From an uncultured Eubacteriales bacterium (GTDB lineage: Bacteria > Bacillota > Clostridia > Oscillospirales > Oscillospiraceae): a stretch of DNA of 64,000 nucleotides. Where the stretch lies: contig ONGR01000009.1 of NCBI GenBank assembly GCA_900317425.1, positions 1 to 64,000 of the forward strand, given 5' to 3'. The notes below the pieces were generated by a model. That model was not told where the DNA came from. It ran no database searches and was given only the letters and a program-made list of their open reading frames with translations. Positions 1 through 64,000 of this stretch are shown here, piece after piece. Every line of letters begins with the position of its first letter. Position 1 is the stretch's first letter. The position numbers and the translations under genes were made by a program.

Positions 1-102
1 GTTCTCACCTACAATTACAGAGACGGAACGGAAACGTTGACCTTGAAAGAGATCGAGGCGGCTTTCGGTTCGGATTTGACGCAATTCTCTCCACCAAAAT
101 AA
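1..102 (+). CDS. 3' end of an unidentified protein gene
   Basis: An open frame enters from the left edge and ends at TAA 100-102, giving 33 codons. The visible tail has the sequence features TYNYRDG then a Leu/Lys/Glu-rich stretch ending SPPK. It is less GC-rich than the genes that follow. A strong terminator follows at once, as expected at a real gene end. The tail is too short to name the family. The short 'YRDG' beta segment could fit the end of a recombinase or other DNA-binding protein, but that is only a guess. The body of the gene is outside the window. Confidence 0.5.
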   Translation, partial: VLTYNYRDGTETLTLKEIEAAFGSDLTQFSPPK

Positions 103-134
103 GACACCACCCTCACGGGTGGTGTCTTATTTTG
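101..134 (+). terminator. Rho-independent terminator of the left-edge gene
   Basis: Perfect 12-bp inverted repeat (AAGACACCACCC, loop TCAC, GGGTGGTGTCTT) followed by ATTTT. It starts at the stop codon of the partial gene. Confidence 0.85.
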
Positions 135-140
135 GTCATA

Positions 141-260
141 CGCGGGATTCGAAACGAGCTCCGGTCTTGCGCGAGCATCAGCGAGCAGCAAGACCGGCAG
201 CAAACATGCCGGTGGACTGGCGGCGCAGCGAGAGGAGAATCCCTTCCGGTCCACCACAAA
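141..260. repeat. Structured spacer element with tRNA-3'-end-like tail
   Basis: There is no gene between 103 and 409. The segment folds: GGGATTC (144-150) can pair with GAATCCC (237-243), enclosing a perfect 10-bp hairpin CCGGTCTTGC (161-170) with GCAAGACCGG (188-197). Bases 237-256 resemble the 3' end of a tRNA (GAATCCC, then seven bases, then CCACCA), but no T-loop or other tRNA arm is present upstream, so it is not a tRNA gene. It may be a dispersed repeat or a decayed attachment site. Confidence 0.4.
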
Positions 261-325
261 AGAAACGTCTTTCCCCTCTTCGTCCTCGCAGGGCGCACAT
301 TTTCTAAAATAACTTCCGCATATCA

Positions 326-354
326 TTGACAAATCCATATAAAAACGGTAGGAT
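326..354 (+). promoter_or_regulatory. Sigma-A-type promoter for tdh-kbl
   Basis: TTGACA (326-331), 17-bp spacer, TAGGAT (349-354). It lies 56 bp upstream of the tdh start and no other gene intervenes. Confidence 0.75.
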
Positions 355-409
355 TTACATATCAAAGATACCCGCACTCAGAAAACTTTTTGATAAGGGG
401 ATATGCAAC

Positions 410-1450
410 ATGAAAGAATGGATGGACGCTATCGTCAAGCCCGTCGCCGGTGCCGGTCTGGAGCTGCGTCAGGTGCCGGTGCCGGTTCCCGGCCCCGGTG
501 AGGTACTCATCAAGGTCCACAAGACCGCCATCTGCGGTACGGACGTACACATCTACAACTGGGATCCCTGGGCCGCCCAGCACATCACCCACCCGCCCAT
601 GACCATCGGCCATGAGTATGTGGGCGAGATCGCCGCCATGGGCGAGGGCGTTACCGGCCTCACCATCGGTCAGCGTGTCTCCGGCGAGGGCCACATCACC
701 TGCCACCGCTGCCGCAACTGTCACACCGGCAACATCCAGTGGTGCAAGAACACCACCAGCGTGGGCGTGGACCGGGACGGCGCCTTTGCCGAATACCTGT
801 GCATCCCGCAGACCAACGTTATCCCCATCTCCGAGGATCTGGACGAGGACGTGGTGGCCTTCTTCGACGCCTTCGGCAACGCCACCCACACCGCCCTCAT
901 GTGGACGCTGGTGGGCGAGGACGTGCTGATCACCGGCGCCGGCCCCATCGGCATCATTGCCGCCGGCATCTGCAAGTACGCCGGTGCCCGCCGGGTCATC
1001 ATCACCGACCTGAACGACTACCGTCTGGGTCTGGCCAAGAAGATGGGCGTGGATTACGCCGTCAACACCGGCCGGGAGGACCTGCGTGAGATCATGAAGC
1101 AGGCCGGCCTCACCGAGGGCTTCGACGTGGGCCTGGAGATGTCCGGCAGCGCCGCCGCCTTCCGCCAGATGTGCTCCGTCATGCGCAACGGCGGCAAGAT
1201 CTCCCTGCTGGGCCTGGGCAAGCCCAACGTGGAGGTCCCCATGAACGACATCATCTGCAAGGGTCTGACCCTTCAGGGCATCTACGGCCGCAAGATGGAC
1301 AACTGGCATCAGATGAGCTACATGGTCCAGGGCGGCCTGGATCTGAGCCCCGTCATCACCCACCGCTTCCACTACACCGACTTTGAAAAGGGTTTCGCCG
1401 CCATGAACAGCGGCAACTCGGGTAAAGTTATTCTGGACTGGACAAAATAA
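410..1450 (+). CDS. tdh: L-threonine 3-dehydrogenase
   Basis: Zinc-dependent medium-chain dehydrogenase that oxidises L-threonine to 2-amino-3-oxobutyrate with NAD+, the first step of threonine to glycine plus acetyl-CoA. The 346-residue product has the catalytic-zinc ligand in ICGTD (Cys42), the GHE motif (about 67-69), four structural-zinc cysteines (98, 101, 104, 112) and a Rossmann GAGPIG motif (176-181). The frame is open back to 326, but ATG 410 is chosen because AAGGGG sits just upstream and the length then matches the family. It is followed 18 bp later by kbl, whose product uses the unstable intermediate, so the two form an operon. Confidence 0.95.
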   Translation: MKEWMDAIVKPVAGAGLELRQVPVPVPGPGEVLIKVHKTAICGTDVHIYNWDPWAAQHITHPPMTIGHEYVGEIAAMGEGVTGLTIGQRVSGEGHITCHRCRNCHTGNIQWCKNTTSVGVDRDGAFAEYLCIPQTNVIPISEDLDEDVVAFFDAFGNATHTALMWTLVGEDVLITGAGPIGIIAAGICKYAGARRVIITDLNDYRLGLAKKMGVDYAVNTGREDLREIMKQAGLTEGFDVGLEMSGSAAAFRQMCSVMRNGGKISLLGLGKPNVEVPMNDIICKGLTLQGIYGRKMDNWHQMSYMVQGGLDLSPVITHRFHYTDFEKGFAAMNSGNSGKVILDWTK

Positions 1451-1468
1451 AAGGGAGGAGAACCGACT

Positions 1469-2656
1469 ATGAAATCCGCGCTGAAGATGTTTGAAAAAGA
1501 ACTGGACGCCATCCGCGAGGCCGGTACCTGGCGCCATGAGCGCATCATCACCACCCCCCAGCGCTCCCGCATCGACACCACCGAGAAGCCTGCCGTGGTC
1601 AATATGTGCGCCAACAACTATCTGGGTCTGAGCAACAGCCCCGAGCTGATCGAGGCCGCCAAGGCCAGCTATGACCGCTGGGGCTTCGGTCTGAGCTCCG
1701 TCCGCTTCATCTGCGGCACCCAGGAGATCCACAAGGAGCTGGAGCGGAAGATCGCCGACTTCGTCGGCACCGACGACGCCATCCTCTACTCCTCCTGCTT
1801 CGACGCCAACGGCGGTCTCTTCGAGACCCTGCTGGGCCCGGACGACGCGGTTATCTCCGACGAGCTGAACCACGCCTCCATCATCGACGGCGTCCGCCTG
1901 TGCAAGGCCCACCGCTATCGCTATAAGAACAACAACATGGAGGATCTGCGCGCCCAGCTGGAGGCCGCCCGTGCCGCCGGCTGCCAGAAGATCATCATCG
2001 CCACCGACGGCGTGTTCTCCATGGACGGCTATATCGCCAACCTGAAGGCCATCTGCGACCTGGCCGATGAGTTCGACGCTCTGACCATGGTGGACGACAG
2101 CCACGCCGTGGGCTTCATGGGCGAGCACGGCCGCGGCACCGCCGAGTTCTGCGGCGTCATGGGCCGGGTGGACATCATCACCGGCACCTTCGGCAAGGCC
2201 ATGGGCGGCGCCTCCGGCGGCTACACCGCCTCCCGTCAGCCCATCGTGGACCTGCTGCGTCAGCGCAGCCGTCCCTATCTGTTCTCCAACACCCTGGCCC
2301 CGGCCATCTGCGCCGCTACCCTGAAGACCATCGAGATGCTGGAGAGCTCCACCGCTCTGCGGGACAAGGTCCATGAGAACGCCCGTTACTTCCGCTCCGA
2401 GATGGAGAAGCTGGGCTTCGACCTGCTGCCCGGCGAGCACCCCATCGTCCCCGTGATGCTGTATGATCCCCGTGTCGCCCAGGAGTTCGCCCGCCGCATG
2501 CTGGACAAGGGCGTCTACGTGGTGGGCTTCTGCTATCCCGTGGTGCCCAAGGGCAAGGACCGCATCCGCACCCAGATCTCTGCCGGCCACACCAAGGAGG
2601 ATCTGGACTTCGCCGTCAAGTGCTTCGGCGAGGTCAAGAAGGAGATGGGCCTGTAA
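1469..2656 (+). CDS. kbl: Glycine C-acetyltransferase (2-amino-3-ketobutyrate CoA ligase)
   Basis: PLP-dependent alpha-oxoamine synthase family enzyme that cleaves 2-amino-3-oxobutyrate with CoA to glycine and acetyl-CoA, completing the threonine catabolic pathway begun by the upstream tdh. 395 residues, the usual length. The PLP lysine is in GTFGKAMGG (Lys243), and the VDDSHAVGF motif (about 208-216) carries the Asp and His that hold the cofactor. The ribosome site AGGGAGGAG lies before ATG 1469. A structured repeat begins immediately after the stop codon at 2657. Confidence 0.95.
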
Positions 2657-2838
2657 TTTCGCACAAATTGCTCTGCAATTTATGCGAAAAGGGTTTCAGG
2701 CCGCTGCGCGCACTCGTTTTACTCGCACACTTGCGGCCTGCGCGGTGTAATTTCTGACGCACATGTCGTCAGAAATTACGATTGCATCCCTTCCGCCGCT
2801 GCGGCGGCGGAAATCTGCGATGCTATTCTTGTTTCGCG
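2657..2838 (+). repeat. Structured dispersed repeat R1, copy 1
   Basis: Non-coding array of hairpins directly after the kbl stop. Hairpin A: 2657-2671 with 2675-2689 (one mismatch). Stem CAGGCCGC with GCGGCCTG brackets the middle. Hairpin B: 2747-2759 with 2767-2779, 13 bp, loop CACATGT. Hairpin C: TTCCGCCGC (2791-2799) with GCGGCGGAA (2804-2812). A second copy lies at 35978-36155 with the same order, conserved linkers and compensatory changes in all three stems. Confidence 0.85.
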
Positions 2839-2873
2839 ACCCCTTCACAATGAATCACAGGAGGAATATCCCT

Positions 2874-4376
2874 ATGACTTTGGATGAAGCCAAGACCAAG
2901 CTCAAACAGCTGCAGGAGAAGATGGCCGCCTACGGCCACGCGCTGAGCCTGCTGTACTACGACGGCGTCACCAGCGCACCCAAGGGCACCGCCGGCAACC
3001 GCGGCCAGACCATGGGCGTGCTGAGCGAGGAGCTGTATCAGCTTTCCACCGGCGAGGACACCGTGTCCCTGCTGGAGTATCTGGACGAGCACAAGGCCGA
3101 GCTGGACGAGAAGGAACAGCGCATGGTCTTTCTGCTGCTCAAGGACATCCGCCGCATGCAGAAGATCCCCATGGACGAGTATATCGCCCACGAGAAGATG
3201 ATCGTGGAGGCGGAGGACGTCTGGCACACCGCCAAGGAGCAGAGCAACTTCGCCCTGTTCGAGCCCTATCTGGAGAAGATCTTTGCCGACGCCAAGAAGT
3301 TCGCCGGCTACTGCGCTCCCGACACGGACCCCTACGACTACTGGCTCAACGAGTATGAGGAGGGTCTGAACAAGGCCCGGGCCGACGAGTTCTTCGCCAC
3401 CCTCCGGGGCCACATCGTGCCCCTGCTGCAGAAGGTCTGCGCCGCGCCTCAGATCGACGTATCCATGCTGGAGGGCACCTTCCCCGAGGATCGGCAGGAC
3501 GTGCTCAGCCGCCGTCTGATGGACGCCATGGGTCTGGATCGGGCCCACGTGGGCCTTTCCACCACGGAGCACCCCTTCACCACCAGCCTGGGCTCCCACC
3601 TGGACGAGCGCATCACCACCCACTACTATGAGCACGACTTCGCCTCCTCCCTCTACAGCGTCATCCACGAGGGCGGCCACGCCCTGTATGACACCGGCAG
3701 CGACGATTCCCTGGCCTACACCGTCCTGGACGGCGGCGTGTCCATGGGCATCCACGAGAGCCAGAGCCGGTTCTACGAGAACCTGCTGGGCCGCAGCCGC
3801 GCCTTCTGCGACTACCTCTTCCCCGTCCTGGCGGAGGTCTTCCCCGCCGAGATGGCCGGCCACGACGCCGAGGAGCTGTACCGGGCGCTGAACCGGGCCC
3901 AGCCCTCCCTCATCCGCACCGAGGCCGACGAGCTGACCTACTGCCTCCACGTGCTGGTCCGCTACGAGCTGGAGAAGCGGGTCATGGCCGGCGAGCTGGC
4001 CGTCCACGATCTGCCCGGCGAGTGGAACCGCCTGTACAAGGAGTACCTGGGCGTGGACGTGCCCGACGACAAGCAGGGCGTCCTGCAGGACAGCCACTGG
4101 GCCGGCGGCAGCATCGGCTACTTCCCCTCCTACGCTCTGGGCAGCGCCTACGGCGCCCAGTTCCTGCGGAAGATGAAGGAGACCGTGGACGTGGACGACT
4201 GCCTGCGCCGCGGCGATTTCGGCCCCATCAACGAGTGGAACCGGCAGCATATCTGGCAGTACGGCTGCCTGTACCGCCCCGGCGAGCTCTTCGAGAAGGC
4301 CACCGGCGAGGCCTTTGACCCCACCGTGTACGCCAACTATCTGGAGGAGAAGTTCTCCGCCCTGTACAACCTGTAA
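2874..4376 (+). CDS. M32-family metallocarboxypeptidase (carboxypeptidase Taq type)
   Basis: Cytosolic zinc carboxypeptidase that removes C-terminal residues from peptides. The 500-residue product has the M32 signatures in order: HPF (about 233-235), DERITT (244-249), the zinc motif HEGGH (265-269) with the downstream HESQ (294-297) carrying the third ligand, IRTEADE and GSIGYFPSY near the C-terminus. The frame opens earlier at 2763, but ATG 2874 is preceded by CACAGGAGG and gives the family length. The longer version would read through the repeat element. It stands alone, ending in its own terminator. Confidence 0.93.
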   Translation: MTLDEAKTKLKQLQEKMAAYGHALSLLYYDGVTSAPKGTAGNRGQTMGVLSEELYQLSTGEDTVSLLEYLDEHKAELDEKEQRMVFLLLKDIRRMQKIPMDEYIAHEKMIVEAEDVWHTAKEQSNFALFEPYLEKIFADAKKFAGYCAPDTDPYDYWLNEYEEGLNKARADEFFATLRGHIVPLLQKVCAAPQIDVSMLEGTFPEDRQDVLSRRLMDAMGLDRAHVGLSTTEHPFTTSLGSHLDERITTHYYEHDFASSLYSVIHEGGHALYDTGSDDSLAYTVLDGGVSMGIHESQSRFYENLLGRSRAFCDYLFPVLAEVFPAEMAGHDAEELYRALNRAQPSLIRTEADELTYCLHVLVRYELEKRVMAGELAVHDLPGEWNRLYKEYLGVDVPDDKQGVLQDSHWAGGSIGYFPSYALGSAYGAQFLRKMKETVDVDDCLRRGDFGPINEWNRQHIWQYGCLYRPGELFEKATGEAFDPTVYANYLEEKFSALYNL

Positions 4377-4390
4377 GCCATTCTTTGCCA

Positions 4391-4426
4391 AAAGAGGCGC
4401 TGCCCGATGGACAGCGCCTCTTTTTG
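4391..4426 (+). terminator. Terminator of the M32 peptidase gene
   Basis: AGAGGCGCTG (4393-4402) pairs with CAGCGCCTCT (4412-4421), followed by a T run. Confidence 0.9.
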
Positions 4427-4554
4427 TGCATTTTTCGTTGCGTTTTTTCCGTCTTTATATTATGATAAAAAAGTTGGGGGACACGTACGCCCCCGTCTGA
4501 TCTGACACATTGTTAAGCTTTGCTAATGCATTATATCAAATCTTCATATTTTAC

Positions 4555-4580
4555 TTATGCCAATTTTTGCTTTATAATGC
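4555..4580 (+). promoter_or_regulatory. Probable promoter of the CofE-like gene
   Basis: A consensus TATAAT (4573-4578) lies in an AT-rich 220-bp spacer upstream of 4650. The -35 match is weak (TTTTAC or TTACTT at about 16-18 bp), so the start region is supported mainly by the -10 box. Confidence 0.5.
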
Positions 4581-4649
4581 TTTTTTGGGTTTGATCTGTC
4601 CGTCAACAACTGGATTGAAATATATAACGATAAAAGGAGTTGTTTCCAT

Positions 4650-5849
4650 ATGAGCAGAACCATCGGTACCGTAGCGCGGGGCGTCCGCGCCCCCATCTTC
4701 CGTGAGGGTGACGACATCGTCAAGGGCGTGGTGGACTCCGTCCTGACCGCTCTGGGCGAGAATCACATCGAGGCCCGTGACAGGGACGTGGTGGCCGTGA
4801 CCGAGTCCGTGGTGGCCCGCTGCCAGGGCAACTACGCCACGGTGGCCCAGATCTCCGCCGACGTGCGGGCCAAGACCGGCGGCAAGACCGTGGGCGTCAC
4901 CTTCCCCATCCTCAGCCGCAACCGCTTCTCCCTGCTGCTCAAGGGCATCGCCGGCGGCTGCGAGAAGGTGGTTCTGATGCTGTCCTATCCCTCCGACGAG
5001 GTGGGCAACCATCTGGTGAGCCTGGATCAGCTGGATGAGGCCGGCATCGATCCCTGGCACGACGTGCTGGATCTGACCCGCTTCCGCGCCGCCTTCGGCA
5101 CCGTGCTCCACCCCTTCACCGGCGTGGACTACGTGGCCTACTACCAGGAGCTGATCGAGTCCATGGGCGCGAAGGCGGAGATCGTCTTTGCCAACCGGGT
5201 GCAGACCATCCTGGACTATACCGACACCGTCATCTGCTGCGACATCCACACCCGTGCCCGCTCCAAGCGCCTGCTCAAGGCCGCCGGCGCCAGGGTGGTG
5301 CTGGGTCTGGACGACCTGCTCAACGCCCCGGTGGACGGCAGCGGCTACAACGCCGAGTACGGCCTGCTGGGCTCCAACAAGGCCGATGAGGAGCGCATCA
5401 AGCTCTTCCCCCGTGACACCATGGCGGTGGCGGAGGCCATCGGCCAGATGATGAGCGAGGCCACCGGCAAGCACATCGAGGCCATGGTCTACGGCGACGG
5501 CGCCTTCAAGGATCCCGCCGGCAAGATCTGGGAGCTGGCCGACCCCGTTGTCTCCCCCGGCTACACCGCCGGTCTCGTGGGCACCCCCAACGAGCTGAAG
5601 CTGAAGTATCTGGCCGACAAGGAGTTCGCCGATCTCAACGGCGAGGAGCTGCGCAAGGCCATCTCCGAGAAGATCCGGGCCAAGGACGCCAAGGTCTCTC
5701 TGGTAGGCAACATGATCTCCGAGGGCACCACCCCCCGGAACCTCACCGATCTGATCGGCTCCCTGTGCGACCTGACCTCCGGCTCCGGCGACAAGGGCAC
5801 CCCCATCGTCTACATCCAGGGCTATTTCGACAACTACACCAACGAGTAA
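4650..5849 (+). CDS. CofE-like F420-0:gamma-glutamyl ligase family protein
   Basis: 399-residue soluble protein of the family named after coenzyme F420-0:gamma-glutamyl ligase (CofE), which adds glutamate to F420-0. It shows the conserved YGDGAFKDP segment, a GNMISEGTTPRNLTDLI region and a glycine-rich C-terminal SGSGDKGTPIV. Firmicutes of this kind are not known to make F420, and no other F420 gene is nearby, so the substrate here is unknown; gamma-glutamylation of another small molecule is an inference. Single-gene unit with its own promoter and terminator. RBS AAAGGAGTTG precedes ATG 4650. Confidence 0.75.
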   Translation: MSRTIGTVARGVRAPIFREGDDIVKGVVDSVLTALGENHIEARDRDVVAVTESVVARCQGNYATVAQISADVRAKTGGKTVGVTFPILSRNRFSLLLKGIAGGCEKVVLMLSYPSDEVGNHLVSLDQLDEAGIDPWHDVLDLTRFRAAFGTVLHPFTGVDYVAYYQELIESMGAKAEIVFANRVQTILDYTDTVICCDIHTRARSKRLLKAAGARVVLGLDDLLNAPVDGSGYNAEYGLLGSNKADEERIKLFPRDTMAVAEAIGQMMSEATGKHIEAMVYGDGAFKDPAGKIWELADPVVSPGYTAGLVGTPNELKLKYLADKEFADLNGEELRKAISEKIRAKDAKVSLVGNMISEGTTPRNLTDLIGSLCDLTSGSGDKGTPIVYIQGYFDNYTNE

Positions 5850-5872
5850 GAAATATCTTCCCACCCCCCTCG

Positions 5873-5910
5873 AAAAGAGCGGGACCGGCAACTGCCGGTC
5901 CCGCTCTTTT
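5873..5910. terminator. Bidirectional terminator between convergent genes
   Basis: Perfect 18-bp stem (AAAAGAGCGGGACCGGCA with its complement), loop ACT, with T runs reading out on both strands. It separates the CofE-like gene from the minus-strand ABC permease. Confidence 0.92.
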
Positions 5911-5921
5911 CTCATCTTTTG

Positions 5922-7646
5922 TTACCAGTTCGCCAGTTCCTCCGGCGACTCGATCAACCCCACGTTCTGCAGCACCGCCAACGTGTTGGCGCAATTGGGG
6001 AACAAGCGCCAAATGTGATAGGTGCCCTCCGTGGTGTTCAACTCCAGATCGAAGCTGCGGTACGCCGCATCCAGCTGCTCCGGCGTGACCAGTATCTCCA
6101 TATCCGCCTCCAGGGCCCGGTACAGGGCCAGACACTGCCCCGGCGTCAGCACCAATTCCTGCCCCGAGACATAGTTGACGGCATAGCCGCCGGTGAACTG
6201 CTCGCCGTACTTGCCGTAGTCCTCCAGGAACAGCGCTTGCCGGATCTCCGGCCGGTTCAGCAGGGCCGTCAGCGTCCGCCGCACCGGCCCGTTATCCAGA
6301 TCCACCCCGTATTCCCGCTCCATCGTACTGCCGTTCTTCAGCGTATACTGCACAATGCAGCGACCCCACGGGTTCTCGGGCTCCCGCTGCTCCACCAAAG
6401 CGCGGTGCAGATCGATGACCGCCTGTACGGTCTCCGGGTCCTCGCTATTCAGCGTGACCTGCGCGATGCCGTTTACCTCTACCGCCTGGACCCGGTCCGC
6501 CGCCGGCACCCGCTTTTCATAGCCGGTGATGTCCCACTTCATGGCCAGACACGTGCCGGCCAGCACCAGCCACAGGGCCAGCACACCCACGGCCGTCCGC
6601 CGGTCAAAGATCCGGAAGGACTTGCGCAGCAGCATCTCCACGGCGCAGTAGACCAGCGTGCCCATCACCAGCTGCCACAGGATCAGCGCCGTCACGTCCT
6701 GGCCGCCCCAGCTCACCATCTGATAGATCATGGTGCCCAGGGCCAGGCCCGCCGCAATGGAGATCGCGTACCGGGCCACCGGCCGCAGGGGCCGGAAGGC
6801 GATGGCGTCACCGGCGGTCTCGCTGTGACGTTTCCGATACAGGACCCATGCCAGCAGCAGCATCGCCGCGCCCGCCGCGGCGTAAATCAGCACCGTGGGC
6901 AGCGTCCTGTCCCCCGGGGCATAAAGCCGTGTCCCCACCCGCAGGGCGGGGCCGTACCGCTCCGTGGTCACTCGCATCAGCCTGGCCACCGGCGTCAGCC
7001 ACTCCACCGCGCCGCTGTAAGAGAACCTACTGCCGTAACTGGGATACAGAATACCGGCAATCGCCTGCAGTATGACCGTGTAGATCCACACCAGGAAATT
7101 CCAGCCCAGATAGATCACCGGCACCGCCAGCAACCAGCCGGTAACGGACGCGGCAAGCGTGGCAAAAGCCAGAAAGAAGAAGCCCATCAGCTCCGTGATG
7201 ACCAGCCACAGCAGCAGGGAGCCCAGCTCCGCGCCGCCCGTGACGGCCTCCATCAGCAGAGCCAGCAGGAAGGTCAGGCAGTTGGCCGCCGTCAGCATGG
7301 ACAGGCCCGCGGCGAAGTGACTGAAGAACTGCCGTCCCCGGCTGACGGGCAGGGCGTGCATCAGACCCACGGACTTGCCCGCCATCAGATAGGAGTACAC
7401 CGCCATGGCCACGGCAACGCCGAAGAAAGACGTCAGTATCACAAATCCCGGCAGGCTGCCCCATACCTGCTCCGCCAGGAACGCGTCCCTGCCGGCGGAA
7501 AGGCCGCCCTGCCAGTTCTGTCCCCCCACCCACAGGGGCAGGGGCAGCACAAAGAAGGAGATCAGGGCATACAGAAATCCCACCGGCCAGAACCGGCGCC
7601 AGTCGCTGCGGATCAGCGTCTTAGAGCACGATGTCGCGGACCGCAT
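5922..7646 (-). CDS. ABC-2-type transporter permease
   Basis: 574-residue integral membrane subunit of an ABC exporter. Hydrophobic segments fill the N-terminal half (from about residue 20, with a cluster to about 260) and a second set follows near residues 290-360; the C-terminal 220 residues are a soluble, mostly beta-rich domain, as in the DUF6449-containing permeases. The frame extends to 7667 but ATG 7646 is chosen because GGGAGGTGAGG is correctly spaced before it. The start lies inside the end of the ATPase gene (26-bp overlap), so translation is probably coupled. The substrate is unknown; the GntR regulator suggests a stress or antibiotic response exporter. Confidence 0.8.
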   Translation of the reverse strand: MRSATSCSKTLIRSDWRRFWPVGFLYALISFFVLPLPLWVGGQNWQGGLSAGRDAFLAEQVWGSLPGFVILTSFFGVAVAMAVYSYLMAGKSVGLMHALPVSRGRQFFSHFAAGLSMLTAANCLTFLLALLMEAVTGGAELGSLLLWLVITELMGFFFLAFATLAASVTGWLLAVPVIYLGWNFLVWIYTVILQAIAGILYPSYGSRFSYSGAVEWLTPVARLMRVTTERYGPALRVGTRLYAPGDRTLPTVLIYAAAGAAMLLLAWVLYRKRHSETAGDAIAFRPLRPVARYAISIAAGLALGTMIYQMVSWGGQDVTALILWQLVMGTLVYCAVEMLLRKSFRIFDRRTAVGVLALWLVLAGTCLAMKWDITGYEKRVPAADRVQAVEVNGIAQVTLNSEDPETVQAVIDLHRALVEQREPENPWGRCIVQYTLKNGSTMEREYGVDLDNGPVRRTLTALLNRPEIRQALFLEDYGKYGEQFTGGYAVNYVSGQELVLTPGQCLALYRALEADMEILVTPEQLDAAYRSFDLELNTTEGTYHIWRLFPNCANTLAVLQNVGLIESPEELANW

Positions 7647-8520
7647 AGTCCTCACCTCCCATCTCATAGATAAAGATCTCCTCCAGCGTCAGCGGGATGG
7701 CCTCCAGCAGCAGGGGATCGGTGATGGCCATTCGCCGCTTGATCTCCTCGCTGTTGCCCCGAAGGATGTAGGTATAGACCCGCCCCACGTGGGACCGGTG
7801 CAGGATCTTCAGTTCCGCCGGCAGATCGGGCTCCACCTCGGTGCGGTAGGCCACCTGCAGCTTCACGGTGTTGTCCTGGAGCTCGCTGAGGCTCCGCTCC
7901 AGCAGCACCTTGCCCCGGTTCATGATGCCCACGTGGTCGCACACGTCCTCCAGCTCCCGCAGGTTGTGGGAGGACACCAGCACGGTGGTGCCCCGGGTCG
8001 CCACGTCGTCCAGCAGCAGCGTCCAGACCTGGCGGCGCATCACCGGATCCAGGCCGTCCACCGGCTCGTCCAGCACCAGCACCTCCGGCATGCAGCTCAT
8101 GGTCAGCCAGAAGGCCGCCTGCTTCTGCATGCCCTTGCTCATCCGCCGGATGGGCTTTTTTTCGTTGAGAGGAAAGGCCTCCTTCAGCTTCTCGTACCGT
8201 TCGGCGCTGAAGGTGGGATACATCCCCCGGTAGAACCGGGCCATCTCGGCGATGGACGCCTGGGGAAAGTGGTACCACTCGTCCGGGATGACGGCCATCC
8301 GCCGCTTCGCCTCCGGGTTCTCCCAGATCGGCGCGCCGTCCAGCAGCAGCTCCCCGCTGTCGGGCCGGTACACGCCGGTCAGATGCCGGATGATGGTGGA
8401 TTTGCCCGCGCCGTTGGGTCCCACCAGCCCGTACACCGCCCCGGTGGGCACCGTCATGGTGGCGCCGTCCAGCGCACGGAACCCGTCAAAGGTCTTGATT
8501 ACGTTTTTCGCCTCAAGCAC
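7621..8520 (-). CDS. ABC transporter ATP-binding protein
   Basis: 299-residue nucleotide-binding subunit that powers the permease encoded downstream. Walker A GPNGAGKST (34-42), signature-like RMSKGMQKQ (126-134), Walker B VLVLDEP with the D-loop DGLDP (147-159) and an H-loop histidine in SSHN. The signature departs from LSGGQ in the way common in the YtrB/EcsA-like exporters. The gene overlaps the end of the GntR regulator gene by 8 bp and the permease start by 26 bp, making a tight three-gene operon (regulator, ATPase, permease) like ytrABC of Bacillus. Confidence 0.92.
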   Translation of the reverse strand: MLEAKNVIKTFDGFRALDGATMTVPTGAVYGLVGPNGAGKSTIIRHLTGVYRPDSGELLLDGAPIWENPEAKRRMAVIPDEWYHFPQASIAEMARFYRGMYPTFSAERYEKLKEAFPLNEKKPIRRMSKGMQKQAAFWLTMSCMPEVLVLDEPVDGLDPVMRRQVWTLLLDDVATRGTTVLVSSHNLRELEDVCDHVGIMNRGKVLLERSLSELQDNTVKLQVAYRTEVEPDLPAELKILHRSHVGRVYTYILRGNSEEIKRRMAITDPLLLEAIPLTLEEIFIYEMGGEDYAVRDIVL

Positions 8521-8878
8521 GGTCCTCGCCCCCTTCCCAGAGTGCGTCCCACTCCGCTTTCGTCATGCCCAGCTCCCGCAGCTCCTGCGCCATGGGTCTC
8601 AGCTTCTCCATCAGCTCCCCTTTGCGCACCAGGCTCTGCTCCCGGCCCTCGGCCACGAACGTCCCCCGGCCGCTGACGGTCACCACGAAGCCCTCCGCCT
8701 CCAGCTCGCTGTAGGCACGCTGGATGGTGTTGGGGTTGATGGTCAGCTCCGTGGCCAGCTGCCGCACTGAGGGAAGCTTCTCCCCTGCCGCCAGGACCCC
8801 CGTCACCATCAGCCGGCGCAGGCCGTCCTTCACCTGCTGATAGATGGGCCGGGCATCCCGGTAGTCCAGATGGATCAT
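8513..8878 (-). CDS. GntR-family repressor, YtrA subfamily
   Basis: 121-residue regulator with an N-terminal winged helix (about 10-75, including LPSVRQLATELTINPNT) and only a short C-terminal dimerisation tail, the mark of the YtrA subgroup that controls adjacent ABC exporters. ATG 8878 follows GAGGAGGG; longer in-frame starts would run through the promoter and operator. It is first in the operon with the ATPase and permease and most likely represses its own promoter through the palindrome at 8897-8923. The inducing ligand is unknown. Confidence 0.9.
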   Translation of the reverse strand: MIHLDYRDARPIYQQVKDGLRRLMVTGVLAAGEKLPSVRQLATELTINPNTIQRAYSELEAEGFVVTVSGRGTFVAEGREQSLVRKGELMEKLRPMAQELRELGMTKAEWDALWEGGEDRA

Positions 8879-8896
8879 GGTCCCATCCCTCCTCTC

Positions 8897-8923
8897 AAGT
8901 GTACTAATCGAATTAGTACACTT
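8897..8923. promoter_or_regulatory. Operator of the GntR/YtrA-type repressor
   Basis: Perfect 12-bp inverted repeat AAGTGTACTAAT / ATTAGTACACTT with a 3-nt centre, immediately downstream of the -10 box of the operon promoter and overlapping the expected transcription start. This is the right place for self-repression. Confidence 0.85.
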
Positions 8924-8952
8924 AATATACCATCGCCATGCCCACCTGTCAA
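8924..8952 (-). promoter_or_regulatory. Promoter of the GntR-ABC operon
   Basis: Read on the minus strand: TTGACA (8952-8947), 17-bp spacer, TATATT (8929-8924). Near-consensus strength suggests an operon kept off by tight repression. Confidence 0.85.
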
Positions 8953-9013
8953 GCATAGAATTTCGGCGGGACGGGCATACTGGAAGCAAACTGAAACGAA
9001 GGAGTGTTCTTCC

Positions 9014-9205
9014 ATGCAAGCGAACGTTCTGGACAAGGCCTGCATCCGGTGCGGCCTGTGTCCCAGCATCTGCCCGGAGGTGTTCCATCTGCCCGATACC
9101 GGCGAGAGCGCCCGGGCCATCACCGAGGAGATCCCACAGGAGTATCAGGCCGACGCCCAGGTGGCGGCGGACAGCTGCCCCACCGGCGCCATCGTCATCC
9201 GCTGA
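9014..9205 (+). CDS. Single-cluster [4Fe-4S] ferredoxin
   Basis: 63-residue electron carrier. The cluster ligands are in CIRCGLC (Cys10, 13, 16) with the fourth in SCPTGAI (Cys54); a further Cys20 is in the position that forms a disulphide or stays free in single-cluster ferredoxins. The middle is acidic, as usual for docking to oxidoreductases. ATG 9014 is preceded by AAGGAGTG. It sits alone, divergent from the ABC operon; no partner enzyme gene is adjacent. Confidence 0.88.
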   Translation: MQANVLDKACIRCGLCPSICPEVFHLPDTGESARAITEEIPQEYQADAQVAADSCPTGAIVIR

Positions 9206-9230
9206 CGGCCCGTTTTCCGGAAAAAACTCG

Positions 9231-9250
9231 GAAAAAACCCCGGTTTTTTG
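9231..9250 (+). terminator. Weak terminator-like hairpin after ferredoxin
   Basis: AAAAAACC pairs with GGTTTTTT around a 2-nt centre. The stem is AT-rich, so termination would be inefficient. Confidence 0.4.
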
Positions 9251-9261
9251 GAAAATTATCC

Positions 9262-9290
9262 TTTACAAACGCAAAAACGTATGGTAATCT
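9262..9290 (+). promoter_or_regulatory. Promoter of rpsO
   Basis: TTTACA (9262-9267), 17-bp spacer, TAATCT (9285-9290), about 115 bp upstream of the S15 start codon. This leaves a leader of roughly 105 nt. Confidence 0.7.
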
Positions 9291-9292
9291 CT

Positions 9293-9404
9293 TAAGGTAC
9301 GCTACCATGCGTAAGTATGGCCCCTTGCCTTAGTGACGCGGATCGATTTCACCTGTCCCGCCACTCAGGATGCGGGCGAAATCAATGAAAGGTGGAAACA
9401 CACA
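9293..9404 (+). promoter_or_regulatory. Structured rpsO leader, possible S15 autoregulatory site
   Basis: GATTTC (9345-9350) pairs with GAAATC (9378-9383) around an inner CCCGC / GCGGG stem (9357-9361, 9372-9376). CACCT (9350-9354) is complementary to AGGTG (9390-9394) of the S15 ribosome site, so a pseudoknot could trap it. S15 represses its own translation through leader structures in several bacteria; that this is such a site is inferred. Confidence 0.5.
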
Positions 9405-9671
9405 ATGATGCTGAAAGATCAGAAGACCTCTATCATCGAGGCCAACCGTACCCACGAGAACGACACCGGCTCCCCCGAGGTCCAGGTCGCCATCCTGACC
9501 GAGCGGATCAGCCAGCTGACCGCCCATCTGAAGGTCCATCCCCACGACTTCCACAGCCGTCGCGGTATGCAGATGATGATCGGTAAGCGCCGTCGTCTGC
9601 TGGACTACCTGGCCAAGAAGGACATCGAGCGTTACCGCGCCCTGATCGCCAAGCTGGGTCTGCGCAAGTAA
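9405..9671 (+). CDS. rpsO: 30S ribosomal protein S15
   Basis: 88-residue primary binding protein of the 16S rRNA central domain, needed to nucleate platform assembly of the small subunit. The four-helix S15 signature is clear: [33 protein letters not shown] and the basic [12 protein letters not shown] 9405 is chosen over ATG 9408 and over an upstream in-frame start at 9333 because AAAGGTGG precedes it at normal spacing and the length matches S15. It is followed by its own terminator and then pnp, the same neighbour order as in many bacteria. Confidence 0.97.
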
Positions 9672-9683
9672 GCGAATGAAAAC

Positions 9684-9715
9684 AGGGTGGTGTGCCGTGC
9701 GCACCACCCTTCTTT
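9684..9715 (+). terminator. Terminator of rpsO
   Basis: AGGGTGGTG (9684-9692) pairs with CACCACCCT (9702-9710), followed by TCTTT. The stem can extend into the loop with one wobble. Confidence 0.85.
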
Positions 9716-9730
9716 CACATTTTCCCTGCG

Positions 9731-9834
9731 CCCGCGGCACAGTCCGGGCAACGGCTTTAGAACTTGAAAATGCGCCTCCGCACCGGGACGGAGACCCGTT
9801 TTCAAGTGCTAAACGGTTTGCTCCTGTCCGCGGG
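9731..9834 (+). promoter_or_regulatory. Long paired leader of pnp
   Basis: Nested complementary segments precede pnp. Outer arms CCCGCGGCACAG (9731-9742) and CTGTCCGCGGG (9824-9834) pair with one extra base. Inner arms TTTAGAACTTGAAAA (9756-9770) and TTTTCAAGTGCTAAA (9799-9813) pair with one mismatch. E. coli PNPase controls its own message through an RNase III-cut leader stem; a similar role here is inference. Confidence 0.6.
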
Positions 9835-9860
9835 AACATCAAAAGAAAAGGAGCAACAAT

Positions 9861-12032
9861 ATGTCAACGATCATTACCCGTCGCCAGTTCCCCAAGTACC
9901 ACAAGTACACCATGGACCTGGCCGGCCGGCCCCTCTCTCTGGAGGTGGGCAAGCTGGCTGAGCTGGCCAACGCCGCCGTCATGGTCACCTACGGCGAAAC
10001 CAGCGTGCTGTGCTGCGTCACCGCCGCCCCCCGTCCCCGCGACGGCATCGACTTCTTCCCCCTGAGCGTGGACTTCGAGGAGAAGCTGTACGCCGTGGGC
10101 CGCATCCCCGGCAGCTTCAACCGCCGCGAGGGCCGTCCCGGCGAGAAGGGCATCCTGACCTCCCGCGTCATCGACCGCCCCATCCGTCCCCTGTTCCCCT
10201 CCGACTTCCGCAATGACGTGTCCGTCATGTGCACCGTCATGAGCGTGGACCACGACTGCTCCCCCGAGATCTGCGGCCTGATCGGCACCTCCGCCGCTCT
10301 GGCCATCTCCGACATTCCCTGGAACGGCCCCGTGGGCGCCCTGAAGGTGGGTCTGGTGGACGGCAAGCTGGTCTTCAACCCCAACAGCGAGGAGCGCAAG
10401 GTCTCCGATCTGGACGTGACCGTGGTCTCCACCGGCAAGAAGGTGGTCATGATTGAGGCCGGCGCCAACGAGGTGCCCAACGACGTCATGTTCGAGGCCA
10501 TCCGGCAGGCCCACGAGGAGAACCAGAAGCAGATCGCCCTCATCAACCAGATGGTGGAGGAGATCGGCAAGCCCAAGTTCGACTATCCCCACGCCGACTT
10601 CGACCAGGTGCTGTTCGACCGCATCGTGGCCGACTTCATGGACGAGGCCAAGGCCGCCATGGATACCGACGACAAGAACGTCCGCGAGGGCCGCTGGAAC
10701 GAGATGATCGAGCACTGGCACGAGAAGTATCTCGAGGAGTTCCCCAACATGGACCAGTACCTGGACGAGATCACCTACAAGTTCCAGAAGAAGATCGTCA
10801 AGGCCTGGCTGCTGGAGGGCCACCGCGTGGACGGCCGCCAGAAGAACGAGATCCGTCCGCTGGCCGCCGAGGTGGGCGTGCTGCCCCGGGTCCACGGCTC
10901 CGGCCTCTTCACCCGCGGCCAGACCCAGGTGCTCTCCGTCGCCACTCTCGATACCCTGTCCGCCAACCAGAAGCTGGACACCATCTGGGAGGAGACCGAG
11001 AAGCGCTATATGCACCACTACAACTTCCCCGGCTACTCCGTGGGCGAGGCCAAGCCGGCCCGCTCCCCCGGCCGCCGCGAGATCGGTCACGGCGCTCTGG
11101 CTGAGCGCGCTCTGCTGCCCGTGATCCCCTCGGTGGAGGAGTTCCCCTACGCCATCCGCGTGGTGAGCGAGGTCGTGTCCTCCAACGGCTCCACCTCCCA
11201 GGGCTCCATCTGCGGCTCCACCCTGGCTCTGATGGACGCCGGCGTACCCATCAAGGCTCCCGTGACCGGCATCTCCTGCGGCCTCATCCAGGATGACGAC
11301 GGCTCCTTCACCACCTTCATCGACATCCAGGGCGTGGAGGACTTCCACGGCGAGATGGACTTCAAGGTGGCCGGCACCAAGAAGGGCATCACCGCCATCC
11401 AGATGGATCTGAAGAACGACGGTCTGACCATGGAGATCATCCGCAACGCTCTGGACATCACCTACGATGCCCGGGTCCAGATCCTGGATCAGATCATGCT
11501 GCCCGTCATCTCCGAGCCCCGGCCGGAGGTCAGCAAGTACGCCCCCAAGATGCTCACCCTGCACATCGATCCCGACAAGATCCGGGAGGTCATCGGCAAG
11601 GGCGGCAGCGTCATCCAGAAGATCGTGGCCGAGTCCGGCGCCAAGGTGGACATCGACGACGACGGCACCATCCACATCGCCTCCCCCAACGCCGAGAGCT
11701 GCGAGCTGGCCAAGAAGTTCATCGACGAGATCGTGTTCGTGCCCGAGGTGGGTCAGCTGTACTACGGCCGCGTCGTCAGCTATCTGACCAGCAAGCGGGA
11801 CGGCGCCCAGATGGGTGCCTTCATCGAGCTGGCCCCCGGCAAGGACGGCCTGTGCCACATCTCCAAGGTGGCTGACCGCCGGGTGGACAAGGTGGAGGAC
11901 GTGCTGAAGATCGGCGACATGACCTGGGTCAAGGTCGTGGAGATCGACGAGAAGGGCCGCGTCAACCTGAGCCGCAAGGACGCCCTGAAGGAGATCGCCG
12001 AGAAGGAGAAAAACGGCGAGATCATTAAGTAA
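9861..12032 (+). CDS. pnp: Polyribonucleotide nucleotidyltransferase (PNPase)
   Basis: 3'-5' exoribonuclease that phosphorolyses RNA to nucleoside diphosphates and can add tails; part of the RNA degradation machinery. The 723-residue product has two RNase PH domains (about 15-230 and 320-545, the second with GHGALAERAL), a KH domain (about 560-620, IGKGGSVIQ) and a C-terminal S1 domain (about 630-700, MGAFIELAPGKDGLCHIS). Full family length. AAGGAGCAACAAT precedes ATG 9861. It follows rpsO and has a structured leader; its terminator at 12077 is duplicated at 13072. Confidence 0.97.
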   Translation: MSTIITRRQFPKYHKYTMDLAGRPLSLEVGKLAELANAAVMVTYGETSVLCCVTAAPRPRDGIDFFPLSVDFEEKLYAVGRIPGSFNRREGRPGEKGILTSRVIDRPIRPLFPSDFRNDVSVMCTVMSVDHDCSPEICGLIGTSAALAISDIPWNGPVGALKVGLVDGKLVFNPNSEERKVSDLDVTVVSTGKKVVMIEAGANEVPNDVMFEAIRQAHEENQKQIALINQMVEEIGKPKFDYPHADFDQVLFDRIVADFMDEAKAAMDTDDKNVREGRWNEMIEHWHEKYLEEFPNMDQYLDEITYKFQKKIVKAWLLEGHRVDGRQKNEIRPLAAEVGVLPRVHGSGLFTRGQTQVLSVATLDTLSANQKLDTIWEETEKRYMHHYNFPGYSVGEAKPARSPGRREIGHGALAERALLPVIPSVEEFPYAIRVVSEVVSSNGSTSQGSICGSTLALMDAGVPIKAPVTGISCGLIQDDDGSFTTFIDIQGVEDFHGEMDFKVAGTKKGITAIQMDLKNDGLTMEIIRNALDITYDARVQILDQIMLPVISEPRPEVSKYAPKMLTLHIDPDKIREVIGKGGSVIQKIVAESGAKVDIDDDGTIHIASPNAESCELAKKFIDEIVFVPEVGQLYYGRVVSYLTSKRDGAQMGAFIELAPGKDGLCHISKVADRRVDKVEDVLKIGDMTWVKVVEIDEKGRVNLSRKDALKEIAEKEKNGEIIK

Positions 12033-12076
12033 CTCCCCGGAACCCCAAAACGGAACTCCGGCACCCCCAAAACCGC

Positions 12077-12114
12077 CAGCAGGACGGGCCCTCGCCCGTC
12101 CTGCTGTTTATTTT
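12077..12114 (+). repeat. Direct repeat copy 1: pnp terminator
   Basis: 38-bp sequence identical to 13072-13109. It contains the 13-bp terminator stem CAGCAGGACGGGC / GCCCGTCCTGCTG (12077-12089, 12094-12106) and TTTATTTT. It terminates pnp. Confidence 0.95.
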
Positions 12115-12368
12115 TGCGCATTTTTCTCTATAGACAGAATGGCAACGCCCTTTTTTCGCCGTTTGTCGGCAGCAATGCCCAACAATTCGTCCGCCGAAAC
12201 GTTGTAGAGCTCGCAAAGCGCAACCAAATGCCGCAGCGGCAGCTCCGACGCCCGCCGCTCATATCTGGCGTACATCGTCTGAGACGTGTGCAGATACGCC
12301 GCAACCTGCTGCTGCGTCAAGTCATTGTCCTCCCGCAAATCCCGTAATCTGGAAATATGATCTGCCAC
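12108..12368 (-). CDS. XRE-family helix-turn-helix regulator
   Basis: 86-residue DNA-binding protein consisting of little more than a Cro/CI-type HTH (about residues 3-58: LREDNDLTQQQVAAYLHTSQ, then YARYERRASELPLRHL and a LYNVSADELLG cap). Both possible starts are GTG; 12368 is preferred because GGGAGG lies 8 nt upstream, whereas GTG 12377 overlaps that site. It is divergent from the zinc-ribbon gene, and two palindromes lie in the shared control region, so it probably regulates both. Codon use is less GC-biased than the neighbours. The two genes sit between duplicated terminators. Confidence 0.85.
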   Translation of the reverse strand: MADHISRLRDLREDNDLTQQQVAAYLHTSQTMYARYERRASELPLRHLVALCELYNVSADELLGIAADKRRKKGVAILSIEKNAQK

Positions 12369-12407
12369 CGGGTACACCTCCCTGCTTTTATGGGTGTAGT
12401 GTACCCC

Positions 12408-12423
12408 AGTAAATATTTTTACT
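12408..12423. promoter_or_regulatory. XRE operator half-perfect site 1
   Basis: AGTAAATATTTTTACT, an imperfect palindrome sharing the AGTAAA...TTTACT arms with the stronger site at 12430-12451. Confidence 0.6.
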
Positions 12424-12424
12424 A

Positions 12425-12453
12425 TTGACTTTAGTAAATATATTTACTAAACT
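12425..12453 (+). promoter_or_regulatory. Promoter of the zinc-ribbon gene
   Basis: TTGACT (12425-12430), 17-bp spacer, TAAACT (12448-12453). The spacer is almost entirely the palindromic operator. Confidence 0.7.
12430..12451. promoter_or_regulatory. XRE operator site 2
   Basis: Perfect 22-bp palindrome with arms TTTAGTAAATA / TATTTACTAAA. It occupies the spacer of the rightward promoter, so binding would block the zinc-ribbon gene. Confidence 0.8.
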
Positions 12454-12502
12454 GAATTGGCAAGCTATGTCTTGCCTATGAAATCAAGAAAGGAGAAGAA
12501 AA

Positions 12503-13054
12503 ATGGCAACTAAACTGACGACCTGCAAGGTCTGCGGGGCGGAAATGGCTTCCAGTGCGAAATCCTGCCCGAAATGCGGGGCCAAAAACAAGAAACCGAT
12601 CTATAAAAAGTGGTGGCTCTATCTGCTCATTCTCGTCGCTGTCATCGCTGCGATTGCCGGCGGATCGGGCAATTCCGGGAGCAAGCCCACTCCTGCCAAG
12701 CCGGATAATACCCCGGCGGAGCCCACCATCGAGTATGTGCACTATAACGTAACCGATCTGTTTGATGCCTTATCCGACAACCCACTGAAAGCGCAGAAGG
12801 ATTTTAAAGGCCAGTATGTGGAGCTCGAGGGCTTCCTCGGCACCATCGACAGCGACGGTAAGTATATCGGCGTCGGCGCGAATCCGAATGATTATTCCTA
12901 CCTCCTCAAAGATGTTCTTTGCTACATCCAGAACGATGAGCAGCTGGAGCAAATCATGGAGATGAGCAAGGACGACCCCATCGTTGTCCGCGGAAAAATC
13001 ACCGATGTCGGCGAGATCTTGGGCTATAAGCTCAAGATCGACAGCATCAACTGA
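12503..13054 (+). CDS. Zinc-ribbon membrane-anchored protein with OB-like domain
   Basis: 183 residues. An N-terminal zinc ribbon (Cys8, 11, 22, 25) is followed by a basic patch (KKPIYKKWW), one transmembrane helix (about 37-54), a Gly/Ser/Pro-rich linker and a C-terminal domain (about 80-183) resembling the tRNA_anti-like OB fold found in many uncharacterised bacterial proteins (FKGQYVELEGFLGTID ... DDPIVVRGKITDV). The function is unknown. It is transcribed away from the XRE regulator and ends before the duplicated terminator at 13072. RBS AAAGGAGAAG precedes ATG 12503. Confidence 0.75.
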   Translation: MATKLTTCKVCGAEMASSAKSCPKCGAKNKKPIYKKWWLYLLILVAVIAAIAGGSGNSGSKPTPAKPDNTPAEPTIEYVHYNVTDLFDALSDNPLKAQKDFKGQYVELEGFLGTIDSDGKYIGVGANPNDYSYLLKDVLCYIQNDEQLEQIMEMSKDDPIVVRGKITDVGEILGYKLKIDSIN

Positions 13055-13071
13055 ATTCCGTATCTCCCACC

Positions 13072-13109
13072 CAGCAGGACGGGCCCTCGCCCGTCCTGCT
13101 GTTTATTTT
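13072..13109 (+). repeat. Direct repeat copy 2: duplicated pnp terminator
   Basis: Identical over 38 bp to 12077-12114, 995 bp downstream. Here it terminates the zinc-ribbon gene. Confidence 0.95.
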
Positions 13110-13133
13110 CTCCTCTTTCGCCCCACAAAACAG

Positions 13134-13180
13134 TTGACAGGCCCATATCTAATATAATATATTAGATATGGGCCTGTTTT
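13134..13180 (+). promoter_or_regulatory. Promoter embedded in a 41-bp perfect palindrome
   Basis: TTGACA (13134-13139) and TATATT (13158-13163, spacer 18) lie in or beside an inverted repeat whose 19-bp arms are 13137-13155 and 13159-13177, with TTTT after it. It could be an operator, or a terminator whose stem mimics a promoter. Confidence 0.5.
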
Positions 13181-13220
13181 ATATTATCTCGTTTCCGCGT
13201 TTTTGTCTTCCCAAGCCGGA

Positions 13221-13237
13221 TATTTCGTGGTATAATG
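13221..13237 (+). promoter_or_regulatory. Extended -10 promoter of mnmE
   Basis: TGGTATAAT (TATAAT 13231-13236) about 38 bp before the mnmE start. The -35 (TTCCCA at 17 bp) is weak, which an extended -10 can tolerate. Confidence 0.6.
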
Positions 13238-13274
13238 ATTCGTCAATCATTCTGTCTGCTCCGGGAGGCCCCTT

Positions 13275-14642
13275 ATGTCTGACACCATCGCCGCCATCGC
13301 CACGCCCCAGCTCCCCAGCGCCATCGGCATCCTGCGCCTTTCCGGCCCGGATACGCTGGCCGTGCTGGAGCGGGTGTTCCGCGCCAAAAACGGCCGTCCC
13401 ATGGGGGCCCAGCCCCGGCGGGCCATGGTATACGGCGACCTGCTGGACGGCCAAGGCCGCCTCATCGACAACGTGCTGTGCGTCCTCTTTCCCGGCCCGG
13501 GCAGCTACACCGGCGAGGACTGCGCCGAGATCCACTGCCACGGCTCCCCGGTGGTGCTCAACGAGGGCCTTTCCGCCCTGTTCGCCGCCGGCGCCCGGCA
13601 GGCCAAGGGGGGCGAGTTCACCCAGCGGGCCTTTCTCAACGGCCGCATGGACCTCATCCAGGCGGAGGCCGTCGTCGACCTCATCGACGCCGAGACCGCC
13701 GAGGCCGCCCGGAACGCCGTGGGCCAGCTCTCCGGCAGCCTCAGCCGCACCGTGGACGCCATCTACGGCGACCTGATGGCCATCGTCAGCCGGTTCTACG
13801 CCGTGGTGGACTATCCCGACGAGGACATCGAGGAGGACACCCGGGAGCAGATGCTGGACACCATGCGCCGTGCCGTCAACCGTCTGACGGAGCTGCGGGC
13901 CACCTTCTCCCGGGGCCAGCTGCTGAAAACCGGCGTCCCCGCCGTCATTCTCGGCAAGCCCAACGCCGGGAAATCCTCCCTGCTCAACGCGCTCCTGGGC
14001 TATGACCGGGCCATCGTCACCGACGTGGCCGGCACCACACGGGACACGGTGGAGGAGAAGGTCCGCGTGGGCCAGGTGCTGCTGCGGCTCATCGACACCG
14101 CCGGCATCCATGAAACGGACGACGCCGTGGAGCGGCAGGGCGTAGAGCGCAGCCGGGCCGCGGCGGAGCGCTCCTCCCTGGCTCTGCTGGTGCTGGACGG
14201 CTCCGCCCCCCTCACCGACGAGGACGAGGCTGTCATCGCTGTGGCCAAATCGGTGCCCAACCTGCTGGTGGTGGTCAACAAGAGCGACCTGCCCCGCCGC
14301 ATCGACGTGGGCCGTCTGGCCGACCGGTTCGACAACGTGGTGTCCGTCAGCGCCCTCACCGGCGAGGGCATCGACACCCTCACCGACGCCATCGCCGCTC
14401 TGTACCCGGCGGGCGCCGAGGCCCCCGGCGAGCTGCTGACCAACGCCCGTCAGGCCGACGCCGTCAGCCGGGCGTTGACCGCCGTGGAGAGCGCCCGGTC
14501 CGCCCTGCGGATCGGCATGACGCCGGACGTGGTGCTCACCGACGCCGAGGCGGCGCTGGCAGCCCTGGGCGAGCTGAACGGAAAATCCGTCCGGGAGGAT
14601 CTGGTGGACACCATCTTCTCCCGGTTCTGCGTGGGAAAATAG
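13275..14642 (+). CDS. mnmE: tRNA modification GTPase MnmE
   Basis: With MnmG it modifies the wobble uridine of tRNAs to a carboxymethylaminomethyl form. The 455-residue product has the N-terminal folate-binding and dimerisation domain (IAAIATPQLPSAIGILRLSG), a G domain inserted in the helical domain (G1 GKPNAGKSS about 227-235, G2 TTRDT, G3 DTAG, G4 NKSD) and the C-terminal FCVGK carrying the Cys for the reaction. ATG 13275 follows GGGAGG. mnmG, its usual neighbour, is not in the window; degV and prmA follow instead. Confidence 0.96.
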   Translation: MSDTIAAIATPQLPSAIGILRLSGPDTLAVLERVFRAKNGRPMGAQPRRAMVYGDLLDGQGRLIDNVLCVLFPGPGSYTGEDCAEIHCHGSPVVLNEGLSALFAAGARQAKGGEFTQRAFLNGRMDLIQAEAVVDLIDAETAEAARNAVGQLSGSLSRTVDAIYGDLMAIVSRFYAVVDYPDEDIEEDTREQMLDTMRRAVNRLTELRATFSRGQLLKTGVPAVILGKPNAGKSSLLNALLGYDRAIVTDVAGTTRDTVEEKVRVGQVLLRLIDTAGIHETDDAVERQGVERSRAAAERSSLALLVLDGSAPLTDEDEAVIAVAKSVPNLLVVVNKSDLPRRIDVGRLADRFDNVVSVSALTGEGIDTLTDAIAALYPAGAEAPGELLTNARQADAVSRALTAVESARSALRIGMTPDVVLTDAEAALAALGELNGKSVREDLVDTIFSRFCVGK

Positions 14643-14672
14643 AGAAAGCTACACCGTTAGGAGGAATCATAT

Positions 14673-15545
14673 ATGCGAGACTACGTGATCATGACCGACA
14701 GCTGCTGCGACCTGACCGACCAGATGGCCCGGGAGCTGGAGCTGGAGGTCCTGCCCCTGACCATGCGCATGGACGACCGGGAGTATCCCAACTATCTGGA
14801 CGGCCGGGCCATCACCAACGAGGAGTTCTACCGCCGGCTCCGCGCCGGCAAGATGTCCTCCACGGCGGCGGTCAACATCGGCCAGTTCGAGGAGCGGATG
14901 CGCAGCCTGCTGGATCAGGGCAAGGATATCGTCTGCATCGCCTTCTCCTCCGCCCTGTCCACCACCTATCAGTCCGCCGTCATCGCCGCCCAGGAGGTGG
15001 GCAAGGCGTATCCCGACGGCCACATCTACGTGGTGGACTCCCTCAGCGCCAGCCGGGGCCAGGGCCTGCTGATCTATCTGGCGGCCCAGAAGAAAAAGGA
15101 GGGGCTCACCGCCGAAGAACTGGTCAAGTGGGTGGAGGACAACAAGCTCCACATCTGCCACTGGTTCACCGTGGACGATCTGAACTTCCTGAAGCGGGGC
15201 GGCCGTCTGTCCGCCGGCGCCGCCCTCTTTGGCACCATGCTGTCCATCAAGCCGGTGATGCACACCTCCAACGAGGGCAAGCTGGTGCCCGTGGGCAAGG
15301 TCCGGGGCCGGAAGGCCAGCCTCCAGGCCCTTATCGACAAGGTGGGCGAGCTGGGCGTGGATCTGGACAAGCAGATCATGTTCATCTGCCACGCCGACTG
15401 CCTGGCAGAGTCGGAGCAGGTGGCCGCGGAGCTGAAGCGGCGCTACGGCGTCCGGGATGTCTATATCCACTACATCGGGCCCGTCATCGGCAGCCACACC
15501 GGCCCCAACACCATGGGCCTCTTCTTCGTGGGAAAGGAGCGCTGA
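14673..15545 (+). CDS. DegV family fatty-acid-binding protein
   Basis: 290-residue two-domain DegV fold. Proteins of this family bind fatty acids, and some (FakB) present them to the fatty acid kinase FakA. Seen here: the opening MTDSCCDLT motif, the STAAVNIGQFEE segment and SSALSTTYQSA, all around the lipid pocket, and the RGGRLS motif (about 172-177). No fakA is nearby, so a FakB role is not established. RBS TAGGAGGAATC precedes ATG 14673. The stop overlaps the prmA start as TGATG. Confidence 0.88.
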   Translation: MRDYVIMTDSCCDLTDQMARELELEVLPLTMRMDDREYPNYLDGRAITNEEFYRRLRAGKMSSTAAVNIGQFEERMRSLLDQGKDIVCIAFSSALSTTYQSAVIAAQEVGKAYPDGHIYVVDSLSASRGQGLLIYLAAQKKKEGLTAEELVKWVEDNKLHICHWFTVDDLNFLKRGGRLSAGAALFGTMLSIKPVMHTSNEGKLVPVGKVRGRKASLQALIDKVGELGVDLDKQIMFICHADCLAESEQVAAELKRRYGVRDVYIHYIGPVIGSHTGPNTMGLFFVGKER

Positions 15546-16498
15546 TGAACTGGCTGGAGCTGAAGATCGACACCTCCCCCGCCGGTCTGGACGCCGTCAC
15601 GGCGCTGCTGGAGGATCAGGGCGTCACCGGCCTCATCATCGACGACGAGGCGGACTTCCACGAATTTCTGGAGCACAACCGCCAGTACTGGGACTACGTG
15701 GACGACGCCCTGCTGGAAGAGAAGCGGGGCCTGTGCCGCGTCACCTTCTATCTCACCGACGATGACGAGGGCTACGGCCGGATGGCAAACATCCGCATCG
15801 CCCTCAGCGCCTTGAAAAATGAGCACCCCGACTACGCGCCTCTGCTGATGACCATGGACGCCGTGGCCGACGCCGACTGGGAGAACAACTGGAAGCAGTT
15901 CTACAAGCCCATGGAGATCGGGGAGCGGCTCATCGTGGTGCCGGAGTGGGAGAAGGCCAACACCCGGGGCCGCATCCCGCTGATCCTCAACCCCGGCCTC
16001 ACCTTCGGCACCGGCAGCCACGCCACCACCCGGCTGTGCCTCACCGCCCTGGAAAAGCACGTCCGCGGCGGCGAGAAGGTGCTGGATCTGGGCTGCGGCA
16101 GCGGCATCCTGTCCATCGCCGCCCTGCTTTTGGGGGCCGACCACGCCTTCGCCTGCGACATCGACGAGAAGTGCGTGGACGTGGCCTATGAGAACGCCGC
16201 CCTCAACGGCATCGGCAAGGACCGCTACGCCGTCCGCTGGGGCGACGTGCTGTCCGACCGCCAGCTCCGGCAGGAGTTCGGCGGCGGCTATGACGTGATC
16301 GTGGCCAACATCGTCTCCGACGTGATCATCGGCCTGGCCGGGCAGGTCCGGCCCTTCCTGAAGCCGGGCGGCCTCTTCCTCTGCTCCGGCATCATCGACG
16401 ACCGGGCCGAGGAGGTGGCGGAGGCCCTTCGCCGCAGCGGCTGGGGGATTTTGGAGACCAACAGCAGCGAGGGCTGGTACAGCTACCTCTGCCGCTGA
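15545..16498 (+). CDS. prmA: Ribosomal protein L11 methyltransferase
   Basis: 317-residue SAM-dependent enzyme that trimethylates lysines and the N-terminus of ribosomal protein L11. N-terminal L11-binding domain (residues 1-80), linker with DWENNWKQFY, then a class I methyltransferase domain with motif I VLDLGCGSG (about 182-190), acidic DID after strand 2 and the post-motif VANIVSDVI. ATG 15545 shares bases with the degV stop, so the two are translationally coupled; earlier in-frame starts run far into degV and are rejected. Confidence 0.94.
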   Translation: MNWLELKIDTSPAGLDAVTALLEDQGVTGLIIDDEADFHEFLEHNRQYWDYVDDALLEEKRGLCRVTFYLTDDDEGYGRMANIRIALSALKNEHPDYAPLLMTMDAVADADWENNWKQFYKPMEIGERLIVVPEWEKANTRGRIPLILNPGLTFGTGSHATTRLCLTALEKHVRGGEKVLDLGCGSGILSIAALLLGADHAFACDIDEKCVDVAYENAALNGIGKDRYAVRWGDVLSDRQLRQEFGGGYDVIVANIVSDVIIGLAGQVRPFLKPGGLFLCSGIIDDRAEEVAEALRRSGWGILETNSSEGWYSYLCR

Positions 16499-16515
16499 GG
16501 TGCCACAATAAAAGG

Positions 16516-16547
16516 AAAAGCCAACGGCTGAGCCGTTGGCTTTTTTG
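16516..16547. terminator. Bidirectional terminator, prmA / vanW-like gene
   Basis: AAAGCCAACGGCT pairs with AGCCGTTGGCTTT around one or two bases. T-rich runs follow on both strands; the two genes converge here. Confidence 0.9.
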
Positions 16548-16550
16548 CGT

Positions 16551-18269
16551 TTAATTGCCGCCGCCCTCGTCGCCGGGACCGGGCTCGGGTGTGGGCTCCG
16601 GTGTGGGGGCGGGATCCGGCTTGGGATCGGGCTTGGGATCCGGCTTGGGCGTCTCCTTGGTGCCCACCAGGATGATCTGGGGCCGCATCTCATAGTAGCT
16701 GTCCGCCTCCACCGCGCTGGAGAGCAGGGTGCCGTCGCCGGCGTATACGTTCCGCCAGGTGCGCACGTGGTAGCCGGTATAGGGGGTCTGATCCTCCTTG
16801 GTGGTGCCCTTGGGCAGCGTCGGATCGTCCTTGTACTCCGTGTACCAGTCCTCAGAGGACAGCGTCTCGCTGACCATCACCACGTAGCTGTCGTCCAGCT
16901 TGGTGCCGTAGATGGACACGGTGAGATAGTTGTCGCCGTAGTAGGTGACGATCTTGATGGGGTAGTTGGTGTTGTTCCGGAAGCAGTAGTCGGGCCAGCC
17001 GTCGCTGACGGTGGCGTCACAGCCCCAGGTGATGTAGGCGGGGGCAAACTGGTGGCAGTAGCGGGTCACGATCTCCAGATTGCTCAGGAGGGTGGCATAG
17101 TACAGGGTGGAGGCCACCTGGCACACGCCGCCGCCGGCCATATCCACCGTCTTGCCGCCCATGTAGCCGGGGGCGGGCAGATAGCCGTTGGCCTCGGTGG
17201 TATAGCCCACCACGTCGTTATAGGAGAAGACGCCGCCGCTGTTGATCACGGTGCCGCTGATGCTGCCGGCGGCCCGGCCCACGTTATTGAGGCGGTTGGA
17301 GCTGCCGCTGACATAGGTGGTGTAGCTGCCCAGGCAGTCCCGGAACAGCACGTCCTTCAGATTCTCCTTGGTCACCGCCGGGAAGGTCAGCGTCGCGGGC
17401 ACCTCGAACTCCTTGCCCGGCTCGGCCTTTTCCAGCAGCTTCTTGGCCTCGGCCACGTCAAATTCCACGCCGATCCGGCCCTCGGTCAGCTCGCCGGTGG
17501 CGCTGTCGTATCCGGCGTTGGCCATCTCGCCGTGGATCTCCTCATACATCGCGTCCAGATCGATGGGCTTGGCCTTCAGCACGGTATAGGCGCACTCCAC
17601 AGGCGCCAGCTCCCCGGACTCCACCGTCTCCTTCACGCCGCGGCACACGGCCTCGCTGTCGATCAGGATGCCGTCCAGGGGCTTGGTGACGAACAGGCCG
17701 TCGGTCTTCTCCGTGTCCAGCCGGTAGGAGCCGTCCACCGCGGCGGCGCTCAGCTCCTTGGCCAGGGCATCCACCGTCTGCTTCATGGTCTCCTCGTCCA
17801 CAGAGAACCGGGGCGCCACCTGGGCCCCGTGGAACCAGCTGCGCAGCAGGCTCCAGCCATTGGTGAGGAAGTTGCCGTCGTGTCCCACGTCCCAGGCGTC
17901 CCGGGCCACGTCCTCAGCCGGGACGCTCACGCCCAGCCGGCTCAGGGACACCGTGCGCAGCTCCTCGCCGTCCATAAGGAAGGAGATCTCCGTCTCGTCG
18001 CAGACCTTGGCGCCCTCCTTCTCCCAGGTCTCCCGGATCTGGTCGGGGGTCAGACCGCCCACGTCCACGCCCAGCACGCTGGTACCCGGAAGCACCGTGT
18101 CCCGGGAGGCGGCCACGCCGCACACCGCGGCACAGGCGGCCACCAGGACTCCGGCGACGATGCCGCCGATGATCAGGGCCAGCCTTCCGGCCTTCTTTGC
18201 GCCGGCAGACTTGTCTGTCGGCTCCTTTATCTCTTCCTGCAAGGATACCCGGCTGCGTTCTTCGTCCAT
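16551..18269 (-). CDS. VanW family cell-wall protein
   Basis: 572-residue membrane-anchored extracellular protein. A cytoplasmic N-terminus (about 1-35) is followed by one transmembrane helix (about 36-58), two repeats of the PG_binding_4/YoaR-like domain (about 65-300), the VanW domain (about 310-450: INSGGVFSYNDVVG, MAGGGVCQVASTLY) and a Pro-rich tail of repeated KPDP and PTPEP units. The order is typical of YoaR-like proteins that bind the wall; no enzymatic activity is known. ATG 18269 is chosen because GAGGAGGGG precedes it. Single gene, reading toward prmA. Confidence 0.88.
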   Translation of the reverse strand: MDEERSRVSLQEEIKEPTDKSAGAKKAGRLALIIGGIVAGVLVAACAAVCGVAASRDTVLPGTSVLGVDVGGLTPDQIRETWEKEGAKVCDETEISFLMDGEELRTVSLSRLGVSVPAEDVARDAWDVGHDGNFLTNGWSLLRSWFHGAQVAPRFSVDEETMKQTVDALAKELSAAAVDGSYRLDTEKTDGLFVTKPLDGILIDSEAVCRGVKETVESGELAPVECAYTVLKAKPIDLDAMYEEIHGEMANAGYDSATGELTEGRIGVEFDVAEAKKLLEKAEPGKEFEVPATLTFPAVTKENLKDVLFRDCLGSYTTYVSGSSNRLNNVGRAAGSISGTVINSGGVFSYNDVVGYTTEANGYLPAPGYMGGKTVDMAGGGVCQVASTLYYATLLSNLEIVTRYCHQFAPAYITWGCDATVSDGWPDYCFRNNTNYPIKIVTYYGDNYLTVSIYGTKLDDSYVVMVSETLSSEDWYTEYKDDPTLPKGTTKEDQTPYTGYHVRTWRNVYAGDGTLLSSAVEADSYYEMRPQIILVGTKETPKPDPKPDPKPDPAPTPEPTPEPGPGDEGGGN

Positions 18270-18329
18270 AACAGCCCCTCCTCTATACCTGAATTGTTCC
18301 GCTTTTCCACCGCATAATGCGATTTTTAT

Positions 18330-18335
18330 ATTATA
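18330..18335 (-). promoter_or_regulatory. -10 box upstream of the vanW-like gene
   Basis: TATAAT on the minus strand 60 bp before the start codon. No good -35 is seen, so the promoter is tentative. Confidence 0.4.
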
Positions 18336-18377
18336 CGCCATCCACCGCAAAAAAGCATTACAATTCTGTAACAAGGG

Positions 18378-19196
18378 CTATTTTCCCGATTTTTCCCCCT
18401 TTGGGATGCGAATGGTGAGCAAAATGCAGCCGTCCGTGTCCTCCCGGCCCCACTCGGCCCCCACTCCGGCCTGGCGCATCAGGCGCACGCCACGGTCCAC
18501 GCTGTTGAGGAACAGCCGCACATCCTTGATGATATACGTGGGTCGCCGTCTGGGCGGGCGGGTCTGGGCCTGCCGGAGCTGCTCGTCCACGTAGGCCTCC
18601 GTTTTGGCCACGTTCCAGCCGCCCCGGACGATGGCGTCGATGGCCCGGCGCTGGGCCTCCTCATCCTGCAGGCGCAGCAGGGCCCGGGCGTGGCGCTCGG
18701 TGAGCCCGTGCTCCCGGATCTGCTGCCGCACCCCCTCCGGCAGACGCAGCAGCCGCAGCTTGTTGGCCACGCCGGACTGGGACTTGCCGATCTTCTCCGC
18801 CGCCGCCTCCTGACTCAGCCCGTACAGGCTGATGAGCCGGGCCAGCGCCTCCGCCTCCTCCCAGTAGTCCAGATCCCGCCGCTGGAGGTTCTCGATGAGG
18901 GCCAGCAGGGCCGAATCCTCCTCCCCCACCCGGGCGATGAGACAGGGCACGCTGCCCAGGCCCGCCATCCGGGCGGCACGCAGCCGCCGCTCCCCCGCCA
19001 CCAGCTCGTAGCCGGAGCCTATGCGGCGGACGGTCAGGGGCTGGAGGACGCCGTAAGTGCGGATGCTCTCGGCCAGCTCCTGCAGCCCCTCCCGGGAGAA
19101 GGTGCGGCGGGGCTGGTTGGGGTTGGGCCGGATCTTCTGCACCGGGAGATACTGCACCCGGGCGGACAGAAAATCGCCTCTCCGGGGATCTTTCAT
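18378..19196 (-). CDS. Noc-like ParB/Spo0J family DNA-binding protein
   Basis: 272-residue ParB-family CTPase clamp. The N-terminal ParB domain (about 14-105) has the GERRLRAARMAG box and ENLQRRDL; the central HTH (about 108-200) has LSQEAAAEKIGKSQSGVANK. The window has a second ParB at 31351 next to parA and parS. This copy stands apart from parA, which together with its divergence suggests a nucleoid-occlusion (Noc) protein; Noc arose from a parB duplication in Firmicutes. No obvious Noc site was located, so the name is inference. RBS AAAGGAGGG precedes ATG 19196. Confidence 0.85.
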   Translation of the reverse strand: MKDPRRGDFLSARVQYLPVQKIRPNPNQPRRTFSREGLQELAESIRTYGVLQPLTVRRIGSGYELVAGERRLRAARMAGLGSVPCLIARVGEEDSALLALIENLQRRDLDYWEEAEALARLISLYGLSQEAAAEKIGKSQSGVANKLRLLRLPEGVRQQIREHGLTERHARALLRLQDEEAQRRAIDAIVRGGWNVAKTEAYVDEQLRQAQTRPPRRRPTYIIKDVRLFLNSVDRGVRLMRQAGVGAEWGREDTDGCILLTIRIPKGEKSGK

Positions 19197-19267
19197 GGAT
19201 ATCCCTCCTTTTCTGCCCCCATTTTACCCGTCAACCCCGGCAAAATCGGTCGAATCCCGTCGGGAAA

Positions 19268-19303
19268 ACCAAAAAAATAACGCGCCCGGCGGCAAACGCC
19301 GGA
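19268..19303 (-). terminator. Terminator of the dnaD-dnaI-like operon
   Basis: On the minus strand CCGGCG (19302-19297) pairs with CGCCGG (19291-19286), followed by GCGTTATTTTTTT. It lies beyond the R2 repeat that follows the dnaI-like gene. Confidence 0.7.
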
Positions 19304-19450
19304 CCTGACAAGCTGTCGCTTGTCAGAAACAAACGCAGGAACATGGCTCCATGTTCCTGCGTTTGCGTTCATAAAACGTGAAGAGGGGACTCCCATCCCC
19401 TCTTCACAATCTCCCCATGCACGGGAGAGAGTTTTCCCTCTATTTCGTAT
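19304..19450 (-). repeat. Structured dispersed repeat R2, copy 1
   Basis: Non-coding. Two variable hairpins (GACAAGC/GCTTGTC near 19308-19325; a 16-bp stem at about 19332-19367) are followed by a conserved block 19371-19420 shared almost base for base with 47110-47159. That block contains a 12-bp hairpin GTGAAGAGGGGA / TCCCCTCTTCAC and ends AATCTCCCCATGC. The spacer 19197-19468 holds nothing else except the terminator. Confidence 0.85.
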
Positions 19451-19468
19451 GTTGTTCGGCGATCGTTT

Positions 19469-20473
19469 TTATTCCCGCTCTTTTTTCAGCCGCCGGATAT
19501 CCTCGCCGAAGAACAGGAGGACCTGATACTCCCCCTCGATCCGGGAGAGGATCTGCTCCGAGTACCGCCGTCCGATCTCCTCCGGACTCAGATTGGTGCT
19601 GATGATGGTCTGCTTGCCCGCCATCAGCCGTCCGTTGACGATCTGATACAGGGCGCTCTGGACGAAGGAGGTGGTCATCTCCGTGCCCAGATCGTCCACG
19701 ATCAGCAGATCGCAGTTCATGCAGCGGTCCACGTCCTCCGCCGCCCCCTCGTCCTCCTCCCGGCGGAACTTGGCCGCCTCGAACTGGGCGAAGATGTGGG
19801 TGGCGGTGTCGTAGACCACGGAAAAGCCGTTCTCGCTGACCACCCGGGCGATGCAGGCGGAGAGGAAGGTCTTGCCCAGACCCGGCAGGCCGGAGAGCAG
19901 CAGATTGCCGCTGCGCCGGCCGAACTGGTGGGCGTAATCCTGGCAGGTGTCGAAGTTCTTCTCCATGTTCTCCCGGGGGGAGATGCCCAGGTTGGCGTTC
20001 ACCTCATCGCTGTACCAGTCGAAGTCAAAGGTCTCAAAGCTGGCCGTGCCCATGTCCAGCATCCGGGACAGCTCCCGGATCTGCTCCCGGGCATAGTACT
20101 TGCGCAGGCAGCGGCACATGGTCCCGTCCCGGAAGCCGGTGTCGCCGCAGAGGATGCAGTCGGGCCGCTCCTCCAGCTCGTCGGGCTCGTAGCCGTTCTC
20201 CATCAGCAGCGCCGAGCGCTCCCGCTGCAGATCCAGATTCTGGTCCCGGATCACCCGCAGGGCCGGCATGGGGTCGGTGCCCCGCCGCAGGGCCGAGGCG
20301 ATGATCTGAGACATGGTGCCCCGCAGCTCCCGGTCGATCTCCTCCAGACGGGGGATCTCCCGGAAGATCTGCTTCTGGCGGGCGGCGAAGGCCTCCGCCC
20401 GGCGCTGCCTGTCCTCGTTGTACCGGGCCATGCTGCGCCGCAGGATCTTCTCGTCGTATGCCAACGTCCTCAC
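19469..20473 (-). CDS. DnaI/DnaC-like replicative helicase loader ATPase
   Basis: 334-residue AAA+ protein that should load the replicative helicase at oriC or restarting forks. The N-terminal half has a zinc-binding pattern CILCGDTG...CRC (near residues 106-121); the AAA+ domain has Walker A GLPGLGKT (about 196-203) and Walker B LLIVDDLG (about 255-262), plus a C-terminal sensor region. It is encoded directly after a DnaD-domain protein (3 bp gap), the same pair of functions that primosome genes dnaB/dnaI serve in Bacillus. It is not placed beside the helicase gene here. Confidence 0.88.
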   Translation of the reverse strand: MRTLAYDEKILRRSMARYNEDRQRRAEAFAARQKQIFREIPRLEEIDRELRGTMSQIIASALRRGTDPMPALRVIRDQNLDLQRERSALLMENGYEPDELEERPDCILCGDTGFRDGTMCRCLRKYYAREQIRELSRMLDMGTASFETFDFDWYSDEVNANLGISPRENMEKNFDTCQDYAHQFGRRSGNLLLSGLPGLGKTFLSACIARVVSENGFSVVYDTATHIFAQFEAAKFRREEDEGAAEDVDRCMNCDLLIVDDLGTEMTTSFVQSALYQIVNGRLMAGKQTIISTNLSPEEIGRRYSEQILSRIEGEYQVLLFFGEDIRRLKKERE

Positions 20474-20476
20474 CCC

Positions 20477-21382
20477 TTATCTCTTGATGTATTTCTTCAT
20501 CCAGTCGGTCTTGTCGTCGCTTTGCCGCTGCGCCGTCTGCTTCGGTGCTTTGGTGCCCTGCTCCACGTCCTCGGGGGTGCGCCAGCCCTTCTCCTCCCAG
20601 CGGCGGAGAATGGCGCTCAGATACCGCCAGTTCAGCTCCTTTTTATAGAAGATGGTCTGGTCGTAGGCCAGGGCCACCAGCTCCGGGGAATAGCCCTTCT
20701 CGATCCACTTGGCGATGTACCGCTCCTCGCTGTCCACCGGCTTGCGGCCGGCGATCTGCAGGGCCTTGAGATAGGTGCCCATCTGCTGTCGCTTGGCGGC
20801 GTAGTCCTTCAGATACCGGGCGGCGCTCTCCTGGTCGAAGAGGCCCTGCCGGGCCCAGTAGTAGCCCTCCTTCTCGATCTGGCGCATGGTGGGCCGGCGG
20901 CCGGGGCCGTAGCGCCCCTCGATGCGGCTGATGCAGTGGCCCACCAGCAGGAAGATCACGTCCGGCGGCATGCCCAGATCGTCATAGAGCCCCGCCAGGA
21001 TCTGGAGATCCGCCGTTTTCAGCTTCTTGCCCAGCTTCTCCTCCGTCTGGGGCACCAGCATGGCAAAGCCCCGGTCCCCCTCCAGCATATTGGCGATGTC
21101 GTCGGTGGTGTAGACGGCCCGCTCCTCCGCCGGCTCCGGCGCGGGAGCTGCGCCGCCGTCCAGCAGGCCCAGCTGCTGGAGGGTGTGCTCGGCGGCGCTG
21201 AAGCGCAGCTCGCTCCAGCGCAGGCGGCTCTGCACCTCCTGTGGCGTGATGCCGCCGTCGGTGCGCAGCAGGAAGAGGTACAAAAGCGCCGCGTCGCCGT
21301 CAGCGCGGGCGATCAGCTTGTCCAGACGCTGGGCCGGCAGGGAGACGGTCTTCTCGTCATCCCGCACTATGTAGCCGCTCAT
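20477..21382 (-). CDS. DnaD/DnaB-like primosomal protein
   Basis: 301-residue replication initiation protein. An N-terminal winged-helix region (about 1-70) is followed by an acidic linker and two C-terminal DnaD (DDBH2) domains: one around residues 115-185 and a second around 210-275, ending with the family-like pattern WRYLSAILRRWEEKGW. DnaD-domain proteins remodel origin DNA and help the helicase loader. The adjacent loader ATPase supports this. RBS GAGGAGGTGCG precedes ATG 21382. The pair is divergent from zapA. Confidence 0.85.
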   Translation of the reverse strand: MSGYIVRDDEKTVSLPAQRLDKLIARADGDAALLYLFLLRTDGGITPQEVQSRLRWSELRFSAAEHTLQQLGLLDGGAAPAPEPAEERAVYTTDDIANMLEGDRGFAMLVPQTEEKLGKKLKTADLQILAGLYDDLGMPPDVIFLLVGHCISRIEGRYGPGRRPTMRQIEKEGYYWARQGLFDQESAARYLKDYAAKRQQMGTYLKALQIAGRKPVDSEERYIAKWIEKGYSPELVALAYDQTIFYKKELNWRYLSAILRRWEEKGWRTPEDVEQGTKAPKQTAQRQSDDKTDWMKKYIKR

Positions 21383-21491
21383 GGCGCACCTCCTCTTCCG
21401 ATAGTCATTCCGATAGTCATTTTATTCTACAATAAATCTCCCTTTTCGTAAAGATACCCCCTCGGTTTTTTGAGAAATTTCCTCGCCGCGC

Positions 21492-21520
21492 TTTACGCAA
21501 TTTGTCGGTTGTGGTATAAT
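21492..21520 (+). promoter_or_regulatory. Promoter of zapA operon
   Basis: TTTACG (21492-21497), 17-bp spacer ending TGTGG, TATAAT (21515-21520). Confidence 0.8.
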
Positions 21521-21594
21521 TCATTCTGTATAAGTGTTGTTATGCCCTCACGAGATAGAGACGTGGCATTTGAACGAAAGGATGGGTTATCACT

Positions 21595-21909
21595 ATGGCT
21601 AATCGCGTGACTATGAGCATCTGCGGCGTGGATTACACCCTGATCGCGGAGGAGAGCCCCTCTTACATGGAGCGGGTGGGCAAGCTGGTGGACGAGAAGC
21701 TGGCCGAGGTCCTCGGCGCCGGCGGCGTCAGCCGCACCGACGCCGCCATTCTGGCCGCCATCAATCTGGCCGACGAGCTGCTGAAGGCCCAGGAGAGCGG
21801 CGAGAATCTCCGCCGCCAGGTCAAGACCTATCTGGACGAGGCCGCCCAGGCCAAGAACGAGGCCTCCGAGCTGAAGCGCCAGCTGTTCAAGGCCCAGAAC
21901 CGCAAGTAA
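21595..21909 (+). CDS. zapA: Cell division protein ZapA
   Basis: 104-residue FtsZ-ring-associated protein that crosslinks FtsZ filaments. N-terminal ZapA head (VTMSICGVDYTLIAEE, about 5-45) then a long alpha-helical coiled coil (about 50-104) for tetramerisation. Typical length. It is first in an operon; its stop overlaps the ATG of the U32 peptidase gene (TAATG), a neighbour arrangement seen in many Firmicutes. RBS AAAGGATGG lies upstream of ATG 21595. Confidence 0.92.
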   Translation: MANRVTMSICGVDYTLIAEESPSYMERVGKLVDEKLAEVLGAGGVSRTDAAILAAINLADELLKAQESGENLRRQVKTYLDEAAQAKNEASELKRQLFKAQNRK

Positions 21910-23999
21910 TGGTGGAGCTGCTCTCCCCTGCCGGGTCCCGGGACGCGCTGATCGCCGCCGTACAGAGCGGCGCCGACGCGGTATACATGGGCTTCGGCAG
22001 CTTCAACGCCCGGCGCAACGCCAGGAATTTCACCGACGAGGAGTTTGCCGAGGCGGTGGCCTATTGCCATCTCCACGGCGTGCGGGTCTATCTGACCCTC
22101 AACACGTTGCTGACGGACCGGGAGCTGCCCGCCGCGGCGGACGCGTTGCGCCGCGCCAGCCAAATGGGCGTGGACGCGGTGCTGGTCCAGGACTGGGGCG
22201 TTTTGTCCCTGGCCCGGGAGGTGGCGCCGGATCTGCCCCTCCACGCCAGCACCCAGATGAGCCTCTTCACCCTGGGCGGCGCCAGGCTGGCCGCCAAATT
22301 GGGCATGGAGCGCGTGGTGCTGGCCCGGGAGCTGAGCCGCCGCGACATTGCCGTCATCTGTGACGGCTGCGAGGCCGAGGTGGAGGTGTTCGTCCACGGC
22401 GCGTTGTGCATGTGCTATTCCGGCCAGTGCACCATGAGCGCCCTCATCGGCCAGCGCAGCGGCAACCGGGGCGCCTGCGCCCAGCCCTGCCGCCTGCCCT
22501 ATTCGGTCAACGGCTCCCGGCAGAACGACCATCCCCTGAGCCTGAAGGACGCCAATCTGTCCGCGTATCTCCGGGATCTGGACGAGCTGGGCGTGGCCTG
22601 CCTGAAGATCGAGGGCCGGATGAAGCGGCCGGAGTACGTGGCGGTGATCACCGGCATCTACCGCCGTCTGCTGGACGAGAAGCGCCGGCCCACGGCGGAG
22701 GAAGCCGCCCAGCTGGAGGCCGCCTTCAGCCGCAGCGGCTTCACCGACGGCTACTACCGGGGCGAAAAGGGCCCCCAGATGCTGGGCATACGCCCGGAGA
22801 GCGCCCGGTGGCCGGAGGAGCTGTTCGCCGCCGCCCGGGAGACATACGAGCGGGGCGAGAACCGGCCGGTGCCGGTGACGATGCGCTGCACCGTCCAAAG
22901 CGGCAGGCCCGCCGCGCTGACGGTCTCTGCGGAGCGGAACGGTCAGGTCTTTTCCGCCGCCGTACAGGGCCCCGTGCCCGAGGCCGCCCGGAACCGCGCC
23001 CTCACCGCCGACGAGCTGCGCACCCGGCTGGGCAAGACCGGCGGCACCGCCTTTGCCGCCAAAACCATCGACATCGACCTGGAGGACGGCCTGATGCTGT
23101 CCGCCGGAGCCGTCAACGGCCTGCGGCGCCAGGCGCTGGAGGAGCTGACGGCTCAGCTCTCCGCCCGGCCCGTTCACGGGCCATGGCCCCGCCGTACCGC
23201 CGCGGAAGCCCCCCCTCCCGACTGCGCTCCCGTTACCGCGGAGCCGCACCTGACCTGCTCCATCACCCGGGCCGATCAGCTGACGGCGGAATTGGCCGAC
23301 GGCGCGGCGGCGGTGTATATTCCGCTGGAGCTGCTGGATAAACTGGAATTGTCCCCCTATGCCCGGCGGACGAAGCTGTTCGCCGTTCTGCCCCGGGTCT
23401 TCCGGACGGAGGACGAGGAGAAATTCCGAAAGATTCTGGAAAATTCCGACTGTTTGCACGGCGTGGTGGCGGGCAATCTGGGCCACCTTCCCATCGTGGA
23501 GGGTCTGCCGCTGGAGGTCCGGGGCGACTTCGGCCTGAACGTCTTCAACTCCCGGTCCCTGCTGTTTTTGCAGAAGCTGGGTCTGGACAGTGCCACCGTG
23601 TCCTTCGAGCTGCGGCACCAGCAGGTGCGGGATCTGAACAAGTATCTGCCCTGCGAGGCCATCGTCTACGGGCGGCTACCCCTGATGATCACCGAGAACT
23701 GCGCCACCGCCAACACGGTGGGCTGTTCCCAGGGCGCCGGCTCTACCCTTACCGACCGCACCGGAGCGGACTTCCCGGTGCTGTGCGCCTACGGCTGCCG
23801 CAACGAGATCCAGAACAGCAAGGTGCTGTTCCTGGCCGACAAGCCGGAGTATCGCCGCTGCGGTCTCACCTACGCCCGGCTGCGGTTCACCACCGAGTCG
23901 CCGGAGGAGTGCGTCGCCGTGCTGCGGCGGTATCAGGGCAAGTCCGACTGGGTTCCCGATGACTACACCAGAGGGCTGTTCTACCGCGGCGTAGAGTAA
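21909..23999 (+). CDS. U32 peptidase family protein with DUF3656-type C-terminus
   Basis: 696 residues. The N-terminal TIM-barrel-like U32 domain carries the family signature around residues 160-180 (EVFVHGALCMCYSGQC) with cysteines that in relatives ligate an Fe-S cluster, and GNRGACAQPCR downstream. Members of this family (TrhP, RlhA) hydroxylate pyrimidines in tRNA or 23S rRNA rather than cleave peptides; which activity this one has is not determined. The C-terminal half matches the extended U32 proteins. Translationally coupled to zapA. Confidence 0.88.
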   Translation: MVELLSPAGSRDALIAAVQSGADAVYMGFGSFNARRNARNFTDEEFAEAVAYCHLHGVRVYLTLNTLLTDRELPAAADALRRASQMGVDAVLVQDWGVLSLAREVAPDLPLHASTQMSLFTLGGARLAAKLGMERVVLARELSRRDIAVICDGCEAEVEVFVHGALCMCYSGQCTMSALIGQRSGNRGACAQPCRLPYSVNGSRQNDHPLSLKDANLSAYLRDLDELGVACLKIEGRMKRPEYVAVITGIYRRLLDEKRRPTAEEAAQLEAAFSRSGFTDGYYRGEKGPQMLGIRPESARWPEELFAAARETYERGENRPVPVTMRCTVQSGRPAALTVSAERNGQVFSAAVQGPVPEAARNRALTADELRTRLGKTGGTAFAAKTIDIDLEDGLMLSAGAVNGLRRQALEELTAQLSARPVHGPWPRRTAAEAPPPDCAPVTAEPHLTCSITRADQLTAELADGAAAVYIPLELLDKLELSPYARRTKLFAVLPRVFRTEDEEKFRKILENSDCLHGVVAGNLGHLPIVEGLPLEVRGDFGLNVFNSRSLLFLQKLGLDSATVSFELRHQQVRDLNKYLPCEAIVYGRLPLMITENCATANTVGCSQGAGSTLTDRTGADFPVLCAYGCRNEIQNSKVLFLADKPEYRRCGLTYARLRFTTESPEECVAVLRRYQGKSDWVPDDYTRGLFYRGVE

Positions 24000-24071
24000 A
24001 ATTTGATTTCGAATCGTAATATTTTACCTTTATTATACGTATAGTTTTCATAAATAGGAGCTTTGGACCCC

Positions 24072-24521
24072 ATGGAATTGAAGATCAAGGCACTTTCCCC
24101 CCAGATCGGACGGGAGATCCCCGCCCCCCATTTCGCCACCGCCGGCGCCGCCGCCATGGATCTGTGCGCCTGCGTGGACGCACCCATCACCTTGGCGCCG
24201 GGACAGCGGACGCTGATCCCCACCGGCATCGCCATCGCCCTGCCGGACGCGGAGCACGTGGCGCTGGTGTTCGCCCGGAGCGGGCTGGGCATCAGGAAGG
24301 GCATCTGCCTCAGCAACGGCGTGGGCGTCATCGACAGCGACTACCGGGGCCAGATCGGCGTGGGGCTGGTGAACCTGTCCGACGAGGCATACGTCATCCG
24401 GCCCGGCGACCGGATCGCCCAGCTGATGGTGGTGCCGGTGGTGCGGCCCACCCTGACCTTCGTGGATGAGCTGGACGAGACGGAGCGGGGCCGGGGCGGC
24501 TTCGGCTCCACGGGGCGGTGA
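24072..24521 (+). CDS. dut: dUTP diphosphatase
   Basis: 149-residue trimeric dUTPase that hydrolyses dUTP to dUMP, keeping uracil out of DNA and feeding thymidylate synthesis. All five motifs are seen: AAAMDLCA (1), RSGLGIRKG (2), GVGVIDSDYRG (3), DRIAQLMVVPV (4) and the C-terminal RGRGGFGSTG (5), which closes over the substrate. ATG 24072 is preferred over TTG 24063, which is only 2 nt from the AGGAG. It begins a tight run dut-maf-mreC-mreD-mrdA. Confidence 0.95.
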   Translation: MELKIKALSPQIGREIPAPHFATAGAAAMDLCACVDAPITLAPGQRTLIPTGIAIALPDAEHVALVFARSGLGIRKGICLSNGVGVIDSDYRGQIGVGLVNLSDEAYVIRPGDRIAQLMVVPVVRPTLTFVDELDETERGRGGFGSTGR

Positions 24522-24526
24522 CGGCT

Positions 24527-25099
24527 ATGGCGAAGATCGTACTGGCCTCCGGGTCCCCCCGGCGGCAGGAGCTGCTGCGCCGCATCGGCATCACCGATTT
24601 CGCCCTCCGGGTGCCCCAGGTGGAGGAGTATTATCCCGACGACCTGTCCCCGGAGGAGATCGTCACCTACATTTCCCGGGAAAAATCGCTGGCGGTGGAC
24701 TCGGAGAGCGATGAGATCGTCATCACCGCCGACACCATGGTGTTCCTCGACGACGCCCGACTGGGCAAGCCCCGGGACGAAGACCACGCGCTGGAAATGC
24801 TGACCGCCCTCCAGGGACGGCACCACACCGTCTGCACCGGCGTCACGGTGCGGCAGGGGGGGCGGATCCTCAGCCGGGCCCAGTCCACCCACGTCTATTT
24901 CCGGCCCGCCACGGAGGCGGAGCTCCGGGCCTACATCGCCGGGGGCGAGCCCATGGACAAGGCCGGGGCCTACGGCGTGCAGGGACAGGGCGCCCTGCTG
25001 GTGGAGCGCATCGACGGCGACTTCTTCAACGTGATGGGTCTGCCGGTGGTGCTGCTGGAGCGGATGCTGGCGGAATTCGGGGTCTATCTCTTGAAATAA
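24527..25099 (+). CDS. maf: Maf-family nucleotide pyrophosphatase
   Basis: 190-residue housecleaning enzyme that hydrolyses non-canonical or pyrimidine nucleoside triphosphates. Family motifs: LASGSPRRQELL (5-16), ITADTMV with the catalytic Asp (about 67-73), GKPRDEDHALEML and DKAGAYGVQG near the C-terminus. ATG 24527 is chosen; GTG 24518 overlaps the dut stop. Placed between dut and mreC, a common order in Firmicutes. Confidence in the family is high; in the exact nucleotide preference it is low. Confidence 0.92.
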   Translation: MAKIVLASGSPRRQELLRRIGITDFALRVPQVEEYYPDDLSPEEIVTYISREKSLAVDSESDEIVITADTMVFLDDARLGKPRDEDHALEMLTALQGRHHTVCTGVTVRQGGRILSRAQSTHVYFRPATEAELRAYIAGGEPMDKAGAYGVQGQGALLVERIDGDFFNVMGLPVVLLERMLAEFGVYLLK

Positions 25100-25118
25100 C
25101 CCCTTTTTAGGAGCAAAC

Positions 25119-25958
25119 ATGAAACAATTTTTCTCCAAAAACGGCATATTGCTGCTGGCCGCCGTCACCATCGTGGCGGTGATCATGTGCGTGGTGTCCG
25201 CCGTCAGCAGCGGCACGGGCATCCTCCACAACGTGGCCGGCGTGGTGGCCTCCCCCTTCCGGATCGCCGGGTCCGCCATCTCCGACTGGGTGGGCGACGT
25301 CCATTCCCACTTCCAGACGGTGGAGGAGCTGCAGCGGCAGAACCAGGAGCTGCGCCGGGAAAACGCCCGGCTCAAGGAGGAGAACCGCCAGGCCGAGATC
25401 GACAGCGAGGAGAACGCCCGGCTGCGCAGCCTTCTGAATCTGCGCCAGCAGCGGCGGGATTTCACCCTGGAATCGGCCCACATCACCGAGTGGAGCAGCT
25501 CCAACTGGGCCTCCACCCTGACCCTGAGCAAGGGCACCGCCTGCGACATCGCCATCGGCGACTGCGTGGTGGATGAATACGGCTATCTGGTGGGCGTGGT
25601 CACCGACGCGGGGCTCAACTGGAGCACCGTGACCACCATCCTGGACACCGATTCCCAGCTGGGCGCGCTGGTGTTCCGCACCGGCGAGACCACCGTGGCC
25701 GCCGGCGATCTGAGCCTCATGAACCGGGGCAAGCTGAAGCTGAGCTATCTGGAGAGCGAGAGCAGCCTCATCAACGGCGATCTCATCGTCACCTCCGGTC
25801 TGGGCGGGTACTATCCGGCCAACCTGGTCATCGGCTCGGTGGAGGAGATCCTCACCGACGACAGCGGCCTCACCCGCTACGCCATCCTGTCGCCCAAGAC
25901 CGACATGGCCTCCCTGGTGGAGGTCTTCGTGGTCACGGATTTCACCGTGGTGGACTGA
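25119..25958 (+). CDS. mreC: Rod shape-determining protein MreC
   Basis: 279-residue elongasome protein. N-terminal cytoplasmic tip, one transmembrane helix (about 8-28), a coiled coil (about 65-100, QRQNQELRRENARLKEEN) and the extracytoplasmic beta-barrel domain (about 115-275). It activates the PBP2-RodA wall synthase. Typical length. Adjacent mreD and PBP2 complete the cluster; mreB itself is not present in the window. RBS TAGGAGCAAAC precedes ATG 25119. Confidence 0.93.
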   Translation: MKQFFSKNGILLLAAVTIVAVIMCVVSAVSSGTGILHNVAGVVASPFRIAGSAISDWVGDVHSHFQTVEELQRQNQELRRENARLKEENRQAEIDSEENARLRSLLNLRQQRRDFTLESAHITEWSSSNWASTLTLSKGTACDIAIGDCVVDEYGYLVGVVTDAGLNWSTVTTILDTDSQLGALVFRTGETTVAAGDLSLMNRGKLKLSYLESESSLINGDLIVTSGLGGYYPANLVIGSVEEILTDDSGLTRYAILSPKTDMASLVEVFVVTDFTVVD

Positions 25959-25968
25959 GAGGGCGGAC

Positions 25969-26475
25969 ATGAGATACGGAAAAACCTTTTATCGCTGGCT
26001 GTTTTACGCCCTGGCCGCCGGAGCGTGCCTCATGGTGCAGGGTCTGATCCTGGACCGCCTGCGCCTGTGGGGCATCCACCCCTTTCTGCCGCCGGTGCTG
26101 GTGGCGGTGGCCGCTGCCCGGGAGGACCGACAGGAGAGTCTCTGTGCCGCCGCCGTCTTCGGCCTGGTCTGCGATCTCACCATGTCGCCGGTGATCCCCT
26201 GCTTTTACATTCTCACCTTCGCGGCCGCGGCCTTTCTCACCGGGCTCATGGCCAAGCATCTGATCGTGCCGGGCTTTTTCTGCGCGCTGGCCGCCTCCGT
26301 GCTGGCCATTGTCCTCAACGGCGCGTTCCACACCCTGTTCCTCACCTATCGCGGCGTCGGCAATTTCGCCGCATCCGCCGCCATCACCGGGAGCGAACTG
26401 CTCCTGACCCTGCCCCTGATGCCGCTGGTCTATTTGCTGTACGGGCCGATCCACCGTCGGTTCCAGGCCGATTGA
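25969..26475 (+). CDS. mreD: Rod shape-determining protein MreD
   Basis: 168-residue multi-pass membrane protein with about five hydrophobic segments (near 10-30, 40-55, 65-85, 88-110, 135-160) and the charged CDL/VCDLTMS region typical of MreD. Works with MreC in the elongasome. It starts 11 bp after mreC and is followed 24 bp later by the PBP2 gene. Sequence conservation in this family is low, so identification rests on size, topology and position. Confidence 0.88.
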   Translation: MRYGKTFYRWLFYALAAGACLMVQGLILDRLRLWGIHPFLPPVLVAVAAAREDRQESLCAAAVFGLVCDLTMSPVIPCFYILTFAAAAFLTGLMAKHLIVPGFFCALAASVLAIVLNGAFHTLFLTYRGVGNFAASAAITGSELLLTLPLMPLVYLLYGPIHRRFQAD

Positions 26476-26499
26476 CCCGGCAGAGCAAAGGAGTGTCCC

Positions 26500-28515
26500 A
26501 TGAAGCACAATCCCCTGAAAAACAGATTGATCGGTGTGGCCGTGTTCTTCGGTCTCTTTTTGCTGCTCTTTTTCGTCACCTTATATAATAATCAGATCAT
26601 CCACGGCAGCGAATACCGGGCCAAGTCCATCTCCAGCAACGCCACCGCCGAGGTGGTGGAGGCCTCCCGGGGCATCCTCACCGACCGGAACGGCAAGGTG
26701 CTGGTCAGCAACCGCCTGGCCTATACCCTGACGCTGACGGAGGACGCCTTCGACGACGAGGCGGAGGAGAACGCCGCCATATTGCGCCTGACGGACCTGT
26801 GCCGCAAGAACGACACCGCCTGGGTGGATACCCTGCCCATCACCATGACGGAGCCCTTTGAATTCCTGCCCACGGCCCGGGAAAACGAGGCCTTTCTGGA
26901 GTACACGAAGGATCACAAGATCCCCTTCACCACCTCCACCATCACCGCCACCCAGCTCCTGGGCCGCATGCGGTCCCTGTTCCACGTGGACGGCGCGTTT
27001 ACCGACGAGGAGGCCCGCCGGATCATCGGCGTGCGCTATGAGCTGGCCGTGCGGCCGTCCTACGTCTTCGCCGAGGACGTGTCCGTGTCGCTGATCAGCC
27101 AGATCGTGGACGGGCATTTCACCGGCGTCACCACCGGCACCTCCTCGGCCCGGGTCTACAACACCGTCTACGCCGCCCATATCCTGGGCCGGGTCTCCCG
27201 CATCTACGCCGAGGACTGGGAGTCTTACCGGGACAAGGGGTACTCCATGGACGCCCTGGTGGGAAAGGGCGGCGTGGAGGAGGCCTTTGAGGAGTTTCTC
27301 CACGGCACCAACGGCGCGCGCCTCATCACCACCGATTCCGCCGGCAAGATCACCGGCGAGCTCTACACCAAGGATCCCCAGCCCGGCGGCACCGTGGCCC
27401 TGACGCTGGATATCGATCTGCAGCGGGACGCCGAGAATTCCCTGGCAAAGACCATCCGGGGCATGATGGACGAGGACAGCGAGGAGCGCGGCGGCGCCGC
27501 CGCCGTGGTGAAGGTGGGGACCGGCGAGATCCTGGCCCTGGCCTCCTATCCCACCTTCGACCCCGCCACCTTCGATCGGGACTACGAAAAGCTGCTGGAC
27601 GACAAGCGGCTGCCCATGTTCAACCGGGCCGTCAACGGCATTTACGCCCCCGGCTCCACCTTCAAGCCCTGTACCGCCGTGGCGGCCCTGGAGTCCGGGA
27701 TCATCACCCCCTCCACCACCATCCGGGACCAGGGCATCTACACCTACTATCCCTATCCCCAGCCCATGTGCTGGATCTACAGCCAGTACCACAGCACCCA
27801 CGGCTATCTCAACGTCTCCGAGGCCATTACCGAATCCTGCAACTACTTCTTCTATGAGGTGGGCCGGCTCACCGGCATCAAGACCATCGACAAATACGCC
27901 ACGCAATTCGGTCTGGGCCAGCACACCGGCATCGAGATCGGCGATTCCGCCGGGGCGCTGGCCTCGCCGGAGTACGCGGAGGAGAACGACCTGGACTGGA
28001 CCGACGGCCAGACCATCACCGCCGCCATCGGCCAGAGCTACAACCTGTTCACCCCCCTGCAGCTGGCCAACTACATCGCCACCCTGGTGTCCGGCGGACA
28101 GCACTATGAGGCGCATCTGCTCAAGGACGTGAAGAGCTACGACAACTCCCGGCTGATCTCCGTCTACGACAAGGGGCCCCTGAATACCGTGTCCATGAGC
28201 GACAGCACCCGGGAGGCCGTCATGCGCGGCATGCACAACCTGACCACCGAGGGCAGCGTGGCCCCCCAGTTTTCCAAGTGCGTGGTGTCCGCCGGCGCCA
28301 AAACCGGTACGGCCCAGGTGGGCACCGCCCTCAATAACGGCGTGTTCGTGGCCTTTGCCCCCTATGAGAATCCCGAGATCGCCGTGGCGGTGGTCATCGA
28401 GAAGGGCGGCAGCGGCGCCGCCCTGGCCGATACCGCCGTGGAGATCATCAACGCCTACTTCTCCCGGGACGACAGCAACGCCCCCGTCATCGGTGAAAAT
28501 ACTCTGCTGAAATGA
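26500..28515 (+). CDS. mrdA: Penicillin-binding protein 2 (elongation transpeptidase)
   Basis: 671-residue class B PBP that crosslinks peptidoglycan during side-wall growth. N-terminal membrane anchor (about 8-30), dimerisation domain (about 50-270) and transpeptidase domain with SxxK at Ser386-Lys389 (PGSTFKP), SxN at Ser446-Asn448 (ESCNYFF) and KTG at 601-603 (GAKTGTAQ). All three catalytic motifs are intact. Last gene of the dut-maf-mreC-mreD-mrdA cluster. RBS AAAGGAGTG precedes ATG 26500. Assigned to the PBP2 rather than division PBP3 group from its mre neighbours. Confidence 0.93.
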   Translation: MKHNPLKNRLIGVAVFFGLFLLLFFVTLYNNQIIHGSEYRAKSISSNATAEVVEASRGILTDRNGKVLVSNRLAYTLTLTEDAFDDEAEENAAILRLTDLCRKNDTAWVDTLPITMTEPFEFLPTARENEAFLEYTKDHKIPFTTSTITATQLLGRMRSLFHVDGAFTDEEARRIIGVRYELAVRPSYVFAEDVSVSLISQIVDGHFTGVTTGTSSARVYNTVYAAHILGRVSRIYAEDWESYRDKGYSMDALVGKGGVEEAFEEFLHGTNGARLITTDSAGKITGELYTKDPQPGGTVALTLDIDLQRDAENSLAKTIRGMMDEDSEERGGAAAVVKVGTGEILALASYPTFDPATFDRDYEKLLDDKRLPMFNRAVNGIYAPGSTFKPCTAVAALESGIITPSTTIRDQGIYTYYPYPQPMCWIYSQYHSTHGYLNVSEAITESCNYFFYEVGRLTGIKTIDKYATQFGLGQHTGIEIGDSAGALASPEYAEENDLDWTDGQTITAAIGQSYNLFTPLQLANYIATLVSGGQHYEAHLLKDVKSYDNSRLISVYDKGPLNTVSMSDSTREAVMRGMHNLTTEGSVAPQFSKCVVSAGAKTGTAQVGTALNNGVFVAFAPYENPEIAVAVVIEKGGSGAALADTAVEIINAYFSRDDSNAPVIGENTLLK

Positions 28516-28524
28516 GAATATTCT

Positions 28525-30396
28525 ATGTCTGATCGTTTTGTCTTCGACCCCCGCGACGAACGCTATAAATCCCCCTTCGGCGCCGCGGCCTGCGGCACCG
28601 GGATCTCCTTTACCCTGCGGCCTCTGGCCGGGGAGGGGTTCGTGTCCTGCACGCTGCTGGCAGACTGCGAGTTCGCCGGCACCTCTCAGGAGCAGGACCT
28701 GCCCGCCGTGGGCGAGCGGGGCGATCTCTTCGCCGGCACCTTCACCGCGCCGACGGAGCCGGACCTGGTCTGGTACGCCTTCCGCTTCACCCGCGCCGAC
28801 GGCTCCTCCGTCTGCTTCGGCCGGGGCGGCTACGCCTCCCGCGACGCGGTGCAGCGCTGGCAGCTCACGGTTTACGACGGCTCCTTCGTGACGCCGGAGT
28901 GGTTCGGCAGCGGCATTACTTACCAAATATTTCCAGATCGCTTCTGCCGGCTGAGCGTGCCGGATCCCCGGGGCATGGTGGGCGACCGGATCGTACATGA
29001 GAATTGGTCGGATCAGCCGTTCTACCGGCCCGACGAGAACGGTCAGATCACCAACCGGGATTTTTTCGGCGGCAGTCTGCGCGGGATTTTGTCCAAGCTG
29101 GACTATCTGGCCGAGCTGTCGGTGACGACGCTGTATCTTTGCCCCATCTTCGAGGCGGACTCCAACCACCGCTACAACACCGCCGACTACATGGCCATCG
29201 ACCCCATGCTGGGCACGGAGGAGGATCTGCGGGAGCTGTGCGCCGAGGCGAAGAAGCGGGGCATGCACGTGATGTTGGACGGCGTGTTCAACCACACCGG
29301 GTCCAACAGCCGCTATTTCAACGCCCAGGGCTATTACCCCCAGCTGGGCGCGGCCCAGAGCCAAAGCTCCCCCTTCTATCCCTGGTATCACTTCACCAGC
29401 TGGCCCTATGAATACGACGCCTGGTGGGGCGTCCACACCCTGCCGGCCGTCAACGAAAACAACCCGGACTACCGGCGCTTTATCATCACCGGCGAGGACA
29501 GCGTGATCCGCCACTGGATGCGCTGCGGCGCCGACGCCTGGCGGCTGGACGTGGCCGACGAGCTGCCCGACGACTTCATCGCCTCCATCCGCTCCGTCAT
29601 GACGGAGGAGAACCCCGACAGCTTCCTGCTGGGCGAGGTCTGGGAGGACGGCAGCAACAAGATCGCCTACTCCCGGCGCCGCCGGTATCTGCTGGGCGGG
29701 GAGACCAACGGCCTCATGAACTACCCCTTCCGCTCCGCCGCCCTGGCCTGGGTCACCGGCGGCGACGCCGCCGAGTTCCGGGAGACCATGGAGACCCTGC
29801 GGGAGAACTATCCCCCCGCCGCCTTCTACTCCGCCCTCAACATCCTGAGCACCCACGATACCGTCCGGGTGCTGACGCTGCTGGGCGCGGCGGAGAGCGA
29901 CCGGCTGGAGACCAAGGACCAGCGGGCGGCCTACCGCCTCTGTCCCGCCGAGCGGATCCGGGGCGTGGTGCGGCTGCGTCTGGCGGCCCTCCTGCTCTAC
30001 ACCTTCCCCGGCTCCCCCACCGTGTTCTACGGCGACGAGGCCGGCATGGAGGGCTTCGAGGATCCCCTGAACCGGGGCACCTATCCCTGGGGCGGCGAGG
30101 ACGCCTCCCTGGTGCGGTATTTCCGCCGTCTGGGGGCCATCCGGACGGGCCGCCCCTCCCTGCAGCGGGGCGACATCTCCTATCTCTACGCCAGCGGCGG
30201 CGGCCTAGTCTTCCGCCGGGCCACGGAGAAGGAGCAGTCCCTGGTAGTGCTCAACGCCGGGGAGTCGCCGCTGGAGCTGGTGCTACCTTGGCAGGGCTCT
30301 ATGGCCACCGACGTGCTGACCGGCCAGCAGTTCTTCGTGATGGATCATCTGCTGCACCTGTCCGTGCCCCCCGTTTCCGGCCTGCTGCTCACCTGA
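28525..30396 (+). CDS. GH13 alpha-amylase family glycosidase (neopullulanase-like)
   Basis: 623-residue intracellular glycoside hydrolase without a signal peptide. An N-terminal beta-sandwich (about 1-120) precedes the (beta/alpha)8 barrel with GH13 region I DGVFNHTG, region II WRLDVAD (nucleophile Asp342), region III GEVWED (acid/base Glu371) and region IV STHD (Asp445). The layout suits enzymes that degrade maltodextrin or cyclodextrin. The start is weakly led (TGAGAATATTCT). It ends at a terminator that is also a parS site. Confidence 0.9.
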   Translation: MSDRFVFDPRDERYKSPFGAAACGTGISFTLRPLAGEGFVSCTLLADCEFAGTSQEQDLPAVGERGDLFAGTFTAPTEPDLVWYAFRFTRADGSSVCFGRGGYASRDAVQRWQLTVYDGSFVTPEWFGSGITYQIFPDRFCRLSVPDPRGMVGDRIVHENWSDQPFYRPDENGQITNRDFFGGSLRGILSKLDYLAELSVTTLYLCPIFEADSNHRYNTADYMAIDPMLGTEEDLRELCAEAKKRGMHVMLDGVFNHTGSNSRYFNAQGYYPQLGAAQSQSSPFYPWYHFTSWPYEYDAWWGVHTLPAVNENNPDYRRFIITGEDSVIRHWMRCGADAWRLDVADELPDDFIASIRSVMTEENPDSFLLGEVWEDGSNKIAYSRRRRYLLGGETNGLMNYPFRSAALAWVTGGDAAEFRETMETLRENYPPAAFYSALNILSTHDTVRVLTLLGAAESDRLETKDQRAAYRLCPAERIRGVVRLRLAALLLYTFPGSPTVFYGDEAGMEGFEDPLNRGTYPWGGEDASLVRYFRRLGAIRTGRPSLQRGDISYLYASGGGLVFRRATEKEQSLVVLNAGESPLELVLPWQGSMATDVLTGQQFFVMDHLLHLSVPPVSGLLLT

Positions 30397-30409
30397 CGCA
30401 GCGTGTTGC

Positions 30410-30449
30410 GCCGTCTGATGTTTCACGTGAAACATCAGACGGCTTTTTT
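30410..30449 (+). terminator. Terminator of the amylase gene built around parS
   Basis: Perfect 34-bp palindrome (arms 30410-30426 and 30427-30443) followed by six T. Its centre is the parS 16-mer. Confidence 0.85.
30419..30434. promoter_or_regulatory. parS centromere site 1 (perfect consensus)
   Basis: TGTTTCACGTGAAACA, identical to the Firmicute ParB/Spo0J binding consensus, 146 bp upstream of parA. Confidence 0.95.
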
Positions 30450-30501
30450 ATTGTTTTCCGCAAAGGCCGCGAATTTCTGCTCCGTTCTCAGCAAATTACT
30501 A

Positions 30502-30530
30502 TTGAATCGACGGCACTTTATTGATATACT
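30502..30530 (+). promoter_or_regulatory. Promoter of parA-parB
   Basis: TTGAAT (30502-30507), 17-bp spacer, TATACT (30525-30530), 50 bp before the GTG start of parA. Confidence 0.8.
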
Positions 30531-30579
30531 GTATTTATTATGGGATATTGTGATTAGAGACACCGTGGGGAGGCGCAAC

Positions 30580-31335
30580 GTGGCAAAGATCATTGCAATC
30601 GTAAATCAGAAGGGCGGCGTGGGCAAGACCACCACCTGTGTCAATCTCACCGCCGCGCTGCATCTGCTGGGCAAGAAGGTGCTGCTGTGCGACTTTGACC
30701 CCCAGGCCAACGCCACCTCCGGCATGGGCGTGGACAAAACCGTGTCCAACGGGGTCTACGACGTGCTCATCAACGGCAAGGACGTGAAGAGCGCCATCGT
30801 GGCCACCCATTACGGCGACGTGCTGCCCTCCAGCAAGGCGTTGGCCGGCGCCGGCATCGAGATGATCGAGATGGAAAACCGGCAGTTTTTGCTGAAGGCG
30901 GCGCTGGAGCAGGTGAGGGACGGCTATGATTTCATCTTCATCGACTGTCCGCCGTCCCTGGAGCTGCTGACGCTGAACGCCCTGTGCGCCGCCGATTCCG
31001 TGCTGGTGCCGGTGCAGGGGGAGTATTACGCGCTGGAGGGGCTCAGCGACCTGATGAACACCGTGCGCATCGTGCGGCGGGGGATGAATCCCCGCCTGGG
31101 CGTGGAGGGCGTGCTGCTGACCATGTTCGACGGGCGCACCAACCTGGCCATCCAGGTGGCCCAGGAGGTCAAGCGGTTCTTCCCCGGCAAGGTCTATGCC
31201 ACCGTGGTGCCCCGGAACGTGCGGCTCAGCGAGGCACCCAGCCACGGCAAGCCCATCACCGCCTACGACCGCACCTGCCGCGGCGCCGAGGCCTACAAGG
31301 CCCTGGCCGCCGAGTTTTTGAAGAAGAATTCCTGA
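30580..31335 (+). CDS. parA: Chromosome partitioning ATPase ParA/Soj
   Basis: 251-residue Walker-type ATPase that positions origins together with ParB. Deviant Walker A KGGVGKTT (about 10-17), Walker A' DFDPQ and Walker B IFIDCPP. The GTG start at 30580 follows GGGGAGG and gives the Soj length; upstream in-frame codons run through the terminator. parB follows after 15 bp, and parS sites lie on both sides of the pair. Confidence 0.95.
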   Translation: MAKIIAIVNQKGGVGKTTTCVNLTAALHLLGKKVLLCDFDPQANATSGMGVDKTVSNGVYDVLINGKDVKSAIVATHYGDVLPSSKALAGAGIEMIEMENRQFLLKAALEQVRDGYDFIFIDCPPSLELLTLNALCAADSVLVPVQGEYYALEGLSDLMNTVRIVRRGMNPRLGVEGVLLTMFDGRTNLAIQVAQEVKRFFPGKVYATVVPRNVRLSEAPSHGKPITAYDRTCRGAEAYKALAAEFLKKNS

Positions 31336-31350
31336 AAGGAGTGAGTTCCT

Positions 31351-32220
31351 GTGGCAAATACGTCCAAGGGCCTGGGCAAGGGCCTGGGCGCCCTGCTGGG
31401 CGACAGCTTTATGGACACACAGGAGGAAAAGGAGAGCCTGTTTCTCCCCATCTCCCAGGTGGAGAGCTGCTCCGCTCAGCCGAGAAAGCAGTTTGATCCC
31501 GACGCCCTGGCCGATCTGGCCGATTCCATCCGTCAGCACGGCGTCATCCAGCCGCTGACCGTCCGGAAGCTCCAGTCGGGCTACTACCAGATCATCGCCG
31601 GCGAGCGCCGCTGGCGGGCCGCCCGGATGGCGGGGCTCAGCGAGGTGCCTTGCATCGTCATCGAGGCCGACGACCGCAAGGCCATGGAGCTGGCCATGAT
31701 CGAAAACCTCCAGAGGGAGGATCTGAACCCCATCGAGGAGGCCCAGGGCTACCAGACCCTGGTCTCCCAATACGGCCTGACCCAGGAGGAGGCCGCCCAG
31801 CAGGTGGGCAAGTCCCGCAGCGCCGTGGCCAACGCCCTGCGGCTTTTGAATCTGGCGCCCGCCGTCCGGGCGCTGGTGGAGGAGGGCAAGCTCTCCGGCG
31901 GTCACGCCAGAGCCCTGCTGCCTCTGTCCCCCGCCATGCAGGAGAGCACCGCCGCCACCGTGCTGAAAAACGATCTGTCCGTCCGCCAGACGGAGCTGCT
32001 GGTGAAGAAGCTGGGGGCCCAGAAGAAGAAAAAGCCCGTCCCCACCACCGGCATCACCGTCAACTACGCCGAGGAGGCCGCCAAGGAGCTGAGCAGCCGC
32101 CTGGGCCGGGACTGCAAGATCGTCACCGGCCGGAAAAAGGGCCGCGTCGAGCTGGAATACTACGGCATCGACGACCTGAACGACCTGCTGGACGCCCTGT
32201 ACGCCCTGAAAAAGAAGTAA
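31351..32220 (+). CDS. parB: Chromosome partitioning protein ParB/Spo0J
   Basis: 289-residue parS-binding CTPase clamp. N-terminal KGLGKGLGALLGD extension that touches ParA, ParB domain with GERRWRAARMAG and ENLQREDLNP, central HTH (LTQEEAAQQVGKSRSAVANA) and a C-terminal dimerisation region. GTG start 31351 follows AAAGGAGTG. It is the cognate of the two parS sites at 30419 and 32238. A second, Noc-like paralog is at 18378. Confidence 0.95.
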   Translation: MANTSKGLGKGLGALLGDSFMDTQEEKESLFLPISQVESCSAQPRKQFDPDALADLADSIRQHGVIQPLTVRKLQSGYYQIIAGERRWRAARMAGLSEVPCIVIEADDRKAMELAMIENLQREDLNPIEEAQGYQTLVSQYGLTQEEAAQQVGKSRSAVANALRLLNLAPAVRALVEEGKLSGGHARALLPLSPAMQESTAATVLKNDLSVRQTELLVKKLGAQKKKKPVPTTGITVNYAEEAAKELSSRLGRDCKIVTGRKKGRVELEYYGIDDLNDLLDALYALKKK

Positions 32221-32237
32221 ACCCGACGCCTGTCCGG

Positions 32238-32253
32238 CGTTTCACGTGAAACA
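32238..32253. promoter_or_regulatory. parS centromere site 2 (one mismatch)
   Basis: CGTTTCACGTGAAACA; the 14-bp palindromic core is intact and only the first base departs from consensus. It lies between parB and serS. Confidence 0.85.
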
Positions 32254-32271
32254 TGTAAGGAGAGATGCACC

Positions 32272-33594
32272 ATGCTTGATATCCGATTCCTCCGGGAGAA
32301 TCCCGAATTGGTCAAGGAGAACATCCGCAAAAAGTTCCAGAACGCCAAGCTGCCCCTGGTGGACGAGGCCATCGCCCTGGACGCCGAGAAGCGGTCCGCC
32401 ATGGCGGAGTCCGACGCCCTGAAGGCCGAGCGCAACAAGCTCAGCAAGGCCAACGGCCCCCTCTACGGCCGGCTGAAGAAGTGCGCCGACGAGGCCGAAA
32501 AGGCGGAGCTCCAGGCCCGGATCGACGCCAACAACGCCGCCGTGAAGGCCAACGCCGACCGGATGGCCCAGCTGGACGCCCGGGCCGCCCAGGCCGAGGA
32601 GCAGCTGAACAAGATCATGATGGTCATCCCCCAGATGATCGACCCCAGCGTGCCCATCGGGCCCGACGACAGCCACAACGTGGAGCTCCAGCGCTTCGGC
32701 GAGCCCAAGGTCCCCGACTTTGAGATCCCCTATCACACCGAGATCATGGATCGCTTCGACGGCATCGACATGGACGCCGCCGGCCGCGTGTCCGGCAACG
32801 GCTTCTACTATCTCCTGGGCGACATCGCCCGGCTCCACAGCGCCGTCACCGCCTATGCCCGGGACTTTATGATCAACAAGGGCTTCACCTACTGCATCCC
32901 CCCCTTCATGATCCGCGGCGACGTGGTCACCGGCGTCATGAGCTTCGCCGAGATGGACGCCATGATGTACAAGATCGAGGGCGAGGACCTCTATCTCATC
33001 GGCACCAGCGAGCACTCCATGATCGGCCGCTACATCGGCCAGATCATCCCGGAGGACAAGCTGCCCCAGACCATGACCTCCTACTCCCCCTGCTTCCGCA
33101 AGGAGAAAGGCGCCCACGGCATCGAGGAGCGGGGCATCTACCGCATCCACCAGTTCGAGAAGCAGGAGATGGTGGTGGTCTGCAAGCCCGAGGACAGCAT
33201 GAAGTGGTACGAGCAGATGTGGCGCTACAGCGTGGAGCTGTTCCGCTCTCTGGACATCCCCGTGCGCCAGCTGGAGTGCTGCTCCGGCGATCTGGCCGAC
33301 CTGAAGGTCAAGTCCTGCGACATCGAGGCCTGGTCCCCCCGGCAGCAGAAGTATTTTGAGGTCTGCTCCTGCTCCAATCTGGGCGACGCCCAGGCCCGCC
33401 GCCTGAAGATCCGCATCAAGGGCCAGGACGGCAAGACCTATCTGCCCCACACCCTCAACAACACCGTGGTGGCGCCCCCCCGCATGCTCATCGCCTTCCT
33501 GGAGAACAACCTCCAGGCCGACGGCTCCGTCCTCATCCCCCAGGCCCTGCGGCCCTACATGGGCGGCTGCGACCGTCTGATCCCCAAGCACTAA
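32272..33594 (+). CDS. serS: Seryl-tRNA synthetase, archaeal-like form
   Basis: 440-residue class II enzyme charging tRNA-Ser. N-terminal coiled-coil arm (about 30-110) that contacts the long variable arm, then the catalytic core with motif 2 SYSPCFRKE followed by GAHGIEERGIYRIHQFEKQE, and motif 3 HTLNNTVVAPPRMLIAFLEN. Several positions differ from Bacillus-type SerRS (GTSEHSMI instead of PTAEVP; TVVAPPR in motif 3) and resemble archaeal SerRS. RBS AAGGAGAG precedes ATG 32272. No T-box is seen in the 51-bp spacer, which instead contains parS. Confidence 0.92.
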   Translation: MLDIRFLRENPELVKENIRKKFQNAKLPLVDEAIALDAEKRSAMAESDALKAERNKLSKANGPLYGRLKKCADEAEKAELQARIDANNAAVKANADRMAQLDARAAQAEEQLNKIMMVIPQMIDPSVPIGPDDSHNVELQRFGEPKVPDFEIPYHTEIMDRFDGIDMDAAGRVSGNGFYYLLGDIARLHSAVTAYARDFMINKGFTYCIPPFMIRGDVVTGVMSFAEMDAMMYKIEGEDLYLIGTSEHSMIGRYIGQIIPEDKLPQTMTSYSPCFRKEKGAHGIEERGIYRIHQFEKQEMVVVCKPEDSMKWYEQMWRYSVELFRSLDIPVRQLECCSGDLADLKVKSCDIEAWSPRQQKYFEVCSCSNLGDAQARRLKIRIKGQDGKTYLPHTLNNTVVAPPRMLIAFLENNLQADGSVLIPQALRPYMGGCDRLIPKH

Positions 33595-33652
33595 CAACTG
33601 TCGGTATTATTTTTAAGGTAATATACAATTTGTTATCATCAGGAGGTACATC

Positions 33653-34066
33653 ATGAAGAAGTTTTTCCACGAATTCAAGGAATTTGCCATGCGCGGCAAC
33701 GTCATCGACCTGGCTGTCGGCGTTGTGATCGGCGGCGCGTTCGGCGCCATCACCACCTCCCTGGTCAACGACATCATCATGCCCCTCATCTCCATCCTCA
33801 CCGGCGGCGTGGATTTCACCCAGTGGAAGTGGATCCTGAAGGCCGGTGACGAGGCCGCCGGCCTCGCCGAGGTGGCGGTGAACTTCGGCAATCTGATCTC
33901 CGTGATCCTCAACTTCATCGTCATCGCCCTGGTGCTCTTCTGCGTCATCAAGGGCATCAACAAGATGAAGAAGCCCGAGGAGCCCGCTCCGGAGCCCGCT
34001 CCCGCCGGCCCCACCACCGAGGAGCTGCTGGGCGAGATCCGCGACCTGCTGAAGGAAGGCAAGTAA
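33653..34066 (+). CDS. mscL: Large-conductance mechanosensitive channel
   Basis: 137-residue pentameric channel that opens under membrane tension to release solutes in osmotic downshock. N-terminal amphipathic FKEFAMRGNVIDLAVGVVIG, TM1 (about 15-42, with the glycine/alanine pore), periplasmic loop and TM2 (about 70-95), then a charged cytoplasmic helix bundle with an EPAPEPAP linker. Usual length. RBS AGGAGG precedes ATG 33653. The stop abuts the rsmG ATG (TAAATG). Confidence 0.95.
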   Translation: MKKFFHEFKEFAMRGNVIDLAVGVVIGGAFGAITTSLVNDIIMPLISILTGGVDFTQWKWILKAGDEAAGLAEVAVNFGNLISVILNFIVIALVLFCVIKGINKMKKPEEPAPEPAPAGPTTEELLGEIRDLLKEGK

Positions 34067-34765
34067 ATGATCTCCATCCTCACCGAGGGGCTGGCGCAGC
34101 TGGGTCTGCCCGCCGACGCCGCCCCCCGGCTGGCGGATTTCGCCGCCGCCGTGCTGGAGAAGAACAAGGTCATGAATCTGACCGCCATCACCGAGCCCGG
34201 GGATTTCGCCGCGCTGCACCTGCTGGACTCCGCCGTTTTGCTGAACGCGGCGGATTTCCGGGGCAAGAACGTGGTGGACGTGGGAACCGGCGCCGGCTTT
34301 CCCGGCATGCCGCTGCGGATGCTGGAGCCGGATTTCGACCTGACCCTGCTGGACAGCCTGGGCAAGCGCATCCATTTCCTGCAGGAGGTCTGTGACCGGA
34401 TGGGCCTGCGGCGGGTGGAGGCCGTCCACGCCCGGGCGGAGGAGTTCGCCGCCGATCACCGGGAGGCCTATGATCTGGCCGTATCCCGGGCCGTGGCGGC
34501 GCTGAACGTGCTCTGCGAGCTGGCCCTGCCGCTGGTGAAGGTCGGCGGGCAGTTCCTGGCCATGAAGAGCGTGGACTCCGACGCGGAGATCGACGCCGCC
34601 CGGGGCGCCATCGGCCAGTTGGGCGGGCGCATCCGGGAGATCCGGGACTACACCGTGCCCTGCACAGACGTCCGACACCGTGTGGTGGTCATCGACAAGA
34701 TCCGGCCTACGCCGGAGCAATTTCCCCGTCCCTTTGCGCGGATCAAGAAAAATCCGCTGAAATAA
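34067..34765 (+). CDS. rsmG: 16S rRNA (guanine527-N7)-methyltransferase
   Basis: 232-residue SAM-dependent enzyme that methylates G527 in the 530 loop of 16S rRNA. Motifs: NLTAI (family-specific, about 37-41), SAM motif VVDVGTGAGFPG (about 68-79), LLDSLGKR and AVSRAVA. Starts directly after the mscL stop, so it is probably coupled. In many Firmicutes rsmG lies beside mnmE, mnmG and parAB near oriC; here it is a few kb from parAB but mnmE is 20 kb away. Confidence 0.93.
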   Translation: MISILTEGLAQLGLPADAAPRLADFAAAVLEKNKVMNLTAITEPGDFAALHLLDSAVLLNAADFRGKNVVDVGTGAGFPGMPLRMLEPDFDLTLLDSLGKRIHFLQEVCDRMGLRRVEAVHARAEEFAADHREAYDLAVSRAVAALNVLCELALPLVKVGGQFLAMKSVDSDAEIDAARGAIGQLGGRIREIRDYTVPCTDVRHRVVVIDKIRPTPEQFPRPFARIKKNPLK

Positions 34766-34795
34766 GGTATGACACGGGCACATTTGAGGTAAATT

Positions 34796-35533
34796 ATGGG
34801 TAAAATCATCGCTGTGGTATCCGGCAAGGGCGGTACCGGCAAAACCTCCTTCACCGCCAACACCGGTCTGGCGCTGGCGGCTCTGGGGTATCACGTTCTG
34901 TGTCTGGACTGCGACATCACCCTGCGGAATCTGGACCTGACTCTGGGACTGGGCGACAGCGCCCTGATGGACTTCTCCGACGTCCTCTCCGGCCGCTGCA
35001 CGCTGCAGGAGGCCGTGGTCAGCCATCCCAAGTATCCCTCTCTGGACCTGCTGGCGGCGCCCACCGGCGGGAGCCGGGAGAACCTGGCGCCGGAACAGAT
35101 GAAGGACCTCTTTCGCCAGATCCGGGAGGAGTACAGCTACTGTCTGGTGGACTCCCCCGCCGGCCTGGGCCTGGGCTTCCATCTGGCCACGGACTATGCC
35201 GACAGCGCGGTGGTGGTGACCACCACCGACCAGACCGCCCTGCGGGACGCCCAGCGCACCGTCATGGAGCTGGACCGCTTCCCCACCGGCTCCGTCCATC
35301 TGGTGGTGGGACGGGTGCAGCGGCGGATGCTGCGGGCCCTGCACACCACCATCGACGACGCCATCGACACCGCCGGACTGCCCCTCCTGGGCGTGATCCC
35401 GGAGGATGGCGACATGCCCTACGCCCTGAACCGGGGCCTGCCCCTGCGGGACTGCAACGACTATTCCGCTCGGGCCTATGAGAACATCGCCAAACGCATC
35501 GCCGGACGCAGAGTCCCGCTGATGAAGATCTGA
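34796..35533 (+). CDS. MinD-family septum-site ATPase
   Basis: 245-residue ParA/MinD superfamily ATPase. Deviant Walker A GKGGTGKTS (about 10-18), Walker A' LDCDITLRNLDLTLGL typical of MinD, and Walker B CLVDSPAG. MinD places the division septum with MinC. The C-terminus (AKRIAGRRVPLMKI) is basic and hydrophobic, as expected for a membrane-targeting helix, but short. No minC or minE gene is adjacent, so the partner is unknown. It is followed by the methylglyoxal synthase-like gene. Confidence 0.85.
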   Translation: MGKIIAVVSGKGGTGKTSFTANTGLALAALGYHVLCLDCDITLRNLDLTLGLGDSALMDFSDVLSGRCTLQEAVVSHPKYPSLDLLAAPTGGSRENLAPEQMKDLFRQIREEYSYCLVDSPAGLGLGFHLATDYADSAVVVTTTDQTALRDAQRTVMELDRFPTGSVHLVVGRVQRRMLRALHTTIDDAIDTAGLPLLGVIPEDGDMPYALNRGLPLRDCNDYSARAYENIAKRIAGRRVPLMKI

Positions 35534-35555
35534 TGAGAAAGGAGGCCGTCTTCCC

Positions 35556-35972
35556 ATGAATATCGCCATCATCGCCCACGACAACAAAAAAGAGCTGATG
35601 GTCCAGTTCTGCACCGCCTATTGCGGCATTCTGGCGCGCCACACCCTCTGCGCCACCGCCACTACCGGCCAGCAGATTGCCGAGGCCACAGGTTTGAACA
35701 TCCACCGTTTCCTGTCCTTTACCCACGGCGGCGGACAGCAGATCGCCGCCCGCATCGCCTACAACGAGATCGATCTGGTCCTCTGCTTCCATGACCCCGC
35801 CGCCAAGACCCTCCACGAGGATATCCTCTATATCGCCCGGCTGTGCGATCAGAACAACATCCCCTTCGCCAGCAACGTGGCCACCGCCGAGATGCTGATC
35901 CTGGGGCTGGCACGGGGCGATCTGGACTGGCGCGACATCGTCAACCCCAAGACCAAGCCCTTTACCGCTTGA
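35556..35972 (+). CDS. Methylglyoxal synthase-like protein lacking the catalytic Asp
   Basis: 138-residue MGS-fold protein related to MgsA, which makes methylglyoxal from dihydroxyacetone phosphate. Family landmarks are present: IAIIAHDNKK (3-12), ATATTGQQI (33-41), CFHDP (77-81), the His87 and NIPFASNVATAEM. The loop that reads GGDQQ in E. coli MgsA is GGGQQ here (58-62), so Gly60 replaces catalytic Asp71. Activity may be lost or changed. RBS AAAGGAGG precedes ATG 35556. Its last 21 bp, including the stop, are repeated at 36179. Confidence 0.85.
   Translation: MNIAIIAHDNKKELMVQFCTAYCGILARHTLCATATTGQQIAEATGLNIHRFLSFTHGGGQQIAARIAYNEIDLVLCFHDPAAKTLHEDILYIARLCDQNNIPFASNVATAEMLILGLARGDLDWRDIVNPKTKPFTA
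35952..35972 (+). repeat. Direct repeat copy 1: mgsA-like gene 3' end
   Basis: The 21-bp end of the gene including TGA is identical to 36179-36199. Together they bracket R1 copy 2. Confidence 0.9.
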
Positions 35973-35977
35973 GTCCC

Positions 35978-36155
35978 TCAAAAAATGGCGCTGCCATTTT
36001 TTGAAAAGGGCTTGCAGTCCGCTCCGCGCACTCGCTTATGTGAGGCGCTCGCACACTGCGCGGCCTGATCTGTGTTTTTTCTGACGCACATGTCGTCAGA
36101 AAAAACGATTTGACTTCTTCCGTCGCTGCGGCGACGGAACTCTGCGAGGCTTTCT
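35978..36155 (+). repeat. Structured dispersed repeat R1, copy 2
   Basis: Hairpin A: TCAAAAAATGGC (35978-35989) with GCCATTTTTTGA (35993-36004). Hairpin B: 36074-36086 with 36094-36106. Hairpin C: TTCCGTCGC (36118-36126) with GCGACGGAA (36131-36139). Relative to copy 1, the stems differ in paired fashion while loops and linkers such as CTGACGCACATGTCGTCAG and GCGCACTCG stay the same. Confidence 0.85.
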
Positions 36156-36178
36156 TTTGGTGACAATCGTTCTACCGA

Positions 36179-36199
36179 ACCAAGCCCTTTACCGCTTGA
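36179..36199 (+). repeat. Direct repeat copy 2, overlapping the hisS promoter
   Basis: Identical to 35952-35972. Its last four bases are the TTGA of the hisS -35 box. Confidence 0.9.
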
Positions 36200-36224
36200 C
36201 TTTTGGCGGGAAATTTCATACAAT
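36196..36224 (+). promoter_or_regulatory. Promoter of T-box-hisS
   Basis: TTGACT (36196-36201), 17-bp spacer, TACAAT (36219-36224). The -35 box begins within the duplicated mgsA end. Confidence 0.8.
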
Positions 36225-36230
36225 ACGGTT

Positions 36231-36484
36231 TTAGAAGCACACCGCCATGACGAGGCAAGAGTAGCTCCGCACCACCGCACACAGAGAGGCGCGCCTTTGG
36301 CTGCAAGCGCGCCGCGGCAGGGGGAGGGAAGACAGCCTCCGAGCGGGGACGGAAACGTCCACGGCTCGCTCCCCGTAGCACCGGAGCGCGAAAGGGCCTG
36401 CCAGGACAGGCTGAATTTGGGTGGCACCACGAAGTGTTGATCACGACGCTCTCGTCCCAAACAGGGGACGGGAGCGTTTTTCTT
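36231..36484 (+). promoter_or_regulatory. T-box riboswitch upstream of hisS
   Basis: The T-box core TGGGTGGCACCACG is at 36417-36431 and the terminator stem lies at 36446-36476 (ACGCTCTCGTCCC with GGGACGGGAGCGT, one wobble) followed by TTTTT. GAGTAG and paired GCGCGC arms mark Stem I. Uncharged tRNA binding should favour the antiterminator and switch hisS on. A CAC specifier is plausible in the 36260-36285 region but is not assigned with certainty. Confidence 0.9.
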
Positions 36485-36553
36485 TCCCTTTTCACCCCCA
36501 TACACCGCATATCACCCGCCCACCGGCGGACCGGATTAAAAAGGAGTACTCTC

Positions 36554-37912
36554 ATGGAAAAGCTGAAACCCCGGACCCTGTCCGGCTTTATGGAGCTGCT
36601 GCCCCAGCCTCAGCAGCAGATGGAGCGGATGATGGAGATCCTCCGCCGCACCTACGCCCTCTACGGCTTCACCCCCCTGGACACCCCCGTCATCGAGTCC
36701 AGCGAGGTGCTGCTGGCCAAGGGCGGCGGCGACACGGAGAAGCAGATCTACCGCTTCACCAAGGGCGACGCCGATCTGAGCCTGCGCTTTGATCTCACCG
36801 TGCCCCTGGCCAAATACGTGGCCCTCCACTACAACGACCTGTCCTTCCCCTTCCGCCGCTATCAGATCGGCAAGGTCTATCGCGGCGAGCGGGCCCAGCG
36901 GGGCCGGTTCCGGGAGTTCTATCAGGCCGACATCGACGTCATCGGCGACGGAAAGCTGGACATCACCAACGAGGCGGAGATCCCCGCCATCATCTACCAG
37001 ACCTTCACCACCCTGGGCCTGCGCCGGTTCCAGATCCGGGTCAACAACCGGAAGATCCTCAACGGCTTCTACGCCATGCAGGGCCTGACGGAGCGGAGCG
37101 GCGACATCATGCGCACCGTGGACAAGCTGGACAAGATCGGCGCTGATAAGGTCCGCACCTGCCTCATGGAGGACTGCGGCCTCACCGACGGCCAGGCCGA
37201 CGAGATCCTGGCCTTCATCGCCATCACCGGCAGCAACGAACAGGTCCTCTCCGCCCTCCAGAATTACGCCGGACGCAGCGAGGTCTTCGACCAGGGCCTG
37301 GAGGAGCTGAACACGGTGGTGAAATACCTGGCGGCCTTCGGCGTGCCGGAGGAGAACTTCGCCGTGGATCTGACCATCGCCCGGGGCCTGGACTACTACA
37401 CCGGCACCGTCTACGAGACCACCCTGCTGGATCACCCGGAGATCGGCTCCGTCTGCTCCGGCGGCCGGTACGACAATCTGGCCGAGTACTACACCGACAA
37501 GCAGCTGCCCGGCGTGGGCATCTCCATCGGCCTGACCCGCCTGTTCTACGTGCTGGGCGAGCAGGGCATGCTGAACCCCGATCTGCCCACCGCCCCCGCC
37601 GACGTGCTGGTGCTGCCCATGACCGACGATCTGGCCCCCGCCATCGCCCTGTCCACACGGCTCCGCGCCGCCGGCATCCGCACCCAGCTCTACACCGAGG
37701 CCAAGAAGTTCAAGGCCAAGATGAACTACGCCGACAAGCAGGGCATCCCCTACGTGATCTTCCTGGGTGACGATGAGATCGCCCAGAGCCTGGTCAGCTG
37801 CAAGGACATGGTGTCCGGCGAGCAGACCAAGCTGGGCTTCGACGAGACGCTCCAGCGGATCCGCGCCGGTCTGGCGGAGAAAAACGCCGGCGCCGTGATC
37901 CTGGAGAAGTAA
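36554..37912 (+). CDS. hisS: Histidyl-tRNA synthetase
   Basis: 452-residue class II synthetase. Motif 1 region near the N-terminus, GGGDTEKQIYRFTK, motif 2 FRRYQIGKVYRGE, the histidine-specific motifs LTIARGLDYYTG and CSGGRYDNL, and a C-terminal anticodon-binding domain (about 360-450). ATG 36554 follows AAGGAG; longer in-frame starts lie inside the T-box. Controlled by the T-box at 36231-36484. aspS follows, the usual pair in Firmicutes, but 122 bp away. Confidence 0.96.
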   Translation: MEKLKPRTLSGFMELLPQPQQQMERMMEILRRTYALYGFTPLDTPVIESSEVLLAKGGGDTEKQIYRFTKGDADLSLRFDLTVPLAKYVALHYNDLSFPFRRYQIGKVYRGERAQRGRFREFYQADIDVIGDGKLDITNEAEIPAIIYQTFTTLGLRRFQIRVNNRKILNGFYAMQGLTERSGDIMRTVDKLDKIGADKVRTCLMEDCGLTDGQADEILAFIAITGSNEQVLSALQNYAGRSEVFDQGLEELNTVVKYLAAFGVPEENFAVDLTIARGLDYYTGTVYETTLLDHPEIGSVCSGGRYDNLAEYYTDKQLPGVGISIGLTRLFYVLGEQGMLNPDLPTAPADVLVLPMTDDLAPAIALSTRLRAAGIRTQLYTEAKKFKAKMNYADKQGIPYVIFLGDDEIAQSLVSCKDMVSGEQTKLGFDETLQRIRAGLAEKNAGAVILEK

Positions 37913-38034
37913 GTCCTGTCTGTAATATTTGTGCGTATTATTACTATTTGTTTTCTGACGAACGATTGCAAAATGTAATAATTGCCTCATTTTATACAAT
38001 ACTTAATCATTTTCCGAAAAGGAGAGACCGAGTT

Positions 38035-39813
38035 ATGATGCAAATGCGTACACATACCTGCAACGAGCTGCGCCTTGGCGACGTGGGCAAGCAGGTGAAG
38101 CTGGTGGGCTGGATGGAAAACGTCCGGGAGGTAGGCAGCAACTTCGCCTTCGTGGTGCTGCGTGACTTCTACGGCACCACCCAGATCGTCATCGAGAGCG
38201 AGGACATGATGGCCGCCATCCGGGACGTGAACAAGGAGTCCACCATCTCCGTGGAGGGCGTGGTCCGGGAGCGCTCCAGCAAGAACCCCAAGCAGGACAC
38301 CGGCGAGATCGAGGTGGTGCCCCACAAGATCGAGGTGCTGGGCCGCTGCCGCTACAACAGCCTGCCCTTCGAGATCAACCGCAGCCGGGAGGCCGACGAG
38401 ACCGCCCGTCTGAAGTACCGGTATCTGGATCTGCGCAACCCCGCCGTGAAGAACAACATCATCCTGCGCTGCCAGGTGGTGGCCGCCATCCGCGCCGCCA
38501 TGACCGACCACGGCTTCCTGGAGATCACCACTCCCATCCTGACCGCCAGCTCCCCCGAGGGCGCCCGTGACTATCTGGTGCCCGCCCGGAAGCATCCCGG
38601 CAAGTTCTACGCCCTGCCCCAGGCTCCCCAGCAGTTCAAGCAGCTGCTGATGACCTCCGGCTTCGACCGCTATTTCCAGATCGCCCCCTGCTTCCGTGAT
38701 GAGGACGCCCGTGGCGACCGCTCCCCAGGCGAGTTCTATCAGCTGGATATGGAGATGGCCTTCGCCACCCAGGACGACGTGTTCGCCGTGCTGGAGGACG
38801 TGTTCCCGCCCATCTTCGCCAAGTACGGCAAGTACAGCGTGGCCTCCTCCGCCCCCTTCCGCCGCATCGCCTACAACGACGCCATGGAGATCTACGGCTC
38901 CGACAAGCCGGATCTGCGCATCGACCTGGTGTGTCAGGATATCAGCGAGATCGTGAAGGGCTGCGGCTTCGAGCCCATCGACGGCCAGGTGGTCAAGGCC
39001 GTGGTGGTGAAGGACTGCAAGCTGGCCCGCAAGGCCATCGACAAGATCTGCACCGAGGTGGAGGTCCAGACCGCCAACAAGCCCTTCTGGTTCAAGCTGG
39101 ATGAGAACGGCGAGCTGGCGGGCGGCATCGCCAAGTTCCTGGGCGGCTGCAAGGAGCAGCTCATCGAGAAGCTGGGTCTGGTGCCCGGCGCCTTCGTGGG
39201 CGTGGCCGCCGGCAAGAAGGAGCTGGCCCAGAAGGCCGCCGGCGTGCTGCGCAACAAGCTGGGCGCGGCCTGCGAGGGCCACATGGACGCCGAGCGCTAT
39301 GAGTTCTGCTGGATCGTGGACTTCCCCATGTACGAGATCGGTGAGGAGTCCGGCGAGCTGGAGTTCTGCCACAACCCCTTCTCCATGCCCAGCGGCGGCA
39401 TGGACACCCTGCTGAAGGCCGAGAGGGGCGAGATCGATCCGCTGGATATCTACGCCGACCAGTACGACCTGGTGTGCAACGGCGTGGAGCTGAGCTCCGG
39501 CGCCGTCCGGAACCACGATCCCGAGATCATGATCAAGGCCTTCGAGATGGTGGGTCTGGGCGAGGAGGACGTGAAGAAGAAGTTCCCCGCCATGTACAAC
39601 GCCTTCTGCTACGGTGCGCCTCCCCACGCCGGCATCGCCCCGGGCGTGGACCGCATCGTCATGCTGCTGGCCGGCGAGAGCTCCATCCGTGAGATCATCC
39701 CGTTCCCCATGAACAAGAACGCCCAGGACGTGATGATGGGCGCCCCCTCCACCGTGGAGCAGAAGCAGTTGGATGAGCTGCACATCGCTCTGGTGGGCGA
39801 GCTGGAGGAGTAA
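38035..39813 (+). CDS. aspS: Aspartyl-tRNA synthetase
   Basis: 592-residue class IIb synthetase of the bacterial type. N-terminal OB-fold anticodon domain (about 1-110), catalytic core with motif 2 FRDEDARGDRSPGEFYQLD, the GAD insertion domain (about 300-420) and motif 3 GIAPGVDRIVMLLAG. ATG 38035 (ATG 38038 also possible) follows AAAAGGAGAG. Whether it also charges tRNA-Asn cannot be told from the sequence. The last 109 bp of the gene are duplicated at 39996-40104. Confidence 0.95.
   Translation: MMQMRTHTCNELRLGDVGKQVKLVGWMENVREVGSNFAFVVLRDFYGTTQIVIESEDMMAAIRDVNKESTISVEGVVRERSSKNPKQDTGEIEVVPHKIEVLGRCRYNSLPFEINRSREADETARLKYRYLDLRNPAVKNNIILRCQVVAAIRAAMTDHGFLEITTPILTASSPEGARDYLVPARKHPGKFYALPQAPQQFKQLLMTSGFDRYFQIAPCFRDEDARGDRSPGEFYQLDMEMAFATQDDVFAVLEDVFPPIFAKYGKYSVASSAPFRRIAYNDAMEIYGSDKPDLRIDLVCQDISEIVKGCGFEPIDGQVVKAVVVKDCKLARKAIDKICTEVEVQTANKPFWFKLDENGELAGGIAKFLGGCKEQLIEKLGLVPGAFVGVAAGKKELAQKAAGVLRNKLGAACEGHMDAERYEFCWIVDFPMYEIGEESGELEFCHNPFSMPSGGMDTLLKAERGEIDPLDIYADQYDLVCNGVELSSGAVRNHDPEIMIKAFEMVGLGEEDVKKKFPAMYNAFCYGAPPHAGIAPGVDRIVMLLAGESSIREIIPFPMNKNAQDVMMGAPSTVEQKQLDELHIALVGELEE
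39705..39813 (+). repeat. Direct repeat copy 1: aspS 3' end
   Basis: The last 109 bp of aspS with TAA. The copy at 39996-40104 differs by one synonymous base (GAT to GAC in the LDEL segment). Confidence 0.97.
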
Positions 39814-39995
39814 CCCTTCTCCCGGGCCAAAGCGATTCCTTTCACCACAAGAAAAGGCGCTCCGCCGCCTTTTCTTGTATGGGGAATGCCCACGTTGCGC
39901 CATGCCGGTTTCCAGCCCCTTCGGGGCGTGAAAACCGGGGCGCTGCCTTGCGGCGGGCACGCTTTTTCCGCCACCGGCGGCGCTGTGCCCGCACG
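39814..39995 (+). mobile_element. 182-bp structured insert R3 between aspS-end repeats
   Basis: Non-coding, three hairpin groups. ACAAGAAAAGGCG (39847-39859) with CGCCTTTTCTTGT (39866-39878), 13 bp perfect. CCGGTTTCC...GCCCC-TTC-GGGGC...AAAACCGG across 39905-39938. GCGGGCAC (39953-39960) with GTGCCCGC (39985-39992), enclosing CCGCC / GGCGG. It carries no gene. Flanking 109-bp duplication implies insertion. No second copy of R3 is in the window. Confidence 0.75.
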
Positions 39996-40104
39996 CCCCA
40001 TGAACAAGAACGCCCAGGACGTGATGATGGGCGCCCCCTCCACCGTGGAGCAGAAGCAGTTGGACGAGCTGCACATCGCTCTGGTGGGCGAGCTGGAGGA
40101 GTAA
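39996..40104 (+). pseudogene. Duplicated aspS 3' fragment
   Basis: Second copy of the aspS end. It encodes the last 35 aspS codons and the stop in frame but lacks a credible start; an ATG at 39886 in the insert is in frame yet has no ribosome site. It is followed directly by the RBS AAAAAAGGAGG of the next gene, which probably followed aspS originally. Confidence 0.85.
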
Positions 40105-40122
40105 AAAAGGAGGTACACCGCC

Positions 40123-40485
40123 ATGGATGAACGCAACCGTGTCAACCCCACCCGCCTGGACTATGACGGGCCGGTAAAGCTCTACACCATCGACCACATC
40201 CCCGGCGCCGAGCTGGAGGCCCTGGGCATGGTGGAGGGTTCCGTGGTGCAGAGCAAACACATCGGCCGGGATCTGATGGCCGGTCTCAAGACCATCGTCG
40301 GCGGCGAGATCGTCGGCTACACGGAGATGCTCACTGAGGCCCGCGCCATCGCCACGGCGCGCATGGCCCGGCAGGCCGAGGCGCTGGGCGCCGACGCCGT
40401 GGTCAACGTGCGCTACAGCAGCAGCGCCATCATGGAGAGCGCCGCCGAGGTGCTGGCCTACGGCACCGCTGTGCGCATCAAGTAA
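40123..40485 (+). CDS. YbjQ/UPF0145 family protein
   Basis: 120-residue protein of the YbjQ (UPF0145) family, sometimes labelled heavy-metal-binding. It shows the conserved IVGGEIVGYTEMLTEARAIATARM block and ADAVVNVRYSSS near the C-terminus. The fold is dodecin-like and multimeric in relatives; the function is not established. RBS AAGGAGGT precedes ATG 40123. Originally next to aspS; now separated by the R3 insertion. It has its own terminator. Confidence 0.85.
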   Translation: MDERNRVNPTRLDYDGPVKLYTIDHIPGAELEALGMVEGSVVQSKHIGRDLMAGLKTIVGGEIVGYTEMLTEARAIATARMARQAEALGADAVVNVRYSSSAIMESAAEVLAYGTAVRIK

Positions 40486-40497
40486 GACAAAAACGAT

Positions 40498-40526
40498 AAA
40501 TGGGCGGCGCCGCGCCGCCCATTTTA
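40498..40526 (+). terminator. Terminator of the ybjQ-like gene
   Basis: TGGGCGGC pairs with GCCGCCCA around GCCGC, flanked by AAA and followed by TTTTAT. Confidence 0.75.
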
Positions 40527-40547
40527 TCTACCTGCAAGGAGACGGAT

Positions 40548-41696
40548 ATGGAGACCATCAAGCTATATTACGAGGACGCCTTTGTGCGCCAGTTCGACGC
40601 CGCCGTGACGTCCTGTGAGGAGGGCAAGAACGGCTGGGCCGTGGTGCTGGATGGCACCGCCTTCTACCCCGAGGGCGGCGGGCAGCCGGCGGACCACGGC
40701 ACGCTGGGCGGCGTCAACGTGCTGGACGTCCACGAAAAGAACGGCATCATCACCCACACCTGCGACGGCCCCTTGACCGTGGGCGAGACCGTCCGCGGCG
40801 CCATCGACTGGGCCCGCCGCTTCGACCACATGCAGCAGCACTCCGGCGAGCACATCGTCAGCGGCATGCTGTGCAGCACCTACCACTGCGACAACACCGG
40901 CTTCCACCTGGGGGCCGACACCGTCATCATCGACTACAACGCCGACATCCCCTGGGAGGGGGTGCTGGACATCGAACGCCGGGCCAACCGGTACATCTGG
41001 GAGAACCACGATCTGCAGATCACCTGGCCCACGGCGGAGGAGCTGAAAGAGCTGCCCTACCGCAGCAAAAAGGAGCTGACCGGCGACGTGCGGATCGTCT
41101 CCTTCCCCGGGGCCGATACGTGCGCCTGCTGCGGCACCCACGTGCAGCGCAGCGGCCAGGTGGGGCTGGTGAAGTTCCTCTCCTGCCAGAAATTCCGGGA
41201 CGGCGTCCGGCTGGAGCTGCTGTGCGGCAAGCGGGCGGTGGACTACCTGAGTGCCTGCTGGGAGCAGAGCGTGAGGATCGGCCAGGCCCTGTCCGTCAAG
41301 CCGGTGGCGACAGCCGCCGCCGTGGAACGGCTCCAGAAGGAGCTCAGCGACACCCGCATCCGCTGCGCCGCCCTGGAGGAGGACGTGTTCGCCCATATCG
41401 CCGCGGAGAACCGGGACAGGGGCGACGTGCTGCTGGTGGAGGGCCCCATGTCCTCCGACGCCGTGCGGAAGCTGGCGGACGCCGTCAGCGGCACCTGCGG
41501 TGGGCGGTGCGCCGTCTTTTCCGGCCAGGGCGACGCCTACAAGTACGCCATCATCCACCCGGGGCAGGACATCCGGGAGCTGGTGAAATCTCTCAACGCC
41601 GCCCTCCACGGCCGGGGCGGCGGACGGGACGGTTTCGCCCAGGGCAGCGTGCAGGCCGGTGAGACGGAGATCCGGGCGTTTTTCGACGGACAATAA
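40548..41696 (+). CDS. AlaX-like alanyl-tRNA editing protein with DHHA1 domain
   Basis: 382-residue freestanding relative of the editing half of alanyl-tRNA synthetase, expected to clear Ser or Gly mischarged on tRNA-Ala. An N-terminal beta-barrel (YPEGGGQPADHGTL) precedes the editing core with HMQQHSGEHI (HxxxH zinc ligands, about 87-96) and CACCGTHV (CxxxH, about 187-194). The C-terminal part (about 310-382, ending AAL-HGRGGGRDGFAQGS) matches the DHHA1 C-Ala-type domain, so this is the long AlaX class. RBS CAAGGAGA precedes ATG 40548. Confidence 0.9.
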   Translation: METIKLYYEDAFVRQFDAAVTSCEEGKNGWAVVLDGTAFYPEGGGQPADHGTLGGVNVLDVHEKNGIITHTCDGPLTVGETVRGAIDWARRFDHMQQHSGEHIVSGMLCSTYHCDNTGFHLGADTVIIDYNADIPWEGVLDIERRANRYIWENHDLQITWPTAEELKELPYRSKKELTGDVRIVSFPGADTCACCGTHVQRSGQVGLVKFLSCQKFRDGVRLELLCGKRAVDYLSACWEQSVRIGQALSVKPVATAAAVERLQKELSDTRIRCAALEEDVFAHIAAENRDRGDVLLVEGPMSSDAVRKLADAVSGTCGGRCAVFSGQGDAYKYAIIHPGQDIRELVKSLNAALHGRGGGRDGFAQGSVQAGETEIRAFFDGQ

Positions 41697-41720
41697 GCTG
41701 ATTTTTGCAAAATACATAAA

Positions 41721-41770
41721 GAAAAACACCGAAAAGTTGCCAATTCCGGCTTTTCGGTGCTTTTCTTTTT
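41721..41770 (+). terminator. Terminator of the alaX-like gene
   Basis: Stem 41721-41736 with 41750-41765 (core CACCGAAAAG / CTTTTCGGTG), then TTTTTG. Confidence 0.85.
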
Positions 41771-41831
41771 GGGCGCTTCGTGTTAGAATAGCGTTCTGTG
41801 AAAAGATTTATGGAAAAAAGGATCGTGAACC

Positions 41832-43205
41832 ATGCAGCAGAATAAACTGGGCGTCATGCCCATCTCCAAACTGATCTGGAACATGTCGCTGCCCATCATC
41901 GCCTCCATGCTGGTGCAGGCCCTCTATAACATCGTGGACAGCGTGTTCGTGTCCATGGTCAGCGAGCAGTCCCTCACCGCCGTGTCCCTGGCCTTCCCCG
42001 CCCAGCAGCTGATGATCGGCCTGGCCACCGGCACCGCCGTGGGCGTCAACGCCCTGATGGGCCGGGCCCTGGGCGCCGGGGAGCAGGATCGGGCCGACAC
42101 CGTGGCCATCAACGGCGTGTTTCTGGCCTTTGTGGGCTTCGTCATCACCGCCGCCCTGGGTCTCACCCTCAGCGACGTGTTCTTCCACGCCCAGACTCAG
42201 GTGGAGGACATCATCGTTCTGGGCAACAGCTACCTGCGGATCGTCACCGGCGGCTCGTTGGCTGTGTTCGGCCAGGTGATGTTCGAGCGGCTCCTCCAGG
42301 GCACGGGACGCTCCCTCTACTCCATGTATACCCAGGGTCTGGGCGCCATCGTCAACGTGATCCTGGACCCGGTGTTCATCTTCGTGTTCAAGATGGGTGT
42401 GGCCGGCGCCGCCGTGGCCACTATCATCGGCCAATGCTGCGGCTGCGTGCTGGCCATCTACTTCAACCTCACCAAGAACCACGATATCCACCTGAAATTC
42501 CGGGGCTTCCGCCCCAACTGGCGCATCATCGGCAGCATCTACGGCATCGGCCTGCCCTCCGTCATCATGATGGCGGTGGGCTCGGTGATGACCTTCCTGA
42601 TGAACAAGATCCTCATCACCTACCACACCGCCCACGAGACCGCCGCCACCGCCTTCGGCATCTACTTCAAGATCAACAGCTTCATCTTCATGCCCCTGTT
42701 CGGCATGAACAACGGCGTGGTGCCCATCGTGGCCTATAACTACGGCGCCCGGAACCGCTCCCGGCTCACCGAGACCATCCGCCGCAGCGTCATCTACGCC
42801 TCCTGCATCATGGCGGTGGGCATGACCCTCTTCCTCACGGTGCCCCACCTGCTGCTGAAGATCTTCAGCGCCTCGGACACCCTGCTGGCGGTGGGCACCC
42901 CCTGCCTGCGGATCATCTCCATCAGCTTCTCCTTCGCCGGCGCCTGCATCGCCCTGGGCAGCACCTTCCAGGCCCTGGGCAAGTCCATCTACTCCATGAT
43001 CAACTCCATCGTCCGGCAGCTGCTCTTCCTGATCCCGGCGGCCTACGTGCTGGCCCGGTACGGCGCCACCGTGGGCAACAGCGACCTGGTGTGGTGGTCC
43101 TACCCCATCGCCGAGGTGGCGTCGTTGACCATGACCGTCATCTTCTACCGCCGGATCTACCGGACGTTGATCGCCCCCCTGCCCCTCCACGGCGCGGAGG
43201 AGTGA
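41832..43205 (+). CDS. MATE family multidrug/cation antiporter
   Basis: 457-residue inner-membrane transporter with twelve hydrophobic segments in two similar halves, as in MATE proteins that export drugs or organic cations in exchange for Na+ or H+. It opens with LGVMPISKLIWNMSLPIIASML and has the family-like segment VDSVFVSMVSEQSLTAVSLAFP. The substrate cannot be told. A TAGAAT -10 lies at about 41785. The cloverleaf-like repeat follows 15 bp after the stop. Confidence 0.92.
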   Translation: MQQNKLGVMPISKLIWNMSLPIIASMLVQALYNIVDSVFVSMVSEQSLTAVSLAFPAQQLMIGLATGTAVGVNALMGRALGAGEQDRADTVAINGVFLAFVGFVITAALGLTLSDVFFHAQTQVEDIIVLGNSYLRIVTGGSLAVFGQVMFERLLQGTGRSLYSMYTQGLGAIVNVILDPVFIFVFKMGVAGAAVATIIGQCCGCVLAIYFNLTKNHDIHLKFRGFRPNWRIIGSIYGIGLPSVIMMAVGSVMTFLMNKILITYHTAHETAATAFGIYFKINSFIFMPLFGMNNGVVPIVAYNYGARNRSRLTETIRRSVIYASCIMAVGMTLFLTVPHLLLKIFSASDTLLAVGTPCLRIISISFSFAGACIALGSTFQALGKSIYSMINSIVRQLLFLIPAAYVLARYGATVGNSDLVWWSYPIAEVASLTMTVIFYRRIYRTLIAPLPLHGAEE

Positions 43206-43220
43206 TTATCCGCAAATAGT

Positions 43221-43371
43221 AACGCGCATCCCAAAGTGTATTTCCCGGGTCATTCCGAGACCGGTTCGCAAACCGGTCGCGGGGTTCCGTCTTCCAAAGA
43301 GGAGGACGGATTGCCGCAGCCCCTTGCGGGGCCTCGCAATGACGGATGAATGTCACTTTGGGATGCGCGTT
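43221..43371. mobile_element. MITE-like element with 18-bp terminal inverted repeats
   Basis: Ends AACGCGCATCCCAAAGTG (43221-43238) and its exact complement (43354-43371). Inside, GTCATT...CGAG pairs with CTCG...AATGAC and encloses three hairpins: ACCGGTT/AACCGGT, CCGTCTTCC/GGAGGACGG and GCCCC/GGGGC, a cloverleaf shape. Resembles the widespread GTCATTGCGAG-type intergenic repeats. It has no coding capacity and abuts the truncated carrier gene. Confidence 0.8.
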
Positions 43372-43382
43372 TGTTTCGTTTT

Positions 43383-43979
43383 TTAAAAGGCGCCCAGCAT
43401 CTTGAGAACAGCAGGGGGCAGGCGCAGAGGCGTTACCAGGAACAGCAGTCCCGCCGCCGTCCCCAGGATCAGGGGATTCTTGCCGATGCCCAGCAGGAGA
43501 TGGCCCACGGCGGCGTGCTTCCCCTGAAACACCTCCAGCGTCACTACCGCCAGCACGTTGAAAACCGGCACCACCACCGCCACCAGCAGCACCACCGGGC
43601 CCAGATCCGCACCGCCTACCAGCGAGCCGGCGAGCGGCAGGCCGATCAGCACGAAGTTGCTGCGGTACATGCCCTGGATCTTCACGCCCCGCTTGCGGGG
43701 GTCCTTCTCCGTCAGCAGCACGAAGGCCACGCAGCCGCCGTAGAGTACCGCCACGCTGCACACGGAGAAGACCAGCATCTTCGGCTGCGCGATTTGCGAT
43801 ACGTCGGAGTGATAGATACTGTAAAACATGGTGACGGACATGAAGTAGCGAAAGGCCAGCTTGTTCATCCGGGGCACGTCCTCCCGGCGGATGGCGCCCA
43901 TCCGCTGGGCCAGATAGCCCAGGGCCATCGTCAGGAAGATCGGGACGACGGCCCGGAAGCATACCAGAAAGCTCTCCAT
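43383..43979 (-). pseudogene. 3'-truncated AEC (auxin efflux carrier) family transporter
   Basis: The 198-residue frame gives the first six or so membrane helices of an AEC carrier (MESFLVCFRAVVPIFLTMALGYLA; NKLAFRYFMSVTMFYSIYHSD; RSNFVLIGLPLAGSL; GKNPLILGTAAGLL) and then stops after VLKMLGAF. Family members are about 300 residues, so roughly the last 100 are missing. The stop is 12 bp from the end of the inverted-repeat element. It is likely inactive. It follows glyS by 20 bp on the same strand. Confidence 0.8.
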
Positions 43980-43999
43980 CTATCTTCGTCTGTTCTCCC

Positions 44000-45400
44000 T
44001 CAGAAGGCCAGCTTCTCCCGAAGGTAATCCCGGAGCTGGCTGATGGGCAGGCGCACCTGCTCCATGGAGTCACGCTCACGGACGGTGACGCAGTTGTCGC
44101 CGGCCTTGTCGGCGTCGCCCACGGTGTCGAAGTCCACGGTGACGCAGAAGGGGGTGCCCACCTCGTCCTGGCGGCGGTAGCGCTTGCCGATGGAGCCGGT
44201 CTCGTCGAAGTCCACCATGAACTCCCTGGCCAGATCGTCCCGCAGCTCCAGGGCCCTGTCGCTGAGCTTCTTGCTCAGGGGCAGCACGGCCACCTTGATG
44301 GGGGCCACGGAGGGGTGCAGCCGCAGCACCACCCGGGTGTCGTTCTTGGCCTCGTCCACCACCTCCTCATCGTAGGCCTGGCACAGCAGGGCCAGGACGG
44401 TGCGGTCCAGACCGTAGGTGCTCTCCACGATGTAGGGGATATAGCGCTCGCCCGTAAAGGGATCCAGATAGTCCATCTTCTGGCCGCTGTACTCCTGGTG
44501 GCGGCTCAGATCGAAGTCGGTGCGGTCGTGGGTGCCGTTGATCTCGCCCCAGCCCAGGGTGGGGAACAGGAACTCGATGTCGCAGGCGGCCTTGGCGTAG
44601 TGGGCCAGCTTCTCGTGGTCGTGGAAGCGCAGGTTCTCCGCCGGCAGGCCCAGGTCCTCAAAGAACTTCTTGCCGTACTCCTTGAAATACTCGTAGATCT
44701 CCAGATCGTCGCCGGGCTTGCAGAAGGTCTGGAACTCCATCTGCTCGAACTCGATGGTGCGGAAGGTGAAGTTGCCCGGGGTGATCTCGTTGCGGAAGGC
44801 CTTGCCGATCTGGCCGATGGAGAAGGGCAGCTTGGCACGCATGGTGCGCTGGACGTTCAGATAGTTGACGTACTCGCCCTGGGCGTTCTCCGGCCGCAGG
44901 TAGATGACGCTCTTGGCGTCGTTGGTGACGCCGCGGTAGGTCTGGAACATCAGGTTGAACTCCCGGATGTCGGTGAAGTTGTGCTTGCCGCAGTGGGGGC
45001 AGGGGATGGAGTGGGCCTTGATGTAGGCGAACATCTCCTCCTTGGTCATGCCGTCGGCGTGGGCCTCGGGGTCGAACTCGTCGATGAGATTGTCGGCCCG
45101 GAAGCGCATCTTGCACTCCTTGCAGTCCAGCAGGGGGTCGGCGAAGCTGGCCACGTGGCCGCTGGCCTCCCAGACCCGGGGATTCATCAGGATATCGGCG
45201 TCCACCTCATAGCTGTTGCGGCGCTCCTGGATGAAGCGGCGGCGCCAGGCGTCCTTCACGTTGTTCTTCAGCCGGGCGCCCAGAGGGCCGTAGTCCCAGG
45301 TGTTGGCCAGGCCGCCGTAGATCTCGCTGCCGGCGAAGATGAAGCCGCGATTCTTGCACAGGGCCACGATTTTTTCCATGGTTTTTTCCGTGTTCTGCAT
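44000..45400 (-). CDS. glyS: Glycyl-tRNA synthetase, single-chain form
   Basis: 466-residue homodimeric class II GlyRS, the type found in many Gram-positives, archaea and eukaryotes (not the alpha2beta2 form). Motif 1 region near FAGSEIYGGLANTWDYGPLG, zinc-binding CKEC and CPHC (about 93-96, 134-137), motif 2 GQIGKAFRNEI, motif 3 STYGLDRTVLALL and a C-terminal anticodon-binding domain. RBS AAGGAGAG precedes ATG 45400. Transcribed through a T-box leader. Confidence 0.96.
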   Translation of the reverse strand: MQNTEKTMEKIVALCKNRGFIFAGSEIYGGLANTWDYGPLGARLKNNVKDAWRRRFIQERRNSYEVDADILMNPRVWEASGHVASFADPLLDCKECKMRFRADNLIDEFDPEAHADGMTKEEMFAYIKAHSIPCPHCGKHNFTDIREFNLMFQTYRGVTNDAKSVIYLRPENAQGEYVNYLNVQRTMRAKLPFSIGQIGKAFRNEITPGNFTFRTIEFEQMEFQTFCKPGDDLEIYEYFKEYGKKFFEDLGLPAENLRFHDHEKLAHYAKAACDIEFLFPTLGWGEINGTHDRTDFDLSRHQEYSGQKMDYLDPFTGERYIPYIVESTYGLDRTVLALLCQAYDEEVVDEAKNDTRVVLRLHPSVAPIKVAVLPLSKKLSDRALELRDDLAREFMVDFDETGSIGKRYRRQDEVGTPFCVTVDFDTVGDADKAGDNCVTVRERDSMEQVRLPISQLRDYLREKLAF

Positions 45401-45440
45401 GGTGTTCTCTCCTTATCTGAAAATAATATGGGCATAAATA

Positions 45441-45606
45441 AAAAACACCCTGAGCCTTTCAAAGCTCAGGGCGAATCAAAACGATCCGTGGTTCCACCTG
45501 AATTCGGATGATCAACATCCACACTCAAAGCCGGTAACGGGGCTCATTCGGCGGGGCATTTCCTCCCCGCGGCTCCGGGACGCCGCTCCCCTCATCGCCT
45601 TTCGAC
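45441..45606 (-). promoter_or_regulatory. T-box riboswitch upstream of glyS (short glyQS type)
   Basis: On the minus strand AGGTGGAACCACGG (45499-45486) is the T-box core, followed by the terminator stem CGCCCTGAGC / GCTCAGGGTG (45474-45447) and TTTTTT. About 165 nt in total, so there is room for Stem I and the antiterminator but not for Stem II and pseudoknot, as in known glycine T-boxes. Confidence 0.9.
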
Positions 45607-45612
45607 CCTGCA

Positions 45613-45641
45613 AGAATATCATGTTTCCCCCGCCGCGTCAA
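45613..45641 (-). promoter_or_regulatory. Promoter of T-box-glyS
   Basis: Minus strand: TTGACG (45641-45636), 17-bp spacer, TATTCT (45618-45613). Confidence 0.8.
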
Positions 45642-45660
45642 GGGGAAAAGTGCTCGAAAG

Positions 45661-45692
45661 AAGGAAAAAGGACACCCTTTCGGGTGTCCTTC
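45661..45692 (-). terminator. Terminator of rpsT
   Basis: AAGGACACCC / GGGTGTCCTT with a 4-nt loop; on the minus strand it is followed by TTTTTCC. Confidence 0.85.
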
Positions 45693-45704
45693 TGTTTGGT
45701 TCAA

Positions 45705-45968
45705 TCAGCCAATCTGGTTGAGCTTCAGCGTCAGCGCGCTCTTCTTGTGAGCGGCGTTGTTCTTGTGCATCAGACCCTTGGCAGCGGCCTTGTCGATCGC
45801 CTTCACTGCAACCTTGTAAGTGCCCTCGGCCTCGGTGCGATTGCCTTCAACGGCAGCAGCCTCGAACTTCTTGATAGCAGTCTTCAGAGCGGACTTATTG
45901 GCCTTGTTGCGGGCATTGCGAGCCTCTGCCACCAGAACGCGCTTCTTAGCAGACTTGATATTCGGCAA
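45705..45968 (-). CDS. rpsT: 30S ribosomal protein S20
   Basis: 87-residue three-helix protein that binds the 5' domain and helix 44 of 16S rRNA. Highly basic; it begins PNIKSAKKRV and ends with the helix HKKSALTLKLNQIG. The start codon is TTG at 45968, led by GGGGAGGTG; S20 is known for non-ATG starts that allow autogenous control of translation, so regulation by S20 itself is likely. In-frame codons to 46061 run through the promoter. Confidence 0.96.
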   Translation of the reverse strand: MPNIKSAKKRVLVAEARNARNKANKSALKTAIKKFEAAAVEGNRTEAEGTYKVAVKAIDKAAAKGLMHKNNAAHKKSALTLKLNQIG

Positions 45969-46032
45969 ACCAAACACCTCCCCGATATCAAAATAGTCCG
46001 TGTCAGTTAGAAAAACTTCCACGCAGGATGAT

Positions 46033-46061
46033 ATTTTAGCATCTTCACGCAGAAATTGCAA
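46033..46061 (-). promoter_or_regulatory. Promoter of rpsT
   Basis: Minus strand: TTGCAA (46061-46056), 17-bp spacer, TAAAAT (46038-46033). Confidence 0.8.
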
Positions 46062-46152
46062 GCACTTTTTTGATTTTTGCCATACTTTTTTGCATCATTC
46101 CAAGTCTTGCGGTTTTCCGGGACCCGGCCACTACATTTTGTGGCAGAGGTCC

Positions 46153-46935
46153 TCACTTTTTGTCGGGATTGTAGAAATCCGTCTCATCCTCGATGACCAT
46201 GGGCAGGCCGTTCTGGTACACCGGCAGGGTCTGGAACTTGAAGCGGCTGGTGCGGTGCTTGCGGTCGATCTGCTCCTTGACGGCGGGATCCACCACGCCC
46301 CGGCGGATATACTCGTTGACGGCGTGATAGGTGAAGCCCAGGTTGTCCTCGTCGGTGAGGCCGGTGAGGCCGTCGGACGGCGGCTTGATGAGGAACTTCT
46401 CCGGCAGGCCCAGCACCCGGCCCATGGCGATGACCTCCTCGGTGGTATACATGCCCAGGGGCGAGAAGGCGCCGGCGCTGTCGCCGTAGATGGTGCAGTA
46501 GCCCACCCAGTCCTCGCTGAGGTTGGAGGTGTTGATGACGATGCCGCCGGGCAGCGTTTGGGCCACGGCGTACAGCGTGGCCATGCGGATGCGGGAGGGC
46601 AGGTTCACCACCGTCTGGCGGCTGGGCTCCAGCCCCACGCCCTTCATCTCCTCCAGCACGCCCTGGACGGCGTTGTGGATGTTGATGGTGCAGTGGGGAA
46701 TATCCAGCTCCGCCACCAGATCCTGGCTGTAGTCGATATCCGGCTGGACGCCGTCGGGCATCAGCACGCCGTAGACGTTCTCCCTGCCATAGGCCGCCAC
46801 GGACAGGGCCGCCACCACGGAGCTGTCCTTGCCGCCGGAGATGCCGATGACCGCCGTCCTGCCGCCGCAGGCGCGCATCCGCTCATCCATCCACTCCAGC
46901 AGACCTGCCAGCTGTTTCTGCGCGTTGAATTCCAT
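46153..46935 (-). CDS. nadE: NH3-dependent NAD+ synthetase
   Basis: 260-residue enzyme of the last step of NAD+ synthesis: it adenylates deamido-NAD and amidates it with ammonia. PP-loop SGGKDSS (about 34-40), the substrate-binding TSNLSEDWVGYCTIYGD and PSDGLTGLTDEDNLG segments. No glutaminase domain, hence the ammonia-dependent form. ATG 46935 follows GGGGAGG; a longer frame to 47193 would translate the R2 repeat and is rejected. Confidence 0.93.
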   Translation of the reverse strand: MEFNAQKQLAGLLEWMDERMRACGGRTAVIGISGGKDSSVVAALSVAAYGRENVYGVLMPDGVQPDIDYSQDLVAELDIPHCTINIHNAVQGVLEEMKGVGLEPSRQTVVNLPSRIRMATLYAVAQTLPGGIVINTSNLSEDWVGYCTIYGDSAGAFSPLGMYTTEEVIAMGRVLGLPEKFLIKPPSDGLTGLTDEDNLGFTYHAVNEYIRRGVVDPAVKEQIDRKHRTSRFKFQTLPVYQNGLPMVIEDETDFYNPDKK

Positions 46936-47012
46936 AATCGTTCCTCCCCATCGTGTTCTTTGGCTTATTGTACCCCGGCGGGGGGAATTTTGCAAGAACA
47001 AGAAAAGCGCCG

Positions 47013-47054
47013 CGTGCAAACCAAGAAAAGCGCCCTGCGAATGCAGGGCGCTTT
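47013..47054 (-). repeat. Direct repeat copy of rnhA terminator (distal)
   Basis: 42 bp identical to 47187-47228, holding the stem AAAGCGCCCTGC / GCAGGGCGCTTT. A partial third copy of CAAGAAAAGCGCC lies just to the left at about 46999-47011. Confidence 0.92.
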
Positions 47055-47186
47055 TGCCCCGCTGCGGGGCAAAAGCGCAAATGCAGAAAAACGTTTCTGC
47101 ATTTGCATCTATAAAACGTGAAGAGGGGACTCCCATCCCCTCTTCACAATCTCCCCATGCTCTGTGCGAGCTTTCCGTTCTGCTGT
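47055..47186 (-). mobile_element. Structured repeat R2, copy 2, between terminator duplicates
   Basis: 132 bp. Variable hairpin GCCCCGC / GCGGGGC (with AAAA), variable hairpin GCAAATGCAGAAA / TTTCTGCATTTGC, then the conserved 50-bp block 47110-47159 shared with R2 copy 1 and containing GTGAAGAGGGGA / TCCCCTCTTCAC. Flanked exactly by the 42-bp direct repeat. No gene; 46936-47351 otherwise holds only terminators. Confidence 0.85.
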
Positions 47187-47228
47187 CGTGCAAACCAAGA
47201 AAAGCGCCCTGCGAATGCAGGGCGCTTT
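47187..47228 (-). repeat. Direct repeat copy: rnhA-proximal terminator
   Basis: Identical to 47013-47054. On the minus strand the hairpin is followed by CTTTTCTTGG, so it can end rnhA transcription. Confidence 0.92.
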
Positions 47229-47351
47229 CCTCGTGTGTTTGTTAGGAGAGAGAGAGAAAATCACATAAAGGAAATATATCCTTGGTACGCTATTATCATA
47301 TCCGGGAAAAATGACCGAATCATGAAAATCAGGTGAACAATTTGTGAACTC

Positions 47352-47786
47352 TCAGAATTTTTTGCTCTCCATCACCGCCATCTCGTCGCAGCGGTTGTTC
47401 TTTTCGTTCTCGGCGTGGCCCTTGACCCAGTGGTAATGGAGCTGATGCCGCTCGATCAACGGCAGCAGCCGTTCCCAGAGATCCACGTTCAGGGCCGGCT
47501 TCTTGTCGGACTTTTTCCAGCCCCGGCTCCGCCAGCCGTAGACCCACCGCTTTTCCAGCGCGTCGATGACGTACTTGGAGTCGGAGTACAGCTCCACGGC
47601 GCAGGGCTCCTTCAGCGCTGACAGGGCCTCGATGACGGCGGTGAGCTCCATGCGGTTGTTGGTGGTCTCCGCCGCGCCGCCGGAGATCTCCTTCTCCACG
47701 CCATTGTAGGAGAGGATGGCGCCCCACCCTCCCGGGCCGGGATTGCCGCTGCAGGCGCCGTCGGTGTAGATTGTGACTGTTTTCAT
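47352..47786 (-). CDS. rnhA: Ribonuclease HI
   Basis: 144-residue enzyme that cuts the RNA strand of RNA-DNA hybrids, e.g. R-loops and primers. Catalytic acidic residues are seen in [12 protein letters not shown] (Asp8), [11 protein letters not shown] (Glu), YSDSKYV (Asp) and NNRCDEMA (Asp), with the basic handle region [25 protein letters not shown] precedes ATG 47786. Its terminator region has been duplicated by the R2 insertion. Confidence 0.94.
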
Positions 47787-47805
47787 AGTTCCTCCTGGGA
47801 GAATT

Positions 47806-48258
47806 CCGTGCCCCCGGGCACGGGTTACTTTGCCAACAGCGGCAAAGTAACCAAAGCGCCGCCCAAACCTACGGTTTTGGGATTTCCCTCGCGCGCTATG
47901 GCCGCATGTCATTGGCACCTTGTACCGCACGATCACGGAAGTGCTGATGTGTTCGATACAAATATGATTCCGTTCCGTCCTCTTTTCGCTATCGCTGATG
48001 CTGCGCTCTGCTCAAAACGGTAGAAGCTAATGCTTCTACATTTCAGAGTCGAGCGCAGCGGATGAGCGAGCCAAGAAGTAGGGGCGATACAACATTTCGG
48101 GCTGTTTGCTGCTATTCCGTTACGCGTGGTGGATGGTACTACAACCGCCACGGTGCGGGGCGCGCAGGAAGGTCTTGGAAACAACGTTTCCAAGCAGTCC
48201 TTTTGGTGACTTTTGGGACTGTGGCCAAAAGTCACTCGTGTCCGCAGACACGAAATAT
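47806..48258. mobile_element. About 450-bp non-coding element R4 with structured inverted ends
   Basis: No gene between 47787 and 48262. Left end: hairpin CGTGCCC/GGGCACG then GGTTACTTTGCC / GGCAAAGTAACC. Right end, read inward on the other strand: CGTGTCTGCGGACACG then GTGACTTTTGG / CCAAAAGTCAC. The same two-hairpin design ends both sides although base sequence differs. Internal hairpins include GTAGAAGC / GCTTCTAC and GGAAAC / GTTTCC. Confidence 0.65.
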
Positions 48259-48262
48259 CTTC

Positions 48263-48937
48263 TCACTCCACCGCTACAACGGTCAGCACCCCATCCGCCA
48301 CGGTGAATTTCACGTTCCGGCCGGCAAAGGTCAGGCCGTAGACCCTCTCCGGATCGTCCTGGTACCGGGGCCGGGGATCGTTTTCCAGCACCCCCAGCAG
48401 CCCCTCCCGCTGCTCGGACGGGATCTTCTCCAGCAGCTCCGGGGAGATCTCCACCGCCAGCAGCTTCATCTCCGTGCCATCCGTAAAGCCGCCGGTGGCG
48501 TCGGGATGGCTGTCGGTATAGGGCAGGTAGGGCTTGATGTCAAAAATGGGTGTGCCGTCCATCAGATCGGCGCCGGAGACATGGAGCACGGGCCCCAGCT
48601 CCGGATCGAGCTCCACACTGTCCAGCCGGACGCTGCTCAGACCGATGGCGTTGGGCCGGAAGGGGGATCGTGTGGCGAACACGCCCATCCGGGCGTTGCC
48701 GCCCAGACGGGGCGGGCGCACCGTGGGGGACCAGGTGTCCCGCACGGCCCGGGAGAACTGCCAGATGAGCCAGATATGGCTGAAATCCGACAGGCCCCGC
48801 ACGGCGTCGGCATTGCGGTAGGCCGGCTCAAAAACCACCTTGGCGCGGACCTCCCCCACCACCCCGCTCTGGCGGGGCACGCCGAACTTCTCGGCAAAGG
48901 GGGAACGGATCCGGGCGATGATGTCCATCTGCTCCAT
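48263..48937 (-). CDS. trmO: tRNA (N6-threonylcarbamoyladenosine37-N6)-methyltransferase TrmO
   Basis: 224-residue TsaA/TrmO family SAM-dependent enzyme that methylates t6A37 in ANN-decoding tRNAs. Family sequence: FGVPRQSG (about 18-25), FSHIWLIWQFS, RLGGNARMGVFATRSPFRPNAIGLSSV and DIKPYLPYTD. The C-terminal extension (about 150-224) is the usual second domain. It starts 1 nt after the stop of the small membrane protein gene and is probably coupled to it. Confidence 0.92.
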   Translation of the reverse strand: MEQMDIIARIRSPFAEKFGVPRQSGVVGEVRAKVVFEPAYRNADAVRGLSDFSHIWLIWQFSRAVRDTWSPTVRPPRLGGNARMGVFATRSPFRPNAIGLSSVRLDSVELDPELGPVLHVSGADLMDGTPIFDIKPYLPYTDSHPDATGGFTDGTEMKLLAVEISPELLEKIPSEQREGLLGVLENDPRPRYQDDPERVYGLTFAGRNVKFTVADGVLTVVAVE

Positions 48938-48938
48938 G

Positions 48939-49277
48939 TCAGCGGGTCTTGCGGCCGGTGTCGGTGAGGTGGGCCCTGATATCCTTGGGCAGCATCAGGT
49001 AGCGGATGATCTGGCCCACGATGACCAGCAGGAAGTAGATCACCACCGCCCACACATTCTGATACCGGGAGGTCAGCAGGAACATGACGATCAGGGCCAG
49101 CAGCAGCACGTAGTTGATCCGGGCGCTCTGCTGCTCGATGGCCTGCAGCTCGTCGCTCTTGCGGTAGATATGCTTGTTATAGGTAAATTCCGTGGTGGCA
49201 GCGGCGTTGTGGTACAGCACCTTGAAAAAATACTGCCAGCGCGTCAGCGGCGCAACGGTCTCTTTCTTTTTGCTCAT
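48939..49277 (-). CDS. Small two-helix membrane protein, unknown
   Basis: 112 residues: a charged N-terminus (MSKKKE), an amphipathic stretch (about 12-50, RKSDELQAIEQQ) and two adjacent transmembrane helices (about 54-70 and 75-93) with a basic C-terminus. No family recognised. It lies 19 bp after gyrA and directly before trmO on the same strand. RBS AAGGAAAGGG is somewhat distant from ATG 49277. Confidence 0.65.
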   Translation of the reverse strand: MSKKKETVAPLTRWQYFFKVLYHNAAATTEFTYNKHIYRKSDELQAIEQQSARINYVLLLALIVMFLLTSRYQNVWAVVIYFLLVIVGQIIRYLMLPKDIRAHLTDTGRKTR

Positions 49278-49296
49278 GGTCGCTCACGCCCTTTCC

Positions 49297-51792
<2,496 letters not shown>

Positions 51793-51804
51793 CTCGGCAC
51801 CTCC

Positions 51805-53742
51805 TTAATAGTCCAGATTCACGGCGTATTTGGCGTTCTTCTCGATGAACTCCTTCCGGGGCTCCACCTTCTCGCCCATGAGGACGGTGAAGGTGGCGTC
51901 CGCCGCCACGGCGTCATCCAGCGTGATGCGGCGCAGGGTGCGGGTGGTGGGATCCATGGTGGTCTGCCACAGCTCGTGGGGGTCCATCTCGCCCAGACCT
52001 TTGAACCGGCTGATGTCGATCTTGGCGTTGGGATTGTCGCCGCGCATCTCGGCGGACACCCGGTCCCGCTCCTCGTCGGAGTAGGCCACCCGCTGCTGCT
52101 TGCCACGACTCAGCTTGTACAGGGGCGGCACGGCGGAGTATACGTAGCCCTGCTCGATGAGGGGCCGCATGAACCGGAAGAAGAAGGTCAGCAGCAGCGT
52201 CCGGATATGGGCGCCGTCCACGTCGGCATCGGCCATGATGATGATCTTGTGATAGCGGAGCTTGGCCTCGTCGAACTCGTCGCCGATGCCGGCGCCCAGG
52301 GCCGTGATGACGGGCTGGAGCTTGTCGTTGCCGTAGACCTTGTCGGCCCGGGCCTTCTCCACGTTCAGCATCTTGCCCCACAGGGGGAGGATGGCCTGGA
52401 ACCGGCTGTCCCGGCCCTGGGTGGCGGAGCCGCCTGCGCTGTCGCCCTCCACGATGTAGATCTCGGTGAGCTCGGGGTTGTTCTCGTTGCAGTCCCGCAG
52501 CTTGTCGGGCATGGCGGCGCCGCCCAGCGCCGTCTTGCGGCGGATGGACTCCCGGGCCTTCCGGGCCGCCTCACGGGCCCGGTTGGCGGTGAGGGCCTTG
52601 TCCAGGATGGTGCGGGCCACCGCCGGGTGCTCCTCCAGATAGACGGAGAGCTGATCGCTGACGATCTGGTCCACCAGCGTGCGGATGTGGGCGTTGCCCA
52701 GCTTGGCCTTGGTCTGGCCCTCGAACTGGGCCTCCGTCAGCTTGACGGAGATGACGGCGGTGAGGCCCTCCCGGCAGTCCTCGCCGGAGACCTTGTCGTC
52801 GTTCTTGATCATGCCGTACTTGATGCCGTAGGCGTTGAGGGCGCGGGTCAGGGCCGTCTTGAAGCCGGTCTCGTGCATGCCGCCCTCGGGGGTGCGGATA
52901 TCATTGGCGAAGGAGACCAGCGTCTCGTTGTAGCCGTCGTGATACTGCATGGCGATCTCGGCGGTGCTGTCCCCCTTGGCGCCGTACATATAGATGACCT
53001 CCTCGTGGAGAGGGGCCTTGTTGCGGTTGATATAGGTGACGAACTCCCGGATGCCGCCCTCGTAGCACATGGTCTCGGACTGCTCCCGGCCGGGCCGGGC
53101 GTCGGTGATGGTGATGCGCAGTCCGGCGTTCAGGAAGGCCTGCTCCCGCATGCGGGTGTGGAGGGTCTCATAGTCGTACTCCAGGGTGTCGAACATCTCG
53201 CCGTCGGGCTTGAAGGTGACGGTGGTGCCGGTGCGGTCCGTCTCGCCGATGATCCGCATCTCCCGGGTGATCTCGCCCCGGGAAAAGCGCATCTCGTGGA
53301 TCTTGCCGTCCTTGTGGACCTGGACCACCAGCCACTCCGAGAGGGCATTGACCACGCTGGCGCCAACGCCGTGGAGGCCGCCGGAGACCTTGTAACCGCC
53401 GCCGCCGAACTTGCCGCCGGCGTGGAGCACGGTGAACACCACCTCCAGCGCGGGGCGGCCCGTCTGCTGCTGGATGTCCACGGGGATGCCGCGGCCGTTG
53501 TCGGTGACGGTGATGGTGTTGCCGTCGTTGATGGTGACGGTGATATCCGTGCAGTAGCCGGCCAGAGCCTCGTCGATGGAGTTGTCCACGATCTCATAGA
53601 CCAGATGGTGCAGGCCGCTGGCGCTGGTGGAGCCGATATACATGCCCGGGCGCTTGCGCACCGCCTCCAGTCCCTCCAGGACCTGGATCTCCGAGGCGTC
53701 GTATTCGGTTTCGACCTGCGTCACTTTTTCCAGTTCAGCCAT
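51805..53742 (-). CDS. gyrB: DNA gyrase subunit B
   Basis: 645-residue ATPase subunit. N-terminal GHKL ATPase domain (EIVDNSIDEALAGY, DNGRGIPV, GLHGVGASVVNALS), transducer domain, and TOPRIM with EGDSAGGSA (about 420-428) and DADVDGAHIRTLLLTFFFR; C-terminal FKGLGEMDPHELWQTTMDP. Typical length for a Gram-positive GyrB. Its start overlaps the remB gene by 8 bp. Gyrase relieves supercoils ahead of replication and transcription. Confidence 0.96.
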   Translation of the reverse strand: MAELEKVTQVETEYDASEIQVLEGLEAVRKRPGMYIGSTSASGLHHLVYEIVDNSIDEALAGYCTDITVTINDGNTITVTDNGRGIPVDIQQQTGRPALEVVFTVLHAGGKFGGGGYKVSGGLHGVGASVVNALSEWLVVQVHKDGKIHEMRFSRGEITREMRIIGETDRTGTTVTFKPDGEMFDTLEYDYETLHTRMREQAFLNAGLRITITDARPGREQSETMCYEGGIREFVTYINRNKAPLHEEVIYMYGAKGDSTAEIAMQYHDGYNETLVSFANDIRTPEGGMHETGFKTALTRALNAYGIKYGMIKNDDKVSGEDCREGLTAVISVKLTEAQFEGQTKAKLGNAHIRTLVDQIVSDQLSVYLEEHPAVARTILDKALTANRAREAARKARESIRRKTALGGAAMPDKLRDCNENNPELTEIYIVEGDSAGGSATQGRDSRFQAILPLWGKMLNVEKARADKVYGNDKLQPVITALGAGIGDEFDEAKLRYHKIIIMADADVDGAHIRTLLLTFFFRFMRPLIEQGYVYSAVPPLYKLSRGKQQRVAYSDEERDRVSAEMRGDNPNAKIDISRFKGLGEMDPHELWQTTMDPTTRTLRRITLDDAVAADATFTVLMGEKVEPRKEFIEKNAKYAVNLDY

Positions 53743-54028
53743 GGTTTTTTTCTCCTTCTATTTGGGATACGGCAGCCTCCTCCGCCCGCTTGAGCAGCGT
53801 TGGCGCGTTCAGCTGCGAAATATACACGATCTGCCGGTGATAGGGGTGGTCGCACACAATAAAAGAGCGGGGGATATCCTCGCAGGCGTTGACCACCACG
53901 CTCCCGGCCTCCGCGGCCTTCAAAAAGGCCCGGGTGTCCTTGGAGGTGGACGTGTTGTCCAGATCAAAGATGCCGATGATCCGCCGGTCCGGGATCATCA
54001 CGTTCTGTCCGATGTGGAGATAGCCCAT
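53735..54028 (-). CDS. remB: DUF370 family regulator, RemB/YaaB-like
   Basis: 97-residue DUF370 protein found between recF and gyrB in Firmicutes. It begins YLHIGQNVMI with IIGIFDLDNT, the conserved family strand pair. Its paralog RemA regulates matrix and osmoprotection genes in Bacillus; the role of RemB is less certain. Its start overlaps the recF stop (TAATG on the minus strand) and its end overlaps gyrB. Confidence 0.88.
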   Translation of the reverse strand: MGYLHIGQNVMIPDRRIIGIFDLDNTSTSKDTRAFLKAAEAGSVVVNACEDIPRSFIVCDHPYHRQIVYISQLNAPTLLKRAEEAAVSQIEGEKNHG

Positions 54029-55131
54029 TACAAAACCTCCCCATCATGGATATGGAACACCTTGCCGCTGAGCAGGGCGTCCAATCTGTCGTTCTCGCAG
54101 CAGGTGATGAATACCTGCCCGCCGGCGATGCGGTTGAGGACGTATTCCTGCCGCCGGGGATCCAGCTCGCTGAGGACGTCGTCCAGCAGCATCACCGGGT
54201 ATTCGCCGAAGGTGTTTTTATGGATCTCCCGCTCCGCCAGCTTCATGGCCAGCGCCGCCGTCCGCACCTGCCCCTGGGAGCAGTACTGCCGGGCGCTGCG
54301 GCCGTTGACGGAGACGTCGATATCGTCCTTGTGGGGGCCGCTGAGACAGAGCCGGCTGGCGATCTCCGCCTCGTAGTGGGCGGCCTGGTGCTCCTCCAGC
54401 GCCGAGACCAGGGCGGCCTGGTCGGCAAAGGGATCGGTGACCGTCCTGACGGTCTGGTAGGTGAGGGCCAGCTCCTCCCTGCCGCCGGAGCACTCGGCGT
54501 GGGCCAGGGCGGCGTGCTCCGCCAGCGCCCGGACGAACCGGGCCCGGTAGTGGATCAGCACGGCGCCCACCTGACAGAGCCGGGCATTGAAGTCCGGCAG
54601 GGTGGCGAGCAGTTGGGGATACTCCTCGCTGTCCCGCAGAATGCGGGTCTTGTGCTCGTAGAGCCGGTTATACTCCGCCAGGGCCTCGGCGTAACGGGGC
54701 CGCAGCTGGGAGAGGGACAGGTCCATAAACTTCCGCCGGGCCGCCGAGCCCTCCCGGATGAGAAACAGGTCCTCCGGGGCGAAGAACACGGTGTGGAGCA
54801 CGTCGCTGAGGGCGGCGCCGTTTTTGGCGGCCACGCCGTTGACGGTCATCTTCCGCCGGCGGCCCCGCTGGAGGGTGATCTCCGTCCTGAAGTCCCGGTC
54901 CCGGCTGTGGATGGCGGCGGTGAGCCGGGCAAAGTCCCGGTCAAAGCCGATGAGCTCCCGGTCCGTGTGGGTCCGGGGGGACTTGCCGCAGCTGAGGTAG
55001 ACGACGGCCTCCAGCAGATTGGTCTTGCCCTGGGCGTTTTCGCCGTAGATCACGTTGCAGCTGCCGTCAAAGGTCAGGTGCTGCTCGCCGTAATTGCGAA
55101 AGCCCTCCACCGTCAGCTCATCGATCCGCAT
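54028..55131 (-). CDS. recF: DNA replication and repair protein RecF
   Basis: 367-residue SMC-like ATPase that helps load RecA at gaps with RecO and RecR. Walker A GENAQGKTN (about 31-39), FFAPEDL, signature region near SQGQVRTAALA and Walker B PVMLLDDVLSELD. ATG 55131 (MRIDELTVEGFRNY) is the family start; it lies 14 bp inside the preceding yaaA gene, so expression is coupled. Confidence 0.95.
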   Translation of the reverse strand: MRIDELTVEGFRNYGEQHLTFDGSCNVIYGENAQGKTNLLEAVVYLSCGKSPRTHTDRELIGFDRDFARLTAAIHSRDRDFRTEITLQRGRRRKMTVNGVAAKNGAALSDVLHTVFFAPEDLFLIREGSAARRKFMDLSLSQLRPRYAEALAEYNRLYEHKTRILRDSEEYPQLLATLPDFNARLCQVGAVLIHYRARFVRALAEHAALAHAECSGGREELALTYQTVRTVTDPFADQAALVSALEEHQAAHYEAEIASRLCLSGPHKDDIDVSVNGRSARQYCSQGQVRTAALAMKLAEREIHKNTFGEYPVMLLDDVLSELDPRRQEYVLNRIAGGQVFITCCENDRLDALLSGKVFHIHDGEVL

Positions 55132-55336
55132 AGGAGACGGTGTAGTGCTGTCCGTCGACCAGCACGTCGTCGCCGGGGCGGATCTTTTTGCCCCGCTGGG
55201 TGCAGACCTGGCCGTTGACCCGGACCTCCCCCTCCTGGACCATGATCTTGGCCTCACCGCCGGTGGAGGCGATGGCGGCGAATTTCAGCAGGTCCTGGAG
55301 CTTGATATATTCGGTTGTGATCTCAATGGTGATCAT
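55118..55336 (-). CDS. yaaA: S4-domain RNA-binding protein YaaA
   Basis: 72-residue protein made almost wholly of an S4 RNA-binding fold (LQDLLKFA ... GGEAKIMVQEGEVRVNG ... RGKKIRPGD). It is the small S4 paralog found between dnaN and recF in Firmicutes; a ribosome-assembly role has been suggested for relatives. It overlaps the recF start and follows dnaN by 13 bp. Confidence 0.9.
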   Translation of the reverse strand: MITIEITTEYIKLQDLLKFAAIASTGGEAKIMVQEGEVRVNGQVCTQRGKKIRPGDDVLVDGQHYTVSYADR

Positions 55337-55349
55337 ATTCTGTTCCTTC

Positions 55350-56462
55350 TTATTGTGCCTTCAGACGGACGGGCAGCACCATGTAGAGGAAGTTCTCGCT
55401 GCCGTCCACGGGGGTGATGATGCAGGGGGAGATGCCGGTGTTCATCTCCATTTTGACCTTGTCGGCCGGGGCATAGCGCAGGGCGTCCATGAGATAGCGG
55501 TTGTTGAAGCCGATCTCCAGGCCGGTGCCGTCGCCGCTGATGACGCAGCTGTCCTTGGCCTCGCCGTTGCCGGTCTTGGCGGAGAGATAGACCCGGTCCA
55601 GGTCGAAGAGGCAGCGCACCGGGCTTTTCAGCTTCTCGCTGATCACCACGCTGACCCGGTCCAGGCTCTCCATCAGGGCGCGGGTCTCCACCTCCACGCT
55701 GATGGGGTTGGTGCGGGGGATGGCGTTCTTATAGTCCAGGAATTCGCCCTCCAGACGGCGGCACATCAGCTGGGTGCTGCCGGTCTCGAACATCAGATGG
55801 CGCTTGCCCTGGATGATGGTGATGAGCTCGTCGGTGTCGCCGCAGATGTTCTCCACCTCTTTCAAGGCGCTGCCCGGGGCCACGAAGCGGAAGGCGCCGC
55901 CGTCGATCTTCTCCAGCGGCTCCCGGCGCAGGGCCAGACGGAAGCCGTCCACGGACACCACGGTCAGGCCCGCCTCGCCGATCTCAAAGAGGGAGCCGGT
56001 GTGGACCGGGCGGCTCTCGTTGGTGGACACGGCGAAGCTGGTCTGGTTGATCATGGCCTTGAGCACCCGCTGCTGGATGCAGACGGAGTACTCGTCGTCC
56101 ACCTCCGGCAGCTCCGGGAAATCGTCGGCGCTGAGGCCCAGGATGTCGAAGCTGGCGTCGCCGCAGGTCAGATGGACCATCAGCCGCTCGTCGGCGGCGA
56201 AGACCACGACGTCGTCCGGCAGCTTGCGGATGATCTCGCCGAAGAGGCGGGCGTTGAGGACGATGCGGCCCGGCTCATGGATCTCGGCGGAAAAGGCGGT
56301 GCGGATGCCGGTCTGCATGTTGTAGCCGGACAGGGTCAGATTCCCGTCCCCCTCCAGCAGGATGCCCTCCAGGGCGGGGATGGAGCTCTTGGTGGACACG
56401 GCCCGGGAGGCGGTGCTGACGGCCGATTGCAGCAGGGCTTTCTCACAGGAAAAACGCAGCAT
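55350..56462 (-). CDS. dnaN: DNA polymerase III beta sliding clamp
   Basis: 370-residue ring subunit that tethers the replicase to DNA, made of three repeated clamp domains of about 120 residues. It begins MLRFSCEKALLQSAVS and ends FLYMVLPVRL, both typical. ATG 56462 is preferred; GTG 56471 is only 2 nt from the AAAGGA. Second gene of the dnaA-dnaN-yaaA-recF-remB-gyrB-gyrA cluster; the 258-bp gap to dnaA carries DnaA-box-like sites. Confidence 0.95.
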   Translation of the reverse strand: MLRFSCEKALLQSAVSTASRAVSTKSSIPALEGILLEGDGNLTLSGYNMQTGIRTAFSAEIHEPGRIVLNARLFGEIIRKLPDDVVVFAADERLMVHLTCGDASFDILGLSADDFPELPEVDDEYSVCIQQRVLKAMINQTSFAVSTNESRPVHTGSLFEIGEAGLTVVSVDGFRLALRREPLEKIDGGAFRFVAPGSALKEVENICGDTDELITIIQGKRHLMFETGSTQLMCRRLEGEFLDYKNAIPRTNPISVEVETRALMESLDRVSVVISEKLKSPVRCLFDLDRVYLSAKTGNGEAKDSCVISGDGTGLEIGFNNRYLMDALRYAPADKVKMEMNTGISPCIITPVDGSENFLYMVLPVRLKAQ

Positions 56463-56540
56463 AGATAACACGGTCCTTTCTATATGGCGTGAAAATTTTC
56501 AGGCATATTTCTCTCGAAGAGAACATAAACTAAGTATTTT

Positions 56541-56720
56541 TTAGTAACAGAAGTCGTAGAGGCGACGGATGGTGGAAAGGGGTCGGGAAGTGTTGGAAAC
56601 AAAGGAAAAATTGTACACGGGCAGAGGTGAAAAGAAACGGTGGATTTCCACGGAAAAGGGAGATCACCGTTTTTTCCACAGCCTTTTCACGTGGATTCCA
56701 CGGAAAGTTGGGGAAACGGG
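56541..56720. other. Probable origin sub-region between dnaA and dnaN
   Basis: Contains TTTTCCACA (56672-56680), which matches the DnaA-box pattern, plus several close variants (ATTTCCACG at about 56644, the CGTGGATTCCACG palindrome at about 56689-56701, and TTTCCACC on the other strand near 56572). Bacillus oriC is similarly split on both sides of dnaA. Function inferred. Confidence 0.5.
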
Positions 56721-58034
56721 TCAATGTCTGGCGTTGATGTTGGCGGTGATCTCGTTGATGGTCTCCTTGAAGGACGGGTCCGTGTTCATCTGCTTCTCCA
56801 CCTTTCGCAGGGAGTGGAGCACCGTGGTGTGGTCCTTGCCGCCGAACTCCTTGCCGATGTCCGCCAGCGACAGCTTGGTCATGCGGCGGATGAGGTACAT
56901 GGCGATCTGGCGGGCGTTGGCCACGTCGTGGCTCTGGTTCTTGCCCCGGATGGTCTCCTCCTCGATGTTGTAGTACTTGCAGATGTGGTGGATCACCACC
57001 TCCGCCGAGGGGACGGTCTCCCGCTCGATGATCTCCTTGATGGCCCGGGTGACGGACTCCTCGTCCGGCTGGTTGCCCAGCAGGTCGCAGTAGGCGGAGA
57101 TCATGTTCAGCGTGCCCTCGATCTGGCGGACGTTGGAGGTGATGTTCTCGGCGATATAGTGGCTGACGCCGTCGGGCAGGTTCAGACCCATCAGGGCGGC
57201 CCGGTTCTTGATGATGGCCAGGCGGGTCTCGTAGTCCGGCGGGGTGATGTCCGCCATCAGGCCCCACTCGAAGCGGGTGCGGAGCCGGTCGTCCAGCAGG
57301 GCCATCTCCCGGGGCGGACGGTCCGAGGTCATGACGATCTGGTTGCCCGCCTCATACAGGGAGTTGAAGGTGTGGAAGAACTCGTTCTGCACCTGCTCCT
57401 TGCCGGCCACGAACTGGATATCGTCTACCAGCAGCAGGGCGGCGTCCCGGTACTTGGCCCGGAACTCGCTGCCCCGGCCCGTGCGGACCAGCTCCACGAA
57501 CTCGTTGATGAAGTCCTCGCCCTTGATGTAGACGATCTTGTCGTTGGGGAAGAGCTTCCGCCGCAGATGGGAGATGGCGTAGAGCAGATGGGTCTTGCCC
57601 AGACCGCTGTCCCCGTAGATGAACAGGGGGTTGTAGCTCTTGCCGCCGGAATTCTCCGCCACGGCGTGGGCGGCGGCGTAGGCCAGCTTGTTCTGGGGCC
57701 CGATGACGAAGGTCTCGAAGGTGAAGCCGTCGCTGCCCTCCGGGTCGCCGGGATGGTCCGGCCGGACGCCGTGGTAGGCGGCCAGCATCTCGTCGTCCAG
57801 GATCTTGACCTCCAGATCGGCGGAGAAGATGTCCTTCAGGGCCGCCTTGATATGCTTGATAAACTGCTTTTCGATGATGTCCTTCTTGAACGTGTTGCTG
57901 CAGTGGAGCACGAAGGCCGAGTCCTCCATGGTGACCACGTCCACCTCGTCGAACCACACGTTGACGGTGGTCTCGGACAGCTGGGTCTTCAACTGTCCCA
58001 TCACGCTTTTCCATACGTCCGCGTACGAATGCAA
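56721..58034 (-). CDS. dnaA: Chromosomal replication initiator DnaA
   Basis: 437-residue AAA+ initiator. Domain I (about 1-85, WKSVMGQLKTQLSETTVNVWF), a short linker, domain III with Walker A GDSGLGKTH (near 148-156) and Walker B LLLVDDIQF, and domain IV with the DNA-binding signature GGKDHTTVLHS. The start is TTG 58034, led by GGGGAG at good spacing; an upstream ATG at 58094 would add a poorly conserved basic stretch and lies in the leader hairpin. First gene of the origin cluster. Confidence 0.95.
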   Translation of the reverse strand: MHSYADVWKSVMGQLKTQLSETTVNVWFDEVDVVTMEDSAFVLHCSNTFKKDIIEKQFIKHIKAALKDIFSADLEVKILDDEMLAAYHGVRPDHPGDPEGSDGFTFETFVIGPQNKLAYAAAHAVAENSGGKSYNPLFIYGDSGLGKTHLLYAISHLRRKLFPNDKIVYIKGEDFINEFVELVRTGRGSEFRAKYRDAALLLVDDIQFVAGKEQVQNEFFHTFNSLYEAGNQIVMTSDRPPREMALLDDRLRTRFEWGLMADITPPDYETRLAIIKNRAALMGLNLPDGVSHYIAENITSNVRQIEGTLNMISAYCDLLGNQPDEESVTRAIKEIIERETVPSAEVVIHHICKYYNIEEETIRGKNQSHDVANARQIAMYLIRRMTKLSLADIGKEFGGKDHTTVLHSLRKVEKQMNTDPSFKETINEITANINARH

Positions 58035-58079
58035 GACAAGCTCCCCTTTCCCACAGGTCGGTTTCTTTTCTCTTCGGCC

Positions 58080-58102
58080 GGCGGAGAAAAACACTCTCCG
58101 CC
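58080..58102 (-). promoter_or_regulatory. Hairpin in the dnaA leader
   Basis: GGCGGAGA pairs with TCTCCGCC between the dnaA promoter and its ribosome site. No T run follows, so it is not a clear terminator. Confidence 0.45.
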
Positions 58103-58320
58103 ATCATAATTCAATCTAACTAATTATAACAAAATCGGTGGAAAAAGTCCAGAAAAAGTTTGTGTTTATTATTAAATATAGGTGTCCTTGTTCCACCAAA
58201 AAACGGACACAAGATATGGGAGAAAAACCGGCGGCCGAAACACCATATTTTGTGCGGGAAAGGGAACAAACGGGAGGGTTTTCCCGGAAATCGGGGCATC
58301 GCCGGTAAAAAAACTCGCTG
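58103..58320. other. Probable oriC main region between dnaA and rpmH
   Basis: Intergenic, AT-rich stretches (58103-58135 and 58160-58182, the latter GTTTATTATTAAATATA) next to DnaA-box variants TTTTCCACC (58145-58137) and TGTTCCACC (58189-58197). Divergent dnaA and rpmH are the classical origin setting. Exact unwinding element not determined. Confidence 0.6.
58123..58151 (-). promoter_or_regulatory. dnaA promoter with DnaA-box-like site in the spacer
   Basis: Minus strand: TGGACT (58151-58146), 17-bp spacer, TGTTATAAT with TATAAT at 58128-58123. The spacer contains TTTTCCACC (58145-58137), a DnaA-box variant, suggesting autorepression. Confidence 0.65.
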
Positions 58321-58349
58321 TTGACAGGGAGAGGGGGATTATGTATAAT
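58321..58349 (+). promoter_or_regulatory. Full-consensus promoter of rpmH-rnpA
   Basis: TTGACA (58321-58326), 17-bp spacer ending TATG, TATAAT (58344-58349); also has the extended -10 TG. Strongest promoter in the window. Confidence 0.93.
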
Positions 58350-58355
58350 AACGAG

Positions 58356-58480
58356 TACGCTGCCGCAAAGCGGCGTTTTCGTAGTCGACTGCGGTGGATG
58401 GAGCCCTGCGGGGAGCCGTCCGCTGTCGAGTATGGGCGACGGCTTTCGCCCGCCGCCGGATCATTATAGAAAAAGATGGA
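58356..58480 (+). promoter_or_regulatory. Structured rpmH leader
   Basis: GCCGC / GCGGC hairpin near 58361-58374, a 45-nt imperfect hairpin closed by TCGAC (58385-58389) and GTCGA (58425-58429), and GGGCGA / TCGCCC (58434-58439, 58446-58451). The leader is about 135 nt, longer than needed for a ribosome site. Regulatory role unknown. Confidence 0.45.
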
Positions 58481-58492
58481 GGTGTCACGCAA

Positions 58493-58627
58493 ATGTTCCG
58501 TACCTATCAGCCCAAGAAGCGCCAGCGCTCCAAGGTGCATGGCTTCCGCAAGAGAATGGCTACCAGCAACGGCCGCAAGGTCCTGGCCCGCCGCCGCGCG
58601 AAGGGTCGCATCCGCCTGACCCACTAA
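58493..58627 (+). CDS. rpmH: 50S ribosomal protein L34
   Basis: 44-residue very basic protein of the large subunit ([37 protein letters not shown]). Length and sequence are textbook. RBS TGGAGGTG lies before ATG 58493. It heads the rpmH-rnpA-yidD-yidC-jag cluster, divergent from dnaA across the origin, as in most bacteria. Confidence 0.98.
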
Positions 58628-58740
58628 GGGAGCGGAAAGTGCAGCGCACTGCAATCATCTGATCATAACCAGGGACGGTGGAAGGGGAAACTGCCGTCCC
58701 TTTAGGTCTATCCCGTGAAGCCGGAAAAAGGAGAGTATCC

Positions 58741-59088
58741 ATGCGCCCAGAGGTCACGGTAAAAGAGAACTATGAGTTCCGCCGGATCTACCGGAAAGGT
58801 CGGTCCGCCGTCTCGCCCTGCATGGTGGTCTACTGCCAGAAGAACCGGCAGGGCCGCAGCCGCCTGGGCGTCACGGTCAGCACCAAGCTGGGCCACGCCG
58901 TGGTCCGCAACAAGGTGCGCCGCCGCCTGCGGGAGATCTACCGGCTCAACCGGGAGCACATGAAGCCCGGCTACGACGTGATCCTGGTGGCCCGGGTACG
59001 GGCCGTCCACACGCCCTACCGGAAGCTGGAGAAGTCCTATCTGGCCGCGCTGCGGGAGCTGGATCTGCTGCAGGAGGAGGAAGCATGA
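58741..59088 (+). CDS. rnpA: Ribonuclease P protein component
   Basis: 115-residue basic protein that, with the catalytic RNA, trims tRNA 5' leaders. The RNR signature region is clear ([19 protein letters not shown], about 52-70) after the [15 protein letters not shown] start and [22 protein letters not shown] precedes ATG 58741. Its stop overlaps yidD by 4 bp. The RNase P RNA gene is not in the window. Confidence 0.96.
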
Positions 59089-59294
59089 AAAAGCTCCTCC
59101 TGGCCGCCATCCGGTTTTATCAGCGGGAGATCTCTCCCCTGTTCCCGCCCCGCTGCCGCTATATCCCCACCTGCTCGGAGTATGCCTTGGAGGCGGTGGA
59201 GAAATACGGCGCCCTGAAGGGCGGCTGGCTGGCTCTCAAGCGATTGCTGCGCTGTCATCCCTTTCACAAGGGCGGGTATGATCCCGTCCCGTGA
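59085..59294 (+). CDS. yidD: Membrane protein insertion efficiency factor YidD
   Basis: 69-residue YidD/Hlp family protein with the diagnostic [27 protein letters not shown] opening (three conserved Cys-type positions; here PRC and PTC) and the [13 protein letters not shown] end. An amphipathic membrane-associated helper of YidC-dependent insertion. Overlaps rnpA (ATGA) and precedes yidC by 57 bp. Confidence 0.94.
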
Positions 59295-59351
59295 ACCCTT
59301 TCCCCGCAAAACCCTCGTTTTTTATGAACACACAACGGAGGTAACCATACC

Positions 59352-60440
59352 ATGTTTGCACAACTGGGATATTATATCTGTGTGCCGTTCGCCTGGCTGA
59401 CCCGTCTCTTTTACAGTCTGACCGGATCCTACGCCGCGGCCATCTTCCTCTTCACCCTGGTGGTGAAGCTGGTGCTGCTGCCCTTCCAGCTCAAGAGCAA
59501 GAAGAGCATGCTGCGGATGAACCGCCTGCAGGGCAGGGTCAAGGACATCCAGACCCGTTACGCCAACAACAAGCAGCGGCAGCAGGAGGAAATGGCCGAT
59601 CTCTACGCCAGAGAGGGCATCAACCCCGCGTCCGGCTGCCTGTGGTCTTTCCTTCCCTTCCCCATTCTGATCGCCCTGTATTCCATCATCCGTCTGCCCC
59701 TGCGGTATTTCATGAGCCTGTCCAACGATACCATCGAGCAGATCCGGACCCTGGCCACCTCGATGGGCTACCAGGCCGCCGAGGGCCGCAACGTCTACGA
59801 TCAGATCTACCTGACCAAATTCGTCCATGAGAACTGGAGCAGCTTCCAGGGCAAGTTCGACGGCCTCATCGACCTGAACTACAACTTCCTGGGTCTGGAC
59901 CTGGCCGACACGGCCCGCAACGTCATCGGTCAGTTCCCCGGCGGCGGCTGGCCCGTCTGGGGTCTGCTGCTGCTGCCCATCGTGGCGGCGCTGGCGCAGC
60001 TGGCCATGTCCATCGTCTCCATGCGGGGCAACGCTGCCGCCGACAACGGCTCCGGCAAGACCATGATGTACATGATGCCCCTGCTGACGGTGTGGATGGG
60101 TTATTCCTTCCCCGCCGCCCTGATGATCTACTGGATCGCCAACGCGGTGCTGTCCACCCTGCAGGAGCTGTTTCTCAACAAGAAGTTCAACGAGATCCTG
60201 GACCGCGAGGAGACCGACAAGGAGCGGGAGAAGCGGGAGAAGCGCTACGCCAAGTACGAGCAGCAGAAGGCCATGATGCAGCAGCGCAGCGGCGCGCCGG
60301 CGCAGCAGGGCAGCAAGAAGAAACAGCAGCAGCGCAGGGAACAGCAGCGCAAGGGTCCCGCTACCACGGAGAACGGCAAGATCGGCGGACGTCCCTATGC
60401 CCGCGGCCGTTCCTACAGTGAGGACCATTACACAGAGTAA
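59352..60440 (+). CDS. yidC: Membrane protein insertase YidC/Oxa1
   Basis: 362-residue Oxa1-type insertase. TM1 near 25-45, a cytoplasmic helical hairpin (about 50-95, KSKKSMLRMNRLQGRVKDIQ), TM2 near 98-118, an extended extracytoplasmic loop (about 120-195), then three closely spaced helices and a very basic, glutamine-rich cytoplasmic tail (about 280-362) that may bind ribosomes. No lipoprotein signal. RBS CGGAGG precedes ATG 59352. Confidence 0.93.
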   Translation: MFAQLGYYICVPFAWLTRLFYSLTGSYAAAIFLFTLVVKLVLLPFQLKSKKSMLRMNRLQGRVKDIQTRYANNKQRQQEEMADLYAREGINPASGCLWSFLPFPILIALYSIIRLPLRYFMSLSNDTIEQIRTLATSMGYQAAEGRNVYDQIYLTKFVHENWSSFQGKFDGLIDLNYNFLGLDLADTARNVIGQFPGGGWPVWGLLLLPIVAALAQLAMSIVSMRGNAAADNGSGKTMMYMMPLLTVWMGYSFPAALMIYWIANAVLSTLQELFLNKKFNEILDREETDKEREKREKRYAKYEQQKAMMQQRSGAPAQQGSKKKQQQRREQQRKGPATTENGKIGGRPYARGRSYSEDHYTE

Positions 60441-60452
60441 GGAGTTTTGTCT

Positions 60453-61313
60453 ATGTATATTGTCGTAACGGGCAAGACCGAGGACGAGGCCATCCGCAAG
60501 GCGCTGGAGCAGCTGGGCATGGACCGTGACGACGTGTCCGTGGAGATCCTGGAGCGGGCCAAGAGCGGCTTCCTGGGCATCGGCGCCAGTCCCGCCCGGG
60601 TCCGGGTGACCTACGGGCCGGAGGAGTCCGAGGTGATCCCGGAGCCGGTGAAGCCCGCCAGAAAGGAGCCGGTGAAGGAGACCGCCCCCAAGACCCCGGA
60701 GAAGAAGGAGACGCCCAGGAAGGAGCGTCCCAGACAGCCGGAGCAGAAGAAGCCCGCCCGGGAGGAGAAGCCTGTCCGGGAGGAGAAGAAGCAGGAGAAG
60801 AAGCCCGCCGCGGAGAAGGCTGCGGAGCAGGAAAATCTGCCCCTGTGCGAGGATGACAACGCCAAGCGGATCACCGCCTTCCTGTCCGGCCTGCTGCAGC
60901 AGCTGGAGAGCCAGGCCGAGATCAAGGTCTACGAGGTGGAGAAGGGCCGCTACCGGGTCATTCTCGAGGGCGAGAAGCTGGGCCAGCTCATCGGCCGCCG
61001 GGGCGAGACCCTGGACGCCATCCAGCAGCTGACGGGCTATGCCGTCAACAGCGGCGCCGACAAGCGCATCCGCGTTCAGGTGGACGCGGAGAACTACCGC
61101 CGCAAGAGAGAGAAGAGCCTGGAGAGCCTGGCCGCCAAGACGGCGGAGAAGGCCAAGCGGTATCGCCGCAGCGTGACGCTGGAGCCCATGAACGCCTACG
61201 AGCGCCATGTGATCCACGCCGCTCTGCAGGACGTGGCCGGCATCAGCACCTACTCCATCGGCACCGAACCCAACCGCCGCGTGGTGGTGTCCTACGACCG
61301 GGAGAAGAAGTAA
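60453..61313 (+). CDS. jag: Jag/KhpB RNA-binding protein
   Basis: 286 residues. An N-terminal Jag_N domain (about 1-50, GFLGIGASPARVRV) is followed by a long low-complexity Lys/Glu/Pro linker (about 60-130), a KH domain (about 140-205, LIGRRGETLDAIQQL) and an R3H domain (about 215-286, AYERHVIHAALQD). In Firmicutes it works with KhpA in RNA binding linked to elongation and division. ATG 60453 is preferred over TTG 60447 from RBS spacing (AAGGAG, 8 nt). Confidence 0.92.
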   Translation: MYIVVTGKTEDEAIRKALEQLGMDRDDVSVEILERAKSGFLGIGASPARVRVTYGPEESEVIPEPVKPARKEPVKETAPKTPEKKETPRKERPRQPEQKKPAREEKPVREEKKQEKKPAAEKAAEQENLPLCEDDNAKRITAFLSGLLQQLESQAEIKVYEVEKGRYRVILEGEKLGQLIGRRGETLDAIQQLTGYAVNSGADKRIRVQVDAENYRRKREKSLESLAAKTAEKAKRYRRSVTLEPMNAYERHVIHAALQDVAGISTYSIGTEPNRRVVVSYDREKK

Positions 61314-61316
61314 ACG

Positions 61317-61350
61317 AAAAAGAACGGGGAAGCATCCCCGTTCTTTTTTT
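61317..61350 (+). terminator. Terminator of the rpmH-jag cluster
   Basis: AGAACGGGGA (61321-61330) pairs with TCCCCGTTCT (61335-61343), then a T run. Confidence 0.92.
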
Positions 61351-61430
61351 GCGCAGATGAAAAGAGCCCCGACAAGGTCAAGCAACACTTGATAAGGAAG
61401 TTGCTTTGAGGCGGCAATCACCAGCTCAAA

Positions 61431-61479
61431 AGCAGATAAAAACGGCGTGACCGCAATGGTCACGCCGTTTTTATCTGCT
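61431..61479. terminator. 22-bp perfect inverted repeat, bidirectional terminator-like
   Basis: Arms 61431-61452 and 61458-61479 around GCAAT; T-rich arm ends serve both strands. It separates the jag cluster from the orphan gene. The rest of 61351-61531 shows no gene; a minus-strand frame at about 61331-61430 reads protein-like but has no start. Confidence 0.7.
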
Positions 61480-61531
61480 CGGTCTGGATTCTGTGGGGCA
61501 AAATCCGATGCTCGTTATGATTGTGGACAAA

Positions 61532-61560
61532 TTGCAAAATGTGTTGCTTCATGATATAAT
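61532..61560 (+). promoter_or_regulatory. Promoter of the orphan membrane protein gene
   Basis: TTGCAA (61532-61537), 17-bp spacer, TATAAT (61555-61560), leaving a leader of about 95 nt. Confidence 0.8.
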
Positions 61561-61660
61561 TGACTAAGCATGAGAAAGGAGATGCTCTCATTCCTTTCAA
61601 GGATAGATTTTCATTCTTCACGAAAAATCTATTCTCATAGTTGGCACAAAGGAGAAGAGG

Positions 61661-62197
61661 ATGAATAACAAACACGCCGACAAGTCAATGTTTCACGCTT
61701 ACTTTTCAGATTTCTACACTTGGAATGCAATTGTTGCTGCTTTGTTTATCGTATCTTACACTATCGAATTAGAGTGGGGAGGCCCTTGGGGCAGGTACTG
61801 GTTGATCCCTGCATGCTTTGTGATAATGATATTGATTTCGCTCAAATACTACATTTTGTTCTTTACTGCGGTCAAGGATTTGAAGGGCAATCATATTGAG
61901 GAGATTCCTGTACGCGTTCAACAGATTGTGCGGGATAAAAAGTTCAACTTTTACAATAAGGGCGGGGCAATGGTAGGACGCGAAAAATGCCTGCTGATCG
62001 ATTCCGACGCGGCTCAATATCGCGTAGTATTGAGACGTGATGAAATAGTTGCACGCCATCTTCCAGAGTATTATTCAGACGCTCAAGTTCGTATTGTATA
62101 TTTATCCAGATCTCGGATTGTCCTTCACATGAAAATGATGTCCTCCGAAGACGCTACGAAGCATCTTCATAAGATTTTTTACGAGTATTTTGCATAA
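61661..62197 (+). CDS. Orphan two-helix membrane protein, unknown
   Basis: 178 residues. Two transmembrane helices (about 22-38 and 47-70, with an aromatic loop WGGPWGRYW) are followed by a soluble C-terminal domain of about 105 residues rich in beta-type sequence (GREKCLLIDSDAAQYRVVLRRDEIVARHL). No family recognised. The gene is clearly AT-rich with A/T-ending codons, unlike all its neighbours, and has its own promoter and terminator, which suggests acquisition. RBS AAAGGAGAAG precedes ATG 61661. Confidence 0.75.
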   Translation: MNNKHADKSMFHAYFSDFYTWNAIVAALFIVSYTIELEWGGPWGRYWLIPACFVIMILISLKYYILFFTAVKDLKGNHIEEIPVRVQQIVRDKKFNFYNKGGAMVGREKCLLIDSDAAQYRVVLRRDEIVARHLPEYYSDAQVRIVYLSRSRIVLHMKMMSSEDATKHLHKIFYEYFA

Positions 62198-62219
62198 TTG
62201 CATCATTGCATCATTGCAC
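62197..62219. repeat. Short tandem repeat TTGCATCA
   Basis: About two and a half copies of the 8-bp unit directly after the orphan gene stop. Possible slippage site. Confidence 0.7.
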
Positions 62220-62248
62220 AAAGAAGATATACGTGGTTACAAAAGATC

Positions 62249-62285
62249 AAAAGCTGTGAGGATTGTTGACCCTCACAGCTTTTGT
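62249..62285 (+). terminator. Terminator of the orphan gene
   Basis: AAAAGCTGTGAGG (62249-62261) pairs with CCTCACAGCTTTT (62271-62283). Confidence 0.85.
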
Positions 62286-62339
62286 CATTACTTCCTTACG
62301 AAGTGCCTCCCTCGGGACTCTTTTTTGTTTGTAAGGCGC

Positions 62340-63536
62340 TCAGCCCTCCACGATGTCGCGGGTATCCCGGGCGATGACCAGCTCCTCGTTGGTGGGGATG
62401 ACCATGACCTTGACGCGGCTGTTCTCGGTGGAGATGAAGGTGTCCTCACCGCGCTTCTTGTTGCACTCGGGGCAGATCTCGATGCCCAGATAGGTCAGGT
62501 ACTTGCAGATCTCGGCGCGGGTGTCGGCGCTGTTCTCGCCGATGCCGGCGGTGAAGATGATGCCGTCCACGCCGTTCATGGCCGCCACGTAGGAGCCCAC
62601 GGTCTTGGCCACGGCATAGTGGAACATATCCAGAGCCAGCTTGGCCCGCTCATTGCCCTGGGCGGCGGCAGTGTCCAGATCGCGGAAGTCGGAGCTCACG
62701 CCGGACACGCCCAGCACGCCGGACATCTTGTTGAGGATGTTGGTCAGCTCCTTGATGTCCTTGCCGGTGTTGGCGGACAGGTACTCCAGGATGGACACGT
62801 CGATATCACCGCAGCGGGTGCCCATGGGCAGGCCGGCGATGGGGGTGAAGCCCATGGAGGTGTCCACGCTCTTGCCGTGGTCGATGGCGCAGATGGAGCT
62901 GCCGTTGCCCATGTGGCAGGAGATGAGCTTCAGCTCCTCGATGGGCTTGCCCATCATCTCGGCGGCCCGCTTGGACACGTAGCGGTGGCTGGTGCCGTGG
63001 AAGCCGTAGCGGCGGACCTTCAGGTCGGTATAGTAGGAGTAGGGAATGGGATACATGAAGGCCTTGCCGGGCATGGTCTGGTGGAAGGCGGTGTCGAACA
63101 CGGCCACCTGGGGCACGTCGCCCATGACGGCCTTGCAGGCGTTGATGCCGGTGATGTTGGCGGGGTTGTGGAGGGGGGCCAGGGGAATGCACTCGGCGAT
63201 GGCGGCCATGACCTCGTCATTGATCAGCACAGAATTGGCAAACTTCTCGCCGCCGTGGACGACGCGGTGACCCACGGCGCCGATCTCCCGCATGCTCTTG
63301 ACCACGCCGTATTCCTCGCTGGTCAGCTTATCCAGCACGGCGGCAATGGCCTCGGTGTGGGTGGGCATGGCCACGTCCTCGTTGAACACGGGCTTGCCGT
63401 TCTGGGGCTTGTGGGTCAGGTGGCCGTCGATGCCGATGCGCTCGCACAGACCCTTGGCCAGGAGCTTCTCGCCCTCCATGTCCAGCAGCTGGTACTTCAG
63501 AGAGGAGGAGCCGCAGTTGATAACAAGAATTTTCAT
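62340..63536 (-). CDS. ackA: Acetate kinase
   Basis: 398-residue ASKHA-fold kinase that makes ATP and acetate from acetyl phosphate, the main fermentative ATP step in anaerobes. It starts [16 protein letters not shown] with the phosphate-binding loop, has the GHRVVHGGE motif (about 90-98), [22 protein letters not shown] and GDIDVSIL, all diagnostic. No pta gene is adjacent. RBS GAGGGAATG precedes ATG 63536. Own promoter at 63574-63602. Confidence 0.96.
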
Positions 63537-63573
63537 AAGTCATTCCCTCTTTTTTCAAAAGTATGATAAGAAC

Positions 63574-63602
63574 AGTATAAAAGGCTTCCGCCGTTTTTGC
63601 AA
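63574..63602 (-). promoter_or_regulatory. Promoter of ackA
   Basis: Minus strand: TTGCAA (63602-63597), 17-bp spacer, TATACT (63579-63574). Confidence 0.8.
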
Positions 63603-63618
63603 GGGGTGGGGCCGTTTT

Positions 63619-64000
63619 TTAGTCCGCCAGCTCCAAAATTACCGGGCAGTGGTCGCTGCCGTAGACGTCGGTGCGGATGGCTGCGCCGGCGATGCGCTCC
63701 CGGAGCCGGTCGGAGACGATGAAGTAGTCGATGCGCCATCCGGCGTTGTTCTCCCGGGCGTGGAACCGGTAGCTCCACCAGGAGTAGACGCCGGTCACGT
63801 CGGGATAGAGGTAGCGGAAGGTGTCGGTAAAGCCGGAGGAGAGCAGTTCCGTCATCTTGGCGCGCTCTTCATCGGAAAAGCCGGCGTTTCCCCGGTTGGA
63901 CTTGGGGTTTTTCAGGTCGATCTCCTGGTGGGCCACGTTGAGATCGCCGCAGTAGACCACCGGCTTCACCTTGTCCAGCGCCATGAGATAGGCCCGCAGA
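63619..64000 (-). CDS. Exodeoxyribonuclease III, C-terminal part (cut by window edge)
   Basis: Partial gene running off the right edge; 127 codons are visible. It belongs to the exonuclease III/AP endonuclease family of base excision repair: [11 protein letters not shown] is the conserved GDxN active-site motif, followed by the [21 protein letters not shown] segment and the terminal [12 protein letters not shown] with the catalytic Asp-His. The sequence is typical of the Gram-positive ExoA branch. The start and N-terminal domain lie beyond the window. Confidence 0.92.

Follow-up and report, generated by a model that had tools for sequence, protein, structure and literature searches.

Integrative elements with gene-restoring att sites use tRNA and gene 3′ ends. 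The aspS element described here, a member of a family that we term the H-core, resembles them in its conserved targets, in restoring the gene on one side with the displaced end on the opposite side, and in a repeat that stops at a gene boundary; it differs from them in carrying neither an integrase gene nor cargo, in having one hairpin type for many unrelated targets, and in lying antisense at tRNA 5′ ends. Its likeness to integron attC sites extends only to a structure-conserved hairpin.

Three further systems bear on the comparison. Fungal mitochondrial mobile ORFs (Allomyces and Glomus), as described in excerpts of PMC3630166, carry an endonuclease ORF and give rise to a C-terminal duplication, with atp6 tails that are 63.5% alike. 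As set out in those excerpts, they share with the H-core the 3′ end of an essential gene as target, an intact hybrid gene upstream, a native tail displaced downstream, and a foreign carried tail; unlike them, the H-core is non-coding, measures about 150 bp, and has tails that are mostly 90–100% alike (PMC3630166). IS1549 and IS1634 are flanked by long, variable direct repeats of 8–514 bp, for which the excerpted account names no known mechanism (PMC2266710); H-core repeats are likewise long and variable, but the H-core has no conserved left end in 24 junctions and its repeats follow gene boundaries. IS1272, of the IS1182 family, was reported to replace a stem-loop without duplicating it, and duplication is given only as a possibility in the excerpted text (PMC5678879).

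The duplicated end of aspS

The window is a stretch of 64,000 nucleotides from the draft genome of an uncultured Eubacteriales bacterium (39 contigs, 96% complete), which we refer to as G000. The genus comparison set comprises 32 genus genomes, labelled G000 onward, and L numbers denote fetched loci. A scan of the window for direct repeats (exact 18-bp seeds, spacing 60–1500 bp) returned four, located at aspS, mgsA (21 bp), rnhA (42 bp), and pnp (39 bp).

The aspS gene (38035–39813; this and all other features of the locus are on the + strand) is intact, is identified by NCBIfam with an E value of 3e-213, over the cut-off, and ends in the left copy of a 109-bp direct repeat (39705–39813, through the stop codon TAA). 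The right copy, a remnant as judged from comparison of loci, occupies 39996–40104, directly 5′ of the ribosome site of the next gene. Sequence comparison bears out the preliminary description of a 109-bp match with one synonymous change: the single T/C difference falls in column 69 counted from 0 (39774/40065), in a GAT/GAC (Asp) codon. That description also placed the second copy correctly with respect to the ribosome site, but its proposal that the junction between aspS and the next gene is retained on both sides does not hold: the junction is kept on the right only, and the insert follows the left copy. The downstream gene (40123–40485) is termed YbjQ-like; in NCBIfam it matches hypothetical-protein models, below their cut-offs, and "ybjQ" is a weak label on this basis.

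The 182-bp spacer between the tails comprises a terminator-like hairpin followed by further hairpin groups. Specifically, folding and comparison with G016, a genome of the same genus, delimit a variable left part (39814–39886) that includes the terminator-like hairpin (39847–39878), which is common to the G000 and G016 inserts, while family comparison delimits the H-core element (39887–39995), which consists of an inner hairpin group and a terminal hairpin, H2 (core motif 39960–39984), and ends beside CCCC. The insert folds with an MFE of −89.6 (z −3.6), and 0 of 200 shuffles are equally stable.

G016 has the same order as G000: aspS, tail, terminator and element, tail, next gene. Twelve of the 14 other genus loci show the aspS tail, once each; with up to three mismatches allowed, no core lies between this tail and the next gene in any of the 12 (in 3 of them, a loose core match lies elsewhere in the locus). 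In G030, G029, G005, G022, G012, and G028, the aspS tail is followed by a short gap and directly by the next gene; in the remaining one-tail relatives, different sequence lies between aspS and the next gene. A doubled aspS tail lacking the insert is found at none of the loci of the 12 relatives.

The gene downstream of aspS in G000 aligns from its first residue only with its counterparts in G016, G012, G022, and G028, best with G016 (86%). The whole of this gene (40123–40485) can be aligned with the G016 clade, and the G000 aspS tail is closer to those of G005, G030, and G029; the aspS locus of G000 may be mosaic in origin.

A dispersed hairpin family at gene and tRNA ends

Judged from family comparison, 39887–39995 is a member of a dispersed, structured family. 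The core pattern, which represents the last hairpin, is matched exactly at 114 places in 25 of the 32 genus genomes (reversed control, 0); it also matches at least 119 stretches in named genomes and 24 stretches in viral contigs. The 80 matches listed by title are mostly from Oscillospiraceae and other Clostridia, with a few among them that are probably unrelated, e.g. one from a Mycobacterium. No Rfam family matches the H-core at gathering score, and a narrow search of open-licence literature found no description of the family.

In an alignment of 58 copies picked from 139 non-redundant ones (the 81 left out being chiefly unlike subtypes), 20 of 29 stem pairs have compensatory changes. Since G–T combinations are not above A–C combinations (22 versus 28 among 1276 cells, in 22 of the covariation-tested stem pairs), the pattern suggests that H-core pairing is kept in DNA rather than in RNA. 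In the 24 junctions looked at, there is no conserved left end. The flanks were considered as the source of the variable left part, but the match is not convincing (7 of 24 scored 1–3 above the best of ten shuffles, both strands). Orientation relative to replication, inferred from GC skew, shows no strand bias (55:48, 11:15, and 32:50; lowest p 0.06).

According to the preliminary description, hairpin elements insert at gene 3′ ends and duplicate them, and this arrangement does recur. Seventeen of the 87 genus copies that have enough flank (of 93) carry a direct repeat that begins where the H-core ends on the right, versus a mean of 1.5 in 20 partner shuffles; so do 17 of the 89 copies from other genomes that have usable flank (of 124), versus 0.7 in 10 shuffles. 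These counts include G012, G016, G022, and G028, where many copies lie among other repeats and flank repeats have other causes. In the pool of genus set, other genomes, and L041, with doubles removed, the repeat is present in 33 of 172 copies, and the other 139 have no detectable repeat.

Protein-gene 3′ ends make up 13 of the 33 repeats (aspS, 2; metG, 5; ileS, 2; secA, 2; cdd, 1; pgk, 1). These repeats are 16–109 bp long and enclose non-coding inserts of about 130–180 bp, and in nine of the 13 cases a stop codon lies within 2 nt of the repeat end; the repeat in G031 overshoots the stop by 11 bp. NCBIfam supplies the names for both secA examples and for single examples of aspS, metG, cdd, ileS, and pgk; only aspS and cdd are over the cut-off, most of the examples being partial genes and hence below whole-protein cut-offs. 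The remaining metG and ileS cases were named from their C-termini. Another 12 repeats overlap tRNAs (Leu, 5; Pro, 6; Ser, 1), 11 of them antisense, such that the boundary reached is the tRNA 5′ end; of the 12, eight stop 0–6 nt after the tRNA, two overshoot it by 16 and 25 bp, and two stop within it. The other eight repeats lie away from gene ends (L157, L321, L100, L093, L188, L159, L193, and L299). G000 itself has five core matches, three of which are gene-end cases (aspS, metG, and pgk).

The same sites are filled repeatedly. The metG site is used five times (G000, G024, G026, L222, and L301, the last two in genomes outside the genus set), by elements that differ in sequence, although G024 and L222 have an H2 arm in common. 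Within the genus, 3 of 30 metG loci are filled and 26 are empty; in G027, the site holds 12 bp and the final six tail bases, which reads as a deletion scar. None of the 26 empty loci has a doubled tail; in G002, the next gene contains a partial match of 19 nt. At ileS, an element is present in 2 of 28 loci. The ileS locus of G031 (L215) contains three successive ileS tail copies, the outermost of which adjoins native-looking downstream sequence, apparently through two rounds of insertion.

At pgk, the H-core occupies the same site in G000 and G025 (30 loci). The pgk genes of G024 (L592), G012 (L572), G016 (L575), and G022 (L576) have tail repeats of 15–31 nt around hairpin-rich inserts of 147–161 bp that are unlike in sequence and contain neither an H-core nor an mgsA-type element; these are possibly further kinds of element at the same gene end. 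A doubled tail in the absence of the insert, which the preliminary description named as a refuting result, is found neither at aspS (12 loci) nor at metG (26 of 30 loci empty); at pgk, however, 4 of 30 loci have tail repeats around sequence that contains no H-core, indicating that pgk tail repeats are not bound to the H-core family alone.

The mgsA, rnhA, and pnp inserts

The preliminary description placed the aspS, mgsA, pnp, and rnhA inserts in one class. Our comparison separates them: the mgsA insert is an IS1182-type MITE, and at rnhA and pnp it is terminators that are repeated, around two other inserts.

The mgsA gene is confirmed by PRK05234, over the cut-off, and its insert (35973–36178, + strand) lies between 21-bp tail copies at 35952–35972 and 36179–36199. 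Family comparison assigns it to elements of about 204 bp with imperfect terminal inverted repeats, with 22 matches in G000 and matches in 27 of 32 genomes; copies lie in the window at 35952–36199 and 2665–2830 and in L411–L500. Flanking repeats accompany 25 of the 78 copies that were fetched together with their flanks from among the better matches; shuffled controls give 0–1. By position, 18 of the 25 repeats are whole hairpins, 17 of these 18 with a dG of −10 or lower; of 2000 random segments drawn from these loci, 333 reach that value. In G030, L533 encodes an IS1182-family transposase (NF033551, 397 bits; cut-off 270) within a transposon that has a similar CAGCTTGTCAAAGAA end beside a terminator hairpin (one end read). 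From these comparisons, the insert at mgsA is an IS1182-type MITE, and it duplicates stem-loops in their entirety. It is like IS1272, as presented in excerpts of PMC5678879, in its palindromic targets and in the IS1182-type transposase of relatives, and unlike IS1272 in duplicating whole stem-loops; this likeness concerns the mgsA-type element. At L433, an mgsA-type element precedes a gene that looks like truB by eye; the first 46 bp from the ATG are repeated on both sides, and the whole gene is on the right.

Downstream of pnp (12076–13109), a 39-bp terminator is present on both sides of a 956-bp insert; by eye, an insert ORF of 183 aa looks like a zinc-ribbon protein, and the other strand appears to hold a short repressor gene. 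At rnhA (47013–47228), a 42-bp terminator repeat surrounds a third hairpin element, and the 68-bp core of this element is found again at 19353–19420 (93%).

Origin of the intact end and mode of insertion

The right ileS tail of G005 is identical to that of G030 and one base off that of G029 (KLPVIE), with similar downstream sequence, and is thus native; the left tail has KIPQIAE at its end, as do G012, G016, G022, G028, and G031. On this comparison, the end of the intact left copy is clearly non-native, and, since the right copy is native, the last codons would have come with the element side. The right aspS copy of G016 is likewise native: copy and junction match relatives (G028, 97.8% over 93 nt, with similar downstream sequence), and it ends GAGGAGGAATAA, as in G012 and G022. 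The left copy of G016 ends GAGGAAGACTGA, with GAAGACTGA at the end in place of GAGGAATAA, and its last bases are probably non-native. An element-borne gene end that restores the gene is indicated at ileS in G005 and is probable at aspS in G016; the remaining loci are uninformative. The pgk gene of G000 was dropped as a candidate non-native end, since LLDK is the usual ending (25 of 30 genus loci) and the right copy in G000 looks decayed.

Across 10 of the 13 protein-gene pairs (pgk of G000 and metG of L222 and L301 excluded), left and right copies differ at 3 of 252 columns in the first half and 19 of 255 in the half containing the stop (p 0.0007). When ileS of G005 is left out, the counts are 3/228 versus 9/231 (p 0.14, not significant).

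Over 93 nt, the aspS tails are 98.9% alike within each genome (G000 and G016) and ~80% alike between genomes, and the G000 and G016 inserts are 89% alike over 153 bp, terminator included. Both aspS copies of G000 are native-like (92.5% to the nearest relative); this locus fits in-situ duplication or gene conversion just as well as a carried gene end and makes no decision between models. The earlier explanation of near-identity by a recent event or gene conversion is compatible with G000 aspS but too simple overall, given the non-native intact end at ileS of G005.

We put at about an even chance that the H-core is a non-autonomous mobile element that joins a CC-type site through its right end, while the gene is made whole again on its left. 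Specifically, H2, a DNA hairpin at the right end of the H-core, would be joined to a CC-type site 16–109 bp before the end of a conserved gene, and the left end of the H-core would settle at the gene's end, either by homology or through a carried gene end. The gene, stop codon included, would then be whole in the left copy, and the tail originally present, now interrupted, would remain on the right, the last bases of the intact copy having been supplied with the element in at least one locus and probably in two. We infer that the H-core moves as a circular or linear unit, that H2 may be recognised by its shape, and that a recombinase or transposase would be supplied in trans.

A long target-site duplication, in which a transposase cuts the strands 16–109 bp apart, the gaps are repaired, and selection maintains one whole gene copy, is possible but doubtful. 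Such a process could account for the variable repeat lengths and for the native-like, nearly identical aspS copies of G000, and has a precedent in the 8–514 bp repeats of IS1549/IS1634 reported in excerpts of PMC2266710. It sits poorly with repeats that, though ranging from 16 to 109 bp, mostly stop at the gene boundary, which random lengths would be expected to overshoot; with the lack of a conserved left end in 24 junctions; and with left ends that are non-native in ileS of G005 and probably in aspS of G016.

We regard as unlikely an explanation specific to aspS, in which the insertion is common to G000 and G016 by descent or exchange and gene conversion has kept the tails alike. Close relatives of both genomes have empty sites, and near-identical repeats also occur at lengths of 24–30 bp (metG, cdd, and secA), short for homologous conversion, even though the inserts are homologous, the tails are more alike within than between genomes, and the G000 downstream gene is best matched in G016. 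An assembly artefact is highly improbable: G000 is a draft, but G016 has the same arrangement, and many assemblies have it at other genes, with decayed copies and an apparent deletion scar.

Among ORFs within 4 kb of cores at 143 loci, no single recombinase family is regularly present, and no integrase is borne by the H-core or by a larger relative; the largest ORF family, at 7 of the 143 loci, consists of serine recombinases by eye, with 5 of the 7 in viral contigs. Remnants of integrative islands were rejected: up to 20 kb left of 26 copies, no distant gene-end copy was found, and good scores were dispersed repeats by eye. PF01797, the Y1 (HUH) transposase family, has no match in G000 (96% complete) and matches 15 of the 32 genus genomes. 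None of 20 stretches around Y1 genes contains a core, and at L337 one core lies about 12 kb from its Y1 gene; RAYT/REP and other Y1 (HUH) elements were rejected because G000 is without Y1 and cores are not beside Y1 genes. PF00078, for reverse transcriptase, has no match in G000 and matches 8 of the 32 genomes; a diversity-generating retroelement was rejected on the G000 result and on the single T/C difference between the aspS copies.

That the H-core is a new class of minimal mobile DNA, in which single-stranded hairpin cassettes are recognised by shape, in the manner of integron attC sites, by a trans-acting recombinase and enter conserved genes by exchanging gene ends, is conceivable, though we think it improbable; the H-core may, but need not, be an entirely new class of mobile element.

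The earlier idea of insertion at the 3′ end is right in kind for aspS. The H-core family enters conserved genes and tRNAs of Oscillospiraceae and other Clostridia without breaking them, and in at least one case it appears to have brought new last codons. An insertion of the aspS type separates an essential gene from the adjacent gene by a hairpin. The mgsA-type family provides sequence evidence for duplication of whole stem-loops by IS1182-type elements. With filled, empty, decayed, and multiply filled sites present in relatives, the mechanism of H-core insertion is directly testable.
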